The notes under the pieces were generated by a model. It did no database searches. It saw nothing but the letters and a program-made list of their open reading frames with translations, and was not told the DNA's origin. A DNA stretch of 64,000 bases from Polaribacter sp. WD7 (lineage in GTDB: Bacteria > Bacteroidota > Bacteroidia > Flavobacteriales > Flavobacteriaceae), in assembly GCF_003335085.1 (NCBI RefSeq), contig NZ_QPEJ01000016.1, forward strand, positions 372,001 to 436,000. Direction: 5' to 3'. Positions 1 through 64,000 of the stretch are shown in pieces. The translations under genes and the position numbers were made by a program. Positions within the stretch are counted from its first letter, which is position 1, and each line of letters starts with the position of its first letter.

Positions 1-552
1 TTAAAAAATTCTAAAGCGGTAAAAAAGCCTACATCTATTACACCAAATAATAATGATGGATTTAAAAGCGCGTACCAAAAAGAGCAAGAAAAATTAAAAA
101 GGCAACAAGCGCAAAACGCACTGAACAATAAAGGAATTTTAACGAAACAAAAAATAAACGAAGAGCGTTTTTTAAAAGCCTTTAAAAAAATAAATGGGCA
201 ATTTATTTATCCTAAAATAGATCAAGATTTAGGTAGTATAAGAACAAACTCTAAAAGTGTAAATATTATCTGTAGAGACTTTCAATATCCTGATGGAGAC
301 AGAATTACAATATATGTAAATGATGTACCTGTCGTAACAAATATCATACTTCAACAGAGCTATCAAAAATTTTCAATTCCGTTACAGGTTGGCATTAATA
401 AAATTGCTTTTAAAGCATTAAATCAAGGCACTTCTGGTCCAAACACAGCTGCTTTTAAGGTATATAATGACGATGGAATGCTAATTTCATCAAAAGAGTG
501 GAATCTAGCCACTGGTGCAAAAGCTACTTTACTTGTTGCAAAAGACAAATAA
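1..552 (+). CDS. C-terminal 183 residues of an unrecognised, probably secreted protein (5' end outside window)
   Basis: An open frame runs from the first base to a TAA at 550-552. The first ~60 residues are rich in Lys, Gln and Asn and look like a linker. Residues ~75-183 have the alternating pattern of a beta-sandwich (VNIICRDFQYPDGDRI, then ITIYVNDVPVVTNIIL), suggesting an Ig-like or adhesion-type domain in an exported protein. I do not recognise the family. No sorting tail is visible; the protein ends in KATLLVAKDK. It is separated from pdhA by 129 bases containing a promoter box, so it is probably its own unit. That this is a real coding region is secure; the function is unknown. Confidence 0.7.
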   Translation, partial: LKNSKAVKKPTSITPNNNDGFKSAYQKEQEKLKRQQAQNALNNKGILTKQKINEERFLKAFKKINGQFIYPKIDQDLGSIRTNSKSVNIICRDFQYPDGDRITIYVNDVPVVTNIILQQSYQKFSIPLQVGINKIAFKALNQGTSGPNTAAFKVYNDDGMLISSKEWNLATGAKATLLVAKDK

Positions 553-612
553 ACAAGTAATTTTTATTTGTTTAAAATCCCATTCACGTTTTTTTATTCT
601 ACTCAAAACAGT

Positions 613-620
613 TATTTTTG
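613..620 (+). promoter_or_regulatory. -7 promoter box of pdhA-pdhC
   Basis: TATTTTTG matches the Bacteroidota -7 consensus TAnnTTTG and lies 61 bases before the pdhA start. No clear -33 TTG is present at the usual distance, so the assignment rests on the -7 box and position only. Confidence 0.45.
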
Positions 621-681
621 CGTTTCTAAATAGTTAAAATTTTATTTTTAGTTATTTCTAAAACAAACAATAATTATTATA

Positions 682-1671
682 ATGAAAAAAATCACCAAAC
701 AAACCTACTTAGATTGGTACAAAAACATGCTTTTTTGGCGTAAATTTGAAGACAAACTTGCTTCTGTTTACATTCAACAAAAAGTTAGAGGTTTTTTGCA
801 CTTATACAATGGTCAAGAAGCTATTTTAGCTGGAGCATTACATGCAATGGACTTATCAAAAGATAAAATGATTACTGCTTACAGAAATCATGTACAACCA
901 ATTGGTATGGGAGAAGATCCTAAACGTGTTATGGCAGAATTGTACGGAAAAGCAACTGGTACTTCTAAAGGTATGGGTGGTTCTATGCACATTTTTTCTA
1001 AAGAATTTGGTTTCTACGGTGGGCATGGAATTGTTGGTGGACAAATTCCATTAGGAGCAGGAATTGCTTTTGGAGACAAATATAAAGGTAGTGATGGTGT
1101 TACCTTAACCTGTTTTGGAGACGGTGCTGCGAGACAAGGATCTTTACACGAAGCATTTAACCTAGCAATGTTATGGAAATTACCTGTAATTTTTATTTGT
1201 GAAAATAACGGTTATGCAATGGGTACTTCTGTAAAAAGAACTGCAAACCATACAGATATTTGGAAATTAGGTTTAGGTTATGAAATGCCATGTGGTCCTG
1301 TAGACGCTATGAACCCAATTAAAGTTGCAGAAGCAGTAGATGAGGCTATTCAAAGAGCAAGACGCGGAGACGGACCAACGTTTTTAGAAATGAAAACATA
1401 TAGATACAGAGGTCATTCAATGTCTGATGCACAACACTACAGAACAAAAGACGAAGTTGAAGAATACAAAAAAATCGATCCAATAACACAAGTAAAAGAT
1501 ATCATACTTGAAAAAGGATATGCAACAGAAGATGAAATTTCTGCAATCGATAAAGAAGTGAAAGGTATGGTTAAAGAATGTGAAAAATTCGCAGATGAAT
1601 CTCCATATCCAGAAACTCAACAATTATATGATATGGTTTATGAACAAGAAGATTATCCTTTTATAAGTTAA
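682..1671 (+). CDS. pdhA: pyruvate dehydrogenase E1 component, alpha subunit
   Basis: Thiamine-diphosphate-dependent alpha subunit that decarboxylates pyruvate and, with E1-beta, passes the acetyl group to the lipoyl arm of E2. The 329-residue length is normal. The ThDP/Mg motif is seen as GDGAARQGSLHEAFNLA followed by ICENNGYAMGT, and the phosphorylation-loop-like YRYRGHSMSD segment is typical of the family. The stop is 3 bases before pdhC, so the two are one transcript. The E1-beta gene (pdhB) is not in the window; in flavobacteria it is often unlinked. In several flavobacteria I recall cdd immediately upstream of pdhA; here cdd lies at the other end of the window. Confidence 0.95.
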   Translation: MKKITKQTYLDWYKNMLFWRKFEDKLASVYIQQKVRGFLHLYNGQEAILAGALHAMDLSKDKMITAYRNHVQPIGMGEDPKRVMAELYGKATGTSKGMGGSMHIFSKEFGFYGGHGIVGGQIPLGAGIAFGDKYKGSDGVTLTCFGDGAARQGSLHEAFNLAMLWKLPVIFICENNGYAMGTSVKRTANHTDIWKLGLGYEMPCGPVDAMNPIKVAEAVDEAIQRARRGDGPTFLEMKTYRYRGHSMSDAQHYRTKDEVEEYKKIDPITQVKDIILEKGYATEDEISAIDKEVKGMVKECEKFADESPYPETQQLYDMVYEQEDYPFIS

Positions 1672-1674
1672 AAT

Positions 1675-3303
1675 ATGGCTACAGTTATAAATATGCCACG
1701 CTTAAGCGACACTATGGAAGAAGGTGTTGTGGCACAATGGTTAGTAAAAGTTGGAGATAAAGTTGAAGAGGGTGATATTTTAGCAGAAATTGAAACCGAT
1801 AAGGCTACAATGGAATTTGAATCTTTTCATGAAGGTACTTTATTGCACATTGGTATCCAAGAAGGTGAAACTTCTCCTGTTGACAAATTATTAGCCATTA
1901 TTGGTGAAGAAGGCGAAGATATTTCTGGATTATTAAATGGAGATAGTACACCTGCTAAAGCAGAAACAGAACAAGAAACCAAAGAAGAAAAATCTACTAC
2001 TTCTGATGATAAAAAAGTAGATTCTGTTGCCATCCCTGATGGTGTAAACGTTGTTTCTATGCCTCGTTTAAGTGATACCATGACAGATGGTACAGTTGCT
2101 ACTTGGTTAAAAAATGTTGGAGATAAAGTTGAAGAGGGTGATATTTTAGCAGAAATTGAAACAGATAAAGCAACAATGGAGTTTGAGTGTTTCTATGAAG
2201 GAACAATTTTACATATTGGTGTGCAAGAAGGAGAAACAGCTCCTGTAGATAGCTTGTTAACAATTATTGGACCTGAAGGAACAGATGTTTCAGCAATTGT
2301 AGCCAATGGTGGGGCTGTTGAAAGTGGTTCATCAGAAAATAAATCTGAAGTAAAAACAGAGCAGAAAGTAGAGGAAAAAGCAATTAAAGAATCGTCTCAA
2401 GACTCTTCTAATCCTTCTACAAACAACTCAGGAGGACGCGTATTTGCATCTCCCTTAGCTAAAAAAATTGCAGAAGATAAAGGCTTTAACTTAACTGATA
2501 TTGCTGGATCTGGAGAAAATGGTAGAATTATAAAAAAGGATGTAGAAAACTACACTCCTGCTGCTAAAGCTAAAGAAACTGTCACCGCTCCTGCTGCACA
2601 AAGTTTTGTTGCTGCCGGTGAAGAAAAATCTGAAGAAGTTAAAAATTCGCAAATGCGAAAAGCAATTGCAAAATCTTTAGGAAATTCTAAATTTTCTGCT
2701 CCTGACTTTAGCTTAAATATTGAAGTAGATATGGATGCTGCTATAGCTTCTAGAAAAACTATCAATGCTATACCAGATGTAAAAGTATCTTTTAATGATA
2801 TGGTTGTAAAAGCCTGTGCAATGGCTTTACAAAAGCATCCACAAGTTAATACATCTTGGAACGAAAACACAACTATATACCACAGCCACATTAATGTTGG
2901 TGTTGCTGTAGCTGTAGACGAAGGATTGTTAGTACCTGTAATTAAACATACAAACCAATTGAGTTTAACACAAATAGGTGCTTCTGTTAGAGATTTAGCT
3001 GGTAAAGCTAGAAACAAAAAAATAGCTCCTGCAGAAATGCAAGGAAGTACATTTACTGTTTCTAACTTAGGAATGTTTGGTATAAATAATTTTACATCTA
3101 TTATAAACCAACCCAATTCTGCAATATTATCTGTAGGTGCTATTGTACAAAAACCTGTAGTTAAAGACGGACAAATAGTTGTTGGTAATATTATGAACTT
3201 AACACTAACATGTGATCACAGAACTGTTGACGGAGCTGTAGGTGCTCAGTTTTTACAAACTCTAAAAACGTTTATAGAAAACCCTGTAACTATGTTAGCT
3301 TAA
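1675..3303 (+). CDS. pdhC: pyruvate dehydrogenase E2, dihydrolipoamide acetyltransferase with two lipoyl domains
   Basis: Core acetyltransferase of the pyruvate dehydrogenase complex. Domain order: lipoyl domain 1 (~2-78, lysine in ETDKATMEFE), acidic linker, lipoyl domain 2 (~127-205, same motif), Ser/Glu-rich linker, E1/E3-binding domain (~254-290, VFASPLAKKIAEDKG), then the catalytic domain (~315-542) with the DHRTVDG active-site motif at 514-520. The 542-residue size agrees with a two-lipoyl E2. The DNA of the two lipoyl domains shares a 47-base exact repeat (1750-1796 and 2116-2162). The gene starts 3 bases after pdhA and ends before a strong terminator. Pyruvate rather than 2-oxoglutarate is inferred from linkage to pdhA. 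Confidence 0.95.
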   Translation: MATVINMPRLSDTMEEGVVAQWLVKVGDKVEEGDILAEIETDKATMEFESFHEGTLLHIGIQEGETSPVDKLLAIIGEEGEDISGLLNGDSTPAKAETEQETKEEKSTTSDDKKVDSVAIPDGVNVVSMPRLSDTMTDGTVATWLKNVGDKVEEGDILAEIETDKATMEFECFYEGTILHIGVQEGETAPVDSLLTIIGPEGTDVSAIVANGGAVESGSSENKSEVKTEQKVEEKAIKESSQDSSNPSTNNSGGRVFASPLAKKIAEDKGFNLTDIAGSGENGRIIKKDVENYTPAAKAKETVTAPAAQSFVAAGEEKSEEVKNSQMRKAIAKSLGNSKFSAPDFSLNIEVDMDAAIASRKTINAIPDVKVSFNDMVVKACAMALQKHPQVNTSWNENTTIYHSHINVGVAVAVDEGLLVPVIKHTNQLSLTQIGASVRDLAGKARNKKIAPAEMQGSTFTVSNLGMFGINNFTSIINQPNSAILSVGAIVQKPVVKDGQIVVGNIMNLTLTCDHRTVDGAVGAQFLQTLKTFIENPVTMLA

Positions 3304-3324
3304 AAGCAACAATATCTATATTAG

Positions 3325-3351
3325 AGCTCGCTTTTGGCGAGCTTTTTTTTT
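3325..3351 (+). terminator. rho-independent terminator of pdhA-pdhC
   Basis: Arms AGCTCGC (3325-3331) and GCGAGCT (3337-3343) enclose a 5-base loop and are followed directly by a run of T. It lies 21 bases after the pdhC stop. Confidence 0.85.
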
Positions 3352-3372
3352 ATAAATTTTATACATAATGTA

Positions 3373-4059
3373 ATGGTAACTTTAGAAGATAAACTTAAAA
3401 ATCCTGTATTTTATTCTTTACAAGAATCCCATTCTTAACATTGTATCAATTTAAATGGAGTTACATTTTACAACCCTATTATCAATAATTTTGGAGCGTT
3501 TATTGATCAAACTAAAACTGAAAAAGCATTAAACAATTATGCCAATTTAACGGATACTTTCTTTTTAGTTTCTGAAAATCAAATACCTACGTATGATGAG
3601 AAGAAAATTATTTTAGAAAAGAAAATTGATGGCTGTCAAATGGTTTTAGACAATTTTATTGATTACAAGATTACTGAAGAAATTATACTACTTAACCATA
3701 AACATATAGACATGGTCTATGAATTGATTTGGAAAGTAATGCCCGGTTTTTATCAAAAAAAAGGATTTGAAATGGGTAAATTCTTTGGTATATTTAAAGA
3801 CAATAAATTAGTAGCTATCTCTGGCCAAAGAATGCAGACAAATGATTTTATTGAGGTTAGTTCTGTAGTTACAGATCCAAAACATACAAAAAGAGGATTT
3901 GCAAAACAATTAATCTCTCATACCACTAAGGATATTCTAAATAATAAAAAATCACCTATACTCCATACAAATAAAGGCAATCTAGCAATACCCTTGTATG
4001 AAAAATTAGGATACAAACTAACAAGAGATATGAATTGGTGGTACTTTAAAAGAAAATAG
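3373..4059 (+). pseudogene. GNAT-family acetyltransferase gene interrupted by one in-frame stop codon
   Basis: Reading from ATG at 3373, the frame gives MVTLEDKLKNPVFYSLQESHS, then TAA at 3436-3438, then continues without another stop to TAG at 4057-4059. Both sides look coding. The part before and just after the stop resembles the N-terminal arm of FR47-like GNAT proteins (NPV-SL-E-H pattern, then CINLNGVTFYNP and FGAF). The acetyl-CoA loop appears downstream as VTDPKHTKRGFAKQL. The intact gene would encode 228 residues. A start at ATG 3640 would give a 139-residue protein holding only the GNAT core, which could retain activity. Either a recent nonsense mutation or a sequencing error explains the stop; the absence of any other lesion favours a young event. 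Confidence 0.75.
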
Positions 4060-4060
4060 G

Positions 4061-4222
4061 ATGCCTAAAAAAGGAAAAGAAAAAAATACTGTTAACAAGG
4101 CAAAACACACTAAATTGATGAATCAAAAAATCAATAAAGTAAAGCTTGAAAAACAACGTAATAAAGAACGCTTAAAAGCAATTATTAAAAAAGTAAATGA
4201 GTTAAAAAATGATACACAATGA
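4061..4222 (+). CDS. small very basic protein, function unknown
   Basis: ATG at 4061 opens a 53-residue frame starting 1 base after the GNAT gene and ending in ATGA overlap with the SGNH hydrolase start at 4219, which suggests translational coupling. The product is almost entirely Lys, Asn, Gln and Glu (begins MPKKGKEKNT, ends KKVNELKNDTQ), predicted to be helical and possibly coiled coil. I do not recognise a family. The tight packing on both sides is the main argument that it is a gene. Confidence 0.5.
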   Translation: MPKKGKEKNTVNKAKHTKLMNQKINKVKLEKQRNKERLKAIIKKVNELKNDTQ

Positions 4223-5007
4223 ATTTAAAATACTTTTTTGGCTCAATTATTTCTTTACCTCTTTTACCGATAATAGCTTTTCAAGGTAAAAAGATAAAAA
4301 AAGAAGCACTTAGACTGCCTGAAGCGAAAGAAGCAAAGGGTTTTATCAATTTGAACACTGATAAAACACTAAAATTGATTGCTATTGGAGAAAGCACAAT
4401 TGCCGGTGTTGGTGTTGATTTTCATAAAAACGGGTTTACTGGTGCTTTAGCCAAAGAAATTTCTAATCAAAAAAACATTTCTGTATTATGGAGGGTTTAC
4501 GCTAAAAGCGGTTATACTGCAAGATTGGTTCGTCTAAGGTTATTGCCTAAAATAGAGGAATCTAATGCTGATGCAATTGTTATTGGCCTAGGAGCAAATG
4601 ATGCTTTTAAACTAAACTCACCAAGTCTATGGATGTTTCAAATTAATTCTTTAATAAAACAATTAAAGAAAAAATTTCCTAAAACACCTATATATTTTAC
4701 AAATATGCCTCCAATAAAAGAATTTCCTGCTTTTACAAAAAGTATAAAATTTGTAGTGGGTAATTTGGTAGAGATTTTTGGTGATCGATTAAATAGAAGA
4801 GTTAAAAAGAAAAGCGGTGTATATTACAATAATGATATTATTACATTAGAAACTTGGAAAGCAAAATTTAATCAAAAAGGTGATCTTAATACTTTTTTTA
4901 GTGATGGTGTCCATCCTTCTAAGTCTTCTTATCAAGTTTGGGGCAAAGACATGGCTAATTTTATAATACACACTAGAAGTTTTAACAAATGGATGCAAAA
5001 GAAATAA
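4219..5007 (+). CDS. SGNH/GDSL-family hydrolase (esterase-like)
   Basis: A serine hydrolase of the SGNH superfamily, 262 residues. Block I is IGESTIAGVG (catalytic Ser), block III is GLGANDAF (Asn), block V is SDGVHPS (Asp and His). The N-terminus has a short hydrophobic stretch (SIISLPLLPIIAF), which may be a membrane anchor or uncleaved signal. The family deacylates lipids, polysaccharides or peptidoglycan; nothing here identifies the substrate. Its 3' end overlaps the next gene by 19 bases. Confidence 0.8.
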   Translation: MNLKYFFGSIISLPLLPIIAFQGKKIKKEALRLPEAKEAKGFINLNTDKTLKLIAIGESTIAGVGVDFHKNGFTGALAKEISNQKNISVLWRVYAKSGYTARLVRLRLLPKIEESNADAIVIGLGANDAFKLNSPSLWMFQINSLIKQLKKKFPKTPIYFTNMPPIKEFPAFTKSIKFVVGNLVEIFGDRLNRRVKKKSGVYYNNDIITLETWKAKFNQKGDLNTFFSDGVHPSKSSYQVWGKDMANFIIHTRSFNKWMQKK

Positions 5008-5489
5008 TACATAACTTTGGGTTACAAGAGCACCCAGAGGGTGGTTACTATAAAGAAGTTTACAGGAGTAAAGAAAAAATTTCATCAAGCCATTTAGGTA
5101 ACCAATTTGTTGGAGACAGAAACTATTGTACCAGTATTTATTTTTTACTAACATCAGACAAATACTCTGCGTTTCATAAGATAAATCAAGATGAAATTTG
5201 GCATTTCTATAGTGGAACCGCTTTAAAACTGCATCTTATAGCTCCTAATGGAAAATATTCATTTGTAATAATTGGTAGCAATTTTAAAAATCATGAAGTT
5301 TTTCAATATACCGTTCCTGCCCAATATTATTTTGCCGCAGAAGTTTTACAGCAAAATTCATTTTCTTTTGTTGGCTGCACAGTTTCTCCTGGTTTTGATT
5401 TTAGAGATTTTATATTACCATCATATGACGAATTATCTAATCAGTTTCCTCAACATTCTAAAATCATCAAATCTTTAACACATCACTAA
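4989..5489 (+). CDS. cupin-superfamily protein, DUF985 type
   Basis: 166 residues beginning MDAKEIIHNFGLQEHPEGGYYKEVYRS-like, with the conserved HPEGGYY and the middle DEIWHFYSG segment of DUF985 (YML079w-like) double-stranded beta-helix proteins. These resemble sugar epimerase-like cupins, but their reaction is not established. The start overlaps the end of the hydrolase gene by 19 bases in another frame, so both are probably co-translated. A terminator follows 7 bases after the stop. Confidence 0.8.
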   Translation: MDAKEIIHNFGLQEHPEGGYYKEVYRSKEKISSSHLGNQFVGDRNYCTSIYFLLTSDKYSAFHKINQDEIWHFYSGTALKLHLIAPNGKYSFVIIGSNFKNHEVFQYTVPAQYYFAAEVLQQNSFSFVGCTVSPGFDFRDFILPSYDELSNQFPQHSKIIKSLTHH

Positions 5490-5496
5490 ATAAAAA

Positions 5497-5522
5497 AAGC
5501 CCCAAGCATTAACATGGGGCTT
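5497..5522. terminator. bidirectional terminator between converging genes
   Basis: AAGCCCCA (5497-5504) pairs perfectly with TGGGGCTT (5515-5522) around a 10-base loop. A-rich sequence lies before it and T/A-rich after it, so it could serve the cupin gene on the plus strand and the 85-residue protein gene on the minus strand. Confidence 0.75.
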
Positions 5523-5548
5523 ATAATCAATATTTAACTAAATTGCAT

Positions 5549-5806
5549 TTAAGCATCGATGGAGCCTAAAACTCTTTTCATAAAAGAATTTAATGCCTCT
5601 TTCTTAGGTGTTCCTTCTTTAATCATTTTATCAACTTCTACAGCTCCGTATAAATTAGAAATTAATTCACCTATAACATCCAATTCTTCATCTTTTAAAG
5701 ACGGTACTTCTGTTAGAGCTTCTAATGTTTCTATAGTTTCTAACACATAATCTTGATCGTTCTCTTCGATAAAATTAGTTAAGTGTTTAATTACAGGTAA
5801 TTTCAT
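5549..5806 (-). CDS. small acidic conserved protein (probably DUF6952 family)
   Basis: 85 residues, acidic and helical (begins MKLPVIKHLTNFIEENDQDY). I believe this matches the DUF6952 family, found in Bacteroidota next to thioredoxin and peroxiredoxin genes, but I name it from memory. It has no Cys and no signal peptide. It is the last gene of the peroxiredoxin-thioredoxin unit, 41 bases after the thioredoxin stop, which suggests a role linked to peroxide defence. Confidence 0.75.
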   Translation of the reverse strand: MKLPVIKHLTNFIEENDQDYVLETIETLEALTEVPSLKDEELDVIGELISNLYGAVEVDKMIKEGTPKKEALNSFMKRVLGSIDA

Positions 5807-5847
5807 AAGTTTTTAAATCTTATTTAATTTAAAGTATAAAATGATTA

Positions 5848-6156
5848 TTAAAGAATTTCAGATACTAACTCTTTCAAAACATCAAACTTATTAGTTTGAG
5901 TTTGATTTACAAATTTACCATCAACATAAGTTGCAAAAGTTGGTAGGTTACTAACGTCAGCTAACTTTCTACTTTCAGGAAATTTCTCAGCATCAGCAAT
6001 TACAAAAACTGCAGCTTCATTTTCTGTTGATAATTTCTTAAATTTCGGTTTCATTATTCTACAGTTTCCGCACCAAGTTGCAGAAAATTGTACAACTACT
6101 TTCTTATTGTTGGAAACAATATCTGATAAATTGTCTTGACTTAATTCTTCTACCAT
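5848..6156 (-). CDS. thioredoxin-like protein with CGNC active site
   Basis: 102 residues with a thioredoxin fold: VVQFSATWCGNCRIMKPKF holds the redox pair CGNC, and the cis-proline loop is seen as SNLPTFATY. Family thioredoxins usually carry CGPC; the Pro-to-Asn change would be expected to alter redox potential. There is no signal peptide, so it is cytoplasmic. It lies 15 bases after the peroxiredoxin gene and probably reduces that enzyme. Confidence 0.9.
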   Translation of the reverse strand: MVEELSQDNLSDIVSNNKKVVVQFSATWCGNCRIMKPKFKKLSTENEAAVFVIADAEKFPESRKLADVSNLPTFATYVDGKFVNQTQTNKFDVLKELVSEIL

Positions 6157-6171
6157 AATTCTATTTTATTA

Positions 6172-6813
6172 TTAGTGAGTAGCTAAATAAGCTGCGGTTT
6201 CTTTTGCATTTGGAGACATTGCGTCTTTTCCTTCCTCCCAATTTGCAGGACAAACTTCACCTTTCTCTTGTACATGAGTGTAAGCATCTATCAATCTTAA
6301 AAATTCATTTACATTTCTACCCACAGGCATATGGTTTACCCCCTCATGAAAAACAGTACCTTCCTCATCAATTAAATAAGTAGCTCTATACGTTACATTA
6401 TCACCTTCTACCTGTACAGTATCTGTATCTTCATTGTAAGTTTCTTTAGTAATATCTAAGATACCTAAGGTAGATGATAAATTTCTATTACTATCTGCTA
6501 AGATTGGATATGTAATACCTTCTATACCTCCATTATCTTTTGGAGTGCTTAACCAAGCAAAATGTACTTCTGGTGTATCACATGATGCTCCTATTACAAT
6601 TGTATTTCTATTTTCAAATTCTCCTAAAGCAGCTTCAAAAGCATGTAATTCTGTAGGACAAACAAATGTGAAATCTTTTGGATACCAAAATAACAGTACT
6701 TTTTTCTTGTTATTTACTGCTTCTTCTAATACATTTAATTTAAATGTATCTCCCATTTCGTTCATTGCGTCTACATTTAAGTCTGGGAATTTTTTACCAA
6801 CTAGTGTTGCCAT
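6172..6813 (-). CDS. 2-Cys peroxiredoxin (AhpC/Prx1 type)
   Basis: Thiol peroxidase of 213 residues that reduces hydrogen peroxide and organic hydroperoxides. The peroxidatic Cys lies in the PKDFTFVCPTELHAFE motif and the resolving Cys in GEVCPANWEEG near the C-terminus, as in typical AhpC/Prx1 proteins. It heads a minus-strand operon with a thioredoxin-like protein and is divergent from katG, with 268 bases between the starts. No ahpF is nearby, so the thioredoxin in the operon is the likely reductant. Confidence 0.93.
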   Translation of the reverse strand: MATLVGKKFPDLNVDAMNEMGDTFKLNVLEEAVNNKKKVLLFWYPKDFTFVCPTELHAFEAALGEFENRNTIVIGASCDTPEVHFAWLSTPKDNGGIEGITYPILADSNRNLSSTLGILDITKETYNEDTDTVQVEGDNVTYRATYLIDEEGTVFHEGVNHMPVGRNVNEFLRLIDAYTHVQEKGEVCPANWEEGKDAMSPNAKETAAYLATH

Positions 6814-6854
6814 TTTTTTTTATTTTTTTGATTTATTTATTTGTTTTAATACTG

Positions 6855-6862
6855 CAAAACTA
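6855..6862 (-). promoter_or_regulatory. -7 promoter box of the peroxiredoxin operon
   Basis: On the minus strand this reads TAGTTTTG, matching TAnnTTTG, 42 bases before the peroxiredoxin start. A TTG (complement of CAA at 6887-6889) lies 24 bases further upstream, close to the spacing of a -33 element. Confidence 0.5.
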
Positions 6863-7051
6863 TTAGCTTTTCAGTCCTTTTAAAACCAAAAAAAACAGAA
6901 AAAACTTATTAAAGAATAAGATTTTTCAATATATGATAAACACAAGCAAAAAATAAAAACAAATAACTGATATACAGCAATTTAAAATAAACATAACTAA
7001 TACTTATTTTAAAATAAAAAATATAGATAAAAATGATATGATAATATATTG

Positions 7052-7059
7052 TAAATTTG
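7052..7059 (+). promoter_or_regulatory. -7 promoter box of katG
   Basis: TAAATTTG matches TAnnTTTG and lies 22 bases before the katG start. The peroxiredoxin and katG promoters face away from each other across about 190 very AT-rich bases, where a peroxide regulator could bind; I see no clear palindrome to name. Confidence 0.5.
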
Positions 7060-7060
7060 A

Positions 7061-9295
<2,235 letters not shown>

Positions 9296-9320
9296 TAATT
9301 TTAAAAATTTAATTTTAAAA

Positions 9321-9350
9321 AAAAAGAGTGATTTAACAATCACTCTTTTT
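9321..9350. terminator. bidirectional terminator between katG and the minus-strand operon
   Basis: A 13-base perfect stem (9321-9333 with 9338-9350) around a TAAC loop, with A-run on one side and T-run on the other. It lies 26 bases after the katG stop and directly after the stop of the sigma-54 activator on the other strand. Confidence 0.9.
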
Positions 9351-9351
9351 T

Positions 9352-10515
9352 TTATTTACTTGCAAAAAGTTTTATATCATCTACAGAAACAACTTTTTCT
9401 CCTAAAATTATCAATCGTTCTACAACGTTTCTTAATTCTCTAATATTACCTGTCCAATCGTATTTTTGGAGTAACTGTATGGCTTCATTAGAAAACTCTT
9501 TTTTTGGTGTACCTTGTTCTTCTGATATTTTTTTGGTAAAAAAGTCTACCAATAATGGTATATCTTCTCGTCTATCATTTAATGCAGGTACTTTAATTAA
9601 AATTACAGCTAATCTATGATATAGATCTTCTCTAAACCTTCCTTCATTAATCTCTTTTTTTAAATCTTTATTGGTAGCTGCAACCACCCTAACATTTACT
9701 TTAATATCTTTATCAGACCCTACCCTAGAAATTCTATTTTCCTGCAAAGCACGCAATACTTTTGCCTGTGCAGACAAACTCATATCTCCTATTTCATCTA
9801 AAAAAATGGTACCTCCATTAGCCGCTTCAAATTTACCTGCTCTGTCTTTGTTTGCGCCAGTAAACGATCCTTTTACATGACCAAACAATTCACTTTCAAT
9901 TAATTCTGACGGTATTGCAGCACAATTTACCTCAATCATAGGCGCTTTAACTCTATCTGACTTTTCATGCAACCAATGTGCAACGAGCTCTTTACCTGTA
10001 CCATTAGGCCCTGTAATTAAAACTCTAGCATCTGTAGCGGCAACTTTTTCTATGATGTCTTTTATATGAGAGATAGCGTCGCTTTCTCCTATCATTTCAT
10101 AATTCTTACTAACTTTTTTCTTTAAACGTTTGTTTTCAACTACTAAAACTTTTTTATCTAAAGCATTTCTAACAGTATTTAATAAACGATTTAAATCTGG
10201 TGGTTTAGAGATATAATCAAAAGCACCTAAACGCATTGTATTTACTGCAGTATCTAAATCTCCGTGTCCAGAAATCATAACAATTGGAGTTTCTGGTTTA
10301 ATCTTTTTAGCTTTTTCAAGCACTTCTACTCCATCCATTTTTGGCATTTTTATATCACACAATACCAAATCATAATCATTATTTTTAATCATTTCTATTC
10401 CTTGTAAACCATCTTCTGCTTCTTCAACATTATAAGTATCGCTTTCTTCTGAAATGATTTTTTTTAGTACTCTACGAATTGCTGCTTCGTCTTCAATAAT
10501 TAATATTTTTGACAT
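9352..10515 (-). CDS. NtrC-type response regulator: receiver plus sigma-54 AAA+ domain, no DNA-binding domain
   Basis: 387 residues. The receiver domain (~1-120) has the phospho-acceptor Asp54 in CDIKMPKMDG. The AAA+ domain (~140-370) has Walker A GPNGTGKE (169-176), the sigma-54 contact loop GSFTGA (216-221, usually GAFTGA) and Walker B-like GTIFLDEIGDM. The protein ends at VVSVDDIKLFASK right after the AAA+ lid, where a Fis-type HTH would normally follow, so it would act from solution or through a partner. It is the last gene of a minus-strand operon and directly abuts the barrel gene. No histidine kinase is in the window. Confidence 0.9.
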   Translation of the reverse strand: MSKILIIEDEAAIRRVLKKIISEESDTYNVEEAEDGLQGIEMIKNNDYDLVLCDIKMPKMDGVEVLEKAKKIKPETPIVMISGHGDLDTAVNTMRLGAFDYISKPPDLNRLLNTVRNALDKKVLVVENKRLKKKVSKNYEMIGESDAISHIKDIIEKVAATDARVLITGPNGTGKELVAHWLHEKSDRVKAPMIEVNCAAIPSELIESELFGHVKGSFTGANKDRAGKFEAANGGTIFLDEIGDMSLSAQAKVLRALQENRISRVGSDKDIKVNVRVVAATNKDLKKEINEGRFREDLYHRLAVILIKVPALNDRREDIPLLVDFFTKKISEEQGTPKKEFSNEAIQLLQKYDWTGNIRELRNVVERLIILGEKVVSVDDIKLFASK

Positions 10516-11385
10516 TTATATTTTGAATTTAATTCCGGTTCTTAAATAAAATGAGTTTAAGTTGTCTAAGGTAAAAATATTATCTCTATTATCATTTCTT
10601 AACACATTATTTAACCTTAGAGTATATCCTGTATAAGCATAATAAATAAGATGCTTTGTTAACAAATGTTCATATCCTATACCCGAAGCTACTACAGATA
10701 ATGATATATTATCTACTCTTTCTCCTAAAACTGATGTAGGCCTTTGCAAGTGTGCAAAATAACCATCTAAAGCTACAAAGGTTTGTAAATTATTCTTTGC
10801 ATTTAGTTTATATTTTACATTCATCTTTGGTATACCTACAGTATATGAAAGTTTTTCATTAACAGCTTTGTAATAACTAATTAGAGGAAGCGGAAAAGGA
10901 ATACCAGCTGTTGTATTATATGTTAAACCTAAAATTAAACGATAGGGTTTTATATCTTTTCCTTTTGTTCTATCTTTGATAAAAAATACACCTCCGTTTA
11001 AAAATAAATCATTTCCAGTAATTTTACCATTTAATGTTGATGCTAGCCTTGGAGTAAGCTTAAAAGCTGCTCTCCACTTTGTGTTCATTTTAAATGTGTA
11101 TCCTAAATTAAGGTCTAAAATAGTTAATGTTTCTAGAAAAGATTGATCAAAAGGATAATCATCACGTAGATTTAAAAAAATACGGTTGTATTGGGCACCC
11201 ACAACAAAGTAACTGTCTTCTTTTACTTTAATAGGATAGTTTAGTAGTGCTCTTATTCTAGTATACTGATCTCCTGAGTTTCTCTTAGGAATAAATGAAT
11301 ATTCTAATCTTGCCAAATCTGTGAGTTGCGCTTTAGCACTTATACTGATGTATAAAAACAACAAGAAAACTATTTTTTTGGGCAT
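10516..11385 (-). CDS. predicted outer-membrane beta-barrel protein (DUF6268-like)
   Basis: 289 residues with a signal peptide (MPKKIVFLLFLYISISAKAQ, cleavage after AKA) and a mature part of alternating polar and aromatic strands (e.g. YRLILGLTYNTTAGIPF), ending in GIKFKI. It looks like an outer-membrane barrel; I associate it with DUF6268 but am not certain. The stop codon directly abuts the start of the sigma-54 activator, so the two are co-expressed. The function is unknown. Confidence 0.7.
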   Translation of the reverse strand: MPKKIVFLLFLYISISAKAQLTDLARLEYSFIPKRNSGDQYTRIRALLNYPIKVKEDSYFVVGAQYNRIFLNLRDDYPFDQSFLETLTILDLNLGYTFKMNTKWRAAFKLTPRLASTLNGKITGNDLFLNGGVFFIKDRTKGKDIKPYRLILGLTYNTTAGIPFPLPLISYYKAVNEKLSYTVGIPKMNVKYKLNAKNNLQTFVALDGYFAHLQRPTSVLGERVDNISLSVVASGIGYEHLLTKHLIYYAYTGYTLRLNNVLRNDNRDNIFTLDNLNSFYLRTGIKFKI

Positions 11386-11416
11386 TGTATTTTTTTAAAT
11401 TTAACTCATTCGCCTT

Positions 11417-12286
11417 TTACTTTCTTGGTTCTTGATAAAAATGCACATCTCTCTGTGGAAAAGGGATGGTTATATTATTTTCTCTAAACAATTGGTCTAT
11501 TTTAAAACGAATAGCACTTTGCACAAATTGAGTTTCAAAACTATTGTTTAATGAAAAGACAACTTTAAAATTTAAAGAACTGTCTGCAAAATCTGTAAAC
11601 AACACCTTTGGCTCAGGTATTTTTAAAACTTTTTCTTGACTTTTAGCTGCCTCAATTAAAAGTGATTTTACTTTTTCTACATCACTACCATAAGCTACAC
11701 CTACGGTAACAGATTCTCTTGTTTCTATTCCATTTTCTGTCCAATTGAATAAAATATTTGTAAGGTACAAATGATTTGGAATTACCAAAACTTTGTTATC
11801 AATAGTTACTGCCCTAGTTGTTCGTAATCGAATATCTAAAACCCGTCCTATTTTTCCTTCTAATTCAATGATATCACCAACATGAACAGATTGATCCATT
11901 AAGATAAAAACCCCAGAAAAAATATCCTGAAACAATGTTTGCAATGCCAAACCAACACCTATTAAAAGTGCTGCAGATGCCGCAAAAAATGCAGTAACAT
12001 TAACCCCTGCAGTATGCATTCCTATTAAAAATATGACTACAAAAATAAACCAACGCACATACGTGAAAACTGTTATGAATTTAAGTTTATCGTTTTGTGG
12101 CAAATTTCTAGTTAAGAACCTGCGTGCAAATTTCAAAATTATAGCTGTTGCTATTAACGCAAACGCTATAAATAGTAACCCTTTTACTGTTATACTTATT
12201 TCTTTACTAAATATAAACGTATAATCTAAAATATTATTTGCCTCTTCAACTATAGTATCTTTTACTTCGTTAATTGTATCTTGCAT
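11417..12286 (-). CDS. small-conductance mechanosensitive channel, MscS family
   Basis: 289 residues. Three hydrophobic segments lie at about 28-48, 70-90 and 95-115; the last runs into the Gly/Ala-rich pore helix (FFAASAALLIGVGLAL). The beta domain follows with the typical FILMDQSVHVGDIIELEG. The family opens under membrane tension to release solutes. The start overlaps the stop of the ABC permease by one base, so it belongs to that operon. Confidence 0.9.
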   Translation of the reverse strand: MQDTINEVKDTIVEEANNILDYTFIFSKEISITVKGLLFIAFALIATAIILKFARRFLTRNLPQNDKLKFITVFTYVRWFIFVVIFLIGMHTAGVNVTAFFAASAALLIGVGLALQTLFQDIFSGVFILMDQSVHVGDIIELEGKIGRVLDIRLRTTRAVTIDNKVLVIPNHLYLTNILFNWTENGIETRESVTVGVAYGSDVEKVKSLLIEAAKSQEKVLKIPEPKVLFTDFADSSLNFKVVFSLNNSFETQFVQSAIRFKIDQLFRENNITIPFPQRDVHFYQEPRK

Positions 12287-13611
12287 TATCCTTTATATTT
12301 GAGCCACTTATATAAATCTTTATATGTTGGTTTTTTTCCATACATTAAAATACCTACTCTGTAAATTTTAGCAGCTAACCAAACCACAAAAACAAAAGTA
12401 ATGATTAACAGCATCATAGATATGAGTAATTCATACCAAGAAACTCCAAAAGGAACACGCATAAGCATTACAATAGGGGAAGTTAAAGGAATATAAGAAA
12501 ATGCAACAGAAATAGGTCCATGAGGATCATTAATTACAGTTGCAAAACCTACATACACTGCTAAAATTAACGGCAACATAATAGGTAACATAAATTGTTG
12601 GGTGTCTGTCTCATTATCTACAGCCGCACCTACAGCTGCAAAAAACGAACTATATAACATATAACCACCTAAAAAATAAAAAATGAATAGTAGAAATAGT
12701 TTTAATAAAGGCAACCTTAAAATTTCTTGAACAATTAGTTGTCCTTTACCTCCTGAAGTAGCTTGTTTAGCAACTTCTAACTGTTCTGCCGGCACTCTAG
12801 ATGATTGCATTTCTACTACATCTACACCAAAAATAGAAGACGCTACTGTTACAATTACAAACAAAATAATTCCCCATATAAAAAATTGCAATAAACCTGC
12901 AGATGCATTACCTATAATTTTTCCTAACATTAATTGAAACGGTTTTACAGAAGACACTATAACTTCTATAATTCTGCTTGTTTTCTCTTCAATAACGCTT
13001 CGCATTACAGAAGTGCCGTAAATCATTACAAACATCATTAACAAATATCCTGCAATTGCCCCTACTCCTATTTTTAATCCATTAATTAATTTAGAAGATT
13101 CTTCTCCAGAAAAGTTATACATTTTAATATCTGTTCTAATCTTAGAAGATTCAATTTTATTCAAATCTATCCCAAAATCGGTTAGTTTTTTATTTCTAAT
13201 TTTTCCTTCAATTTTATTTTCTAAAGAATTCATAATAGACATTCCAGGAGAATCTTTAGAATAAAACTCTACAGATGCAGCCAATAACTCTAAGCTATCT
13301 TGTTTTGGAATGTACAACGCACCGTAATAATTTCCTTCCTCTACTTTTTTCTTTGTCTCTTCTATTCCTAGAGTTGTATAATCTGAATAATGAATAGTTT
13401 TTGTATTGATAAAATCTTCTTTTGAGAAAAGTCCTGATTGATCTACATATACTATTTTTTTTACTTTTTCATCATTTTTTTGCATCAAAAAATATACTAA
13501 TGCCCCCATTCCTACCATTATCATAGGACTTAAAAAAGTCATAATAATAAACGATTTATTACGAACCTTTGCAATAAACTCTCTTTGAATAATTAATTGT
13601 AATTTGCTCAT
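12286..13611 (-). CDS. ABC-2 type transporter permease (NatB-like)
   Basis: 441 residues. One N-terminal membrane helix (~18-42) is followed by a large extracytoplasmic domain to ~180, then five or six helices in the C-terminal half, including the EEKTSRIIEVIVSSVKPFQ loop that marks ABC-2/NatB permeases. It follows the ATPase gene by 3 bases. The family includes Na+ and peptide or antibiotic exporters; the substrate is not shown by the sequence. Confidence 0.88.
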   Translation of the reverse strand: MSKLQLIIQREFIAKVRNKSFIIMTFLSPMIMVGMGALVYFLMQKNDEKVKKIVYVDQSGLFSKEDFINTKTIHYSDYTTLGIEETKKKVEEGNYYGALYIPKQDSLELLAASVEFYSKDSPGMSIMNSLENKIEGKIRNKKLTDFGIDLNKIESSKIRTDIKMYNFSGEESSKLINGLKIGVGAIAGYLLMMFVMIYGTSVMRSVIEEKTSRIIEVIVSSVKPFQLMLGKIIGNASAGLLQFFIWGIILFVIVTVASSIFGVDVVEMQSSRVPAEQLEVAKQATSGGKGQLIVQEILRLPLLKLFLLFIFYFLGGYMLYSSFFAAVGAAVDNETDTQQFMLPIMLPLILAVYVGFATVINDPHGPISVAFSYIPLTSPIVMLMRVPFGVSWYELLISMMLLIITFVFVVWLAAKIYRVGILMYGKKPTYKDLYKWLKYKG

Positions 13612-13614
13612 TTT

Positions 13615-14544
13615 TTAACTATTTTTGTTTACAGCTTCAATAAAAATATCATTTGCAGTTGGTATAACTTCTACAAAATGATTGACTTCTCCATGATTTG
13701 TTAAAAATGATAATAAATCATTAGCTGTATCTCCTTTTTTTAGGGTTACATTCGCCATAAAAGAATTACTTAATAATTTAAAATTAGGTTTAGTAACTTC
13801 AAAATTTTCTTTTAAAATTGCATCTAAGTCTAATGTGTTGGAGGTAGACAAACCAATTTGAAATGTATTTGTTCTATATTCTCTTTTAATATCGTCTAAT
13901 TTTCCGTCTAATATTTTATTAGACTTGTTAATAAGAGCAATTTCGTCACACATTTCTTCTACAGATTCCATTCTGTGTGTAGAAAATATAATGGTTGCTC
14001 CCTCCTCTCTTAGTTGCAATATTTCTTTTGCTATTAATTGTGCGTTTATTGGATCAAAACCTGAAAAAGGTTCATCAAAAATTAAAAGTTTTGGCTTGTG
14101 TAACACAGTAACAATAAACTGAACTTTTTGCGCCATTCCTTTAGATAATTCTTCTATTTTTTTTCCCCACCAAGCAGAAATATCAAACTTATCAAACCAG
14201 TATTTCAATCTTTTTTTAGCTTCAGCTTTAGATAAGCCTTTTAATTGTGCCAAATACAACGCTTGTTCTCCTACTTTCATAGATTTATACAAACCTCGTT
14301 CTTCTGGCAAGTACCCAATTTGTTCTACATGGTTTGGTGCTAAAGGTTCTCCGTCTAAAAAAACACTACCACTATCTGGCATTGTAATTTGATTAATTAT
14401 TCTAATTAAAGTTGTTTTTCCTGCTCCGTTTGGACCCAGTAAACCAAAAACACATCCTTTAGGTATATGTATGGAAACGTCATTTAAAGCTATAAAATCT
14501 CCGTATTTTTTTACGACGTTATTAACTTCTAGCAAATTATTCAT
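13615..14544 (-). CDS. ABC transporter ATP-binding protein (NatA-like)
   Basis: 309 residues: Walker A GPNGAGKTT, signature LSKGMAQK, Walker B LLIFDEPFSGFDP, switch His in IIFSTHRMESVEEM. A C-terminal ~85-residue extension (DUF4162-like) follows the ATPase core. It is the first gene of the minus-strand operon ATPase-permease-MscS-barrel-activator and pairs with the permease 3 bases downstream to make an exporter. Confidence 0.92.
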   Translation of the reverse strand: MNNLLEVNNVVKKYGDFIALNDVSIHIPKGCVFGLLGPNGAGKTTLIRIINQITMPDSGSVFLDGEPLAPNHVEQIGYLPEERGLYKSMKVGEQALYLAQLKGLSKAEAKKRLKYWFDKFDISAWWGKKIEELSKGMAQKVQFIVTVLHKPKLLIFDEPFSGFDPINAQLIAKEILQLREEGATIIFSTHRMESVEEMCDEIALINKSNKILDGKLDDIKREYRTNTFQIGLSTSNTLDLDAILKENFEVTKPNFKLLSNSFMANVTLKKGDTANDLLSFLTNHGEVNHFVEVIPTANDIFIEAVNKNS

Positions 14545-14581
14545 AAAGTTTAACTATTTTATTGAAAGTATTGAGCGGTTA

Positions 14582-14589
14582 CAAACTTA
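14582..14589 (-). promoter_or_regulatory. possible -7 box of the ABC exporter operon
   Basis: On the minus strand this reads TAAGTTTG (TAnnTTTG), 38 bases before the ATPase gene start. There is no clear -33 element. Confidence 0.4.
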
Positions 14590-14695
14590 CATATTTTATA
14601 TACATTAGTTATAAACTATTTGTTTTGTTACGTATTACTTAGTTCAATTTTTTAGGCTCAAAAAAAAAAAGTCATATCTTTAAAAAAAATCTACT

Positions 14696-16816
14696 ATGAA
14701 AACAACATTACTTTTTTTACTATTAATTACTTTTTTAAATTTTAAACTCTACTCTCAAGATTACGAACCTATGCTAAAAGAAGGTTCTTTTTGGGATATG
14801 AAAACTTTTGTTATAACTAGTACTTGTCCTGAAAATGTAGAAACTCTAAATAGAATACAAATAGCAGGAGACACTCTAATTAAAGGTAAACTTTATAAAA
14901 AGTTAAAGTATGTTTTATTAGAAGATAAAACAGATAATGTATGCATAACTCCGCCTTATTTTTACAATCCTAAAAATTTTATACCGATTAAAGATAAATT
15001 TATAAGAGAAGATATCAATGAAAAAAGACTTTACATACTAACTAAACTAGAAAATGATTTTTTTGAAGAATTTACAGTATGTGATTTTAGTTTAAATATT
15101 GGAGACGAATTGGAAAATTATTTTGGATATGACAATTCTAATCCTGATTTAAAACTTGTTGTAGAGGATATTAAAACAGATAAAAGCAACCAAAAAGTTT
15201 TTTATTTGAATGATGGCTCTTACTATACAGAAGGTATTGGTAAAAACGGAGGCAACCTAAATATTTACCATAATCTGGTTGATGGAACTTATGAAAGAGT
15301 TTATTGCTCAGGTAACTTAGCAAATCCAAATGATTGTGCAACTAGACTCAAAGAAAATTATAGTCCATTATTAAAAGATGGTGCCTTTTGGGATGTTGAA
15401 TCCTTTTATTCAGATGGATCTTATGTCTGTTATTTTCTTCAGAGAAGATACACTATCGATAAAGACACGATAATAAACGACAAAACTTACAAGAAAATTA
15501 AAATAACTAAAATATATGCTTACGAAAGTGAGGATATTCAAAACTGCTACGGAGCTCCTTATTATATTAGACCCAATGATTATGTTTATTATCTAAATGA
15601 ATATTTAAGAGAAGATATTTCTGAAAAAAAAGTATATGTTTGGTCTAGTTTGAATAATACTTCAGAATTTAAAGAATATACCTTATACGATTTCAGTCTA
15701 AAAGATGGAGATATAATGACCAACTCTTACGCAGCTGTTGGAAGTATGACCGGTGAAAAAGATGTTACTGTAAGTGTTACTGTAAATGATAAAGGAGAAA
15801 AAGTTTTCAATTCGGTGTATGACATTTACACAGAAGGCATAGGCTCTCATTATGGGCTTTGTAGTTTCAAAAGTACTGCATACACCCTCAACCCTTTTAG
15901 TGGAGAAAACCTTTTTTGTTGGGGAAATAAAGAGTTAAAAAATAGTTGTGCTTCATTTTTTAAAGAGAAAGAATACGAACCCGTAATAAAAGAAAATTCG
16001 TTTTGGGATATCGTTTCTTTTCCTAATCATAAAAATAAAGATGATGATATATACACAAACCAAAGAAGGTATATAATTGACAAAGACACTTTAATAAATA
16101 ACAAAGTGTATAAAAAAATAAAAGTAAAGAAAGGATATTCTAGTGGCAAAACAGGTATAAATTTCCCTCTTAAACCATACTACATCAAAGAAGAAGATAG
16201 TTTTTACTATTTAGAAGAATACATTAGAGAAGATATTTCTGAAAAGAAAGTATATGTTTTCGCAAATAAATGCAAGGGATGCAATAACAAATTAGATAAA
16301 TTTCAGGAGTATACATTATACGACTATAATTTAAAAGCTGGGGATACTATTAAAAACTCTTACGTCTTTGACAGTGATGTTCCATTAAAAGAAATTGATA
16401 TTGATTTAAATGGAAGAAAGAGGTATAAATTTGACTATCTTAATTTTTCCTACAAAGAAGGTATTGGTTCTGATTCTGGAATTTGTAATTTTAAAATTAC
16501 AGACAATGGCAGAGAAGAGCGTTTATTATGTTGGGGTAATAAAGAAGTAGAAAACAACTGTTCAAAGACCTTAAACACAAAAAAATACGAGCTTTCAACT
16601 GTAAAAGTCTTCCCAAACCCTGTTGATGATATTTTACAAATTACAAATGCTGATAACCTAACAGTGAGACTTTTTTCTATTGATGGAAAACTAATCAAAA
16701 AAGAAATTTTTAAAAATAAAGTAAACCTAGATGTTTCCTATTTAACACATGGAATTTATTTTATTGAATTGTCAAAACTAAATAGCAAAAAAAGACTAAA
16801 ATTTTTAAAAAAATAA
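14696..16816 (+). CDS. secreted protein with three tandem ~200-residue repeats and a type IX sorting domain
   Basis: 706 residues. A signal peptide (MKTTLLFLLLITFLNFKLYS) is followed by three repeats starting near residues 22, 222 and 427, each opening with Y-x-P-(M/L/V)-(L/I)-K-(E/D)-(G/N)-(S/A)-FWD, containing (L/I)REDI-EK(R/K)-Y and a (Y/C)DFSL- or YDYNLK-like segment, and closing with C(W/S)GN. The last ~73 residues are a type A sorting domain: VKVFPNPVDDILQI through GIYFIELSKLN. It should therefore be exported through PorU/PorV-type machinery and anchored or released at the surface. I do not recognise the repeat family. It stands alone; a weak -7-like box TATCTTTA lies at 14675-14682. 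Confidence 0.85.
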   Translation: MKTTLLFLLLITFLNFKLYSQDYEPMLKEGSFWDMKTFVITSTCPENVETLNRIQIAGDTLIKGKLYKKLKYVLLEDKTDNVCITPPYFYNPKNFIPIKDKFIREDINEKRLYILTKLENDFFEEFTVCDFSLNIGDELENYFGYDNSNPDLKLVVEDIKTDKSNQKVFYLNDGSYYTEGIGKNGGNLNIYHNLVDGTYERVYCSGNLANPNDCATRLKENYSPLLKDGAFWDVESFYSDGSYVCYFLQRRYTIDKDTIINDKTYKKIKITKIYAYESEDIQNCYGAPYYIRPNDYVYYLNEYLREDISEKKVYVWSSLNNTSEFKEYTLYDFSLKDGDIMTNSYAAVGSMTGEKDVTVSVTVNDKGEKVFNSVYDIYTEGIGSHYGLCSFKSTAYTLNPFSGENLFCWGNKELKNSCASFFKEKEYEPVIKENSFWDIVSFPNHKNKDDDIYTNQRRYIIDKDTLINNKVYKKIKVKKGYSSGKTGINFPLKPYYIKEEDSFYYLEEYIREDISEKKVYVFANKCKGCNNKLDKFQEYTLYDYNLKAGDTIKNSYVFDSDVPLKEIDIDLNGRKRYKFDYLNFSYKEGIGSDSGICNFKITDNGREERLLCWGNKEVENNCSKTLNTKKYELSTVKVFPNPVDDILQITNADNLTVRLFSIDGKLIKKEIFKNKVNLDVSYLTHGIYFIELSKLNSKKRLKFLKK

Positions 16817-16949
16817 AAACATTTTATTAAGTTTAACTATCCTGATGCTAAAACACTAGAATTTAGTTTTAGTAAAATCACTTGCTATTATCCAGTTATC
16901 ACTTAAGAAACACGCTTCTTTTTTATCAAATTAGCAAAAAAGAATTGTT

Positions 16950-17008
16950 AAAATTTACTATGCATGCATAACTTTTTTATAATTTATTATGCGTGCATAG
17001 TAAATTTT
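16950..17008 (+). promoter_or_regulatory. large inverted-repeat operator of the MarR-fadNAE operon
   Basis: Two 22-base arms (16950-16971 and 16987-17008) are inverted copies with one mismatch, separated by 15 bases. Each arm itself contains a short palindrome, TATGC-AT-GCATA at 16959-16970 and TATGC-GT-GCATA at 16988-16999, centred 29 bases apart. The second ends 11 bases before the -7 box, so bound protein would block the promoter. MarR proteins bind such palindromes as dimers, and autorepression is the likely function. The same core occurs at 60450-60463. Confidence 0.8.
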
Positions 17009-17010
17009 TA

Positions 17011-17018
17011 TATATTTG
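17011..17018 (+). promoter_or_regulatory. -7 promoter box of marR-fadNAE
   Basis: TATATTTG matches TAnnTTTG. It ends 5 bases before the chosen marR start codon at 17024, so transcription would begin at or next to the start codon, giving a leaderless or nearly leaderless mRNA. Confidence 0.6.
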
Positions 17019-17023
17019 ACACA

Positions 17024-17482
17024 ATGGAAAAAAAAGAATCTATAGATCATCAATTAAGAGCTACGTGGCAAGCTGTTGCAAAAATGTATAATGAACAAGC
17101 TGTTACTCATAACAGCACAATGTCAACTGCATTTGTACTATTAAATATAGACAAAGAAAAAGGCACTCCTTCTACAGCATTAGGTCCTTTAATGGGTATG
17201 GAACCCACAAGTCTTTCTAGAATACTTAAATCTATGGAGGAAAAAGGAGCTATATGCAGAGAAAAAAACCCAGATGATGGAAGAAGCGTAATGATAAAAC
17301 TAACAGACTATGGCAAAGAAATGCGAAAAATTTCTAGGGGTCATGTTATTCAATTTAACCAAACTGTTAGAGACAACGTTTCAGAAAAAGATTTAGAAGG
17401 CTTTTTTAAAGTAACCACAACAATTAACAAGCTTATTGCAGATAGAGAAATTTACGCTAAAAGCAATAAGAAAGCAGTATAA
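17024..17482 (+). CDS. MarR-family transcriptional regulator of fatty-acid degradation
   Basis: 152 residues starting MEKKESIDHQLRATWQ. The winged helix covers ~35-105: STALGPLMGMEPTSLSRIL is the recognition helix region and DDGRSVMIKLTDYG is the wing. An upstream ATG at 16964 is in frame but would start inside the operator and before the promoter box, so ATG 17024 is chosen. It lies 14 bases before fadN in one operon. Fatty acyl-CoA is the likely ligand, inferred only from the linked genes. Its probable operators are the palindromes at 16959-16999 and 60450-60463. Confidence 0.9.
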   Translation: MEKKESIDHQLRATWQAVAKMYNEQAVTHNSTMSTAFVLLNIDKEKGTPSTALGPLMGMEPTSLSRILKSMEEKGAICREKNPDDGRSVMIKLTDYGKEMRKISRGHVIQFNQTVRDNVSEKDLEGFFKVTTTINKLIADREIYAKSNKKAV

Positions 17483-17496
17483 AACAAACAAAACTA

Positions 17497-19899
17497 ATGG
17501 CAAGAAGAATTAAAAAAGTAGCAATAGTTGGCTCCGGAATTATGGGAAGTGGAATTGCATGTCATTTCGCAAATATTGGCGTTGAAGTTCTTTTACTGGA
17601 CATTGTTCCAAGAGAAGTAAACGACAAAGAAAAAACTAAAGGACTTACGTTAGAAGACAAAGTCGTACGCAATCGTTTAGTTAATGACGCACTTATGGCT
17701 TCCCTTAAATCCAAACCTTCACCAATTTATAATCAAAAATTTGCAAGCAGAATTACTACTGGTAATTTAGAAGATGACATTGCAAAAGTGGCTCATGTAG
17801 ATTGGATTATGGAAGTGGTTGTAGAAAGACTAGATATAAAAAAATCTGTGTTTGAAAAACTAGAAAAATACAGAACACCTGGAACCATTATTTCTTCAAA
17901 TACTTCTGGAATTCCAATTCAATTTATGAATGAAGGAAGGAGTGATGATTTTCAACAACATTTTGCAGTTACACACTTTTTTAATCCACCTAGATATTTA
18001 AAGTTGTTTGAAGTTGTTCCAGGACCTAATTGTAAACAAGAAGTTACTGATTTCTTGATGATGTATGGCGAAAAATTCTTAGGTAAAACCGCTGTTTTAG
18101 CCAAAGATACTCCTGCTTTTATTGGAAACAGAATTGGAATTTTTGGAATCCAATCTTTGTTTCATCAAGTAAAAGAATTAGGGTTAACTGTTGAAGAAGT
18201 TGATAAATTGACAGGTCCCGTTATTGGACGTCCTAAATCAGCAACCTTTAGAACTGTAGATGTTGTTGGATTAGACACTTTGGTACATGTGGCGAACGGG
18301 ATTTATGAAAATTGCCCTGATGATGAAGCGCACGAATTATTTAAATTACCAGATTTCATCAATACTATGATGGAAAACAAATGGTTAGGAAGTAAAACTG
18401 GACAAGGTTTTTACAAAAAAACAGTAGTTGAGGGTAAAAAAGAAATCTTAACATTAGACTTAGATACTTTAGAATATCGTACTAACAAAAGAGCAAAATT
18501 TGCTACTTTAGAACTGACAAAAACTATTGATAAACCAATTGATAGGTTTAAAATATTGGTTGGCGGAAAAGACAAAGCTGGCGAGTTTTATAGAAAAAAC
18601 TTTGCCGCAATGTTTGCTTACGTTCAAAATAGAATTCCAGAAATTTCTGACGAATTGTACAAAATTGACGACGCGATGAAAGCTGGTTTTGGTTGGGAAA
18701 ATGGTCCTTTCGAAATCTGGGATGCTGTTGGTGTAGAAAAAGGAATCGAGTTAATGAAAGCAGAAGGTAATGAACCTGCAACTTGGGTAACAGACATGTT
18801 AGCTTCTGGCTCTAAAACGTTTTATTCAGTCAAAGAAGGCGCTACTTATTTCTATGACATTCCTTCTAAAACGCAGACTAAAAAACCGGGTCAAGATGCA
18901 TTTATCATCTTGGACAATATCAGAAAAACAAACGAAGTTTGGAAAAATTCTGGTGTTGTAATTGAAGATATAGGAGACGGAATTTTAAATGTAGAGTTTC
19001 AATCTAAAATGAATACTATTGGTGGAGATGTATTAGCTGGTATTAATAAAGGAATTGACTTAGCTGAAAAAGATTTTCAAGGTTTGATTGTTGGTAACCA
19101 AGCAGCGAATTTTTCTGTAGGTGCTAATATTGGTATGATTTTTATGATGGCTGTAGAGCAAGAATATGAAGAATTAAATTATGCTATTAAATATTTTCAA
19201 GACACCATGATGCGTATGCGCTATTCATCAATACCAACTATTTCTGCTCCTCATGGAATGGCTTTGGGTGGTGGTTGCGAAATTTCTTTACACGCAGATA
19301 AAGTAGTTGCTGCAGCAGAAACGTATATGGGATTAGTAGAGTTTGGTGTTGGTGTAATTCCTGGTGGTGGTGGCTCTAAAGAAATGGCTTTAAGAGCATC
19401 AGATTCTTTTAACAAAGGCGATGTGGAGCTTAATATTTTACAAGAAAACTTCTTAACTATAGGTATGGCAAAAGTATCTACCTCTGCTTATGAAGCTTTT
19501 GATTTAGGGTTAATGCAAAAAGGTAAAGATGTTGTAGTTGTAAATAAAGACAGACAAATTGCCACTGCAAAAGCACATGCTAAATTAATGGCAGAAAGTG
19601 GCTACACGCAACCTCCAAAACGTAAAGATGTAAAAGTTTTAGGAAAACAAGCCTTAGGAATGTTCTTAGTAGGAACAGACTCTATGGAGCACTCTAAATA
19701 CATATCAGAACACGACCAAAAAATTGCCAATAAGTTAGCTTATGTAATGGCTGGTGGAGACTTATCTGAACCCACATTGGTTACAGAACAATATTTACTT
19801 GATATTGAAAGAGAAGCGTTCTTATCACTGTGTACAGAACGTAAAACCTTAGAACGTATTCAACACATGTTAAAAACAGGTAAACCTTTAAGAAATTAA
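17497..19899 (+). CDS. fadN: 3-hydroxyacyl-CoA dehydrogenase / enoyl-CoA hydratase (FadN type)
   Basis: Bifunctional beta-oxidation enzyme of 800 residues, performing hydration and NAD-dependent oxidation of acyl-CoA chains. The NAD-binding fold is N-terminal (VAIVGSGIMGSGIACHFANIG), followed by the dehydrogenase C-domains (~210-430), then a C-terminal crotonase-like domain with oxyanion-hole segments NFSVGANIGM and PHGMALGGGCEISLHAD. This order (dehydrogenase first) and the length fit Bacillus FadN rather than E. coli FadB. It is followed 4 bases later by the thiolase gene; the order matches the fadN-fadA-fadE operon of Bacillus. Confidence 0.92.
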   Translation: MARRIKKVAIVGSGIMGSGIACHFANIGVEVLLLDIVPREVNDKEKTKGLTLEDKVVRNRLVNDALMASLKSKPSPIYNQKFASRITTGNLEDDIAKVAHVDWIMEVVVERLDIKKSVFEKLEKYRTPGTIISSNTSGIPIQFMNEGRSDDFQQHFAVTHFFNPPRYLKLFEVVPGPNCKQEVTDFLMMYGEKFLGKTAVLAKDTPAFIGNRIGIFGIQSLFHQVKELGLTVEEVDKLTGPVIGRPKSATFRTVDVVGLDTLVHVANGIYENCPDDEAHELFKLPDFINTMMENKWLGSKTGQGFYKKTVVEGKKEILTLDLDTLEYRTNKRAKFATLELTKTIDKPIDRFKILVGGKDKAGEFYRKNFAAMFAYVQNRIPEISDELYKIDDAMKAGFGWENGPFEIWDAVGVEKGIELMKAEGNEPATWVTDMLASGSKTFYSVKEGATYFYDIPSKTQTKKPGQDAFIILDNIRKTNEVWKNSGVVIEDIGDGILNVEFQSKMNTIGGDVLAGINKGIDLAEKDFQGLIVGNQAANFSVGANIGMIFMMAVEQEYEELNYAIKYFQDTMMRMRYSSIPTISAPHGMALGGGCEISLHADKVVAAAETYMGLVEFGVGVIPGGGGSKEMALRASDSFNKGDVELNILQENFLTIGMAKVSTSAYEAFDLGLMQKGKDVVVVNKDRQIATAKAHAKLMAESGYTQPPKRKDVKVLGKQALGMFLVGTDSMEHSKYISEHDQKIANKLAYVMAGGDLSEPTLVTEQYLLDIEREAFLSLCTERKTLERIQHMLKTGKPLRN

Positions 19900-19903
19900 A
19901 ATT

Positions 19904-21094
19904 ATGAAAACAGCATATATAGTAAAAGCATACAGAACCGCAGTTGGTAAAGCTCCTAAAGGTGTTTTCCGATTTAAACGTGCAGATGAGTTAGGTGCAG
20001 AAACCATTCAACATATGATGAAGGAATTACCAAATTTAGACGTAAAACGTATAGATGATGTAATTGTTGGTAATGCAATGCCAGAAGGTTCTCAAGGATT
20101 AAATATGGCTCGTTTTATTTCATTAATAGGACTAAATTCTGTGGATGTCCCTGGAGTAACTGTCAATCGTTTTTGTTCATCGGGATTAGAAACTATTGCT
20201 ATGGCAGCTGCTAAAATTCAAGCAGGAATGGCAAACTGTATTATTGCGGGTGGTGCAGAAAGTATGAGCTCTGTACCTATGACAGGTTTTAAACCAGAAT
20301 TGAATTATGATACCATAAAATCTGGTCATGCAGATTATTATTGGGGAATGGGAAATACCGCAGAAGCAGTAGCAAATCAGTTTAAAATTTCTAGAGAAGA
20401 TCAAGATGAATTTGCTTACAATTCACATATGAAAGCATTAAAAGCACAAGCAGAAAATCGTTTTCAAGATCAAATAGCTCCAATAGAAGTTGAACAAACT
20501 TATTTAGATGAAAATGGAAAAAAGCAAACTAAAAAATATACAGTAACCAAAGATGAGGGACCAAGAGCTGGAACTTCTACTGCTGTTTTAAATAAATTAA
20601 GACCTGTTTTTGCCGCTGGTGGAAGTGTTACAGCTGGTAATTCATCACAAATGAGTGATGGTGCTGCTTTTGTAATGGTAATGAGTGAAGAAATGGTGAA
20701 AGAACTAAATCTAGAACCTATTGCAAGAATGGTTAACTATGCTGCGGCTGGTGTAGAACCTAGAATCATGGGAATTGGCCCTGTTGCTGCAATACCTAAA
20801 GCTTTACAACAAGCAGGATTACAACAAGATGACATTGAATTGATTGAGTTAAATGAAGCATTTGCTTCGCAATCTCTAGCAGTAATGCGTGAGTTAAACT
20901 TAAATCAAGAAATAGTAAATGTAAACGGAGGAGCGATTGCTTTAGGGCACCCTTTAGGTTGTACAGGTGCTAAATTATCAGTGCAATTATTTGATGAAAT
21001 GCGCAAAAGAGAAATGAAAGGTAAATACGGAATGGTAACCATGTGTGTAGGAACAGGACAAGGAGCAGCTGGTATATTCGAATTCCTAAATTAA
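19904..21094 (+). CDS. fadA: acetyl-CoA C-acyltransferase (thiolase)
   Basis: 396 residues. The nucleophilic Cys lies in NRFCSSGLETIAMAA, the conserved His in NVNGGAIALGHPLGCTGA, and the second Cys in MVTMCVGTGQGAAGIFE. It cleaves 3-ketoacyl-CoA to acetyl-CoA and a shortened acyl-CoA, the last step of beta-oxidation. It lies 4 bases after fadN and 24 before fadE. Confidence 0.95.
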   Translation: MKTAYIVKAYRTAVGKAPKGVFRFKRADELGAETIQHMMKELPNLDVKRIDDVIVGNAMPEGSQGLNMARFISLIGLNSVDVPGVTVNRFCSSGLETIAMAAAKIQAGMANCIIAGGAESMSSVPMTGFKPELNYDTIKSGHADYYWGMGNTAEAVANQFKISREDQDEFAYNSHMKALKAQAENRFQDQIAPIEVEQTYLDENGKKQTKKYTVTKDEGPRAGTSTAVLNKLRPVFAAGGSVTAGNSSQMSDGAAFVMVMSEEMVKELNLEPIARMVNYAAAGVEPRIMGIGPVAAIPKALQQAGLQQDDIELIELNEAFASQSLAVMRELNLNQEIVNVNGGAIALGHPLGCTGAKLSVQLFDEMRKREMKGKYGMVTMCVGTGQGAAGIFEFLN

Positions 21095-21118
21095 TAATAA
21101 AATTAAAATATCAATACA

Positions 21119-22915
21119 ATGGCAGATTTATTAAGAGGTGGTCAGTTTTTAGTTAAAGAAACAAATTGCGAAGACGTTTTTACTCCAGAAGATTTTTCTG
21201 AAGAACAACAAATGATGAAAGAAGCTGTGATGGAATTTAATGACCGAGAAATCATTCCACATAAAGCACGTTTTGAAGCAAAAGATTACGCCTTAACTGA
21301 AGAAGTTATGCGTAAGGCAGGAGAGTTAGGATTTTTAGGTGTTGCTGTACCAGAAGAATATGGAGGTTTAGGTATGGGATTTGTTTCTACACTTTTAACC
21401 TGCGATTATATTTCTAGTGGAACAGGTTCTTTTAGTACTGCTTTTGGAGCCCACACAGGTATTGGAACAATGCCCATTACGCTATACGGAACAGAAGAGC
21501 AAAAACAAAAATATGTACCTAAACTAGCTACTGGAGAGTGGTTTGGTGCTTATTGTTTGACAGAACCAGGTGCTGGATCTGATGCAAATTCTGGTAAAAC
21601 TACTGCTGAATTATCTGCTGATGAAAAATCTTACAAAATTAACGGTCAAAAAATGTGGATTTCTAACGCAGGTTTTTGTCGTTTGATGATTGTTTTTGCG
21701 CGTATTGAAAACGATAAAAATATTACTGGTTTTATTGTTGAATATGATAAAGACAATCCTAACGGAATAACTTTAGGAGAAGAAGAACATAAATTAGGAA
21801 TTAGAGCATCCTCTACAAGACAGGTATTTTTTAACGATACTATTGTGCCTGCAGAAAATATGTTAGCAGGACGTGGAGAAGGTTTTAAAATTGCAATGAA
21901 TGCCTTAAATGTTGGACGTATCAAGTTAGCAGGAGCTTGTTTAGATTCTCAACGTAGAATTATAAATTCTGCTGTGCAATACGCTACAGAACGTAAACAA
22001 TTTAAAACTCCTATTGCAGATTTTGGAGCCATTAAAGTAAAGTTAGCTGAAATGGCTACTAGTGCTTACGTAGGTGAATCTGCTACATACAGAGCATCAA
22101 AAAACATTGAAGATAGAATTGCTTTAAGACAAGAAGCAGGAAACTCTCATCAAGAAGCAGAATTAAAAGGTGTTGAAGAATATGCAATAGAATGTTCAAT
22201 TTTAAAAGTTGCTGTTTCTGAAGACGTACAAAATTGTGCTGATGAAGGAATTCAGATTTTTGGAGGAATGGGCTTTTCTGAAGAAACTCCAATGGAATCA
22301 GCCTGGAGAGATGCAAGAATTGCTCGTATTTATGAAGGCACAAATGAAATTAACAGAATGCTTTGTGTAGGAATGTTAATTAAAAAAGCAATGAAAGGTC
22401 ATGTTGATTTATTAGGACCTGCTACAGAAGTTGCGAATAGCCTAATGGGAATTCCTTCTTTTGAAACTCCTGATTTTTCTGAATTATTTTCTGAAGAAAA
22501 AGTAATGATTTCTAAATTGAAAAAGACCTTTTTAATGGTGGCTGGTGCAGCTTTACAAAAATACGGTCCAGAAGTAGAACAACATCAACAATTATTAATT
22601 GCCGCTGCAGACATCTTAATTGAAATTTACATGGCAGAATCTGCAATTTTAAGAACAGAGAAAAATGCAAAACGTTTTGGAGAAGATTCTCAATCTGTTC
22701 AAATAGCAATGTCTAAACTGTACTTGTATCATGCAGTAGATAAAATAGAAGAAAAAGGAAAAGAAAGTATCATTTCTTTTGCTGAAGGTGATGAGCAACG
22801 TATGATGTTAATGGGGCTAAAGCGTTTTACGAAATACACCAATTACCCAGATATTGTTGATTTGAGAAACGAAATCGCAGAAAAAGTAAAAGCAGAAAAT
22901 AAATATTGTTTTTAA
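21119..22915 (+). CDS. fadE: acyl-CoA dehydrogenase
   Basis: 598 residues, longer than medium-chain enzymes and close to Bacillus FadE. N-terminal and middle domains carry CLTEPGAGSDANSGKT and KMWISNAGF (FAD and substrate contacts). The catalytic Glu lies in RIYEGTNEINRML. A C-terminal extension of ~170 residues follows, as in the long-chain enzymes. It introduces the first double bond and passes electrons to ETF. It is the last gene of the marR operon; a hairpin terminator follows at 23042. Confidence 0.93.
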   Translation: MADLLRGGQFLVKETNCEDVFTPEDFSEEQQMMKEAVMEFNDREIIPHKARFEAKDYALTEEVMRKAGELGFLGVAVPEEYGGLGMGFVSTLLTCDYISSGTGSFSTAFGAHTGIGTMPITLYGTEEQKQKYVPKLATGEWFGAYCLTEPGAGSDANSGKTTAELSADEKSYKINGQKMWISNAGFCRLMIVFARIENDKNITGFIVEYDKDNPNGITLGEEEHKLGIRASSTRQVFFNDTIVPAENMLAGRGEGFKIAMNALNVGRIKLAGACLDSQRRIINSAVQYATERKQFKTPIADFGAIKVKLAEMATSAYVGESATYRASKNIEDRIALRQEAGNSHQEAELKGVEEYAIECSILKVAVSEDVQNCADEGIQIFGGMGFSEETPMESAWRDARIARIYEGTNEINRMLCVGMLIKKAMKGHVDLLGPATEVANSLMGIPSFETPDFSELFSEEKVMISKLKKTFLMVAGAALQKYGPEVEQHQQLLIAAADILIEIYMAESAILRTEKNAKRFGEDSQSVQIAMSKLYLYHAVDKIEEKGKESIISFAEGDEQRMMLMGLKRFTKYTNYPDIVDLRNEIAEKVKAENKYCF

Positions 22916-22941
22916 AAACCTCTTGATGTCAAATTGAGTTT

Positions 22942-22971
22942 GTTGAGTTCTAATAATTCTTCTAACTCAAC
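22942..22971. repeat. short inverted repeat downstream of fadE
   Basis: GTTGAGTT (22942-22949) pairs with AACTCAAC (22964-22971) over a 14-base spacer. No T-run follows, so it is unlikely to be the terminator itself. The 236 bases between fadE and the next gene hold this repeat, the terminator at 23042 and nothing else I can name. Confidence 0.4.
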
Positions 22972-23041
22972 TGACAATCAAAGTATAAAAATATGTAGTT
23001 TAAAACTTCTAGTTTTAGGTTATATTAGTTGTTTGTTTAGA

Positions 23042-23072
23042 AAACCATCATTTTCATGATGGTTTTTTTTAT
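23042..23072 (+). terminator. rho-independent terminator of the fad operon
   Basis: A 10-base perfect stem (23042-23051 with 23056-23065) around TTTC, followed by a run of T. It lies 127 bases after the fadE stop. Confidence 0.85.
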
Positions 23073-23151
23073 TAAATTGATGTTAATTTCCTTTTTAAAA
23101 ATGTACCCAAACTTCGTTTTATTGTAAATTAGTAGTCTATAATTCATAATC

Positions 23152-24060
23152 ATGAAACGAATGTTTACTACCTATACTCCGCTTCTTCTTAGCTTTTTTC
23201 TTTTCTTTTGTGGAAACCTTGAAGTAAAAAAAGAAAAAATCACTAGTAATACAACTACAAAACATTTGAAAAAACACCCCAATTTCAATGATTATTGGTA
23301 TGCTGGAAAAGCAGAAATAACTTCTTATACATTATCACAAGCTAGATATGGAGATGTATATGAAGGTACAGCTGTTACCATTTTTGTTACAGAAGATTTC
23401 CTACCTAAAAAGCAAGTGAAAGCAGACTATTCTGATAAAAATAACATCCCTGTATTAAAATTAAATAGTACAAAGAATTTTACAACAGGAATTTATCCTT
23501 ATTCAATAATGACAAGTACCTTTACTCCTATAAACAACAATCAAAATGCTCTGAAGATTTCGTTATCATCTCAAGAATGGTGCGGAAATACTTTTGTACA
23601 ACTTAACAATAGAGTCAATTACCAAGTTCAATTTTTTTCGTATTTTGAAACAAATTCTGATAGAAAAATAGCTTTAAAAAAACTACCTCTTGAAAATGAT
23701 TTTTGGACCAAACTTAGAATAAATCCAAAAAGTATTAAAACTGGCCGTTATCAAGTGATTCCTTCAATGGAGTTTTTAGCGCTCAATCATCAAAAAATAA
23801 AGGAATATGATGCTGAAGTAAGTCTTATTCAAAAGGGAGATTTTACTTATTTCTCTGTTTTTTATCCATCATTAAAAAGAAAATTATCTATACAAGTAAC
23901 AAGTGTATTTCCTTATACTATTGAAGGTTGGGAAGAAATCACCAATAATCGTGGTAAAAAATTAACTTCTAGAGCTACAAAGATAAAGACTATACAATCT
24001 GCATATTGGGCTAAAAATGGCGTTACAGACACTAAGGAACGTAAGGAATTAGGCTTGTAA
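23152..24060 (+). CDS. exported lipoprotein-like protein of unknown function
   Basis: 302 residues with an N-terminal signal (MKRMFTTYTPLLLSFFLFFC), where Cys20 could be lipidated although the -3 to -1 residues (LFF) are a poor lipobox. The mature part has a conserved look: HPNFNDYWYAGKAEITSY, a TIFVTEDF strand, SSQEWCGNTFVQLN and TIEGWEE. Homologues in flavobacteria are, as I recall, often labelled 'septum formation inhibitor Maf', but none of the Maf motifs are present and I reject that label. It stands alone between two terminators with no helpful context. Confidence 0.75.
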   Translation: MKRMFTTYTPLLLSFFLFFCGNLEVKKEKITSNTTTKHLKKHPNFNDYWYAGKAEITSYTLSQARYGDVYEGTAVTIFVTEDFLPKKQVKADYSDKNNIPVLKLNSTKNFTTGIYPYSIMTSTFTPINNNQNALKISLSSQEWCGNTFVQLNNRVNYQVQFFSYFETNSDRKIALKKLPLENDFWTKLRINPKSIKTGRYQVIPSMEFLALNHQKIKEYDAEVSLIQKGDFTYFSVFYPSLKRKLSIQVTSVFPYTIEGWEEITNNRGKKLTSRATKIKTIQSAYWAKNGVTDTKERKELGL

Positions 24061-24110
24061 AACACTTCATTTATTTGCGAAAAACATCAACATAATCCAT
24101 TTAATATCAA

Positions 24111-24118
24111 TACTTTTG
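24111..24118 (+). promoter_or_regulatory. -7 promoter box of the J-domain gene
   Basis: TACTTTTG matches TAnnTTTG, 22 bases before the start codon at 24141. Confidence 0.45.
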
Positions 24119-24140
24119 CACGCAATTTGAAAACAATAAA

Positions 24141-24587
24141 ATGAAGCGTATAAAACAATATAAAAAACTTTTTAATGTAGAAGGAGCTATTGATTTAAAA
24201 GAATTAAAGAAAACCTACAGAAGTTTGGTAAAAGAGTGGCATCCAGATAAATTTCAGGATGAAGAAAAAAAAGCCAAGGCAGAAATTAAAAGCACTGAAA
24301 TTATAGATGGTTATCACTTTTTGGTTAGCATTGCTCCTGAAACTAAAGCAGCAAATTCAGATGCTTATAAAACCACAATTACTGAATTTCAAATTGCAGA
24401 TTGGCGTCATAAAAGTATGCTTTTAGAAGTTACTTTTACAGATGGAAATACTTATGAATATTTTGGTGTAAACAAAATACTATTTGGAAAATTTATCAAT
24501 GCAAAATCGATAAATAATTTTGGAAAAAGAAATATTTTTAATAAATTTATTTATAGAAAATCGATGAAAGCAGCTGCAATGACTTAG
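24141..24587 (+). CDS. J-domain protein with a C-terminal KTSC domain
   Basis: 148 residues. The J domain (~1-65) has the HPD tripeptide in VKEWHPDKFQDEEKK, so it could stimulate the ATPase of an Hsp70. Residues ~85-145 are a KTSC-like domain (IADWRHKSMLLEVTF ... NTYEYFGVNKILFGKF), a module proposed to bind nucleic acid in lysyl-tRNA synthetase-related and other proteins. The gene is a single transcription unit with its own promoter and the terminator at 24666. Confidence 0.85.
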   Translation: MKRIKQYKKLFNVEGAIDLKELKKTYRSLVKEWHPDKFQDEEKKAKAEIKSTEIIDGYHFLVSIAPETKAANSDAYKTTITEFQIADWRHKSMLLEVTFTDGNTYEYFGVNKILFGKFINAKSINNFGKRNIFNKFIYRKSMKAAAMT

Positions 24588-24665
24588 TATATTGTTATTC
24601 TTAATTCAGCAGAAATCTCGTAAATAAAAAATACAAATTACATCTTATCTAATAATGACGCATAT

Positions 24666-24701
24666 AAAAAGGGATTACTTATAAATAAGTAATCCCTTTT
24701 T
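24666..24701. terminator. bidirectional terminator
   Basis: A 16-base perfect stem (24666-24681 with 24686-24701) around TAAA, flanked by A-run and T-run. It lies between the converging J-domain gene and trxB. Confidence 0.92.
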
Positions 24702-24725
24702 TTTTATTGAGTTAAAGTAAATTGC

Positions 24726-25673
24726 CTATTCTAAAGCGCCTAGATAACGTTCTGCATCTAAAGCAGCCATACATCCAGTTCCTGCAGCAGTTACGGCTTG
24801 CCTATAATCTTTATCTTGTATATCACCAGCAGCAAAAACTCCAGGTAAATTAGTTTTTGTAGTTTTTCCTTTAGTGATTAAATACCCCGTTTCATCCATG
24901 TCTAAAACACCTTTAAACAAGTCAGAATTTGGTTTGTGACCAATTGCAATAAAAACACCAGTTACAGCAATTTCTGTAGTTTCTTTAGTTTGATTGTTAA
25001 TTGCTCTAACCCCCTCAACTACGTTTGTTCCTAACACCTCATCAATTTCAGTATTATACAATACTTCTATATTTTCAGTTTTATTTACGCGATGCTGCAT
25101 TGCTTTAGACGCTCTCATGTAATCTTTACGAACCAACATCGTAACTTTGCTGCAAATGTTTGCTAAATACGTTGCTTCTTCTGCAGCTGTATCTCCTGCT
25201 CCTACAACAACTACATCTTGTCCTTTATAAAAGAAACCATCACATGTAGCACACGCAGAAACTCCTCCTCCAATTAAACGTTGTTCACTTTCTATACCTA
25301 GGTATTTGGCTGTTGCACCTGTAGATATAATTATTGTATCTGCCTCTATGTGTTTAGATTCATCTACCACAACTTTATGAATTCCTCCAACTTCTTTACT
25401 CAAATCCACAGAAGTAACCATTCCAAAACGAACTTCTGTCCCAAAACGTTCTGCTTGATGTTTTAAATCTTCCATCATTGCAGTTCCATCAGTTCCGTCT
25501 TTATATCCTGGGAAATTATCTACTTCTGTAGTAGTAGTTAATTGCCCCCCCATTTGCATTCCTGTGTACATAACAGGTTTCATATCTGCTCTTGCCGAAT
25601 AAATTGCTGCTGTGTAACCTGCAGGTCCTGAACCAATGATTAAACACTTTATTCTTTCTATAGTATCTGACAT
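24726..25673 (-). CDS. trxB: thioredoxin reductase
   Basis: Flavoprotein of 315 residues reducing thioredoxin with NADPH. The FAD-binding site is CLIIGSGPAGYTAAIYSARA, the redox pair is CATC in SACATCDGFFY, the NADPH site is VVVVGAGDTAAEEATYLA, and the second FAD motif is GVFAAGDIQDKDYRQA. No signal peptide. It is monocistronic, with the terminator after it and a -7 box at 25700. It would supply electrons to the thioredoxin-peroxiredoxin pair at 5.8-6.8 kb. Confidence 0.96.
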   Translation of the reverse strand: MSDTIERIKCLIIGSGPAGYTAAIYSARADMKPVMYTGMQMGGQLTTTTEVDNFPGYKDGTDGTAMMEDLKHQAERFGTEVRFGMVTSVDLSKEVGGIHKVVVDESKHIEADTIIISTGATAKYLGIESEQRLIGGGVSACATCDGFFYKGQDVVVVGAGDTAAEEATYLANICSKVTMLVRKDYMRASKAMQHRVNKTENIEVLYNTEIDEVLGTNVVEGVRAINNQTKETTEIAVTGVFIAIGHKPNSDLFKGVLDMDETGYLITKGKTTKTNLPGVFAAGDIQDKDYRQAVTAAGTGCMAALDAERYLGALE

Positions 25674-25699
25674 AATCTTATTTTCTATATTTAGAGAGA

Positions 25700-25707
25700 C
25701 AAAAATA
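25700..25707 (-). promoter_or_regulatory. -7 promoter box of trxB
   Basis: On the minus strand this reads TATTTTTG (TAnnTTTG), 26 bases before the trxB start. Confidence 0.45.
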
Positions 25708-25801
25708 TTATTTTTTGACTCTTTATAACACTATTGTTTATAAGTTTTTATAATGAAAAAATAAACGAATTGAATACAATTAAAGTAAGAATAATTTTGA
25801 G

Positions 25802-25860
25802 TGAATTTAACACCTCTCTCATTTCTTCATTTTTAAAAATGAGTTAATTCATCTTTTTTT
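25802..25860 (+). other. isolated terminator-like hairpin in a gene-free stretch
   Basis: Between trxB and tRNA-Pro, 414 bases hold no protein gene. Within them TGAATTTAAC pairs with GTTAATTCA (one bulged T), and inside it CTCATTT pairs with AAATGAG; a run of T follows at 25853-25859. This looks like a plus-strand terminator, but no gene lies before it on that strand. It could end a small RNA starting near 25740, or be chance in AT-rich DNA. Confidence 0.3.
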
Positions 25861-26054
25861 AAATAATTCATACAGGAATATAGAATAAAAGTAAATTTCG
25901 TAGATTTATTTAAATTTTGTACAACAATCTCATATTCATTATTTTGAGAATAAATAAAAAAGTAGTAAAAAAACAAATACGGCAATACGTTTTATTTTTT
26001 GTTTTATTCTTAAAATTTAAAGCAAAACTTTTTATACAATTATAAATAATATTC

Positions 26055-26062
26055 TATATTTG
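26055..26062 (+). promoter_or_regulatory. -7 promoter box of tRNA-Pro(TGG)
   Basis: TATATTTG matches TAnnTTTG exactly and lies 25 bases before the tRNA. Confidence 0.55.
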
Positions 26063-26087
26063 CAGTCCTTAAAAGATATCCATTTTT

Positions 26088-26162
26088 CGGGGTGTAGCGT
26101 AGCCCGGTTATCGCGCCGCGTTTGGGACGCGGAGGTCGCAGGTTCGAATCCTGCCACCCCGA
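26088..26162 (+). tRNA. tRNA-Pro (anticodon TGG)
   Basis: 75 bases folding into a cloverleaf. The acceptor stem is CGGGGTG with CACCCCG and discriminator A. The anticodon stem CCGCG/CGCGG encloses TTTGGGA, giving anticodon TGG. The T arm carries GGTTCGAATCC. CCA is not encoded. Its own promoter box and terminator make it a separate unit. Confidence 0.96.
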
Positions 26163-26171
26163 CTAAAAACA

Positions 26172-26202
26172 AAAAACCTTGATATTTTTTATCAAGGTTT
26201 TT
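26172..26202. terminator. terminator of tRNA-Pro, possibly bidirectional
   Basis: A 13-base stem (26172-26184 with 26190-26202) around TTTTT, followed by more T. It lies 9 bases after the tRNA and 24 before the stop of the formylglycine enzyme gene on the other strand. Confidence 0.88.
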
Positions 26203-26225
26203 TTTATGATTATAAATTTGTAACT

Positions 26226-27320
26226 CTACTTTTGCAAAATCATTTCTTTAGTGGCAACGGTTCTAAAACCAATATGATCTGAACTTGAGTTGGGTTCCAT
26301 TCCCATTTTAGCAGAAATTCTAAAACTCGCGCAATATGACTCATGACACAAAAAGGAACCACCTTTAATTACATATTCAATCTGATATGGATTACTAGGT
26401 GTATAAGATTTAGACGCCCCTTTAGGATTTTTTAAAACCGAACTAGAATTTATAGTTTGGTAATACTCTACATTAAATAAATCTGAAGTCATCTCCCAAA
26501 CGTTACCTGCCATATCATATAAACCAACACTATTAGCGGGGTAAGATTTAACGGGCGATATATATTCAAATCTGTCTTCAGAAATATTTTCTGTTGGAAA
26601 CGTTCCTTGCCAAGTATTAGCATTTTCATTTAAATCTTCATACTTGTTTCCCCAAGAATATATATTATCTTCAAATTTACCTTGTGCTGCAGATTCCCAT
26701 TCTGCCTCGGTAGGCAATCTTCTATTCGCCCATTTGCAGTAAGCCAAAGCATCCTCTCTTGCTACATGAACTACTGGATGATTATCTTTTCCTTCAATAG
26801 AACTTTCAGGACCATCTGGGTGTTTCCAATCTGCACCCAATTGCCATTTCCACCACTGCCCATAATTTGCCATAGAAACAACACCTTTAGCTTGTTTATT
26901 AAAGATTAAACTTCCGGGTTGTAAAATAGAATCTGCAGGCTTAGGCGTCCCTTGTGGTAAAGATTTTTTTATCTCCTCCCAATCAATCGGTCTTTCTGCT
27001 ACTGTTATGTAATTGGTTTCTTTTATAAATTTTCTAAATTGTTTATTTGTAACTTCATGAATATCTATAAAAAAACCATCTACCGCTACTCTATGTGCTG
27101 GTTTTTCTCTTGGCATTGCGTATTTATCAGCAGTCTTTGCGCCCATCAAAAAAGTTTTTTTAGGTATCCAGACCATTCCTTCTGGTACTATTTCTTCTTT
27201 TAATATAACGCTCTTGTTTTCAAGACTCACTTTTTCTGCTTCTTTTTTCTCTACGCAACCAATAATAAGCACAGAAAATAATAAAAGTGTTTTTGGTAAG
27301 ATTTTGATATATCTATTCAT
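26226..27320 (-). CDS. formylglycine-generating enzyme family lipoprotein with both active-site cysteines
   Basis: 364 residues. The N-terminus is a lipoprotein signal (TLLLFSVLIIGC, Cys22 in lipobox LIIGC). The rest is a full FGE-sulfatase domain: MVWIPKKTFLMGA, HRVAVDGFFIDIHEVTN, RRLPTEAEWESAA, VGLYDMAGNVWEM, and VIKGGSFLCHESYC ... HIGFRTV. Cys325 and Cys330 match the two copper-binding cysteines of true formylglycine-generating enzymes (CHRSYC in human SUMF1), so it may really convert a sulfatase Cys to formylglycine rather than being only structural like GldJ/GldK. Lipidation would place it outside the cytoplasm. No sulfatase gene is in the window. Confidence 0.85.
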   Translation of the reverse strand: MNRYIKILPKTLLLFSVLIIGCVEKKEAEKVSLENKSVILKEEIVPEGMVWIPKKTFLMGAKTADKYAMPREKPAHRVAVDGFFIDIHEVTNKQFRKFIKETNYITVAERPIDWEEIKKSLPQGTPKPADSILQPGSLIFNKQAKGVVSMANYGQWWKWQLGADWKHPDGPESSIEGKDNHPVVHVAREDALAYCKWANRRLPTEAEWESAAQGKFEDNIYSWGNKYEDLNENANTWQGTFPTENISEDRFEYISPVKSYPANSVGLYDMAGNVWEMTSDLFNVEYYQTINSSSVLKNPKGASKSYTPSNPYQIEYVIKGGSFLCHESYCASFRISAKMGMEPNSSSDHIGFRTVATKEMILQK

Positions 27321-27412
27321 GGTATCAATTTATCATTAGAACAAATATAATTATTCTATTTTGTTATGGATTTTTAAAAGGTAAAAATCAATTTAGTTTT
27401 AACAAAAGATTA

Positions 27413-27455
27413 TTGTTTAACATATATTCATTTACATTAAACATTTGTATCTTTA
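27413..27455 (+). promoter_or_regulatory. promoter-operator of photobiology operon 1, shared with operon 2
   Basis: TTGTTTAACAT (27413-27423), 13 bases, TTAAACATT (27437-27445), then the -7-like box TATCTTTA (27448-27455), 18 bases before the TetR gene start. GTTTAAC (27415-27421) and ATTAAAC (27436-27442) form an inverted repeat with centres 21 bases apart, two helical turns. The same arrangement with identical spacing occurs at 35939-35981. Confidence 0.65.
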
Positions 27456-27473
27456 CTACAAATAAAAATAACC

Positions 27474-28130
27474 ATGGCTCGTAAGAAAAACATCACCAAA
27501 GACAACATTATTACTTGGTATATGGAATTTGTTTTAGAAAACAACCATCAACCAAAATCTGTATTTAGTTTTGCTAAAGAAAATAATTTTGAAGAAGCAG
27601 ATTTTTATAAATTCTATGGCTCTTTTGATGCTGTAGAAGAAGCAATTTTCTCTGAATTTTTTCATCACACAATAACTGTTTTAGCAAAAAGTGAAGATTA
27701 TGAAAACTATGATGCACGAAATAAATTATTGAGTTTTTACTTTACATTTTTCGAAGTTTTAACAGCTAACAGAAGTTATGTTGTATATGCTTTAGAAAAT
27801 GCTAAAAGAGATTTAAAGAAAATGAAATCTCTTAAATCTTTGAGAGAAAACTATATTCAGTTTGTTGAGAATTTAAATATAGAACGAATTGAATTAAAAC
27901 AAGAAACATTAGAAAAAATACAAAATAAATCTATTAAAGAATCTTCTTGGATGCATTTGTTAATTACCATGAAATTCTGGTTAGATGATGTTTCTCCTTC
28001 TTTTGAAAAAACTGATATTTTTATTGAAAAATCTATCAATGCACGCTTTGATGTTATGGATATAAAACCACTAAAAAGCATTATAGATTTTGGTAAGTTT
28101 ATTTTAAAAGAAAAAGTAAACTTTAATTAA
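27474..28130 (+). CDS. TetR-like transcriptional regulator heading the photobiology operon
   Basis: 218 residues. The N-terminal ~60 residues have a TetR-type HTH (NITKDNIITWYMEF, then SVFSFAKENNFEEADFYKFYGSFDAVEEAIF), with the remainder an all-helical ligand or dimer domain. The recognition region is less canonical than usual, so family membership is judged from the overall pattern. It is the first gene of an operon running to 35899 (27 bases to the next gene). It could be the factor acting at the inverted repeats before 27474 and 35990, but a MerR-type light regulator elsewhere is equally possible. Confidence 0.75.
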   Translation: MARKKNITKDNIITWYMEFVLENNHQPKSVFSFAKENNFEEADFYKFYGSFDAVEEAIFSEFFHHTITVLAKSEDYENYDARNKLLSFYFTFFEVLTANRSYVVYALENAKRDLKKMKSLKSLRENYIQFVENLNIERIELKQETLEKIQNKSIKESSWMHLLITMKFWLDDVSPSFEKTDIFIEKSINARFDVMDIKPLKSIIDFGKFILKEKVNFN

Positions 28131-28156
28131 TAAAAAAACATCAGTAATTCTGATTT

Positions 28157-29461
28157 ATGAAAACAATCGATTCAATTCCTACTTCTAAAATACAAAGAGC
28201 CTCAAAATTGGTTACCACAGGTGCCAAAATTGGTGTCAATTATTTAAAATATTACGGAGATAAAATTACCAAAACTGAAAACGAAGCAAAGGCTCGTTTA
28301 AATGAAAATAATGCAGAAGACATTTATGACGGACTAAAACAGTTAAAAGGTAGTGCCTTGAAAGTTGCTCAAATGTTAAGCATGGAAAAAAGCATATTAC
28401 CGCAAGCTTATGTAGAAAAATTTTCACTTTCACAATTTTCTGTACCACCTCTTTCTCCTGCATTAGTTACAAAAACTTTTAAGAAATATTTTGGGAAAAA
28501 TCCTAATGAAATTTATGACAAATTTGATTCGGTTTCTGTGAATGCTGCAAGTATAGGTCAAGTACATAAAGCAGAAAAAGATGGCAAAACACTAGCCGTA
28601 AAAATTCAATATCCGGGAGTTGCAGAAAGCATTGCTTCAGACCTTTCTTTGGTAAAACCAATTGCTATTAAAATGTTTAATATTAGAGGAAAAGATTCTG
28701 ATAAATATTTTAAAGAGGTTGAAAACAAGCTTGTTGAAGAAACAAATTACGTTTTAGAAGTAGCGCAAAGTCAGGCAATTGTAGAAGCATGCCATCACAT
28801 ACCAAATTTAAAATTCCCGAATTATTACCCAGAATTATCTTCGGATAGAATCATAACGATGGATTGGATGCAAGGTGTACATCTTTCTGAATTTACATAT
28901 AAAAATCAAGAAATAGCCAATAAACTCGGTCAAGCTTTGTGGGACTTTTATATGTATCAAATTCATAAATTAAAAAAGGTTCATGCAGACCCTCATCCAG
29001 GTAATTTTTTAATTTCTCCAGAAAATGAATTGATTGTTATTGATTTTGGTTGTATGAAAACAATACCTGATGATTTTTATATACCCTATTTTGAATTGGC
29101 AAATAAAGAAAATATAGCCAATCCTGAATATTTTGAACAAAAATTATTTGAGTTGGAAATATTAAGAGAGGATGATTCTAAAGAAGAATTGGTGTTTTTT
29201 AGAGCTATGTTTCATGAAATGCTAAGTTTATTTACGCAACCCTTTAATCAAGAAACTTTTGATTTTTCAGATGAGGTTTTCTTTGGAAAAATATCTGATT
29301 TAGGAGCCAAATACGCAAAAAGCACTGAACTTAAAAACATGAATGGTAACAGAGGTTCTAAACACTTTATTTACATTAATAGAACATTTTTTGGTTTGTA
29401 TAATCTGATGCACGATTTGAAAGCAAAAAACATCAAAATCAATAATTTTAAGACGTACTAA
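28157..29461 (+). CDS. AarF/UbiB (ABC1) family atypical kinase
   Basis: 434 residues with ABC1 motifs: LKGSALKVAQMLSME (the KxGQ motif, with Ala for Gly), NAASIGQVHKAEKDGKTLAVKIQ (Ala-rich loop and Lys), HADPHPGNFLI (catalytic loop) and VIDFGCMK (metal-binding DFG). UbiB-like proteins support quinone biosynthesis or lipid traffic through ATPase activity. Its place in a photolyase operon suggests a role in isoprenoid or quinone handling under light, an inference only. It overlaps the next gene by one base (TAATG). Confidence 0.85.
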   Translation: MKTIDSIPTSKIQRASKLVTTGAKIGVNYLKYYGDKITKTENEAKARLNENNAEDIYDGLKQLKGSALKVAQMLSMEKSILPQAYVEKFSLSQFSVPPLSPALVTKTFKKYFGKNPNEIYDKFDSVSVNAASIGQVHKAEKDGKTLAVKIQYPGVAESIASDLSLVKPIAIKMFNIRGKDSDKYFKEVENKLVEETNYVLEVAQSQAIVEACHHIPNLKFPNYYPELSSDRIITMDWMQGVHLSEFTYKNQEIANKLGQALWDFYMYQIHKLKKVHADPHPGNFLISPENELIVIDFGCMKTIPDDFYIPYFELANKENIANPEYFEQKLFELEILREDDSKEELVFFRAMFHEMLSLFTQPFNQETFDFSDEVFFGKISDLGAKYAKSTELKNMNGNRGSKHFIYINRTFFGLYNLMHDLKAKNIKINNFKTY

Positions 29462-30093
29462 TGGCATTTTTTGATACAAAAGACATTAACGGTTTAGATA
29501 AAATCTTTAGAATAAATCTTATAAATAGTTGTTCTGGATTTAAATCTGCCAATTTACTTGGTTCTATATCTGAAGATGGTATTCCTAACGTAGCTGTTTT
29601 TAGTTCTGTAACCCACTTGGGTTCTAACCCTCCTACTCTGGGTTTTATTTTAAGACCTACAACAGTTCCTAGAAACACCCATAAAAATCTTAAAGACACA
29701 GGCGTTTTTACCATAAATCATATATACGAAGATATTATTGATGATGCGCACCACACCTCTGCAAAATATCCAGATGATGTTTCTGAATTTGACGTAACCA
29801 ACTTAAAAGAAGAATATAAAGGTAAATTTAAAGCTCCTTTTGTTAAAGGAGCACCAGTGCAGATGAGCATGAAATTTGTAGAAGAAATTTATGTCCCTTC
29901 TAACAATGTAATGCTCATTGTATCTCAAATTCAAGAATTGTATGTAAACGATGAATTACTGCAAGAAGATGGTCTTGTAAATTTATCTAAAGGTAATGTA
30001 GCTACCATAAATGGATTAGATACCTATGCTATTCCTAAATTTAAAAAACAATTGTCTTACCAAAGACCCAAAAAAATTGAGCAAGGTGTATGA
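29461..30093 (+). CDS. flavin reductase-like FMN-binding split-barrel protein
   Basis: 210 residues with the flavin-reductase-like domain: LINSCSGFKSANLLGSISEDG, then AVFSSVTHLGSNPPTLGFILRP, and GVFTINHIYE. The family binds FMN, sometimes reducing it with NAD(P)H. In this operon it may supply reduced flavin or act in redox cofactor turnover; this is inferred from context. Start overlaps the previous stop, and its own stop overlaps the next start (ATGA). Confidence 0.85.
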   Translation: MAFFDTKDINGLDKIFRINLINSCSGFKSANLLGSISEDGIPNVAVFSSVTHLGSNPPTLGFILRPTTVPRNTHKNLKDTGVFTINHIYEDIIDDAHHTSAKYPDDVSEFDVTNLKEEYKGKFKAPFVKGAPVQMSMKFVEEIYVPSNNVMLIVSQIQELYVNDELLQEDGLVNLSKGNVATINGLDTYAIPKFKKQLSYQRPKKIEQGV

Positions 30094-31511
30094 AAATTCT
30101 CGTAACAGGTGCCACTGGCTATATAGGTAAACGTTTAATTCCGTTATTACTGAATGACGGACATACCATAATTTGCCCTGTAAGAGATAAAAAAAGAGCA
30201 GAAAACTATTATAAAGATCAAAAAAAAATTCATTTAATTGAAGCCGATTTTTTAGATGCAGCTTCTTTAGAAAAAATTCCAAAAAACATAGATATTGCCT
30301 ATTATTTAATTCATTCTATGTCTAATTCTGCTAAAGAATTTCACGTACTTGAAGAAAAATGTGCCAATAATTTTAAACGATTTGCAAAATCAACATCGCT
30401 GCAACAAGTCATTTATTTAAGTGGTATTACCAATGACACTAAGCTTTCAAAACATTTATTGTCTAGAAAAAATGTAGAAAAAACATTAGAATCTGGAGAT
30501 TATTCGTTAACCACTTTTAAAGCGGGAATTATAGTAGGCTCAGGAAGTTCCTCTTTCGAAATTATAAGAGATTTGGTAGAAAAACTACCCGCAATGATAG
30601 CTCCAAAATGGTTGAACACAAAATCGCAGCCTATTGCTGTTAGGGACGTGCTTTCTTTTTTGCACAGAGCACTCTATAAAAAAGAATTATTCAATGCTTC
30701 TTACGACATTTTTGGTCCAGAAATTTTGACCTATAAACAAATGTTATTGCAATTTGCAGAGGTTAGAAAATTAAAAAGATGGATTTTTACGATACCTGTA
30801 ATGACCCCAAAATTATCTTCATATTGGCTATATTTTGTAACATCTACATCCTATAAACTAGCTAGTTCTTTAGTCAACTCCATGGGTGTTGAGGTTATTG
30901 GCAAAAGTAGTAACATCAACCAAATCTTAGATGTATACCCCATGTCTTATAAAGAAGCTGTACAACTAGCATTTAAAAAAATAGAGCAAAACAGTATTAT
31001 TTCTAGCTGGAAAGACTCCTACATCAGTAGCGGAAAATTAAAGAAATATGTTCATGAATTTATAAACGTTCCAGAATATGGTTGTTTTAAAGATTTTAAG
31101 AAAAGAACCGTTAAAAATCGAGAAAAAACAATTAACAAAATATGGGCAATTGGTGGTGAAACGGGTTGGTACTATGGCACTTTTTTATGGAAAATTAGAG
31201 GCTATATAGATCAGTTTTATGGGGGCGCAGGTTTAAGAAGAGGTAGAAGACACCCCAATGAATTAAATTCAGGAGATGCATTAGATTTTTGGCGTGTCAT
31301 TTACGCAGACAAAGAAAAAGGCAGGCTTTTATTATATGCAGAAATGATTTTACCTGGTGAAGCTTGGTTAGAGTTTAAAATTGAAGAAAATCAAATATAC
31401 CAAACAGCAACCTTTAGACCACATGGTCTTGCTGGTAGACTCTACTGGTATGCCGTCATGCCCTTTCACTGGTTTGTTTTTAATGGAATGATTAACAACA
31501 TTAACAAATAA
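30090..31511 (+). CDS. SDR-family NAD(P)-binding protein with C-terminal DUF2867 domain
   Basis: 473 residues. The N-terminal ~300 residues are an extended SDR/NmrA-like Rossmann domain (ILVTGATGYIGKRLIPLL). The C-terminal part (~325-470) is DUF2867, with WAIGGETGWYYGTFLWKIRG and RRGRRHPNELNSGDALDFWR, ending in a hydrophobic WYAVMPFHWFVFNGM. The substrate is unknown. Proteins of this kind often lie beside photolyase genes. The gene overlaps its neighbour upstream by 4 bases and is followed 2 bases later by the DUF2256 gene. Confidence 0.85.
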   Translation: MKILVTGATGYIGKRLIPLLLNDGHTIICPVRDKKRAENYYKDQKKIHLIEADFLDAASLEKIPKNIDIAYYLIHSMSNSAKEFHVLEEKCANNFKRFAKSTSLQQVIYLSGITNDTKLSKHLLSRKNVEKTLESGDYSLTTFKAGIIVGSGSSSFEIIRDLVEKLPAMIAPKWLNTKSQPIAVRDVLSFLHRALYKKELFNASYDIFGPEILTYKQMLLQFAEVRKLKRWIFTIPVMTPKLSSYWLYFVTSTSYKLASSLVNSMGVEVIGKSSNINQILDVYPMSYKEAVQLAFKKIEQNSIISSWKDSYISSGKLKKYVHEFINVPEYGCFKDFKKRTVKNREKTINKIWAIGGETGWYYGTFLWKIRGYIDQFYGGAGLRRGRRHPNELNSGDALDFWRVIYADKEKGRLLLYAEMILPGEAWLEFKIEENQIYQTATFRPHGLAGRLYWYAVMPFHWFVFNGMINNINK

Positions 31512-31513
31512 TT

Positions 31514-31654
31514 TTGAGAAAAGAACATCTTCCTACAAAGATTTGCCCGGTCTGCAAAAGACCTTTTTCTTGGAGAAAAAAATGGGAGAAAAACTGGGAA
31601 CATGTAAAATATTGTAGTAAAAAATGCAGCAAAAACAGAACAATACCGCATTAG
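31514..31654 (+). CDS. DUF2256 small zinc-ribbon-like protein
   Basis: 46 residues from a TTG start at 31514, the only plausible start because translation must include the first Cys pair. It carries KICPVCKRPFSWRKKWE and KYCSKKCSKNR, i.e. CxxC and CxxxC, the DUF2256 signature. DUF2256 genes are typically found directly before cryptochrome/photolyase genes. Its last 31 bases overlap the start of the cryptochrome gene in another frame, implying coupled translation. Its role is unknown; a metal-binding partner of the photolyases is a guess from linkage. Confidence 0.85.
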   Translation: MRKEHLPTKICPVCKRPFSWRKKWEKNWEHVKYCSKKCSKNRTIPH

Positions 31655-32934
31655 TATGGTTTAGAAATAACTTAAGAGTTAACGATAATAACTCACTAAC
31701 TAAAGCTACCGAAAATCATGATAACGTAATTGCTGTGTTTTTCTTTGATCCAAAATTTTTTAATAAGGACAGATTTGGATTTAGAAAAACCGAAAAATTT
31801 AGAGCGCAATTTCTGTTAGAATCTATTAAAAATCTAGAAGAAAATTTAGCTAAATTAAATATTACTTTACTTACCTACTTTGAAAGTCCCGAAGAAAGAA
31901 TATCTCAACTTTGTTCGGAATTTTCCATTAATACCATTTATACACAAAAGGAATGGACTCCTGAAGAACTTTTAAGCAATAGAGGTATTCAAAAATCTCT
32001 TGTAGAATCCATAAAAATTATTGAAGATTTTGATCAGTTTTTATATCATCCTGAACACGTGACTTCTAATTTTTCTAAAATTCCGGACGTTTTTACCGTT
32101 TTTAGAAAAAAAATAGAAAAATACGTTTCGGTATTACCTGAGGTAAAACCTACTTTAATGCCTCTAGATAATTTGCTCTCTGTTTCAACTAAAATACCTA
32201 CAATAGAAGATTTAGGGTACTCCACTTTTGAAGCCTCTCCAAAAACAGCTTTTCCTTTTAAAGGTGGTGAAGATACTGCTTTAAAGAGATTACATTATTA
32301 TTTCTTTGAAACTAAAAAGGTAAGTTTTTATAAAAAAACAAGAAATGGTTTAGTAGGTATAGATTATTCTACAAAATTCTCATCATGGTTGGCAAACGGA
32401 TCAATTTCACCAAAAACTATTTATTGGAACCTAAAGAACTTTGAAGAACAACACGGCAAAAATCAATCTACATATTGGGTGATTTTTGAATTGATTTGGA
32501 GAGATTACTTTAAGTATATTTCTTTAAAATACGATGCTAAAATATTTAAGATTGGAGGTATTCTTGATAGAGATTATGAATGGAAAAATAACCAGAACAC
32601 CATTCAAAAATGGATTGATGGAGAAACTGATGATAATTTTGTAAATGCCAACATGATAGAACTTAAAGAAACTGGCTGGATGAGTAACCGCGGTAGACAA
32701 AATGTGGCCTCTTATTTTGCAAAAGAACTATTACAAGATTGGAGGATAGGTGCTGCATATTTTGAATCGATGTTAATAGATTATGATGTGCACAGCAACT
32801 ATGGAAACTGGATGTATGTAGCTGGTGTTGGCAATGATCCTAGAGATCGAAAATTTAACGTAAAGTTACAAGCAGATCGTTATGACAATAATCATTCATT
32901 CAGAAATTTATGGCTTCAAAAAACATTGTTTTAG
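31624..32934 (+). CDS. cryptochrome DASH
   Basis: Photolyase/cryptochrome-family flavoprotein of 436 residues. The N-terminal alpha/beta antenna domain begins ALVWFRNNLRVNDNNSL. The C-terminal FAD domain has IWRDYFKYISLKY, a Trp/Asn-rich SNYGNWMYVAGVGNDPR motif and the DASH-type ending (VKLQADRYDNN). DASH proteins repair pyrimidine dimers in single-stranded DNA or act as light sensors; antenna is usually a folate. The gene lies between DUF2256 (overlapping) and the PhrB-type gene, which starts directly after its stop. Confidence 0.93.
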   Translation: MQQKQNNTALVWFRNNLRVNDNNSLTKATENHDNVIAVFFFDPKFFNKDRFGFRKTEKFRAQFLLESIKNLEENLAKLNITLLTYFESPEERISQLCSEFSINTIYTQKEWTPEELLSNRGIQKSLVESIKIIEDFDQFLYHPEHVTSNFSKIPDVFTVFRKKIEKYVSVLPEVKPTLMPLDNLLSVSTKIPTIEDLGYSTFEASPKTAFPFKGGEDTALKRLHYYFFETKKVSFYKKTRNGLVGIDYSTKFSSWLANGSISPKTIYWNLKNFEEQHGKNQSTYWVIFELIWRDYFKYISLKYDAKIFKIGGILDRDYEWKNNQNTIQKWIDGETDDNFVNANMIELKETGWMSNRGRQNVASYFAKELLQDWRIGAAYFESMLIDYDVHSNYGNWMYVAGVGNDPRDRKFNVKLQADRYDNNHSFRNLWLQKTLF

Positions 32935-34419
32935 ATGAAAGAGAACAAGGTACAAATTATTTTTCCACATCAACTTTTTAAAAAAACCGATGTTTTACAA
33001 ACTGTTGATACGATTTATTTGGTAGAAGAATATTTGTTTTTCAATCAATATAAATTCCATAAACAAAAAATTGCTTTTCATAGAGCAAGCATGAAAGCCT
33101 ATGAAGCTTTCTTATTAGAACTTAACAAAAAAGTAGTTTACATTGATGCCATTGATGAAAACAGCGATATTAGACTGCTATTACCTAAGTTAGAAAATGA
33201 TGGTTTTACAAAAATTCATATCATTAATCCCACAGATAATTGGCTAGAAAAACACATTGTGGCATCTAAAGGAAATTTAGAAATTATTTGGTATAGCAAT
33301 CCTTTATTTATCAATACAAAAGAAGATTTATCCTCTTTTTTTAAACCTTCCAAAAAAAAGTTTTTTCAAACCTCGTTTTATAAAAGTGAAAGAAAAAACA
33401 GAGATATTCTTATGGATGGTAAAAACCCGACAGGTGGCAAGTGGACATTTGATGGGGAGAATAGAAAAAAATATCCGAAAGGAAAAATCCCTCCTAGCAT
33501 TCAGTTTCCTGAAGCATCAAGCTATCATAAAGAGGCTAACCATTACATCAACACCCATTTTAAAGAAAACTATGGTAGTTTAAGTAATTTTGTACAGTAC
33601 CCTATAAATTTCCAATCTGCAGAAAATTGGTTAACTCAATTTTTTGAAATCCGATTTCATGAGTTTGGTGTTTATGAAGATTCTATTGTTAAAGAAGAGC
33701 ACTTTTTAAACCACAGCTTACTTTCTCCATTAATTAACGTAGGTTTATTAGACCCTTTAGATGTTATTCATAGAGCCATATATTATGCTACTAAAAATAA
33801 TGTCCCAATTAATTCTACAGAAGGCTTTACAAGACAAATATTAGGTTGGAGGGAATTTATAAGAGGAGTGTACGAGGCAAAAGGGACCGAAGAAAGAACT
33901 AAGAATTTTTGGAATTTCTCTAGAAAAATTCCTGCTTCTTTTTATGATGGTACAACAGGAATACAACCCATAGATGATGTCATCAAAAAAGTAAATAAAA
34001 CAGCATATGCCCATCACATAGAAAGATTGATGATTTTAGGAAACTTCATGGTCTTGTGTGAATTTGATCCAGACGAGGTCTATAAATGGTTTATGGAACT
34101 ATTTATTGATGCTTACGATTGGGTAATGGTGCCCAACGTGTATGGGATGAGTTTGTTTGCCGATGGAGGTTTGATGTCTACAAAACCCTATATAAGCAGC
34201 AGTAATTATATTATGAAAATGAGTAATTACAAAAAAGGAACTTGGCAAGACACGTGGGATGGTTTGTTTTGGACCTTTATGGACAAGCATAGAAACTTCT
34301 TTTTAAGCAACCCTAGATTGGGCATGCTTATAAGAACTTTTGATAAAATGAAACAAGAAAAAAAAGAAATGCATTTTAATAATGCTACACTTTTTTTAAA
34401 CGCATTAGATAATGGCTGA
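32935..34419 (+). CDS. PhrB/FeS-BCP-type (6-4) photolyase homologue lacking the Fe-S cysteines
   Basis: 494 residues of the deoxyribodipyrimidine photolyase-related family (FeS-BCP/CryPro, bacterial (6-4) photolyases). The N-terminus is typical (QIIFPHQLFK), as are GFTRQILGWREFIRGVY, AYAHHIERLMILGNF and NVYGMSLFADGGLMSTKPY. In characterised members four Cys hold a 4Fe-4S cluster, with a CxxC after the ISxxNYI-MS-Y segment. Here that place reads MSNYKKGTWQDTWDGLFW (from M429), with no Cys, and the whole protein has a single Cys (C375). The cluster must therefore be absent. It begins right after the DASH gene and overlaps the next gene by 8 bases. Confidence 0.9.
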   Translation: MKENKVQIIFPHQLFKKTDVLQTVDTIYLVEEYLFFNQYKFHKQKIAFHRASMKAYEAFLLELNKKVVYIDAIDENSDIRLLLPKLENDGFTKIHIINPTDNWLEKHIVASKGNLEIIWYSNPLFINTKEDLSSFFKPSKKKFFQTSFYKSERKNRDILMDGKNPTGGKWTFDGENRKKYPKGKIPPSIQFPEASSYHKEANHYINTHFKENYGSLSNFVQYPINFQSAENWLTQFFEIRFHEFGVYEDSIVKEEHFLNHSLLSPLINVGLLDPLDVIHRAIYYATKNNVPINSTEGFTRQILGWREFIRGVYEAKGTEERTKNFWNFSRKIPASFYDGTTGIQPIDDVIKKVNKTAYAHHIERLMILGNFMVLCEFDPDEVYKWFMELFIDAYDWVMVPNVYGMSLFADGGLMSTKPYISSSNYIMKMSNYKKGTWQDTWDGLFWTFMDKHRNFFLSNPRLGMLIRTFDKMKQEKKEMHFNNATLFLNALDNG

Positions 34420-35899
34420 TAAAGAAGAAATAAATATAGTATGGTTTAAGAGAGATCTTCGGTTACAAGATAACGAAGCTATTTTTAATGCCTTAAACAC
34501 AGGTAAAAAAACCTTGTTTTTATACGTTTTTGAAAACTCTTTAATTAATGACCCTCATTACGATATACGTCACTGGAACTTTATAAAGCAGTCTATTGCA
34601 GATATAAATAAGGATTTAAAGCAACACAATACTAAAATTATTTGCGTACAAACAGAGGTCATTACTGCCTTTAATCAGTTGTTGAACTTTTATACTATAG
34701 ATACTGTTTTTTCTCATCAAGAAACAGGCTTACTTATTACATACAATAGAGATAAAGATTTTGCAAGGTATTGCAGAAATAACAACATCAATTGGATTGA
34801 AAACAACAATAATGGTGTATTAAGAGGTTTATTGAATAGAGAAGATTGGTTTGAAAAATGGGATGATTACATGTATGCTCCGCAAATTCAAATTAGTTAT
34901 TCAAATGCCAATTTTGTAGATATAAAAACTATAGAGACGTTAGAAAAAAATTTTACCACCCCTAATTTAGCTACAGAAAAACAAACAAAATTTCAGTTTG
35001 GTGGAACAAAAACAGCTTGGAAATATGCTATGAGTTTCTTTGAAGAGAGACACAAACAATACATGTTTCATATTTCTAAACCAGAACTATCTAGAGAAAG
35101 TACCAGTAGACTCTCTCCATATATAGCATGGGGAAATGTATCTATAAGGCAAATATTTCAAAAAGCATTATCCTATCAAAACGAAAATAACAAAAGACAT
35201 TTAGGAGCTTTTATATCTCGATTACGTTGGCAAGCACATTTTATCCAAAAATTTGAAATGGAACATACCATGGAAAACGCTAGTGTAAATAAAGGATATC
35301 ATAAATTAAAAAAAAGTATTTCTATAAAGTACCAAAAATCGTGGCAAGAAGGTAAAACTGGTTTTCCATTAGTAGATGCCAGTATGCGTTGTTTAATTGA
35401 AACAGGATTTCTAAACTTTAGAATGCGATCTCTTTTGGTTTCTTTTTTTACGCACATTCTATGGCAGCCTTGGCAGGCATCTTCACAATATTTGTCTAAG
35501 CTTTTTTTAGACTTTGAACCAGGCATTCATTTTCCTCAACTGCAAATGCAAGCAGGAGAAACAGGTATAAACAATCTTAGAATATACAATCCTATCAAAA
35601 ATAGCACAGAACATGATGCAGACGCTACTTTTATAAAAAAATGGGTACCAGAACTAGCAAACTTACCCTTAGCCTTTATACATGAACCTTATTTAATGAC
35701 GCCTTTAGATCAGCAGTTTAATAATTTTAAATTGGGTGAAGACTATCCATATCCAATCATAGAATTACAATCTGCACGAAAAAAAGCAAGCGACATTCTT
35801 TGGAACTTAAAAAAAAATTCCACTGTCTTAGAAGAAAACCTAAGAATCTTAAAAAAGCACACCCTTTCTGACAGAAACAGAATGCTTAAAAACGACTAA
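34412..35899 (+). CDS. photolyase/cryptochrome homologue with non-standard FAD motif
   Basis: 495 residues. The antenna domain starts NIVWFKRDLRLQDNEAI. The FAD domain has ESTSRLSPYIAWGNVSIR, GKTGFPLVDASMRCL and FRMRSLLVSFFTHIL. Where CPD photolyases have an ANNNGGWQW-like segment contacting the FAD, this protein has DFEPGIHFPQLQMQAGETG (from D367), then RIYNPIKNS. I recall relatives with this segment in marine bacteria, so it is a separate, little-studied clade rather than a damaged gene. Whether it repairs DNA or senses light is not shown. It is the last gene of operon 1; 90 bases separate it from operon 2. Confidence 0.85.
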   Translation: MADKEEINIVWFKRDLRLQDNEAIFNALNTGKKTLFLYVFENSLINDPHYDIRHWNFIKQSIADINKDLKQHNTKIICVQTEVITAFNQLLNFYTIDTVFSHQETGLLITYNRDKDFARYCRNNNINWIENNNNGVLRGLLNREDWFEKWDDYMYAPQIQISYSNANFVDIKTIETLEKNFTTPNLATEKQTKFQFGGTKTAWKYAMSFFEERHKQYMFHISKPELSRESTSRLSPYIAWGNVSIRQIFQKALSYQNENNKRHLGAFISRLRWQAHFIQKFEMEHTMENASVNKGYHKLKKSISIKYQKSWQEGKTGFPLVDASMRCLIETGFLNFRMRSLLVSFFTHILWQPWQASSQYLSKLFLDFEPGIHFPQLQMQAGETGINNLRIYNPIKNSTEHDADATFIKKWVPELANLPLAFIHEPYLMTPLDQQFNNFKLGEDYPYPIIELQSARKKASDILWNLKKNSTVLEENLRILKKHTLSDRNRMLKND

Positions 35900-35938
35900 G
35901 CATCATCATTTTAGTAAATTATAATGTTATGTTAATTT

Positions 35939-35981
35939 TTGTTTAACATTAAATAAAATAAGTTAAACATTATTATATTTG
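35939..35981 (+). promoter_or_regulatory. promoter-operator of photobiology operon 2, shared with operon 1
   Basis: TTGTTTAACAT (35939-35949), 13 bases, TTAAACATT (35963-35971), then a perfect -7 box TATATTTG (35974-35981), 8 bases before the start codon at 35990. GTTTAAC (35941-35947) and GTTAAAC (35962-35968) are an exact inverted repeat with centres 21 bases apart. Every element keeps the spacing seen at 27413-27455 while the intervening bases differ. Confidence 0.7.
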
Positions 35982-35989
35982 AATAGATT

Positions 35990-36421
35990 ATGATTTACAA
36001 TACAACACACAACAATAAAGAAGCTGATGCTATTTTTGAAGACTTACTGGGTAGAAAAACACCTTTTTTAAGATCTATAAAACTAGGAGGTACTGGTTCT
36101 AAAAGAATGATTATTGATGAGGTTGGTAATGGTTTTAAAAAATACATGAATACAGTTTCAGATATTAATTATGGAAATATAGAGTTAAGACCTAAGGGTA
36201 TCTTAGTTCACATAAATAAAGGCCTAAAAACATTTAGTTGGGCTATTCCATTCTACCAATTACACACATATAAAACAAGCGGATTTAGCATTCATGCTCA
36301 GGGTAATTTTGTGCGTTTTAAGAATAATAAACTGTTAAAAGAAAATAAAAAATTTATAGCCAAATTGATAGACCTTAAGATAGAGTTTGATAAACAATTT
36401 GATTTTGATTTTACTCATTAA
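35990..36421 (+). CDS. conserved-looking cytoplasmic protein of unknown function
   Basis: 143 residues, no signal peptide or membrane segment. It has a mixed alpha/beta pattern, with FLRSIKLGGTGSKRMIIDEV, NIELRPKGILVHINKGLKTFSWAIPFYQLHTYK and IHAQGNFVRFKN, resembling a PH-like or small beta domain. I do not recognise the family. It is the first gene of operon 2 behind the shared operator, and its stop overlaps the next start by one base, so it is likely part of the light response. Confidence 0.7.
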   Translation: MIYNTTHNNKEADAIFEDLLGRKTPFLRSIKLGGTGSKRMIIDEVGNGFKKYMNTVSDINYGNIELRPKGILVHINKGLKTFSWAIPFYQLHTYKTSGFSIHAQGNFVRFKNNKLLKENKKFIAKLIDLKIEFDKQFDFDFTH

Positions 36422-36705
36422 TGTTATTTTATATGAAACTAGACGCTGTAGCAACAGATAGAATTATAGAAATGGCTTGGGAAGATAGAACAACTTTTGA
36501 AGCCATAGAGCTGCAATTTGGCTTAAAGGAACAAGAAGTTATCAATCTCATGAGAAAAGAGATGAAACCATCGAGTTTTAGAATGTGGAGAAAAAGAGTA
36601 CAAGGAAGAAAAACAAAACATCAAAAATTAAGAACATTTGAAAAAGGTAGATTTAAATGTACTAGACAAAAAACAATTTCTAATAACTCTATAGCAAAAC
36701 GATAA
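36421..36705 (+). CDS. TIGR03643/DUF2805 family protein
   Basis: 94 residues with the family core DRIIEMAWEDRTTFEAIELQ followed by FGLKEQEVINLMRKEMKPSS and the basic FRMWRKRVQGRKTKH. The pattern suggests a small helix-turn-helix fold that may bind nucleic acid. The family is, as I recall, commonly found near photolyase and light-induced genes. Start ATG 36421 overlaps the previous stop; ATG 36433 (MKLDAVATD) is an alternative. Confidence 0.85.
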   Translation: MLFYMKLDAVATDRIIEMAWEDRTTFEAIELQFGLKEQEVINLMRKEMKPSSFRMWRKRVQGRKTKHQKLRTFEKGRFKCTRQKTISNNSIAKR

Positions 36706-36770
36706 TTAACTAATAGTGCTTTGCTTTTAAGTTTAGGGTACTTGAAGACAGCACAATAAAAAGACAACCG

Positions 36771-37469
36771 ATGATTACAGACGTAATAATAAAGGAGAAA
36801 AAAGTATCAGAAAAACTAAACGGTTTTACCGTTGAAGAAGTTGGAGATGACCACTTGTATACAGGCGTAGAAACTCCGATGAAAAAAGATGCTTTTATAC
36901 TTTCTGATGAAGACAAAAAAGATAAAATCTCAAAGTTGTTTGCTGAAATTATGGACGTCATGGGGCTAGATCTTACTGATGATTCTTTAAAAGGAACACC
37001 AAAAAGAGTTGCAAAAATGTACATAGATGAAATCTTTTCTGGTCTAAACCCTACCAACAAACCCAAACCCGCTCTTTTTGATAATAAATACCAATACAAC
37101 CAAATGTTGGTAGAAAAAAATATAACTTTTTACTCTAATTGCGAACATCACTTTGTTCCTATTATAGGTAAAGCACATGTAGCTTATATTTCTTCTGGCA
37201 AAGTAATTGGGCTATCTAAACTTAATAGAATTGTACAATATTATGCTAAAAGACCTCAAGTACAAGAAAGGCTTACCAATCAAATAGCTGAAGAGCTAAA
37301 AACGATTTTAGACACTGAAGATGTGGCGGTTATTATAGACGCTAAACATCTATGTGTATCATCTAGAGGTATTAAAGATGATACTTCATCCACAGTAACA
37401 TCATACTTTGGAGGTAAATTTACTAATCAAGAAAAAATTACTGAATTACAAAACACTTTAAATTACTAA
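36771..37469 (+). CDS. folE: GTP cyclohydrolase I
   Basis: Zinc enzyme of 232 residues converting GTP to 7,8-dihydroneopterin triphosphate, the first step to folate and other pterins. The zinc ligands are in YSNCEHHFVPIIGKAH and AKHLCVSSRGI; GLSKLNRIVQYYAKRPQVQERLT is the typical substrate region. The N-terminal ~50 residues are a variable extension. Folate is a known antenna of DASH and CPD photolyases, so its position here fits cofactor supply. It is 3 bases before the next gene. Confidence 0.95.
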   Translation: MITDVIIKEKKVSEKLNGFTVEEVGDDHLYTGVETPMKKDAFILSDEDKKDKISKLFAEIMDVMGLDLTDDSLKGTPKRVAKMYIDEIFSGLNPTNKPKPALFDNKYQYNQMLVEKNITFYSNCEHHFVPIIGKAHVAYISSGKVIGLSKLNRIVQYYAKRPQVQERLTNQIAEELKTILDTEDVAVIIDAKHLCVSSRGIKDDTSSTVTSYFGGKFTNQEKITELQNTLNY

Positions 37470-37472
37470 GTC

Positions 37473-37700
37473 ATGGATTTAATCAACAAAGCACTAGAGT
37501 TTGAAAAAAGAAAAATGAGATTTCCAACAACTAGCGATCGTATTTTGGCTTCTAGAGAAGCCAAGTCTCTAATTTTAAGTCTAAATGAGATTTACAAAAA
37601 AAATAAAGATCAAAAAATAATGGATATTATGAAACGTTTGACTGCAATTAAACAGCGAATTGAAAAGCGTTTAAAAGGAAAACCTCTTACAGCAGCATAA
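37473..37700 (+). CDS. small helical protein, first of two tandem paralogues
   Basis: 75 residues, starting 3 bases after folE. It begins MDLINKALEFEKRKMRFP, followed by TTSDRILASREAKSLIL and ending in IKQRIEKRLKGKPLTAA. It is predicted to be almost all helix and basic at the C-terminus. The next gene encodes a close relative, sharing TTSDRILASRE exactly and most of the C-terminal MKRLTA-(I/V)KQ-IEKRLKG. No family recognised. Confidence 0.8.
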   Translation: MDLINKALEFEKRKMRFPTTSDRILASREAKSLILSLNEIYKKNKDQKIMDIMKRLTAIKQRIEKRLKGKPLTAA

Positions 37701-37772
37701 TAAATTCAGTTTTTTCTTGCTTTTCTAACTTTTATATCTATATTGCCAAATTAGATAAACCAGAAACGCATA

Positions 37773-37988
37773 ATGAATTTATTAGAGAGAGCCACTGAGT
37801 TTGAAAATAGAAAATTCTCTTTCAAAACTACAAGTGATAGAATCTTAGCTTCAAGAGAGGTAAAAGCTTTAATACTAGAGCTTAACGAAGTATACAAACT
37901 AGAAAAAGATCCTAAAATTATGGATCAAATGAAGCGCTTGACAGCAGTTAAACAAAAAATTGAAAAGCGCTTGAAAGGAAGACCTTAA
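37773..37988 (+). CDS. small helical protein, second of two tandem paralogues
   Basis: 71 residues (MNLLERATEFENRKFSFK, TTSDRILASREVKALIL, ending KLIEKRLKGRP-like with IEKRLKGRP). About two thirds of positions look identical to the protein at 37473-37700, so a tandem duplication is clear, followed by moderate divergence. The 72-base gap between them has no visible promoter or terminator. The next gene follows 7 bases later. Confidence 0.8.
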   Translation: MNLLERATEFENRKFSFKTTSDRILASREVKALILELNEVYKLEKDPKIMDQMKRLTAVKQKIEKRLKGRP

Positions 37989-37995
37989 AGCACTT

Positions 37996-38679
37996 ATGAA
38001 AAAAATTATAATTATTGGGGGAAGTAAAGGAATTGGAAACGCAATCTCTACTTCCCTTTTAGATGAAAATGAAGTTATAAACATTAGTAGAACTTCACCT
38101 CAAAAAACGCATCCAAATCTTACACATTACACTTGTGATGTACTTACTGATAATTTTCCTGAAATAGAAGCAGCAGATAATTTAATTTATTGTCCTGGAA
38201 GCATCAATCTAAAGCCAATATCTCGCTTAAAACTAAATGATTTTAGAAATGATTTTGAAATAAACGTAATTGGTGCTGTAAAAGCCGTCCAAAAATATTT
38301 GCCCATTCTTAAAGAAAGTAATCAATCTTCGATATTACTTTTTAGTACGGTCGCTTCTAAGTTAGGCATGCCTTTTCATGCTAGTGTTGCCGCCTCAAAA
38401 TCTGCCATAGAAGGTCTTACGAAATCTTTAGGCGCAGAATTAGCTCCAAATATTAGAGTTAATGCTATAGCTCCAACAGTAACAGATACAGATTTAGCCT
38501 CAAAATTACTACGTAATGAGCGCTTAATAGAAAACATAAAAGAGCGTCATCCTCTCAAAAAATTCTTAGACCCTAAAGAAGTAGCTGATTTGGCTACATT
38601 TTTAATCTCAGAGAAAGCAAGCTCTATTTCTGGTCAAATTTTTGAACTTGACTGCGGAATCGTAAGCTTCAAAATCTAA
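37996..38679 (+). CDS. short-chain dehydrogenase/reductase family protein lacking the catalytic Tyr
   Basis: 227 residues with a Rossmann fold: IIIGGSKGIGNAIS is the cofactor loop and NLIYCPGSIN stands where NNAG usually does. The active-site region reads LLFSTVASKLGMPFHASVAASKSAIEG: the Ser is present and the Lys is present, but the YxxxK Tyr is Val (VAASK). The C-terminal GQIFELDCG is typical. I recall the same HASVA-x-xK form in SDR proteins beside photolyases of other bacteria, so it may be a subfamily trait. Ordinary reductase chemistry is doubtful. Confidence 0.85.
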   Translation: MKKIIIIGGSKGIGNAISTSLLDENEVINISRTSPQKTHPNLTHYTCDVLTDNFPEIEAADNLIYCPGSINLKPISRLKLNDFRNDFEINVIGAVKAVQKYLPILKESNQSSILLFSTVASKLGMPFHASVAASKSAIEGLTKSLGAELAPNIRVNAIAPTVTDTDLASKLLRNERLIENIKERHPLKKFLDPKEVADLATFLISEKASSISGQIFELDCGIVSFKI

Positions 38680-38684
38680 TTTTT

Positions 38685-39161
38685 ATGACACATAGCATAT
38701 ATGACATTGAGATTAATAGTCTCAAAAACACACCTATACAATTATCAGATTTTAAAGGAAAACATATTTTAATTGTAAACGTTGCCTCTAAATGTGGTTT
38801 CACACCTCAATACAAAGAATTAGAAGAATTACATACAAAATATAAAGACAAACTTATAGTTATTGGGGTTCCTTGCAATCAGTTTGGAAAACAAGAACCA
38901 GGAGACGCTTCTGAAATTCAAGAATTTTGTCAAGTAAATTTTGGTGTATCTTTTTTAATTGCCGAGAAAGTAGATGTTAAAGGCATTAATCAACACCCGC
39001 TATATACGTGGTTAACACAAAGAGAATTTAACAATAAAAAAAGTTCTTCTGTAAAGTGGAATTTTCAAAAATATTTGATTTCACCTGAAGGTAAACTAAT
39101 CGATTACTATTTTTCCATTACTAAGCCATCGAGTTCAAAAATTACAAAATACTTAAATTAG
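38685..39161 (+). CDS. glutathione peroxidase family protein
   Basis: 158 residues. The peroxidatic Cys (not selenocysteine) is in NVASKCGFTPQYKELEELH, the Gln of the catalytic tetrad in VPCNQFGKQEPG, and the Trp in KWNFQKYLIS. Bacterial Cys-type members usually take electrons from thioredoxin. No signal peptide is present. It is 5 bases after the SDR gene, and fits removal of lipid peroxides formed by photo-oxidation. Confidence 0.93.
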   Translation: MTHSIYDIEINSLKNTPIQLSDFKGKHILIVNVASKCGFTPQYKELEELHTKYKDKLIVIGVPCNQFGKQEPGDASEIQEFCQVNFGVSFLIAEKVDVKGINQHPLYTWLTQREFNNKKSSSVKWNFQKYLISPEGKLIDYYFSITKPSSSKITKYLN

Positions 39162-39167
39162 AAATAT

Positions 39168-39356
39168 ATGTTTGGATTATTTAAGAAAAAAAGTCAATTA
39201 CAAAAATATCAAGAACTCTATAAAAAATTAATGGAAGACGCATACAAATTACAATCTATTAATAGAAGTGATAGCGATCAAAAATATCTAGAAGCAGACT
39301 TGATTTTAAAAAAGATAGAATCTTTGCAAGCAAAAGCAATTGATGAAAAAACTTAA
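39168..39356 (+). CDS. small Lacal_2735-family-like protein
   Basis: 62 residues (MFGLFKKKSQLQKYQELYKK ...), helical and probably coiled coil, with the MFGLFKKKS start I associate with the flavobacterial Lacal_2735 family. The function is unknown. It starts 6 bases after the glutathione peroxidase stop, and its last 14 bases overlap the tspO start. Confidence 0.75.
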   Translation: MFGLFKKKSQLQKYQELYKKLMEDAYKLQSINRSDSDQKYLEADLILKKIESLQAKAIDEKT

Positions 39357-39795
39357 ATATACTCTCTTATTTTTTATCATAAATTTTACGGGTTTAGCTA
39401 TTGGTAATTTTTTTATGAATGGTGGTCCAAAGTCTGATTGGTATTTAAATCTAAACAAAGCACCCTGGACACCCCCAGGTTGGGTATTTGGTGCTGCTTG
39501 GACTTTTATTATGATTTGTTTTTCTATATATTTAGGAAAACAATTTTCAGAAAAAAATCGAAGTAAATTAATAAGTGTCGTCTTTTGTTTAGCTTTTATT
39601 CTTAACGTAAGTTGGAATTATATATTTTTTAATCAACAACTGATTTTCTTAGCCTTAATTAACATTACACTATTAACAACAGTTTTATGCTATTGCTTTT
39701 TTAATTTTAAGAATTATAATTATTTGTTGCTGCCCTATATAATTTGGTTGTGTATAGCAACCTCTTTAAACCTATATATTCTAGTACACAACTAA
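39343..39795 (+). CDS. tspO: TspO/MBR family membrane protein
   Basis: 150 residues from ATG 39343; a TTG three bases earlier is less likely. Five hydrophobic segments are visible, with the family motif LNLNKAPWTPPGWVFGAAWT after the first helix. TspO proteins bind porphyrins and are linked to light and oxidative stress, in which they may help degrade or export phototoxic tetrapyrroles. Its presence in a photolyase operon fits this. It ends 1 base before the SRPBCC gene. Confidence 0.93.
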   Translation: MKKLKYTLLFFIINFTGLAIGNFFMNGGPKSDWYLNLNKAPWTPPGWVFGAAWTFIMICFSIYLGKQFSEKNRSKLISVVFCLAFILNVSWNYIFFNQQLIFLALINITLLTTVLCYCFFNFKNYNYLLLPYIIWLCIATSLNLYILVHN

Positions 39796-39796
39796 T

Positions 39797-40261
39797 ATGA
39801 AAATATACACATTACATAAAAAACAAAAATTACCCATCTCTGTTGATCAAGCCTGGGAATTTTTATCTAGCCCAAAAAATTTAAAAACAATTACACCCGA
39901 ATACATGGGGTTTCATATTCTTTCTGGAGCAAATAAACCTATGTTTCCTGGTCAAATCATTCAATATATTGTTACACCTGTACTAGGCATCAAAACAAAA
40001 TGGGTAACTGAAATAACCCATGTTAAAGACAAAGAATATTTTGTAGATGAGCAACGTTACGGACCGTATGCTTTATGGCATCACAAACATTTTATTAATA
40101 AAATTGAAGGTGGTGTAGAAATGGAAGATATTATAGATTACAAAATACCTATGGGCATTTTAGGCCAAATAGTACACCCTATTTTGGTAAAACCAAAACT
40201 TGAAGAGATTTTTAATTACAGGCAAAAAAAACTGATATCCCTTTTTGGAGAATACAAGTAA
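39797..40261 (+). CDS. SRPBCC-fold ligand-binding protein
   Basis: 154 residues with the START/Bet v1-like pattern: LPISVDQAWEFLSSPKNLKT and ITPEYMGFHIL at the start, DEQRYGPYALWHHKHFI in the middle, and a C-terminal helix with LEEIFNYRQKKL. It is a hydrophobic-cavity fold with unknown ligand. Similar genes sit directly before CPD photolyase genes in other bacteria, as I recall. It is spaced 1 base from both neighbours. Confidence 0.85.
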   Translation: MKIYTLHKKQKLPISVDQAWEFLSSPKNLKTITPEYMGFHILSGANKPMFPGQIIQYIVTPVLGIKTKWVTEITHVKDKEYFVDEQRYGPYALWHHKHFINKIEGGVEMEDIIDYKIPMGILGQIVHPILVKPKLEEIFNYRQKKLISLFGEYK

Positions 40262-40262
40262 A

Positions 40263-41567
40263 ATGAAAAAGACAATTAATATTTTTTGGTTTAGACGAGA
40301 TTTAAGATTAGATGACAATATTGGTTTCTATAATGCCTTAAAAAGTGAGCACCCTGTGCTTCCTATTTTTATTTTTGATGAAGCTATTTTAGATAAATTG
40401 CCAAAAGATGATGCACGTGTTACTTTTATTTTTAATGAATTGCAAAAGATGAGAAAAACCTTGCAAGATGAAAATGATAGTAGTTTGGCCATTTTTTATG
40501 GAACACCAAAACAGATTTATCAAAATTTAATAGAAGATTACCACATAGATACTGTTTTTACCAATAGAGATTACGAACCTTATGCAAGGGAAAGAGACAA
40601 AGAAATTAAAGGGTTATTAACAGAAAAGAACATTAATTTTAAAACCTTTAAAGACCAAGTAATTTTTGAAAAAAACGAAGTGGTTAAAAAAGATGGAGAT
40701 CCTTATGTTGTATACACTCCTTATATGAAAGTTTGGAAAGAGCAATTTAAAACCTATAATTTAGACATTTACTACACAAATTCTTATTTAAAAAACCTTG
40801 TAAAAAACACACGTTTACCTAACCTTTCCTTATCCGATTTAGGTTTTACAAGGTCAGGTATAAAAATTGAACAATACAAGGTTACCCCTACATTAATTCA
40901 AGAATATGAAGATACACGTAACTTTCCTGCAAAAGATGCCACCTCTAAATTAGGACCACATTTACGTTTTGGAACAGTTAGCGTTAGAAAAATGATAAAA
41001 AAGGCTACCGCAGAAAAAAACGAAATCTTTTGGCAAGAATTAATTTGGAGAGAATTTTTCATGCAAATTTTATGGCATTTCCCACATACTCAAAACAAAG
41101 CTTTTAAAGAAAAATATGACAGAATAGCATGGAGAAATAATGAAGAAGAGTTTAAAGCATGGTGTAAAGGAGAAACAGGTTACCCTTTAGTAGATGCAGG
41201 AATGCGCCAATTAAACAAAACTGGTTTTATGCACAATAGAGTACGCATGTTAGTTGGTAGTTTTTTATGCAAACACTTACTTATAGATTGGAGATGGGGA
41301 GAAGCTTATTTTGCAGAAAAATTGCACGATTATGAAATGGCAAGTAATGTTGGTAATTGGCAATGGATTGCTGGTTCTGGCGTAGACGCATCTCCATACT
41401 TTAGAATATTCAATCCTACAACTCAAATTAAAAAATTTGACAAAAACCTAAATTATATCAAAAAATGGGTTCCAGAATTTCAGGAACTTAACTATGTAAA
41501 AGAAATTGTAAACCATAAATTTGCTAGAGAACGCTGTTTAAAAGTATATAAAGAAGCTGTTTCTTAA
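40263..41567 (+). CDS. phrB: class I CPD photolyase (deoxyribodipyrimidine photo-lyase)
   Basis: 434 residues from ATG 40263; an in-frame TTG at 40245 lies inside the previous gene and is rejected. The antenna domain begins NIFWFRRDLRLDDNIGF. The FAD domain carries WQELIWREFFMQILWHFP, GETGYPLVDAGMRQLNKTG, and MASNVGNWQWIAGSGVDASP then YFRIFNPTTQ. This is the standard form, unlike the homologue at 34412. It repairs cyclobutane pyrimidine dimers with blue light. It is the last gene of operon 2. Confidence 0.95.
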   Translation: MKKTINIFWFRRDLRLDDNIGFYNALKSEHPVLPIFIFDEAILDKLPKDDARVTFIFNELQKMRKTLQDENDSSLAIFYGTPKQIYQNLIEDYHIDTVFTNRDYEPYARERDKEIKGLLTEKNINFKTFKDQVIFEKNEVVKKDGDPYVVYTPYMKVWKEQFKTYNLDIYYTNSYLKNLVKNTRLPNLSLSDLGFTRSGIKIEQYKVTPTLIQEYEDTRNFPAKDATSKLGPHLRFGTVSVRKMIKKATAEKNEIFWQELIWREFFMQILWHFPHTQNKAFKEKYDRIAWRNNEEEFKAWCKGETGYPLVDAGMRQLNKTGFMHNRVRMLVGSFLCKHLLIDWRWGEAYFAEKLHDYEMASNVGNWQWIAGSGVDASPYFRIFNPTTQIKKFDKNLNYIKKWVPEFQELNYVKEIVNHKFARERCLKVYKEAVS

Positions 41568-41755
41568 CTATAAAGATCCTTTTTCAATCATAGATTGAAT
41601 TAAATAAGTTACTAAAAAACAAAACAATAGTCTACAAATACAAAAAAAAGAATACGATACAAAGCAACAAATAAACTATTTAACCGTTCTGAAACTAGTA
41701 AACAGAAATTACAAAAAAGTAAATTTTTGTTTTAATACATTTTTTATTCTTGATT

Positions 41756-41786
41756 AAAGCTTCAATTTATTTGAAGCTTTTTTTAT
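41756..41786 (+). terminator. terminator in the gap after phrB
   Basis: A 10-base stem (41756-41765 with 41771-41780) around TTTAT, followed by T-run. It lies 189 bases after the phrB stop. It may serve phrB with a long 3' tail, or end an unrecognised small RNA. The rest of 41568-41855 shows no gene. Confidence 0.75.
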
Positions 41787-41855
41787 GAAATTTTTTAAAA
41801 TTTATCTTGGAGGTCATTAATTTTTATATTTTATTTGCGCTCGTTAAAAATAATA

Positions 41856-41929
41856 GCCGATGTAGCTCAGCTGGCTAGAGCAGCTGATTTGTAATCAGCA
41901 GGTCGTGGGTTCGAGTCCCTCCATCGGCT
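41856..41929 (+). tRNA. tRNA-Thr (anticodon TGT)
   Basis: 74 bases, cloverleaf complete. Acceptor stem GCCGATG with CATCGGC and discriminator T. Anticodon stem GCTGA/TCAGC encloses TTTGTAA, anticodon TGT. T arm contains GGTTCGAGTCC. CCA is not encoded. Confidence 0.96.
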
Positions 41930-41939
41930 CAATTTAAAA

Positions 41940-41978
41940 AAAGTCTCAAAAAATATATATTTTGAGACTTTCTTTTTT
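41940..41978 (+). terminator. terminator between the two tRNA genes
   Basis: A 12-base stem (41940-41951 with 41960-41971) around AATATATA, followed by a T-run. It lies 10 bases after tRNA-Thr, so the following tRNA-Pro probably has its own promoter. Confidence 0.85.
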
Positions 41979-41999
41979 TTATTTTAGCAACACTAATTT

Positions 42000-42074
42000 C
42001 GGGTAGTAGCTTAGTCCGGTTAAAGTGCTGGTCTGGGGGACCAGAGATCGGAGGTTCGAATCCTCTCTACCCGA
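42000..42074 (+). tRNA. tRNA-Pro (anticodon GGG)
   Basis: 75 bases. Acceptor stem CGGGTAG with CTACCCG and discriminator A. Anticodon stem CTGGT/ACCAG encloses CTGGGGG, anticodon GGG. T arm contains GGTTCGAATCC. It is the second proline tRNA of the window, reading CCC/CCT codons, complementing the TGG tRNA at 26088. Confidence 0.95.
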
Positions 42075-42386
42075 CTTTTAATGATAATTTAAATTTGTAT
42101 CGTTTCTCTGTAATAGATTCTCAAAATTTTAATTAAACCTTAAAGAATCTTATTCATAAAACAGTTAAGTTCTTTTAAAATTAACACACTTATAAAAAAC
42201 TTTAATCATCAGTATTTAAAAGATATCCTTTCAGTACTAAACAGATCGATCTATTACTTACGGAAGTATAGAATTTATAATACTTGAAAAATAGTTCAAA
42301 AAAGAACTTGTATAAGTATCACTAAAACCTAAAAATTTATAAAATCTTTATTATTTTAGTGGTTTATTTATTAGAATCATAATTAC
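42075..42386. other. gene-free AT-rich stretch before udk
   Basis: 312 bases between tRNA-Pro and udk. I see only a perfect 10-base palindrome AGATCGATCT at 42243-42252 and no open frame, exact TAnnTTTG box or terminator. The udk promoter is probably here but not identified. Confidence 0.5.
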
Positions 42387-42992
42387 ATGCTTATTATCGG
42401 AATTGCAGGTGGTACTGGTAGTGGAAAAACTACGGTAGTAAACCAAATTGTTAAACATTTACCTACAGATGAAGTCTGCGTCTTGTCTCAAGACTCCTAC
42501 TATAAAGCTACTGACAATCTATCTTACGAAGAAAGAACTAAGATAAATTTTGATCATCCAAGAGCAATTGATTTTGAGTTATTAGTAAAACATTTACAAC
42601 ATTTAAAAAAAGGAAAAACCATAGAACAACCTATTTATTCTTTTGTCACACATAACAGAACTAAAGATACATTAATAACTAGACCTAGAAAAGTTGTCAT
42701 TGTAGAGGGTATTCTTATTTTTAATAATGAGGAACTTAGAAGCTTGTTTGATATAAAAATATTTGTCCATGCAGATACAGATGAACGTTTAATACGCAGA
42801 GTTCGAAGAGATATTTCTGAAAGAGGTAGAGATATAGATGAAGTTTTAAATCGTTATCAAAATACGTTAAAACCAATGCATTTACAATTTATAGAACCTA
42901 CAAAAAATTTTGCAGATCTAATTATACCTAATGACAAACACAATACAGTTGCTATTGATATTGTCAGAACAGTAATAAACGAACGATTGTAA
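42387..42992 (+). CDS. udk: uridine kinase
   Basis: 201 residues, P-loop kinase phosphorylating uridine and cytidine for pyrimidine salvage. Walker A is GIAGGTGSGKTTV; SQDSYYKATDNL and NFDHPRAIDF form the nucleoside site; FVHADTDERLIRRVRRDISERGR is the lid region. It heads a group of udk, divIC-like, mutA, small membrane protein and scpA, all tightly spaced, and pairs functionally with cdd at 60.9 kb. Confidence 0.95.
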   Translation: MLIIGIAGGTGSGKTTVVNQIVKHLPTDEVCVLSQDSYYKATDNLSYEERTKINFDHPRAIDFELLVKHLQHLKKGKTIEQPIYSFVTHNRTKDTLITRPRKVVIVEGILIFNNEELRSLFDIKIFVHADTDERLIRRVRRDISERGRDIDEVLNRYQNTLKPMHLQFIEPTKNFADLIIPNDKHNTVAIDIVRTVINERL

Positions 42993-42996
42993 CTTG

Positions 42997-43320
42997 ATGA
43001 ATTTTAACAAAGTAAAAAATAGTAAAATTGTAAAAATTACAACAAATATATTTGTACTAATTGGTGTACCCTTTTTAATTTGGATGTGTTTTTTTGATGA
43101 AAATTCTTATGTTGTACATAAAAAATTCAACAATGAAATTACTGATTTGGAAAATACAATTTTATTTTATCAGAAAAAAATAGCCGAAGACAAAGCTATT
43201 ATTAAAAGCTTAAAAGATTCATTACAGTTAGAAAAATTTGCTAGAGAAAAATATTTAATGAAAAAAGAAAATGAAGATATATATATTATAGAATTTGATA
43301 CCTTAAAAAATAATGACTAA
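42997..43320 (+). CDS. septum formation initiator (DivIC/FtsB-like) protein
   Basis: 107 residues from ATG 42997. A short cytoplasmic start is followed by one membrane helix (~19-37, NIFVLIGVPFLIWMCFF) and a coiled coil (EITDLENTILFYQKKIAEDK ...), then EKFAREKYLMKKENEDIYII, the tail motif of the DivIC/FtsB family. These proteins form the FtsL/FtsQ-type division scaffold. It overlaps mutA by 8 bases. Confidence 0.88.
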   Translation: MNFNKVKNSKIVKITTNIFVLIGVPFLIWMCFFDENSYVVHKKFNNEITDLENTILFYQKKIAEDKAIIKSLKDSLQLEKFAREKYLMKKENEDIYIIEFDTLKNND

Positions 43321-44659
43321 GTTCTTATTTGATGAATTTCATAAAATATCACCTGCAGCTTGGAAACAGAAAATTCAATTTGATTTAAAAGGTGATGATT
43401 ACAATGACACTTTACTTTGGAAAACAAATGAAGGCATTGTTGTAAAACCTTTTTATACATCAGAAGACAGAACAAATCTAACAACTAAATCCTCTCAAAA
43501 AGATTTTAATATATGTCAAAGCATATTTGTTGATGATGAAAAAATAGCAAATTCATTAGCTATTGATGCTTTAAACAGAGGAGCAAATTCAATACAGCTT
43601 AAAGCTAATTCTACTTTTAACTACGCTATTTTACTTAGAAACATCAACCTTAAAAACACCATACTCTATTTTAATTTCTCTTTTTTAGACGCTAATTTTA
43701 CCATTGAGCTTTCTAAACACATAAATTCTCAAAATGCCTATTTTCAAGTAGATATTATTGGTAATTTAGCAGAAACAGGTAACTGGTTTTACAACTTAAA
43801 AAATGATTTTTCCATTTTAGAAAACATCGTAAACAACACTACAAATAGTATTTCTGTGTCATTAGATTTATATCAAAATTCTGGAGCTTCTATTACACAA
43901 CAACTTGCTTACACATTAGCTCATGCTAACGAATATTTGAATTATTTTGGAAGCAAAGTGGCTTCAAGAATTCATTTTATCTTTTCTGTTGGAACAAATT
44001 ATTTCTTTGAAATTTCTAAAATTAGAGCTTTTAGAATATTATGGAAATCTCTTTTAAGAGAATATTCTTTAAATAATAATACTCATATTTTTACAACACC
44101 AACGCTAAGAAATAAAACTCTTAAAGACTATAATGTTAACATGCTAAGAACTACATCAGAATGTATGAGTGCTATTTTTGGTGGATCAAATACAATTGCT
44201 AACGTTGCTTACGATGCTTTTTTTCAAAAGTCTAATGAATTTGGTGAAAGAATTTCAAGAAATCAATTGCTAATATTAAAAGAAGAATGCCAATTTGAAT
44301 CACCACAAAATTATGCAAACGGTAGTTATTACATTGAATCTATAACGCATCAGCTTGCAGAAAATGCTCTTTTTATATTTAAAGAGATTGAAAATTCAGG
44401 TGGTTTTTTAAAACAGTTGAAGTCTGGGAAAATTCAAGAAAAAATAAAACAGAACGTTTTAAAAGAAAATAATCAATTTCTGAATAAAGAATTGGTTTTG
44501 GTAGGCACTAATTACTTACAAAACAAGAAAGAATCACATCATTCTAAATTTGAATTATACCCTTTTGTAAAAGAAAGAAATATAAAAACCCTAATTCCTC
44601 CAATAAATCGTAACCGAATTTCCGAATTAGATGAAAAAAACAAATCCCCTCTAAAATAG
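43313..44659 (+). CDS. mutA: methylmalonyl-CoA mutase small (beta) subunit
   Basis: 448 residues, shorter than the ~600 of many small subunits because the C-terminal B12-binding-like domain is missing. It retains the TIM-barrel-like half: FRILWKSLLREYSLN, TTSECMSAIFGGSNTIANVAYD, RISRNQLLILKEEC. It is the non-catalytic partner of ScpA. It starts within the divIC-like gene and is separated from scpA by a 110-residue membrane protein gene. Confidence 0.88.
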   Translation: MTKFLFDEFHKISPAAWKQKIQFDLKGDDYNDTLLWKTNEGIVVKPFYTSEDRTNLTTKSSQKDFNICQSIFVDDEKIANSLAIDALNRGANSIQLKANSTFNYAILLRNINLKNTILYFNFSFLDANFTIELSKHINSQNAYFQVDIIGNLAETGNWFYNLKNDFSILENIVNNTTNSISVSLDLYQNSGASITQQLAYTLAHANEYLNYFGSKVASRIHFIFSVGTNYFFEISKIRAFRILWKSLLREYSLNNNTHIFTTPTLRNKTLKDYNVNMLRTTSECMSAIFGGSNTIANVAYDAFFQKSNEFGERISRNQLLILKEECQFESPQNYANGSYYIESITHQLAENALFIFKEIENSGGFLKQLKSGKIQEKIKQNVLKENNQFLNKELVLVGTNYLQNKKESHHSKFELYPFVKERNIKTLIPPINRNRISELDEKNKSPLK

Positions 44660-44664
44660 TATTT

Positions 44665-44997
44665 ATGAATAATCAAAAAGAAATTGTTACACTACAAAAA
44701 AAGCAAAAAAATATAAAAAAAGAAATACAAGTAGTCAAAAAGAAACTACCTACATATGTAATCGCTTTTTTATTTTTTGCCTCTATTAGTCTCTATTTTC
44801 TTGAAGAAAGGTTTTACAATTTTTTTGGAAATAGCGTTAAGTTAGTCATAATAATTATACTTATAGCCTCGGTTATTTTCCTTCTTTTCCTAATAAAATT
44901 ATACATAAATATCAAAACAAAACAAAAAGAATCAAAAAACATCGGTAGCAAGCTATACAAACTTATGAAGTTGGAGGTTAAAAATGATAATGAATAG
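44665..44997 (+). CDS. small membrane protein between mutA and scpA, unrecognised
   Basis: 110 residues. A Lys-rich N-terminal helix ([20 protein letters not shown]) precedes two hydrophobic segments (~29-45 and ~55-80), then a Lys-rich C-terminal helix. No family recognised. It starts 5 bases after mutA and overlaps scpA by 14 bases, so it is co-expressed with the mutase; no link to its function is evident. Confidence 0.7.
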
Positions 44998-47053
44998 AAA
45001 AGATATTTCAAATATTAGACTAATAAATCAAAAATCTTCAAAATCAAAAGAATTTAAACATGAAGGTTTTGTTGCTGGTATTGCTCCAAATTTGAGAGGG
45101 CCGTATGCTACAATGTATGTAAAAAAACCTTGGACCATAAGACAATACGCAGGTTTTTCTACTGCAGAAGAAAGTAACCTTTTTTACAGAAAAAATTTAG
45201 CAGCAGGACAAAAAGGTTTATCTGTAGCCTTTGATTTGGCTACTCACAGAGGGTATGATTCTGACCACCAACGCGTAGAAGGAGATGTAGGTAAAGCAGG
45301 AGTAGCTATAGATTCTGTAGAAGATATGAAAGTTTTATTCAATCAGATTCCTTTAGATAAAATGTCTGTTTCTATGACTATGAACGGAGCAGTCTTACCC
45401 ATTTTAGCTTTTTATATCGTAGCTGCAGAAGAACAAGGAGTTGCTCAAGAACAACTTTCTGGAACCATACAAAACGATATTTTAAAGGAATTTATGGTTC
45501 GTAATACATACATCTATCCACCTTCCCCATCTATGAGAATTATTGCTGATATTTTTAATTATACCAGCAAAAAAATACCTAAATTCAACTCCATATCCAT
45601 TTCTGGCTATCATATGCAAGAAGCTGGTGCCACTCCAGAAATAGAATTAGCATATACACTTGCAGATGGTTTAGAATACATTAAAAAAGGGTTAGAAGCA
45701 GGTATGGATATTGATACTTTTGCTCCAAGACTGTCATTTTTTTGGGCCATTGGTATGAGTCATTTTTCTGAAATTGCAAAATTAAGAGCAGCAAGAATGT
45801 TATGGGCAAAAATTGTAAAACAATTCAATCCTAAAAACCCAAAATCCTTATCATTAAGAACACATTGCCAAACAAGTGGTTGGAGTTTAACTGCACAAGA
45901 TCCTTTTAACAATATTGCTAGAACAACAATTGAAGCAATGGCTGCCGTTTTTGGCGGTACACAAAGCTTACATACTAATGCTTTAGATGAGGCTATAGCG
46001 CTACCCACAGATTTTTCTGCTAGAATTGCAAGAAATACTCAAATTTTTTTACAACAAGAAACATATATAACCAAAACTGTAGACCCTTGGGCTGGTAGTT
46101 TTCATGTAGAACAATTAACAGAAGATATTGCTAATAAAGCTTGGAAACTGATTGAAGAAATTGAAGATTTAGGCGGAATGACAAAAGCTATTGAAAAAGG
46201 AATTCCGAAATTACGTATCGAAGAAGCTGCTGCAAAAAAACAGGCAAAAATTGACAACGGAGAAGATGTTATTGTTGGTGTAAACAAATACCAATTAAAA
46301 CAAGAAGATCCGCTACATATTTTAGAAGTAGATAATGAAGCTGTTCGTAAATCTCAAATAGATCGGTTGGCAATATTAAAAGCAAATAGAAACGCTAAAG
46401 AAGTTAAAAAAAGTTTAGTAGCTTTAACTCATGCTGCAAAATCAGGAAAAGAAAACTTGTTAGATTTAGCTGTAAAAGCAGCCAAAAACAGAGCTACTTT
46501 AGGTGAAATTTCTGATGCTTTAGAAGAAGTTTTTGGACGACACAAAGCAGTAACTAAAACCATTTCTGGCGTGTATAGTAAAGAAATAAAAAACAATAAA
46601 CTCTTTGAAAAAGCTAAAAAACTAGCAGATAAATTTGCAAAATTAGAAGGCAGACGCCCTAGAATTATGATTGCTAAATTAGGTCAAGATGGTCATGATC
46701 GTGGTGCAAAAGTTGTGGCTACTGGTTATGCTGATTTAGGATTTGATGTAGATATTGGCCCCCTATTTCAAACCCCACAAGAAGCTACAAAACAAGCTGT
46801 GGAAAATGATGCGCATATATTAGGAATCTCTTCTTTAGCTGCAGGACACAAAACGCTGGTACCTCAAGTAATTTCTGAACTAAAAAAATATGAACGAGAT
46901 GATATTATGGTTATTGTAGGCGGTGTTATTCCTCCCCAAGACTATCAATATTTATTTGATGCTGGTGCTGTTGGTATTTATGGTCCAGGAACTAAAATAG
47001 CTCAAGCAGCCATAGATTTGTTAACCATTTTAATTGACAGTATAGTAGAATAA
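44984..47053 (+). CDS. scpA: methylmalonyl-CoA mutase large (alpha) subunit
   Basis: 689 residues, adenosylcobalamin-dependent isomerase of methylmalonyl-CoA and succinyl-CoA. The substrate barrel has [20 protein letters not shown] and [19 protein letters not shown]; the C-terminal B12 domain has [16 protein letters not shown] (His is the cobalt ligand) and [10 protein letters not shown]. The start at 44984 is backed by GGAGG at 44973-44977, six bases before it, a rare good Shine-Dalgarno for this phylum; ATG 44990 is an alternative. It forms the enzyme with MutA and links propionate or odd-chain and branched acyl-CoA breakdown to the citric acid cycle. Confidence 0.95.
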
Positions 47054-47064
47054 AAATCCTAAAC

Positions 47065-47241
47065 ATGACCCAAAAAATCACATACTACTTTTTAATGTTT
47101 CTTGGAGGCTTAAGTATTCTTGTTGGTATTTTATCCTTTATTAAAGGAGGTGATTTCTCTGCATATTTCTTTGCTTTTTTTATTGGAATAGCACTCATAG
47201 GAACAACGCATTACAACAAGCAACAAAAGAAGCGTAAATAA
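47065..47241 (+). CDS. 58-residue membrane peptide
   Basis: ATG 47065 opens a frame of 58 residues, 11 bases after scpA: MTQKITYYFLMFLGGLSILV ... ending THYNKQQKKRK. Two membrane helices (~7-26 and ~33-47) are separated by KGGDFS, with a positive C-terminal tail. No family recognised. The clean two-helix pattern and close spacing support a real gene at the end of the mutase operon. Confidence 0.55.
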   Translation: MTQKITYYFLMFLGGLSILVGILSFIKGGDFSAYFFAFFIGIALIGTTHYNKQQKKRK

Positions 47242-47593
47242 CATGAGTCCGGGATAAAAAACATTGTTTATCAGTAAATTACTATTTTTATTGTTTAAAA
47301 CGGATGTCATTTCAACTGAAATGGAGAAATCTTAGTTTGTATATGAGGTTTCTCAATCACACTTTTACTTCGTAAGCTAATTTCAATTTAAATACATTTA
47401 AATTTCAGCAATGTTCTAAATGAAAATCATCTATTTTTCAACTAAAGAACACTCGTATAATAGAAAAGTTATATAGAACTACTCACGGAAAATAACTTTA
47501 CTGTACTAATTTTTTCTCAAATGCATTCACTTTTAAACTATTACCGTTAATAGTTATCTTGTAAAATAACCATTTTTGTAAAAAATCAACACA
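47242..47593. other. gene-free stretch between the mutase group and the GH3 gene
   Basis: 352 AT-rich bases with no convincing frame, terminator or exact TAnnTTTG box. The GH3 promoter must lie in its right part. Confidence 0.4.
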
Positions 47594-49111
47594 ATGGCAA
47601 TCATAGGAAACATTATAAAAGGGGTAATTAGCTTAACAGATACACTTATTTCTGAAACAAATCATACGCAAGCACAAGAAAAGGTATTAAAAAACTTATT
47701 AGAAACAGCCAAAGACACTCAGTTTGGTAAAAAACATCAATTTAAAACTATACTTAATAGCACTAATTTACAAGAAGTTTTTGCAGATTCTGTGCCTTAC
47801 TTTGATTATCATAAAATCAATGAACAATGGTGGTACAAACTCCACCAAGGCGAAAAAGACGTCACTTGGCCAGATGCTCCTTCTTATTTTGCCTTAAGTT
47901 CAGGAACCACAGGTAAAAGCAGCAAAAAAATACCCGTAACAGATGCTATGATTGATGCCATAAAAAGCGCTGGAATTAAACAGGTACTTTCTTTAAACAA
48001 TTTTGATTTACCTGCAGATTTTTTTGAAAAAGAAATTATGATGCTCGGTAGCTCTACAGATTTACAAGAAAACAACAATCATTTAGAAGGAGAAATTAGC
48101 GGAATTAGCGCAAGCAATATCCCTTTTTGGTTTAAAGGCTACTATAAACCTGGAGAAAATATTGCAAAAATTGATGATTGGGATGAACGCGTATCTCAAA
48201 TTGCAAAAAATGCAAAAAACTGGGATATAGGTGCACTAAGCGGAATACCAGCGTGGATAGAACTCATGCTACAAGAAGTCATTACCTACCACAATGTTGA
48301 AAACATTCACCAAATTTGGCCAAACTTAAAAGTATACACTTCTGGTGGTGTTGCTTTTGGTCCGTACGAAAAAAGTTTTAAGGCACTTTTAGGCAAACCT
48401 GTTACCGTTATAGATACCTATTTAGCATCAGAGGGGTATATTGCTACCCAAACAAGACCAGAAACAGACGCTATGCAATTGAATACCGAAAACGGTATTT
48501 ATTTTGAATTTGTTCCAATGAATCCAAAATACATCAAACAAGACGGTTCTTTAAAGAAAAACGCACCTTCAATATCCTTAAAAGATGTAGAGTTAGATAA
48601 AGATTATATTTTAATAATTAGCACGGTATCAGGAGCATGGAGGTACTTAATAGGAGATACCATTAAATTTACAAACATAGAAAAAGCAGAAATCAAAATT
48701 ACTGGCAGAACCAAATTCTTTTTAAATACGGTAGGCTCTCAACTGTCTGTCAACAAAATGGATGATGCCATGAAACATTTAGAAGAAACATTTGCTACTA
48801 AAATTTCTGAGTATACCATCTGTGCAAAACGTTTTGATGACGGAGAATTTTATCACTCTTGGTACTTAGGTACAGCACTGAAAGCGAGTAATACAGAAAT
48901 CGCAAAAACCTTAGATACTTTTCTAAAAAAAGCCAACAAAAATTATAAAGTGGCCAGAAGCAAAGCCTTAAAAGGAGTTAAAGTTCAGGTTATTCCTGTA
49001 GAAAAATTTCATGCTTGGAGTGATCAAAATAAGAAAAAAGGAGGTCAAGTAAAAATGGAGCGTGTTATGAAAGAAAAGAAATTTAAAAAATGGGAAGCCT
49101 TTGTAAATTAG
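47594..49111 (+). CDS. GH3 auxin-responsive promoter family protein (acyl-adenylating enzyme fold)
   Basis: 505 residues. The adenylation fold is seen in ATP-loop-like YFALSSGTTGKSSKKIPVT, in KVYTSGGVAFGPYEKSFK and YLASEGYIATQ, and in the hinge region LIGDTIKFTNIEKAEIKITGR. Plant GH3 proteins join amino acids to hormones; bacterial members are of unknown substrate and are conserved in flavobacteria. No signal peptide. It is monocistronic. Confidence 0.88.
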   Translation: MAIIGNIIKGVISLTDTLISETNHTQAQEKVLKNLLETAKDTQFGKKHQFKTILNSTNLQEVFADSVPYFDYHKINEQWWYKLHQGEKDVTWPDAPSYFALSSGTTGKSSKKIPVTDAMIDAIKSAGIKQVLSLNNFDLPADFFEKEIMMLGSSTDLQENNNHLEGEISGISASNIPFWFKGYYKPGENIAKIDDWDERVSQIAKNAKNWDIGALSGIPAWIELMLQEVITYHNVENIHQIWPNLKVYTSGGVAFGPYEKSFKALLGKPVTVIDTYLASEGYIATQTRPETDAMQLNTENGIYFEFVPMNPKYIKQDGSLKKNAPSISLKDVELDKDYILIISTVSGAWRYLIGDTIKFTNIEKAEIKITGRTKFFLNTVGSQLSVNKMDDAMKHLEETFATKISEYTICAKRFDDGEFYHSWYLGTALKASNTEIAKTLDTFLKKANKNYKVARSKALKGVKVQVIPVEKFHAWSDQNKKKGGQVKMERVMKEKKFKKWEAFVN

Positions 49112-49121
49112 ATGTTTTAGA

Positions 49122-49266
49122 AGCTGTTTCCAGCTTTTGCTACTCGCTTTTTTATATCAAATTTTGTAGTAGTTGCCTTTATAAAAGGTATTTCCATTTC
49201 TTTAATCAAGTCTCAAACTTAACAAGACATAAAAAAGAGCTCAAACAAGCCGCTCAATCTGGGCTA
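49122..49266. repeat. degenerate copy of a flavobacterial intergenic hairpin repeat
   Basis: The stretch opens with AGCTGTTTCCAGC, then TTTTGCTACTCGCTTTTTT, and closes with AAAAAAGAGCTC, then AGCCGCTCAATCTGGGCTA. I recall very similar end sequences (AGCT-TTTCC-GCTTT-GCT ... GCCGCT-CAATC-GGGCTA) from intergenic repeats common in flavobacterial genomes. A 65-residue frame across it (49090-49287) has no protein-like character and is not called. The remaining gap to 49450 shows nothing else. Confidence 0.5.
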
Positions 49267-49450
49267 AACTTGTTTGCTTACTTGTAGAATTCTAGAAAAG
49301 GTTTTCTCCTTTTTTAAAAACATTTCATTTTGTGGAAAAGTATTATAACAACATGTTTTTCAAAAGCTGAAAATAATTAATTTCATGCAAGATTAACCTC
49401 AGCAAATTAAAGCTCAATATTTTTAAGAAACACCAAAAAACCAAGAGTTT

Positions 49451-50713
49451 ATGTCTTTTGAACGCACTTTAGAAAAACTAAAAATTTTGGCAGATGCTGC
49501 AAAATACGACGTTTCTTGTTCTTCTAGCGGAAGCAAAAGATCAAATACAAACAAAGGTTTAGGAAATGCTACAGGAATGGGAATTTGCCATTCGTACACA
49601 GAAGATGGTAGGTGTGTTTCTTTGTTAAAAATTTTATTGACAAACTATTGCATTTTCGACTGTGCCTATTGTGTTACAAGAAAAAGTAACGATGTAAAAA
49701 GAGCTGCTTTTCAGGTACAAGAAGTAGTAGACTTAACTATAAATTTTTATCGTAGAAATTACATTGAAGGTTTGTTTTTAAGTTCTGGTATTTTTAAAAG
49801 TGCAGACTACACTATGGAGCGTTTAGTTGCCGTTGCCAAGAAATTACGTTTGGAAGAAAATTTTAACGGGTATATTCATTTAAAATCTATTCCTGGTGCT
49901 TCAGATGAATTAATGCGTGAGGCTGGTTTATATGCAGATAGATTGAGTGTAAATATCGAAATTCCAACAAAATCTGGACTACAATTACTAGCTCCTGATA
50001 AAAAATTTGAAGATTTTATAAAACCCATGGACAAGGTAAAAAATGAAATCATCCAATACAAAGCAGAAAAAAAGATTATTAAAAGCACCCCAAAATATGC
50101 TCCTGCAGGTCAAAGCACTCAAATGATAGTGGGCGCAAGTGGAGAAAATGATTTCCAAATTTTAAAAACAGCAGAACATTACTATAAAAACTACAATTTA
50201 AAAAGGGTTTACTACTCGGGTTATGTTCCTATTAGTTATGATAACAGGTTGCCTACTATTGGCAGCGAAGTACCAATGTTAAGAGAAAACAGGTTGTACC
50301 AATCAGACTGGTTAACCCGTTTTTATGGTTTTCAAACCAATGAAATTGTAAACTTACAGCATCAAAATTTAGACTTAGACATAGATCCAAAACTAAGTTG
50401 GGCATTAAGAAACTTGCAGGAGTTTCCTGTAGATGTAAATAAAGCAAGTAAAAGAATGTTGGCTAGAATTCCTGGTGTGGGTATGAAATCTGTTGCCAAA
50501 ATTATAATGGCAAGAAAATATAGGAGATTAAATTGGGAGCATCTTAAAAAAATTGGAATATCTTTTAACAGAGCTCAATACTTTTTAGTTTGCGATAGTC
50601 ATCAATTTGAAAGAAGAGACTTAACAGCAGAAAAAATTAAAAGTTTTATCCTAAAAAATTCTAAAAGTAAATATGAAAAAATGTTAAGCCCTCAATTAAA
50701 TTTGTTCACTTAA
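49451..50713 (+). CDS. putative DNA modification/repair radical SAM protein (TIGR03916 type)
   Basis: 420 residues. The radical-SAM cluster motif CxxxCxxC is in LTNYCIFDCAYCVTRK. Preceding it are Cys in YDVSCSSSG and MGICHSYTEDGRCVSLLK. Near the C-terminus a helix-hairpin-helix (KRMLARIPGVGMKSVAKII) points to DNA binding. The family is genetically tied to TIGR03915 proteins and uracil-DNA glycosylase-like domains and is thought to act in DNA repair, without a proven reaction. Followed 34 bases later by the TIGR03915 gene. Confidence 0.9.
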   Translation: MSFERTLEKLKILADAAKYDVSCSSSGSKRSNTNKGLGNATGMGICHSYTEDGRCVSLLKILLTNYCIFDCAYCVTRKSNDVKRAAFQVQEVVDLTINFYRRNYIEGLFLSSGIFKSADYTMERLVAVAKKLRLEENFNGYIHLKSIPGASDELMREAGLYADRLSVNIEIPTKSGLQLLAPDKKFEDFIKPMDKVKNEIIQYKAEKKIIKSTPKYAPAGQSTQMIVGASGENDFQILKTAEHYYKNYNLKRVYYSGYVPISYDNRLPTIGSEVPMLRENRLYQSDWLTRFYGFQTNEIVNLQHQNLDLDIDPKLSWALRNLQEFPVDVNKASKRMLARIPGVGMKSVAKIIMARKYRRLNWEHLKKIGISFNRAQYFLVCDSHQFERRDLTAEKIKSFILKNSKSKYEKMLSPQLNLFT

Positions 50714-50747
50714 CCATTATAGCTTCACTTCTTTTTAATATTTTTTA

Positions 50748-51542
50748 ATGAATATAAAACCTAGGATGCAAGAAAAAACATTAGTATACGATGGTTCTTT
50801 TGAAGGCTTTTTATCTTGTGTTTTTTATGTTTTTGAGTACAAATTACAGCAAGTAACTATTCAAAATCAACTTACAAATCAAAATAGATTATTTTCAGAA
50901 AATGAAAGTATTATTACAGATTTAGAAAAATCTGACCGAGTTTGGCAAGGTTTAAAACGGAAAGCATCTACAATTACGTCAACCAAAATCTACTATGCTT
51001 TTTTAAGCGAAAAGGAGAATATAGAAAACATATTACTATCTTACATTCAATACATTTTTAACCATCAACAAAAGGTAGACACAGACTATACGAACCCTAG
51101 CGTTTTAAAAACCTCACAAGTTGCTAAAAATGTAAGCAGAGAAAAACATAGAATGGAAGCTTTTATTAGATTTAAACTTACCAAAGACACTATTTATTTT
51201 GCCAATATAGAACCAGATTTTAATGTATTACCCTTAATTTCTAAGCATTTTAAAAACAGATATGCAGATCAAAAATGGGTTATTTATGATATCAAAAGAA
51301 ATTATGGTATGTATTACAACTTGCAAACGTTAGAGTTCATTAACATGGAATTCCCACAAAACTTTGACTTTACAAAAACAGACAATAATTTCTTTTCCGA
51401 TAAAGAATTCCATTTTCAAAAATTATGGAAAGATTATTTTGATAGCACCAATATTAAAGAGCGTAAAAATATAAAACTTCATGTTAGGCACGTTCCAAAA
51501 CGCTATTGGAAATATTTGAGTGAAAAACAACCAGATTTATGA
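50748..51542 (+). CDS. TIGR03915/DUF4130 family putative DNA repair protein
   Basis: 264 residues: LVYDGSFEGFLSCVFYVFEY at the start, RMEAFIRFKLTKDTIYFANI and FAD-unrelated YADQKWVIYDIKRNYGMYYN in the middle, and HVRHVPKRYWKYLSE at the end, all typical of this partner of the radical SAM protein. In many bacteria the protein is fused to a UDG domain (TIGR03914); here it ends without one. ATG 50766 (MQEKTLVYDG) is an alternative start. It overlaps the convergent metalloprotease gene by 6 bases. Confidence 0.88.
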   Translation: MNIKPRMQEKTLVYDGSFEGFLSCVFYVFEYKLQQVTIQNQLTNQNRLFSENESIITDLEKSDRVWQGLKRKASTITSTKIYYAFLSEKENIENILLSYIQYIFNHQQKVDTDYTNPSVLKTSQVAKNVSREKHRMEAFIRFKLTKDTIYFANIEPDFNVLPLISKHFKNRYADQKWVIYDIKRNYGMYYNLQTLEFINMEFPQNFDFTKTDNNFFSDKEFHFQKLWKDYFDSTNIKERKNIKLHVRHVPKRYWKYLSEKQPDL

Positions 51543-52103
51543 TAACACCTCTTTCATTTTATCTCTTTCTGCTACCAAAACCATTATTTCTTCTGGAGAC
51601 AGATAATACTTTCTCATTCTGTTTTTATACACTTCAGAAATATCTGCATGACTTAGTATAAAGTTTTTTGTTTTTAAAATATAATCTTCCATTTTATGCT
51701 GTACCGCAAAATTGTCGGCAGCTCTTTCTGCTTTAACAATATAGTTTTCAGAAAACAAATACCTTATTCCAAACCAAATTAAATTCCACTTCCCTCTATT
51801 TTGATAATCCATAATGTGTCCTAATTCATGGCCTATCCAACCAATAAAAATATCATCAGGAATATCAAGAGTAGAAAACTCTTTGCCTGAAATTTTAAAT
51901 TTCTGACTAATTAAAATCAAATATTTTCTATCCTTTTTAGGTTTAAAAAAGCTTCCAAAAGTAGGTCTTGCCTGCATTGTAGACTTTTTAATATTTTTTT
52001 TGATTTTAAACTCAATATAAACATCATTTAATTGCGGATAATAACGTAACGCATGTTGCACTTTCTCTTTGATTTTCTCAGGTATTATTTTTGAATTATC
52101 CAT
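51537..52103 (-). CDS. HELGH-type zinc metallopeptidase-like protein
   Basis: 188 residues. GWIGHELGHIMDYQNRG holds the HExxH zinc motif, and the downstream KAERAADNFAVQHKM supplies a likely third ligand (Glu or Asp), resembling M48-like gluzincins. There is no signal peptide or clear membrane helix; RYLFSENYIV is only weakly hydrophobic. The substrate is unknown. It is divergent from the cytochrome c assembly gene and converges on the DNA-repair gene. Confidence 0.75.
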   Translation of the reverse strand: MDNSKIIPEKIKEKVQHALRYYPQLNDVYIEFKIKKNIKKSTMQARPTFGSFFKPKKDRKYLILISQKFKISGKEFSTLDIPDDIFIGWIGHELGHIMDYQNRGKWNLIWFGIRYLFSENYIVKAERAADNFAVQHKMEDYILKTKNFILSHADISEVYKNRMRKYYLSPEEIMVLVAERDKMKEVLS

Positions 52104-52169
52104 ATATTTTTTAGGTATTTTAACACTTAAATATAAACTATCAGTAAAGGTTTTTTGTGCTTTTATGCG

Positions 52170-52177
52170 TAAATTTG
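52170..52177 (+). promoter_or_regulatory. -7 promoter box of the CcsBA gene
   Basis: TAAATTTG matches TAnnTTTG, 28 bases before the start codon at 52206. Confidence 0.5.
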
Positions 52178-52205
52178 TAACTCTTTTAAAAAGCTTAATT
52201 TCAAG

Positions 52206-55200
52206 ATGAAAAACGCATTTAATTTTCTCTACTCTACTCGTTTAATGGCTATCCTTTTTTTTCTGTTTGCAACTGCCATGGGCGTTGCTACTTTTATAGA
52301 AAATGATTATGGCACACAGACTTCTAAAGCACTCATTTATAATGCATGGTGGTTTGAGGCTATAATGGTCTTTTTTGTGATTAACTTTTTTGGAAATATT
52401 TTTAGATATAGATTGCTTAGAAAAGAAAAATGGTCTGTTCTCATGTTTCATTTGGCCTTTTTGTTCATTCTCATTGGTGCTGGAATTACTAGGTATATAG
52501 GGTATGAAGGAATAATGCTTATTAAAGAAGGAGAAACGACTAATCAATTTTTGTCAGAAACTACCTACTTAAATGTTGTTGTTGATAATGGGCAACTTCA
52601 AAAGCCAGAAATTAATAAACCTATGTTGCTCTCTGCTTGGGGTAAAAACTCTTGGTCTTTTAGTGATGATTTTAAATCTGACGGCAAAAAACAAGAATTT
52701 ACAATCAATTTAGTTGATTATATTCCATGGGCAGAAAAGAAATTAGTTGAAGATGAAAACGGAGTTGAACATTTGTTTTTTGTAGAATCTACAGACGGTA
52801 CTAGACACGAACATTGGATAAAAAAAGGGACCATCCAAAATATTCATGGGGTTTTAGTAGGTTTTGATGCTCAGGATGACAATGCATCTATCAACTTTAA
52901 AAAACAAGATGGAAGCTTAAAAATAATAACCAAAGAAAATGGAGATTGGTTGCGTATGGCAGATCAAAAAAGAGGAAAATTAACAAAAGATTCTATTCAA
53001 CATTTTCAATATTTAACCTTACATAATGTTGCTGGTTTACAATTTGTTGTGCCTAGACCTGCAGAAAAAGGTATGATGAAAACTGTAAGCGGTCCAAAAG
53101 ATGATAAAAAGCTAGACGTTATTACGCTAGATATAAGTACTAATGGTGAGACAAAAAGAATTGAGTTAACAGGTGGTAAATTTAACTCTCAAGGATCTGA
53201 AGAAGTTGCTGTAGGCGGATTAAACTTTAGAATGCTCTATGGCTCTAAAATTTTACAGACACCTTTTTCTGTAAAATTGAATGACTTTCAGTTAGAGAAA
53301 TATCCTGGATCAGAAAGTGCTGCTTCTTACGCCAGCGAAGTTACAGTTATAGACCCTAATGAAACTTTTGATTACCGTATTTTTATGAATCATATTTTAG
53401 ACCATAAGGGGTATAAGTTTTTTCAATCTAGTTATGATTTATCTGGCCCCGTAGAAGAAACTCATTTATCTGTAAACCATGATTTCTTAGGTACTTTTAT
53501 AACCTATTTAGGATACTCGCTACTCTACACAGGTTTAATTTGTATTCTTTTTGCCAAACATACACGCTTTGATACTTTAAAAAAGACACTAAAAAAAATA
53601 CGAACTAAAAAAGCTACTTTAACCGCTATTTTATGTATCGTATTTAGTACAGTAAATTATGCACAAGAACACAATCATGATGAACATGATAATCATGATG
53701 GCCATGACCATGCACAACAAAGCACAACCGTTAATCATCAACAAATAAGGATAGCTGACAGACAAATAGATTCTATTTTACATGCAAATTTGATAGACGA
53801 AGATCATGCAGAAAATTTTAATCGATTGATTATCCAAGATGCTGGAGGTAGAATGAAACCTGCACATACTTTTGCGTCTGAATTGGTTAGAAAAGTAAGT
53901 CATACTGAAACATTTAAAAACATGGCTGCAAGTCAAGTGTTGCTTTCTATTGTAGAAAATCCGCGCTTGTGGTTTGAAGTACCTGTTATTTACTTAGAAA
54001 AAGGAAATACCAAAATTAGAGAATTTTTAAATTTAGAGACAACCACTGAGTATGCCAGATTATCAGATTTTATTACTCCGAGAGGTGAATATAGAATAAG
54101 AGAACAAGTTGCTGAAGCACAGAAAAAAAATGTCAAAAATAAGTTTGAAAAAGACTTAATAAAAATTGATAGAAGAATTGGTTTACTATACAGTGCTATC
54201 GGTGGTGGAATACTGAGAATCTACCCAATCCCGAATGATGAAAACAACAAATGGGTTTCTAAACCAGAAGCAACTAAAGCTGGTTTTAAAGGGATAGACT
54301 CTGTTTTTGTACGTCAGTCTTTACCAGTTTACATCAGTTTCTTACAAGAAGGGAAAAAAACTGGAGATTACACCAAAGCCAATCAAATTTTAAGTGGCCT
54401 ACAAAAGTTTCAAAAGAAGTATGGTTCAGAAGTATATCCTAATGAAGAAAAAATTGATTTAGAAATATCTTATAATAAAATTCAGCCTTTTCAAGCACTA
54501 GCCAAATATTACGGCTATTTAAGTGTAGTGCTTCTCATATTTGTTTTTATTGAAATTTTCAACACTAAAAAATGGGTAAATACTTTTATAAAAATCTTAA
54601 TTGGTGGTGTTATTCTCTTATTTTTATTACACACTTTTAGTTTAGGAGCTCGATGGTATATTAGTGGTAACGCTCCTTGGAGTAATGCTTATGAGTCTAT
54701 CATATTTGTAGCTTGGTCTACAATGTTATTTGGTCTTTTTATAGGTAGAAAATCTACACTTACCATTGCTGCGACTACTTTCTTAGTAGCCATTATGCTA
54801 GGTTTTGCTCATCAAAATTGGTTAGATCCTGAAATTGCAAACTTGCAACCCGTTTTAAATTCTTGGTGGCTTTTGGTACACACTTCTATTATAGTAGCTA
54901 GTTATGGACCGCTTTCTTTAGGAATGATCTTAGGGATTGTTTCGCTCTTTTTAATCGTCTTCACCAATAAAAAGAACAAAAAGAAGATGGATATAAATAT
55001 CAAAGAAATTACCATTATTAATGAAATGACCGTTACTGTAGGTTTAATTATGTTAACCATTGGTAACTTTTTAGGAGGTATGTGGGCCAATGAAAGTTGG
55101 GGAAGATATTGGGGATGGGACCCAAAAGAAACGTGGGCATTAATTTCTATAATGGTTTATGCTTTTGTTTTGCATATGCGTTTAATACCTGGTTTACGAA

Positions 55201-55409
55201 GTAGGTATACTTTTAATTTATGGACAATTGTTGCTTATGCTTCTATTATGATGACCTATTTTGGTGTTAATTTTTATCTATCTGGATTGCATTCTTATGC
55301 TAGTGGAGATAAAGTTATTACACCAACATCTGTATATTATTCTGTAGGATTTGTAGCTATTTTAGCTTCTTTAGCATACATTAAAAATAATAAATATTAC
55401 AAAAAGTAA
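52206..55409 (+). CDS. fused cytochrome c biogenesis protein CcsB-CcsA (ResB-ResC)
   Basis: 1067 residues. The N-terminal half is ResB/CcsB-like: three helices (~12-30, 45-65, 78-98) then a large periplasmic part and a helix near 430-450. A His/Asp-rich segment at ~487-504 (HNHDEHDNHDGHDHAQQ) follows the fourth helix. The C-terminal part is CcsA-like with about eight helices and the haem-handling WWD motif in WANESWGRYWGWDPKETW (~962-979). The fusion carries haem across the membrane and attaches it to CxxCH apocytochromes (system II). Such fusions are usual in Bacteroidota. Confidence 0.93.
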   Translation: MKNAFNFLYSTRLMAILFFLFATAMGVATFIENDYGTQTSKALIYNAWWFEAIMVFFVINFFGNIFRYRLLRKEKWSVLMFHLAFLFILIGAGITRYIGYEGIMLIKEGETTNQFLSETTYLNVVVDNGQLQKPEINKPMLLSAWGKNSWSFSDDFKSDGKKQEFTINLVDYIPWAEKKLVEDENGVEHLFFVESTDGTRHEHWIKKGTIQNIHGVLVGFDAQDDNASINFKKQDGSLKIITKENGDWLRMADQKRGKLTKDSIQHFQYLTLHNVAGLQFVVPRPAEKGMMKTVSGPKDDKKLDVITLDISTNGETKRIELTGGKFNSQGSEEVAVGGLNFRMLYGSKILQTPFSVKLNDFQLEKYPGSESAASYASEVTVIDPNETFDYRIFMNHILDHKGYKFFQSSYDLSGPVEETHLSVNHDFLGTFITYLGYSLLYTGLICILFAKHTRFDTLKKTLKKIRTKKATLTAILCIVFSTVNYAQEHNHDEHDNHDGHDHAQQSTTVNHQQIRIADRQIDSILHANLIDEDHAENFNRLIIQDAGGRMKPAHTFASELVRKVSHTETFKNMAASQVLLSIVENPRLWFEVPVIYLEKGNTKIREFLNLETTTEYARLSDFITPRGEYRIREQVAEAQKKNVKNKFEKDLIKIDRRIGLLYSAIGGGILRIYPIPNDENNKWVSKPEATKAGFKGIDSVFVRQSLPVYISFLQEGKKTGDYTKANQILSGLQKFQKKYGSEVYPNEEKIDLEISYNKIQPFQALAKYYGYLSVVLLIFVFIEIFNTKKWVNTFIKILIGGVILLFLLHTFSLGARWYISGNAPWSNAYESIIFVAWSTMLFGLFIGRKSTLTIAATTFLVAIMLGFAHQNWLDPEIANLQPVLNSWWLLVHTSIIVASYGPLSLGMILGIVSLFLIVFTNKKNKKKMDINIKEITIINEMTVTVGLIMLTIGNFLGGMWANESWGRYWGWDPKETWALISIMVYAFVLHMRLIPGLRSRYTFNLWTIVAYASIMMTYFGVNFYLSGLHSYASGDKVITPTSVYYSVGFVAILASLAYIKNNKYYKK

Positions 55410-55477
55410 CTTCTTGGTAAAAAAACCTAAAAAAAGAAATTTCATTAGAAGTTCCATAGAAATTTAGCAAGAAAATG

Positions 55478-55485
55478 TATTTTTG
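55478..55485 (+). promoter_or_regulatory. -7 promoter box of the TPR-like gene
   Basis: TATTTTTG matches TAnnTTTG, 56 bases before the start codon at 55542. Confidence 0.45.
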
Positions 55486-55541
55486 CCCTTTCATATTTAA
55501 ATAACATCTCGACTATTTTCGGGTAGACAAATAAAAAATAA

Positions 55542-56057
55542 ATGTTTCATAAAAATATAAAATTAGTATTAGCTGCTTTAATTACAGTTTGGTCTGTGTA
55601 CCAATTTAGCCAAGGAAATATTATGAATGGAATTTCCATTCTATTATTAGCAGGAATTTTTGTCTTGTTTTATTTTAAAAACGAATTTATTTTATTGGCT
55701 TTTTTACAGTTGAGAAAGCAAAATTTTGACAGTACAAAAGAGTGGCTGAGTTATATAAAAAACCCTGAAGCTGCTTTAACCACAAAACAACAAGGCTACT
55801 ACAATTATTTACATGGTATTATGTTAAGTCAAACTAACATTACACAGTCAGAAAAGTTTTTGCGTAAAGCTGTACGTTTAGGTTTGGCTATGGATCATGA
55901 TTTGGCTATGGCTAAATTACAATTGGCAGGTATAGCAATGACCAAAAGACGTAAACGTGAAGCTACTACTTTAATGGCTGAAGCTAAAAAGCTTGACAAG
56001 CATGGTATGCTAAAAGAACAAATGCAAATGATGAAACAGCAGATGAAAAAAATATAA
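55542..56057 (+). CDS. membrane-anchored TPR-like protein, function unknown
   Basis: 171 residues. Two adjacent membrane helices (~7-22 and ~28-46) are followed by a soluble helical part with a TPR-like pair (YYNYLHGIMLSQTNITQSEK, AVRLGLAMDHDLAMAKLQLA) and a Met/Lys/Gln-rich tail (MLKEQMQMMKQQMKKI). No specific family recognised. It is a single unit between its own promoter box and the terminator at 56081. Confidence 0.75.
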   Translation: MFHKNIKLVLAALITVWSVYQFSQGNIMNGISILLLAGIFVLFYFKNEFILLAFLQLRKQNFDSTKEWLSYIKNPEAALTTKQQGYYNYLHGIMLSQTNITQSEKFLRKAVRLGLAMDHDLAMAKLQLAGIAMTKRRKREATTLMAEAKKLDKHGMLKEQMQMMKQQMKKI

Positions 56058-56074
56058 TTTTATCTTTTCTATAA

Positions 56075-56103
56075 AAAAAATCCGCTAGTAGCGGATTTTT
56101 TTA
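56075..56103. terminator. bidirectional terminator
   Basis: TCCGCT (56081-56086) pairs with AGCGGA (56090-56095) around AGT, and the flanking A-run and T-run extend the stem. It lies between the converging TPR-like and LysM genes. Confidence 0.88.
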
Positions 56104-56112
56104 TAAGATGAT

Positions 56113-57723
56113 TTATTTGAGTCTTTTAAGACTTAAATCTTTATTATACTTTACAATAAAAAGCCCTTTGTTTTCTGTTGTTCCAAGTAATTTATTATTA
56201 TAATCAAATTTAGATTCGACTCTAAAAGATGCCCCATCTTTAAACGTAGATTTTAATTTTTTACCAGAAGCTAATCTTATTAAAATATCATAAGTAATAT
56301 CAAAACCTTTTGTAGCATAAAAAGATGGTAAAGCATTATTGTTTTTAATGTATTGTGCATTGAATGTTTTTGTCATTGGCGAGTTTTCATCAACGTATTC
56401 ATCACTTACATAAGTAAAGTTTACTCTAGCTAATTTTAAGTTATCTATTTTTTCAAATGCTTTTCCTTTATTATAGGTAAACACTCGCATTTGTAAGGAA
56501 TCTGCCAAACTATTTGCACTATTTATAGCGTCAGAGACAATTACTTTATCATCTGTAGCCAACAAAAGCCAATTTTTTGTATCAGGTTTTAAAACATTTG
56601 TAAATCGTTCTCTAGGAATGTATCCTTCTTTTGGTTTTACCACATGCACTTTAGCAATAGAATCGTGCGCTTCTAAAGTAGATGCAATCATCTTAGATGA
56701 TACATCTGAAGCGAATTTACCATCACCAACAACAATAATATTTTGGTTACTAATACTATCTTTTAAAAACGTTAAAAGTTCTTCTCTAAAAACTTCTTTT
56801 TCAGGAGACGTTTTGATCAATTTTGATGAGGTAAACTTAGATTGATTTTTAGAATATATTGGATATACAACTGGTGTTGATGTTTTGCCTGATAAAAACT
56901 GTGCTTCTTCATAATACAATGGTCCAATAATAACATCATTATCATCTAAATCTATATCTTTTAGTATCGTATTTAATTTAGTACTATTTCTACCTGTATC
57001 ATATACGTTAACAGTTACATTTACCCCTTGCTTTCTTAAAGAATCTACTGCAATTTCTGACCCTAAGTAAAAATCTGTAACAATGTTGGCTAACCTACTT
57101 CTTGTAAATAATTCTTCTGCTTGTAGACTATCATTTTCTTCTGTTACAAAAGGTAACAAGAGAGCAACTTTAATAGAAATACCTTCTTTTATTACATCTT
57201 CATAAATGGTAATATTTGATGCTACTTCATTTACTATTGGTCTTATTTTGATAATTTGTCCTGTTTTTAGTCCTTCAGATAATTCTGGATTTAAAGCTAA
57301 CAAATCAGTTTGTTTTACATTGTAGAAACGCGTTAAAGCATAAAAGGTATCTCCTTTTTTTACCTGGTAAATCACAAAATTTTTCTTGAGTTCTTCTAAA
57401 GCATCATCTTTTGCTGTTTCTTTTTCATTTATTGCTTTTTTGCTCTCAAGATGTTTCTTTTTATCTTTAACTATATTTTTATTAGGTTGTACTCTGGTAA
57501 CACTTTTTTTGTTTGGAATTACTATTACTGTGTTTGCTGATGGTTTTCTAGCCACATCAGGGTTTAACCTTAACAAATCTTTTGTTTTCATATCCAATTT
57601 ACTGGCTATAGAGCGCATTGTTTCTCCTTCTTTAACCTTATATTGAATGTATTTTTTTTGCTGTCCGCATGAAACAGAAAAGGTTAAAAAACAGCAAAGA
57701 ATAAAAAATTTGAGGTGCTTCAT
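56113..57723 (-). CDS. lipoprotein with two LysM domains and a periplasmic-binding-protein-like domain
   Basis: 536 residues from ATG at 57723, chosen because it puts the lipoprotein signal (KFFILCCFLTFSVSC, lipobox SVSC) at the start; a start 15 bases earlier would overlap guaA. LysM 1 (~25-75, YKVKEGETMRSIASKL) and LysM 2 (~115-165, YQVKKGDTFYALTRFY) bind peptidoglycan. Residues ~190-536 resemble type I periplasmic-binding proteins (ISIKVALLLPF, DDNDVIIGPLYYEEAQFL, NIIVVGDGKFASDV). It lies 5 bases after guaA in the same operon. A cell-wall anchored sensor or structural role is inferred. Confidence 0.88.
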   Translation of the reverse strand: MKHLKFFILCCFLTFSVSCGQQKKYIQYKVKEGETMRSIASKLDMKTKDLLRLNPDVARKPSANTVIVIPNKKSVTRVQPNKNIVKDKKKHLESKKAINEKETAKDDALEELKKNFVIYQVKKGDTFYALTRFYNVKQTDLLALNPELSEGLKTGQIIKIRPIVNEVASNITIYEDVIKEGISIKVALLLPFVTEENDSLQAEELFTRSRLANIVTDFYLGSEIAVDSLRKQGVNVTVNVYDTGRNSTKLNTILKDIDLDDNDVIIGPLYYEEAQFLSGKTSTPVVYPIYSKNQSKFTSSKLIKTSPEKEVFREELLTFLKDSISNQNIIVVGDGKFASDVSSKMIASTLEAHDSIAKVHVVKPKEGYIPRERFTNVLKPDTKNWLLLATDDKVIVSDAINSANSLADSLQMRVFTYNKGKAFEKIDNLKLARVNFTYVSDEYVDENSPMTKTFNAQYIKNNNALPSFYATKGFDITYDILIRLASGKKLKSTFKDGASFRVESKFDYNNKLLGTTENKGLFIVKYNKDLSLKRLK

Positions 57724-57728
57724 GTACG

Positions 57729-59264
57729 TTATTCCCATTCTATTGTTGCAGGTGGTTTTGAGCTAATATCATACACAACTCTATTTACACCTTTTACGTT
57801 ATTAATTATTTTATTAGATGTTTTCTGCAAAAATTCGTAGGGTAAATTTACCCAATCTGCGGTCATTCCATCTGTACTTTCTACAGCTCTTAAAGCTACT
57901 ACTTTTTCATAAGTTCTCTCATCTCCCATAACTCCTACAGAATTAACAGGAAGTAACATGGCCCCTGCTTGCCAAACGCTATTATATAAACCATCTTCTT
58001 TAAGTCCGTTTATAAAAATAGCATCTACCTCTTGTAAGATACGTACTTTTTCTGCGGTAATATCTCCCAAAATACGGATTCCTAACCCAGGACCAGGAAA
58101 AGGGTGACGCCCCAATAACTCTGGATCAATTCCCATAGAAGCTCCTACTCTTCTTACTTCATCTTTAAAAATCATACGTAATGGTTCTACAATTTTTAAT
58201 TTCATAAAATCAGGTAAACCTCCTACATTATGATGGCTTTTAATGGTTGCAGATGGCCCTCCGTTTACTGAAACAGATTCAATAACATCAGGATAAATTG
58301 TACCTTGTGCCAACCAAGTTACATCTTTAATTTGGTGTGCTTCATCATCAAAAACTTCAATAAATGCATTTCCTATAGCCTTTCTTTTTTGTTCAGGGTC
58401 TGTTACACCTTTTAAAGCTTTTAAGAAACGTTTGGAAGCATCTACTCCTTTAACGTTTAAACCCATACCTTCGTATTGTGCAAGCACATTTTTAAACTCA
58501 TCTTTTCGTAAAAGACCATTGTTTACAAAAATACAGTATAGGTTTTTTCCGATAGCCTTGTTTAGTAACACTGCGGCAACTGTAGAATCTACACCTCCAG
58601 AAAGCCCTAAAACTACCTTGTCGTTTCCTACTTTTTCTTTGATTGATGCTACTGTACTATCTACAAAAGAATCTGGGGTCCATGTTTGCGCAACCCCTGC
58701 AATTTTTACCAAAAAATTTTCTAGTAATTGTTTACCATCTTTAGAATGATATACTTCTGGATGAAATTGAATAGCAAAAGTTGTTTCTCCATCAATTGTA
58801 TAAGCAGCATTTTCTACGTCTTTAGTACTTGCTAGTAATTTTGCATTTGTTGGCAATTCTTTAATAGTGTCTGAATGACTCATCCAAACTTGACTACCTT
58901 CTGATATATTTTCAAAAAAAGTCTCATCACTTTTTATAAAAGATAAATTGGCTCTACCATACTCTCTAGTATTAGAAGGTGCTACTTTTCCTCCAGAAAA
59001 ATGTGCTAAGTACTGAGCACCGTAACAAACCGCTAACATTGGTTTTTTACCTCTAATTTCTGATAAATCTGGGTGTAAAACATTTTCTCCTCTTACAGAG
59101 TTTGGGCTACCGGATAGTATAACCGCTTTGAATTCTGATTGGTTTTTTGGTGGATGATTGTATGGGTGAATTTCACAATAAATGTTTAATTCTCTAACTC
59201 TTCTCGCAATTAGCTGCGTGTATTGCGAACCGAAATCTAAAATAAGTACCTTGTCTTGTTGCAT
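57729..59264 (-). CDS. guaA: GMP synthase (glutamine-hydrolysing)
   Basis: 511 residues from ATG 59264 (a TTG two codons earlier is less likely). It aminates XMP to GMP with glutamine and ATP. The N-terminal glutamine amidotransferase domain has the Cys nucleophile in [13 protein letters not shown] and His/Glu in [11 protein letters not shown]; the ATP pyrophosphatase loop is [14 protein letters not shown]; the C-terminal dimer domain has [16 protein letters not shown] and ends KPPATIEWE. It is followed 5 bases later by the LysM lipoprotein gene. Confidence 0.97.
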
Positions 59265-59333
59265 GCGCAAAAATAATATTTTGAATTAGATTTACGATAA
59301 GAATTTATAATTTTTACAACAAATGAGTATTCC

Positions 59334-60398
59334 TTAAAATTGATATACTATTGCATTGATATTCATCCCTGCACCTACAGAGGCTAAAAGCACAACATCT
59401 CCTTTATTAACTTCTTGGTTTTCTATTTGGCCTTTTAAAACCAAATCTAATAATGTAGGAACAGTTGCTACAGAACTATTGCCTAATTTATGAATACTCA
59501 TAGGCATTACATCTTTGGGTACTGGCTTTTTATACAACCTGTAAAAACGTTTTATGATGGCTTCATCCATTTTTTCATTGGCTTGATGGATAAATATTTT
59601 TTTTATATCTTCTATAGCTATACCGCTTTTATCTACAGCAGATTTCATAGCTTTAGGTACATTTGTTATGGCAAACTCGTAAATTTTTCTACCATACATT
59701 TTAATATAACGGGTATCTTTTGTTTTGGCTTGTTTATAAGACGGACCAAAAAATAAAAAATAAGCCTCTTCTTTTGCCCATGTTTGTGAGGCGTGTGCTA
59801 AAATTCCCGAATCAGATGCTGATGTTTTTTCTACGATACAAGCACCTGCTCCGTCACTATAAATCATAGAATCTCTATCATGTTTATCTACAACTCTAGA
59901 CAAGGTTTCTGCACCTATAACCAAACATTTTTTTGCAATACCCGCTTTAATAAATGCCTGCGCTTGTATGACTCCTTCTACCCAACCTGGACAGCCAAAT
60001 AAAATATCATAAGCTACACAATTGGGATTTTCTATTTGCAAGCGATATTTAACTCTAGTTGCTAAACTTGGTAACATATCGCCTTGAACGGTACCTTCTT
60101 TAACATCACCAAAATTATGCGCTAAAATGATATAATCTAGTTCTTCTGGGTTTATGCCTGCATCTGCTATTGCTTTTTCGGCTGCAAAAAATGCTAAATC
60201 TGAGGTTGTATATTCTGGCTTTGCATAGCGTCTTTCATCTATACCCGTAATGGCTTTAAATTTTTCTATAATAACTTTATTTTCTGAAGAAAAAGAACTC
60301 CCATCATTATTCAAAAAATCTTCATTTAAAAAATCTTTATTTTCTTTTTTTATTGATGGAATAAAAGTACCTGTTCCTGTTATTTTAGAATTTACCAT
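59334..60398 (-). CDS. 3-oxoacyl-ACP synthase III (FabH-like) family protein
   Basis: 354 residues with the thiolase-fold triad: Cys in YDILFGCPGWVEGVIQA, His in IFIHQANEKMDEAI, Asn in HKLGNSSVATVP. The family condenses an acyl-CoA starter with malonyl-ACP or another acyl-CoA. The N-terminal insertion (residues ~15-40) and the FGCPGW rather than AACSG active-site context set it apart from housekeeping FabH, so the substrate may be a longer or unusual acyl chain. A MarR-type palindrome (60450-60463) lies 52 bases before the start, identical in core to those before marR-fadNAE. Confidence 0.88.
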   Translation of the reverse strand: MVNSKITGTGTFIPSIKKENKDFLNEDFLNNDGSSFSSENKVIIEKFKAITGIDERRYAKPEYTTSDLAFFAAEKAIADAGINPEELDYIILAHNFGDVKEGTVQGDMLPSLATRVKYRLQIENPNCVAYDILFGCPGWVEGVIQAQAFIKAGIAKKCLVIGAETLSRVVDKHDRDSMIYSDGAGACIVEKTSASDSGILAHASQTWAKEEAYFLFFGPSYKQAKTKDTRYIKMYGRKIYEFAITNVPKAMKSAVDKSGIAIEDIKKIFIHQANEKMDEAIIKRFYRLYKKPVPKDVMPMSIHKLGNSSVATVPTLLDLVLKGQIENQEVNKGDVVLLASVGAGMNINAIVYQF

Positions 60399-60449
60399 AA
60401 ACGTTTAATTTGACAGAGCAATATATGAAAAGAAATTACATTGCATTTA

Positions 60450-60463
60450 TTATGCACGCATAA
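60450..60463 (-). promoter_or_regulatory. MarR-type operator before the KAS III-like gene
   Basis: TTATGC-AC-GCATAA has perfect 6-base half-sites. Its core TATGC-N2-GCATA equals the two palindromes at 16959-16970 and 16988-16999 before marR-fadNAE. It ends 52 bases before the start codon at 60398, about 25 bases upstream of a weak -7-like TATATTGC (minus strand, 60418-60425), a repressing or activating position. No second copy is seen within this 120-base gap. Confidence 0.7.
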
Positions 60464-60518
60464 CAATGGGAAACTCAAAACGATTTCTAAAGAATATTAC
60501 CTATAAAAAGTTAGACGT

Positions 60519-60902
60519 TTAATTTTCATAAACATTCATCTTAAGTTGCATTACTGTTGCTATAGACGTTGCCCTATTTTTCATTAAGTTACATTTTTGT
60601 CCTTCAAAATAGTTATCAATCGTTGCAAATAAATACGATATCCAAATCGTAAAATGTTGTTTTTTAAACCTTGTAAAAGCATTTTGGTCTAGATGTTTTT
60701 TCATAACATTATTTGAATACACTGCTGTATCTAATAAAATATCTGACCAGAAATTTGTAATAACTTCTATATGGCTTTGTAAATGATTATCTGCAACAAT
60801 ATTTTTAAAAAAAGGAAACATTTTTGGATCACCTAACAACTCATTGTAAAATTTTGTGATAATGAATTTGATGTCTTCTCTAGATGAAATATCTACTCTC
60901 AT
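60519..60902 (-). CDS. group III truncated haemoglobin-like protein
   Basis: 127 residues with a 2/2 globin pattern: DIKFIITKFYNELLGDPKMFPFF, VITNFWSDILLDTAVYSNN and KKHLDQNAFTRFKKQHFTIWISYLF. The likely proximal His is in KKQHFTIW and the FWSDIL segment is typical of group III. Members bind oxygen or NO, or have peroxidase activity; the function here is open. Its start overlaps the cdd stop by 4 bases (ATGA), so it is translated with cdd. Confidence 0.85.
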   Translation of the reverse strand: MRVDISSREDIKFIITKFYNELLGDPKMFPFFKNIVADNHLQSHIEVITNFWSDILLDTAVYSNNVMKKHLDQNAFTRFKKQHFTIWISYLFATIDNYFEGQKCNLMKNRATSIATVMQLKMNVYEN

Positions 60903-61381
60903 AAATATGAACTATCAAACGAAAAAGGCAATAAAGAAAGTAACGACTCTGTTTTGACAATTTCCCCTACTTCTCCCATAAAAATAACCTGAAAAGGTGT
61001 TTTTTGATTGATTTCATATTCAGATAGTGTTTGTCTACATGCACCACAAGGTCCTATAGGTTTATCTACTTTTGAGAGTTCTGAACTGGCTGTAATTGCT
61101 AATTTTTTAATTTTTACCCCTGGGTAATGAGACCCTGCATTCCAAATAGCGACTCTTTCTGCACACATTCCTGATGGATAAGCTGCATTTTCTTGATTAT
61201 TTCCCAAAACAATCTCACCATTTTCTAACAATATTGCTGCACCAACATTAAACTTAGAATAGGGTGCATAGGCTTTTTTTCTTGCTTCTATTGCCTTGTT
61301 CATTAATAATAAATCTTCTTTTTGAAGTTCTGAAATATCATTAAAAATAGTGACCGATGTTGAAACCTGAATTTTGTGCAT
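60899..61381 (-). CDS. cdd: cytidine deaminase
   Basis: 160 residues. Zinc and catalytic Glu are in NAAYPSGMCAERVAIWNA (xAE with Cys), and the second zinc motif is PIGPCGACRQTLSEYE. YAPYSKFNVGAAIL is the nucleoside-binding start. It converts cytidine and deoxycytidine to uridine forms for salvage. Flavobacterial genomes commonly keep cdd next to porV. A terminator at 61395 lies between porV and cdd. Confidence 0.95.
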   Translation of the reverse strand: MHKIQVSTSVTIFNDISELQKEDLLLMNKAIEARKKAYAPYSKFNVGAAILLENGEIVLGNNQENAAYPSGMCAERVAIWNAGSHYPGVKIKKLAITASSELSKVDKPIGPCGACRQTLSEYEINQKTPFQVIFMGEVGEIVKTESLLSLLPFSFDSSYL

Positions 61382-61394
61382 ATTATTTTAGTCA

Positions 61395-61424
61395 AAAAAA
61401 GCAGCCTAATGAGACTGCCTTTGA
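61395..61424 (-). terminator. terminator between porV and cdd
   Basis: On the minus strand AAAGGCAG pairs with CTGCTTTT (one G-T pair) around a 10-base loop and runs into a T-tract. It follows the porV stop by about 20 bases and probably only reduces read-through into cdd. Confidence 0.55.
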
Positions 61425-61445
61425 GTTGTATACATTTAATGAGTT

Positions 61446-62564
61446 TTAATAATCGTCAAAAATTTCACCTAAATCAAATGATAAAGAAAAACGTAATGAG
61501 TTTTCTAAAGGGTTATTTACATCAGAAGAGTTGATTAAATACGATAAATCTATATTTAACGCATTGGTCTTAAAACCACCTCCTAAAGTAAAAAATTGTC
61601 TATTTCCTTTATTAGGGTTTTCATTAAAATATCCTGCTCTAATAGCAAATGCATTGTTGTATAAATACTCTGCACCCAAAGCATAGGTAAATTCTTGCAA
61701 CTCTTCACTAAACCCTCCTGGAGCATCTCCAAAAGAAGTAAAAATACCTTCTACCCAACCAATTTCTTGATCAGAACCATCAGGTTGTGGTGTAGGTACT
61801 AATAATTTTGTAAATTCTAATGTTGTAGAAATCGTGTTGTAATCGTCCAAAATAAAATCAAATCCTCCTCCTAATTTTAAATTCGTAGGAATAAAATCTT
61901 CTTGACCAGGAGTATACGATACTTTAGGTCCAATATTAGTAATATTAAAACCAATTCTATAACGTCCGTTAAAATTACCATAGTTTTCTTCAAAAGATTG
62001 GTAGTATCCAGAAACGTCTACAGCAAATGAATTTATTGGCTGTAACGTGTTACCTGCTGTACCGTTAAAAGACAAATTAGATCTTAAATATTTTAAACCA
62101 ACTCCCATAGAAAAGGTTTCACTCAATTTTAATGAATACACACCTGTTACAACAAATTCGTTAGGGTTTATTGAACCGTTTGGGTTTCCATTATTGTCCG
62201 TTAAATCTATTTGTCCTAAAGAGAAATATCTAAATTCTGCACCCCAGGCAGCATTTTCACTAAATCTTTTCATATAAGAAGCACTACCTATAAAAATATC
62301 ATCTGTTAAATTTCTTAACCAAGGAGAATACGTTATACCAGCTTTAACTTCTCTATCACTAAAAGCTATTTTAGATGGGTTGTGAAAAAGTGAAAACCCA
62401 TCTGCACTTGTAGCAACTCCAATATCTCCCATACCTCCAGATCTTGCATCAGGAGCAATTAATAAAAAAGGTGCTGCAGTTGTAATTCCTCCTCTTGTTT
62501 GTGCTTTTGTAACAGCGCTTATTGCTAAAACACAAACGATAAAACATACTATAATTTTCTTCAT
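61446..62564 (-). CDS. porV: type IX secretion outer-membrane protein PorV (LptO)
   Basis: 372 residues with a signal peptide (MKKIIVCFIVCVLAISAVTKAQ) and a FadL-like beta-barrel pattern. The mature start TAAPFLLIAPDARSGGMGDIGVATSADG is the conserved PorV opening, and it ends SLSFDLGEIFDDY. PorV receives type IX cargo and hands it to the PorU sortase. It follows porU by 39 bases in the same direction. The secreted protein at 14696 is a candidate cargo. Confidence 0.95.
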   Translation of the reverse strand: MKKIIVCFIVCVLAISAVTKAQTRGGITTAAPFLLIAPDARSGGMGDIGVATSADGFSLFHNPSKIAFSDREVKAGITYSPWLRNLTDDIFIGSASYMKRFSENAAWGAEFRYFSLGQIDLTDNNGNPNGSINPNEFVVTGVYSLKLSETFSMGVGLKYLRSNLSFNGTAGNTLQPINSFAVDVSGYYQSFEENYGNFNGRYRIGFNITNIGPKVSYTPGQEDFIPTNLKLGGGFDFILDDYNTISTTLEFTKLLVPTPQPDGSDQEIGWVEGIFTSFGDAPGGFSEELQEFTYALGAEYLYNNAFAIRAGYFNENPNKGNRQFFTLGGGFKTNALNIDLSYLINSSDVNNPLENSLRFSLSFDLGEIFDDY

Positions 62565-62603
62565 TTTTTATTTTCTATTCTTAATTTTACAAATATCTAA
62601 CTT

Positions 62604-64000
62604 TTATTGAAGTATTACTAATTTTTCATACTTCTCTGCAACCAAATTACTTGTTGTAGACTTTACTCTAAGTTTATATACATAAACTCCTTTACCTATT
62701 TTATTACCAAAATCATCTAAACCATTCCATGTAATATTTCTTGATAAATTACCTGTTGTTTGCACGGTTTGATTAATGGTTTTTATGAGTTTACCTGAAA
62801 CGGTAAACACTTGAACCTGTACCTCTAAAGCTTCATTTGGCTTATTGTGATTAAACCAAAATTCTGTATAATTTATAAATGGATTTGGATAATTTAAAAC
62901 ATTTTCTAAATTAAGTATCTCATCACTTACAACCACGAAGTTTAACGTGGCTTCAGACGAATTATTGTAAGTATCCCAAGCTTTAACACTTAAGGTATGA
63001 GGACCAACTTCTAAGTCTCTGAGCCTAAAGGTTACCTTACCCCTAGTAAAATCGTTGAGTTCTGTTTCGTAAAAATCATTTAAAACGATAGGATTAGATG
63101 TGTCTCCATCTAAAATACCTACAATATCATGATCTACTGCTGTAATAGAAGTATTAATACCACTTGGGTCTGCTAAAGATGCTATTAAATTGGGGGAAGT
63201 ATTTGTATTTCCTCCATCTGTAAATGATTCGTCATTCATAAATAATCTAATCTCAGGACCAACTGTATCATCAGGTGCATCTTCATTTATACCTCCAATA
63301 ACTACATCTAAATTAAACCCAGATTTGTCTATTTCTCCATTTTCTGCATAAAAACTCAGTTTACCTCTACCAAAAGCTATTTTAATATCTTTGGGTACTA
63401 TAAAGTCTACTTTAAACACACCATTTTCTACTGTAGATTTTCCTTTAAATAATTTACTATTCTGTGTATCAAAGTCTAAGTTTACTCCAGAACCATCGTT
63501 ATCTAAAGTTCTTTGTGCTATAGGCTTATCAAAAATTGTAGTTGACAACGTACCATTAAAATCGCTCATCAAATTGTTGGCTCTATCTTGCACCTCTCCT
63601 TCAAAAGTTACTCTAGAAAGTGCTTTTATAGTATCTAACGATTGTGTAATATCTCTATCATTCATTTTGGTAAGCCTAATATTAGGCTCAGGAATGGCAA
63701 GCTTCATCGCGGGATCTCCAAAATTGTAAATAAAAAACTTTTGATTTGTTCTAGCACTATTTTTTGCTTTTACCAAGGATTCTGCAATAGTTAAATCTTC
63801 ATCATTAAACTCTAATAAAATTCTAATTAAATCTTCATTAAAAGCTTGCCCAACGTTTATAAACACCTCTCTAGTAGTGGTTATCATATTAGCTGCACCA
63901 CCTTGCTCACTCCAAAAAGTCAACTCACCTGCAGTGATTCTGCTTGGGTTATCAAACCTAGAAAAATCGCAGGTAACCGTTATTAAAAGTGGTAGTGTAT
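62604..64000 (-). CDS. porU: type IX secretion sortase PorU, C-terminal part (start outside window)
   Basis: The frame stays open to the window edge, reading PLLITVTCDFSRFDNPSR at its upstream end, followed by ITAGELTFWSEQGGAANMIT, the C-terminal portion of the peptidase C25 (gingipain) domain. After it come Ig-like segments and a tail with NYPNPFINYTEFWFNHNKPN and ITWNGLDDFGNKIGKGVYVY, typical of PorU. PorU cleaves the sorting domain of type IX cargo and attaches it to A-LPS. About 465 residues are visible of an expected ~1,100-1,300. Confidence 0.93.
   Translation of the reverse strand, partial: TLPLLITVTCDFSRFDNPSRITAGELTFWSEQGGAANMITTTREVFINVGQAFNEDLIRILLEFNDEDLTIAESLVKAKNSARTNQKFFIYNFGDPAMKLAIPEPNIRLTKMNDRDITQSLDTIKALSRVTFEGEVQDRANNLMSDFNGTLSTTIFDKPIAQRTLDNDGSGVNLDFDTQNSKLFKGKSTVENGVFKVDFIVPKDIKIAFGRGKLSFYAENGEIDKSGFNLDVVIGGINEDAPDDTVGPEIRLFMNDESFTDGGNTNTSPNLIASLADPSGINTSITAVDHDIVGILDGDTSNPIVLNDFYETELNDFTRGKVTFRLRDLEVGPHTLSVKAWDTYNNSSEATLNFVVVSDEILNLENVLNYPNPFINYTEFWFNHNKPNEALEVQVQVFTVSGKLIKTINQTVQTTGNLSRNITWNGLDDFGNKIGKGVYVYKLRVKSTTSNLVAEKYEKLVILQ

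Follow-up and report, generated by a model that had tools for sequence, protein, structure and literature searches.

Within the window, by which we mean the whole stretch of 64,000 nucleotides of Polaribacter sp. WD7 DNA that was analyzed, two operons lie on the forward strand. Operon 1 begins with a gene for a TetR_C_23 protein (27474-28130; Pfam PF17931, E 1.5e-44), followed by genes for an ABC1/UbiB-like atypical kinase (28157-29461), a flavin reductase-like protein (29461-30093), an SDR fused to DUF2867 (30090-31511), a DASH cryptochrome (31624-32934; TIGR02765, 473 bits, cut-off 317), a DPRP photolyase-related protein (32935-34419; PF04244, E 6.7e-51) and, last, a cryptochrome/photolyase family protein (34412-35899; PF03441 and PF00875). 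Operon 2 begins with a gene for a 143-aa protein of no assigned family (35990-36421), for which Pfam and NCBIfam gave no match at E 0.001. It continues with genes for a DUF2805/TIGR03643 protein (36421-36705), GTP cyclohydrolase I (folE; 36771-37469), two small related proteins of 75 and 71 aa without a Pfam match (37473-37988), an SDR oxidoreductase (37996-38679), a glutathione peroxidase (38685-39161), a DUF6435/Lacal_2735 family protein (39168-39356; NF033487, 73.6 bits, cut-off 32, with PF20027 just under its cut-off), a TspO/MBR protein (39340-39795) and a protein that we take to be SRPBCC-like (39797-40261; PF03364 weak, E 0.007, under its cut-off). The last gene encodes a DNA photolyase (40245-41567; PF03441 and PF00875, with TIGR03556 at 374 bits, under its 885 cut-off).

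A preliminary description of this DNA had claimed that both promoters carry the same elements in the same order and at exact spacing, and this was borne out when the coordinates were re-read. TTGTTTAACAT is present at 27413-27423 and again at 35939-35949, and 13 bases after it, at both sites, comes TTAAACATT (27437-27445 and 35963-35971). From there to the -7 box lie 2 bases in each promoter, not the 3 first given; the boxes are TATCTTTA (27448-27455, forward strand), ahead of the ATG at 27474, and TATATTTG (35974-35981, forward strand), ahead of the ATG at 35990. The Bacteroidota -7 consensus is TAnnTTTG, and the box reads TAnnTTTR in the TetR promoters and in orthologues of the second promoter. 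Common to both promoters is an operator, TGTTTAAY-N14-RTTAAACA, whose inverted halves keep a fixed spacing. Operator 1 (27414-27443) consists of TGTTTAAC (27414-27421) and ATTAAACA (27436-27443) separated by 14 bases, and operator 2 (35940-35969) of TGTTTAAC (35940-35947) and GTTAAACA (35962-35969) at the same separation. The inverted 8-mers are 22 bp apart; the 21 bases between centers proposed earlier hold for the 7-mers. Each operator is accompanied by a forward-strand accessory element. At operator 1, TTAACA (27399-27404) stands 18 bp upstream of the TTAACA within half-site 1, a spacing found 16 times in 30 orthologous TetR promoters, with the element one base closer in 7. At operator 2, TGTTAAT (35930-35936) stands 10 bp, or one helical turn, upstream of half-site 1, as it does in 15 of 30 orthologues.

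In the window, the two promoter sites are the only matches without mismatch to the pattern GTTTAACAT-N12-RTTAAACATT, and when 3 mismatches are allowed the count is 4 (both sites on both strands) against 0.34 expected, a number reached by none of 100 shuffles of the window. They are also the sole exact matches in the 2.97-Mb genome; allowing 2 mismatches adds a third place there, and a reversed-pattern control likewise has 3 with as many as 2 mismatches. We regard the operator as more than chance because it is conserved among orthologous promoters, a check that the preliminary description had proposed. At up to 2 mismatches it was present in 30 of 30 promoters of the TetR-headed operon, 29 of 30 of the 143-aa gene, 29 of 30 of crtI and 29 of 30 of merR, whose start codon forms the downstream half-site. 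A test pattern, TGTTTAAY-N15-TTWAACAW at up to 1 mismatch, occurred in 27 of 30 TetR promoters (shuffle mean 0.1) and, for the 143-aa gene, in 28 of 30 (shuffle mean 0.0). With a gap of 14 or 16 in place of 15 neither set gave a match, and among all gaps from 10 to 19 the only other one to match was 12 (3 of 30 TetR promoters). These counts are not independent, because most of the compared sites share descent. The half-sites are inverted copies of each other (correlation 0.985 over 88 sites), and a direct-repeat reading fits more poorly (0.68 at the best direct alignment). The two promoters are not a simple duplication, as had been argued at the outset: they differ in spacer and flanks, and conservation holds for each of them separately.

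One explanation for the shared sequence is that it is a promoter element only, recognized by the primary sigma factor or by the one of ECF type that is encoded divergently from merR in the same genome. A TAnnTTTR box does follow the operator in both window promoters. The position of this box, measured from the end of half-site 2 to its start, shifts from promoter to promoter while the operator spacing stays constant. It is 4 nt in 16 and 5 nt in 14 of the 30 TetR promoters, +4/+5 in 12 and +14/+15 in 17 of the 30 orthologues of the 143-aa gene, -36 at merR, -15 at crtI, and +9/+10 or +19 at a putative small RNA. We conclude from this varying register that the -7 box lies outside the fixed architecture to which it had been assigned. 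A homologue of the ECF gene, moreover, was found at 14 of 80 named merR loci, and a sigma-factor element appears very improbable to us.

A genome-wide search with an operator model returned operator 2 as the best match (E 8.3e-5) and operator 1 at E 2.5e-4, each site being itself part of the model; it also gave a DUF4199-like gene and one site with no gene behind it. Re-finding the model promoters is no test, because they were already in the search model, which contains three promoters of this genome. Among the matches listed here and in relatives, with strands merged, there were at least 103 unique operator places, 4 of them in this genome. TetR, 143-aa and crtI promoters account for 58 (16, 13 and 29, respectively), 23 of them in the model and 35 outside it, and 10 further listed places lie within 16 kb of these genes. 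When the other 35 listed places were sorted post hoc, using GLPGLI, fasciclin, CHRD and DUF4199 references drawn from the operator-match loci themselves, 24 stood before genes for GLPGLI (7), fasciclin (8), DUF6435 (5), DUF4199-like (2), TspO (1) or DUF2805 (1) proteins, one before a CHRD gene and one, weakly, before a homologue of the 75-aa gene of the window. The remaining 9 had no match to the reference genes used; 2 of these have another ORF alongside, and 2 are the small RNA. Outside the three model promoters, the same gene families are preceded by such places in several genomes. The DUF4199-like protein scores below its Pfam cut-off (22.8 against 32.3 bits); among its 18 homologues with enough flank (2 short loci were left unscored), the operator at up to 2 mismatches was present in 6, 0-5 bp from the start of the match, and absent from 12. 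The operator is conserved at both operons and the same operator stands at the carotenoid operon, which supports the earlier claim of a shared regulon.

The preliminary description had named two candidate regulators, the TetR-like protein at 27474 and a CarH/LitR-type MerR encoded elsewhere, and the second is supported. In the same genome but outside the window (contig C9, 522126-523016), merR lies 5′ of crtI-crtB-crtZ-crtY, adjoining crtI and carrying its own operator. At 80 named merR loci, a crtI homologue follows on the same strand at 78 and the merR operator is present at 71 (up to 2 mismatches); at the same threshold, the crtI operator was not found in the scanned stretch at 40. Codon 2 of merR is AAC in 68 of the 69 genes with Asn there, compared with 538 of 1579 other Asn codons; the count leaves out 11 of the 80 genes, for which no start codon with Asn after it was found near the matched start.

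The 297-aa MerR protein has an N-terminal helix-turn-helix domain (PF13411, E 4.1e-16), with R25, W27, E28, R30 and Y31 identical in all 20 homologues aligned, and a four-helix B12-binding_2 module (PF02607, 33.5 bits, cut-off 23). W143, E153 and H154 of the Wx9EH motif and E190 and H192 of ExHxxG are likewise invariant in all 20, and G195 is present in at least 90% of them. It has no match to PF02310, the B12 domain profile, and its 65.8 bits to the CarH equivalog NF052513 of NCBIfam, against a cut-off of 400, mark it as a family relative and not an equivalog. Its PDB sequence matches include CarH (E 8.7e-12), and its model aligns with the CarH-DNA complex 5c8e (VIA Z 17.2, 266 residues, rmsd 12.1) and, for the sensor domain, with CarH 8c33 (Z 17.0, 192 residues, rmsd 2.5). 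Residues and predicted fold thus support a CarH/LitR-family MerR, which would bind AdoCbl and release DNA in light.

Could the TetR-like protein instead repress its own operon and operon 2 through the element? Its gene heads operon 1 next to the operator, and all 30 of its examined genus orthologues carry the operator. Yet five genomes without a TetR match, and likewise a sixth, have a perfect operator at crtI, and five TetR homologues outside the genus show none upstream when up to 2 mismatches are allowed. In two genomes that have no MerR, the TetR homologues lack the operator. No TetR_N profile was listed for the N-terminal half of the protein up to a limit of E 5. Operator presence does not track the TetR gene, and we rejected an autoregulated TetR operon as highly unlikely. 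The distribution of MerR and operator across genomes is as follows. Nine genomes of other families without a MerR match (92-100% complete) gave no operator match at E≤0.005, and 13 non-genus genomes with a MerR relative (E<1e-30) gave one in just 4, one of them marginal. Three genomes have operator matches yet no MerR match (53-76% complete), and in four others merR is clustered with crt and photolyase genes.

Activation is common among MerR proteins, and the same MerR might act in that way or without B12, for example with a partner sensor, as LitR of class II does with LOV proteins in Pseudomonas; PF02310 was not detected in the protein described here. One published LitR class, in the available text of PMC9758184, carries no cobalamin, and a LOV protein brings about its release. 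Against this, the residues named as cobalamin contacts in CarH (W, EH and E-x-H) are the invariant ones here, the modeled sensor domain overlays that of CarH to 2.5 Å, and the operators overlap -7 boxes or start codons, which fits a repressor. We therefore hold this alternative to be unlikely, though less so than the TetR or sigma-factor readings. Our preferred reading, to which we give a probability of roughly three in four, is that the element is the operator of the CarH/LitR-type MerR encoded 5′ of crtI-crtB-crtZ-crtY.

CarH of Thermus thermophilus and Bacillus megaterium is an AdoCbl-dependent dark repressor of carotenoid genes. The MerR described here resembles it in its RxWE[KR]RY, Wx9EH and ExHxxG motifs, its predicted fold, the adjoining crt genes and an operator with a TnnACA element, although it falls far under the NCBIfam CarH cut-off and its predicted regulon is broader than carotenoids. 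The conserved hexamer TAAACA fits the published CarH TnnACA, but the CarH operators described as known so far in the available text of PMC9304148 are three or four tandem 11-bp direct repeats. The operator here does not follow this nnnnTnnACAn pattern, consisting of two inverted TAAACA elements 22 bp apart. In their targets (photolyase, cryptochrome, folE and SDR genes) the operons resemble the Pseudomonas regulons of LitR class II, PplR1-3 and PmlR2, which comprise phrB, cryB, folE, SDR and ufaM (PMC9758184). A Pseudomonas-like TnnACA-N12-TnnACA pair is also present upstream in the TetR promoter of this genome. Unlike the system here, PplR/PmlR2 are described there as lacking one of two B12-binding domains and using TGTACA-N12-TGTACA, and PmlR2 pairs with a LOV partner (PMC9758184). 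In another member of the Flavobacteriia, Chryseobacterium lacus, light raises the expression of crtB, crtI, crtZ and a gene for a lycopene cyclase; the available text of that report identifies no regulator or operator, and its authors speculated on a hypothetical protein (PMC7064467). Judged by titles and the beginnings of abstracts in an incomplete collection, we found no paper on a flavobacterial CarH operator, and the literature found names no light regulator for marine flavobacteria.

The site with no gene behind it appears to drive a putative small RNA of about 100 nt, which is the newest part of the system. The RNA is conserved and covarying, with a conserved exposed GUUUUUUGGUUGAUUGAUU stretch. 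The case for it rests on conservation and covariation because single-strand folding of the region in this genome, in a stretch that cut the terminator, gave a z of -0.68. In Rfam, the copy in this genome had no match and that of one relative matched solely mir-462 (E 0.76, with 17.6 bits where the gathering score is 90). Weak matches to the RNA in three other genomes (E 0.008-0.01) have no operator and seem to be due to chance. Behind the operator-driven fasciclin gene of some species lies a related 3′ end.

The same DNA switch stands before the repair operons, the carotenoid genes, the gene for the B12-type sensor and the small RNA, and therefore the two operons and these genes probably form one light-controlled network. 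In the dark, an AdoCbl-bound MerR oligomer would hold both half-sites of the inverted repeat over the promoter and so exclude RNA polymerase. Light would break the cobalt-carbon bond, MerR would leave the DNA, and the photolyase, folE, carotenoid, fasciclin and GLPGLI genes and the small RNA would then be expressed together. We infer the light response, the binding of B12 and DNA, and transcription of the RNA. We lean, by a small degree, toward the wider reading of a Flavobacteriaceae B12-light-receptor regulon with a 22-bp inverted operator, a merR start codon that is itself a half-site, and a new structured small RNA, which would carry the light signal further at the post-transcriptional level.

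Marine flavobacteria are common in sunlit water, and the operator offers a way to search for their light response. It connects one predicted sensor with carotenoid synthesis, four photolyase-family proteins, pterin synthesis and a number of proteins without an assigned function, and through that sensor would link the light response to vitamin B12 supply. In merR, the start codon doubles as part of an operator, and the candidate small RNA that the operator exposed is directly testable.

The operator TGTTTAAY-N14-RTTAAACA, an inverted pair of half-sites, precedes two photolyase-bearing operons in the window. The preliminary description had reported the same elements in the same order at both sites, and they are present as described, except that the gap before the -7 box is 2 bases, not 3; the exact pattern matches these two sites alone across the 2.97-Mb genome. 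Each operon is a compact, single-direction set. By Pfam and NCBIfam, operon 1 (27474-35899) encodes TetR_C_23, ABC1, flavin reductase, SDR-DUF2867, DASH cryptochrome, DPRP and cryptochrome/photolyase products, and operon 2 (35990-41567) a 143-aa orphan, DUF2805, folE, two small proteins, an SDR, glutathione peroxidase, DUF6435, TspO, an SRPBCC-like protein and a photolyase. A tandem pair of similar small proteins of 75 and 71 aa in operon 2 (37473-37700 and 37773-37988), neither with a Pfam match, is apparently a duplication.

Of 117 relatives (own genome counted), 65 gave a match to the TetR protein and 50 one to the 143-aa protein; for each protein we compared the promoters of 30 loci among the matches listed. 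The operator occurred at ≤2 mismatches in 30/30 TetR and 29/30 143-aa-gene promoters, compared with 2/30 and 0/30 in a reversed-sequence control. When the half-site spacing was shortened or lengthened by one base, none of the 30 promoters in either set matched within 1 mismatch. Aligned as an inverted repeat, the position weights of the half-sites showed a correlation of 0.985 (88 sites). The near-invariant TGTTTA/TAAACA corresponds to the CarH element, published as TnnACA (PMC9304148), here in inverted orientation.

Two proteins of the genome match MerR_1; the gene of one of them, merR, lies on the minus strand of contig C9 (C9:522126-523016), 5′ of crtI, crtB, crtZ and crtY. The crtI product is a phytoene desaturase by NF058655 (742 bits, cut-off 640), and Pfam and NCBIfam also support phytoene synthase and lycopene cyclase; the gene between crtB and crtY, which we take to be crtZ, matched no Pfam or NCBIfam model. 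A loose operator pattern has a perfect match between merR and crtI. The MerR protein matches CarH in PDB as well as B12-binding_2, and in fold comparison its model aligned with 8c33 (Z 17.0, 192 residues, rmsd 2.5) and with 5c8e (Z 17.2, 266 residues, rmsd 12.1), the latter rmsd presumably being high because the domains move. Residues W143, E153, H154, E190 and H192 are invariant in 20/20 aligned homologues. Of the cobalamin photoreceptor motifs GxxW, EH, GxxxP and GxxH, as given in PMC11796333, the first three are shared, whereas in the own protein N replaces the G of GxxH. Because its score is far under the cut-off of the NCBIfam CarH equivalog, we name the protein a CarH/LitR-family member, not CarH. 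A contig titled Klebsiella pneumoniae MAG (CALPPA020000027.1, locus L248) contains a flavobacterial-type merR-crtIBZ cluster and is probably mis-binned.

A half-site also falls at the merR start codon. TTTGTTnA stands exactly 25 bases ahead of (A/T)TGAACA at the merR start in 29 of 30 genus loci, and with the same spacing in 56 of the 80 named merR loci. When the operator pattern was fitted to the start codon, 71/80 named loci matched at ≤2 mismatches (reversed control, 0/80). As aligned to the own protein, merR starts with TTG in all 30 genus copies (L069-L098), which puts the half-site nearer the operator consensus than ATG would. Of the 69 merR genes with Asn at codon 2 (11 of the 80 genes were dropped), 68 use AAC there, compared with 538/1579 for their other Asn codons, a bias that may come from translation-start effects. 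All of these merR counts are inflated by shared descent.

We favor MerR over TetR as the regulator. Perfect operators occur at crtI in five genomes without a TetR match (G011, G020, G048, G057 and G071), and no operator was found upstream of the TetR homologues of G073 and G086, both without a MerR match, or of G075, G099 and G107. In a search of 69 genomes (E≤0.005), 40 of 42 same-genus genomes had operator matches; the other two, G031 (57% complete) and G033 (68%), also lack a MerR match. No operator was found in nine other-family genomes without a MerR match (G070, G073, G078, G080, G084, G085, G086, G091 and G095) or in five with marginal MerR matches only (G077, G090, G092, G094 and G096). 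Counter to the MerR model, however, three incomplete same-genus genomes (G030, G039 and G041) have the operator without a MerR match, and a MerR relative occurs at E<1e-30 in 13 out-of-genus genomes, only 4 of which have the operator. In four genomes (loci L138, L139, L141 and L142), merR, crt and photolyase genes form a single cluster. The TetR_C_23 protein (27474-28130) gave no TetR_N match up to E 5 and may have lost DNA binding; in many loci its orthologues still adjoin the ABC1 kinase gene.

Measured from the end of half-site 2, TAnnTTTG starts at -36 at merR (29/29 genus, 67/71 named loci) and at -15 at crtI (25/29 and 31/40), and TAnnTTTR at +4/+5 in TetR promoters and at +4/+5 or +14/+15 in 143-aa-gene promoters. 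Since these registers vary among promoters, the operator is a separate module. They differ by about whole helical turns, but those of merR and crtI partly follow from overlap of the -7 TTTG with either half-site, and thus we drew no statistics from helical phase. Between merR and a divergent ECF sigma gene (L064:9017-9136), TGTAACA-like and CTACTTAT-like elements, seen by eye in many genus loci, are oriented towards the ECF gene and look like a self-recognized ECF promoter.

For genome-wide prediction we used a model built from the sequences alone of 48 sites, to which TetR, 143-aa-gene and crtI promoters contributed 16 each. The best places in the own genome, operon 2 (8.3e-5), operon 1 (2.5e-4) and crtI (8.3e-4), match by construction, their sites being among the 48. 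New places were a DUF4199-like gene (0.0016), C8:104651 (0.0046), which has no ORF of at least 90 aa behind it, and a GLPGLI gene (0.03). Among the matches listed for relatives, GLPGLI, fasciclin, DUF6435, DUF4199-like, flavin reductase and cryptochrome genes repeatedly have an operator in front of them.

The gene-less operator lies outside the window; after it, flanked by a TerC-family gene and one of 122 aa, comes a conserved unit that resembles a transcript and closes with a terminator, a putative structured small RNA about 100 nt long (G000:C8:104651-104801; L066 ~2652-2802; L323:1508-1660) that we infer to be transcribed. It has no Rfam match. A model of 7 copies found 22 places in 21/117 genomes (own counted) at E≤0.002, 15 of the 22 places having had no part in building it; a limit of E≤0.01 brought the genomes to 24, of which the three added are doubtful. 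At 11 of these 15 places an operator (≤2 mismatches) lies 30-57 bases before the matched part; at the second G064 copy the operator match extends to the edge of the model match, and none was found before the matches of the first G064 copy, G025 and G039. The G064 and G025 matches cover the end of a fasciclin gene bearing its own operator; in L371 (G025:C4) and L368 (G064:C50), the 3′ end of this gene continues into the GTTTTGGTTGATTG-plus-terminator unit of the free small RNA. A homologue of the 122-aa gene lies downstream in 21/21 loci and a fasciclin gene directly upstream in 11/21. In a 23-row alignment fitted to the structure (one row being a weak opposite-strand match in L364), both-sides pair changes numbered 42 cells and were seen across all three helices, whereas shuffles gave 9.6 and slid structures 2-14; an earlier 7-row alignment, with the structure drawn by eye, gave 7 versus 2.3. 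Because the terminator stem covaries anyway, the inner helices and a conserved unpaired stretch carry the argument for the small RNA.

The promoters share one operator, and its regulator is probably of the B12-type light-sensing kind; the mechanism of the regulator would be that of CarH, from which it is transferred by analogy. That the predicted regulon spans carotenoids, photolyases and a new candidate small RNA is well supported by the sequence comparisons.
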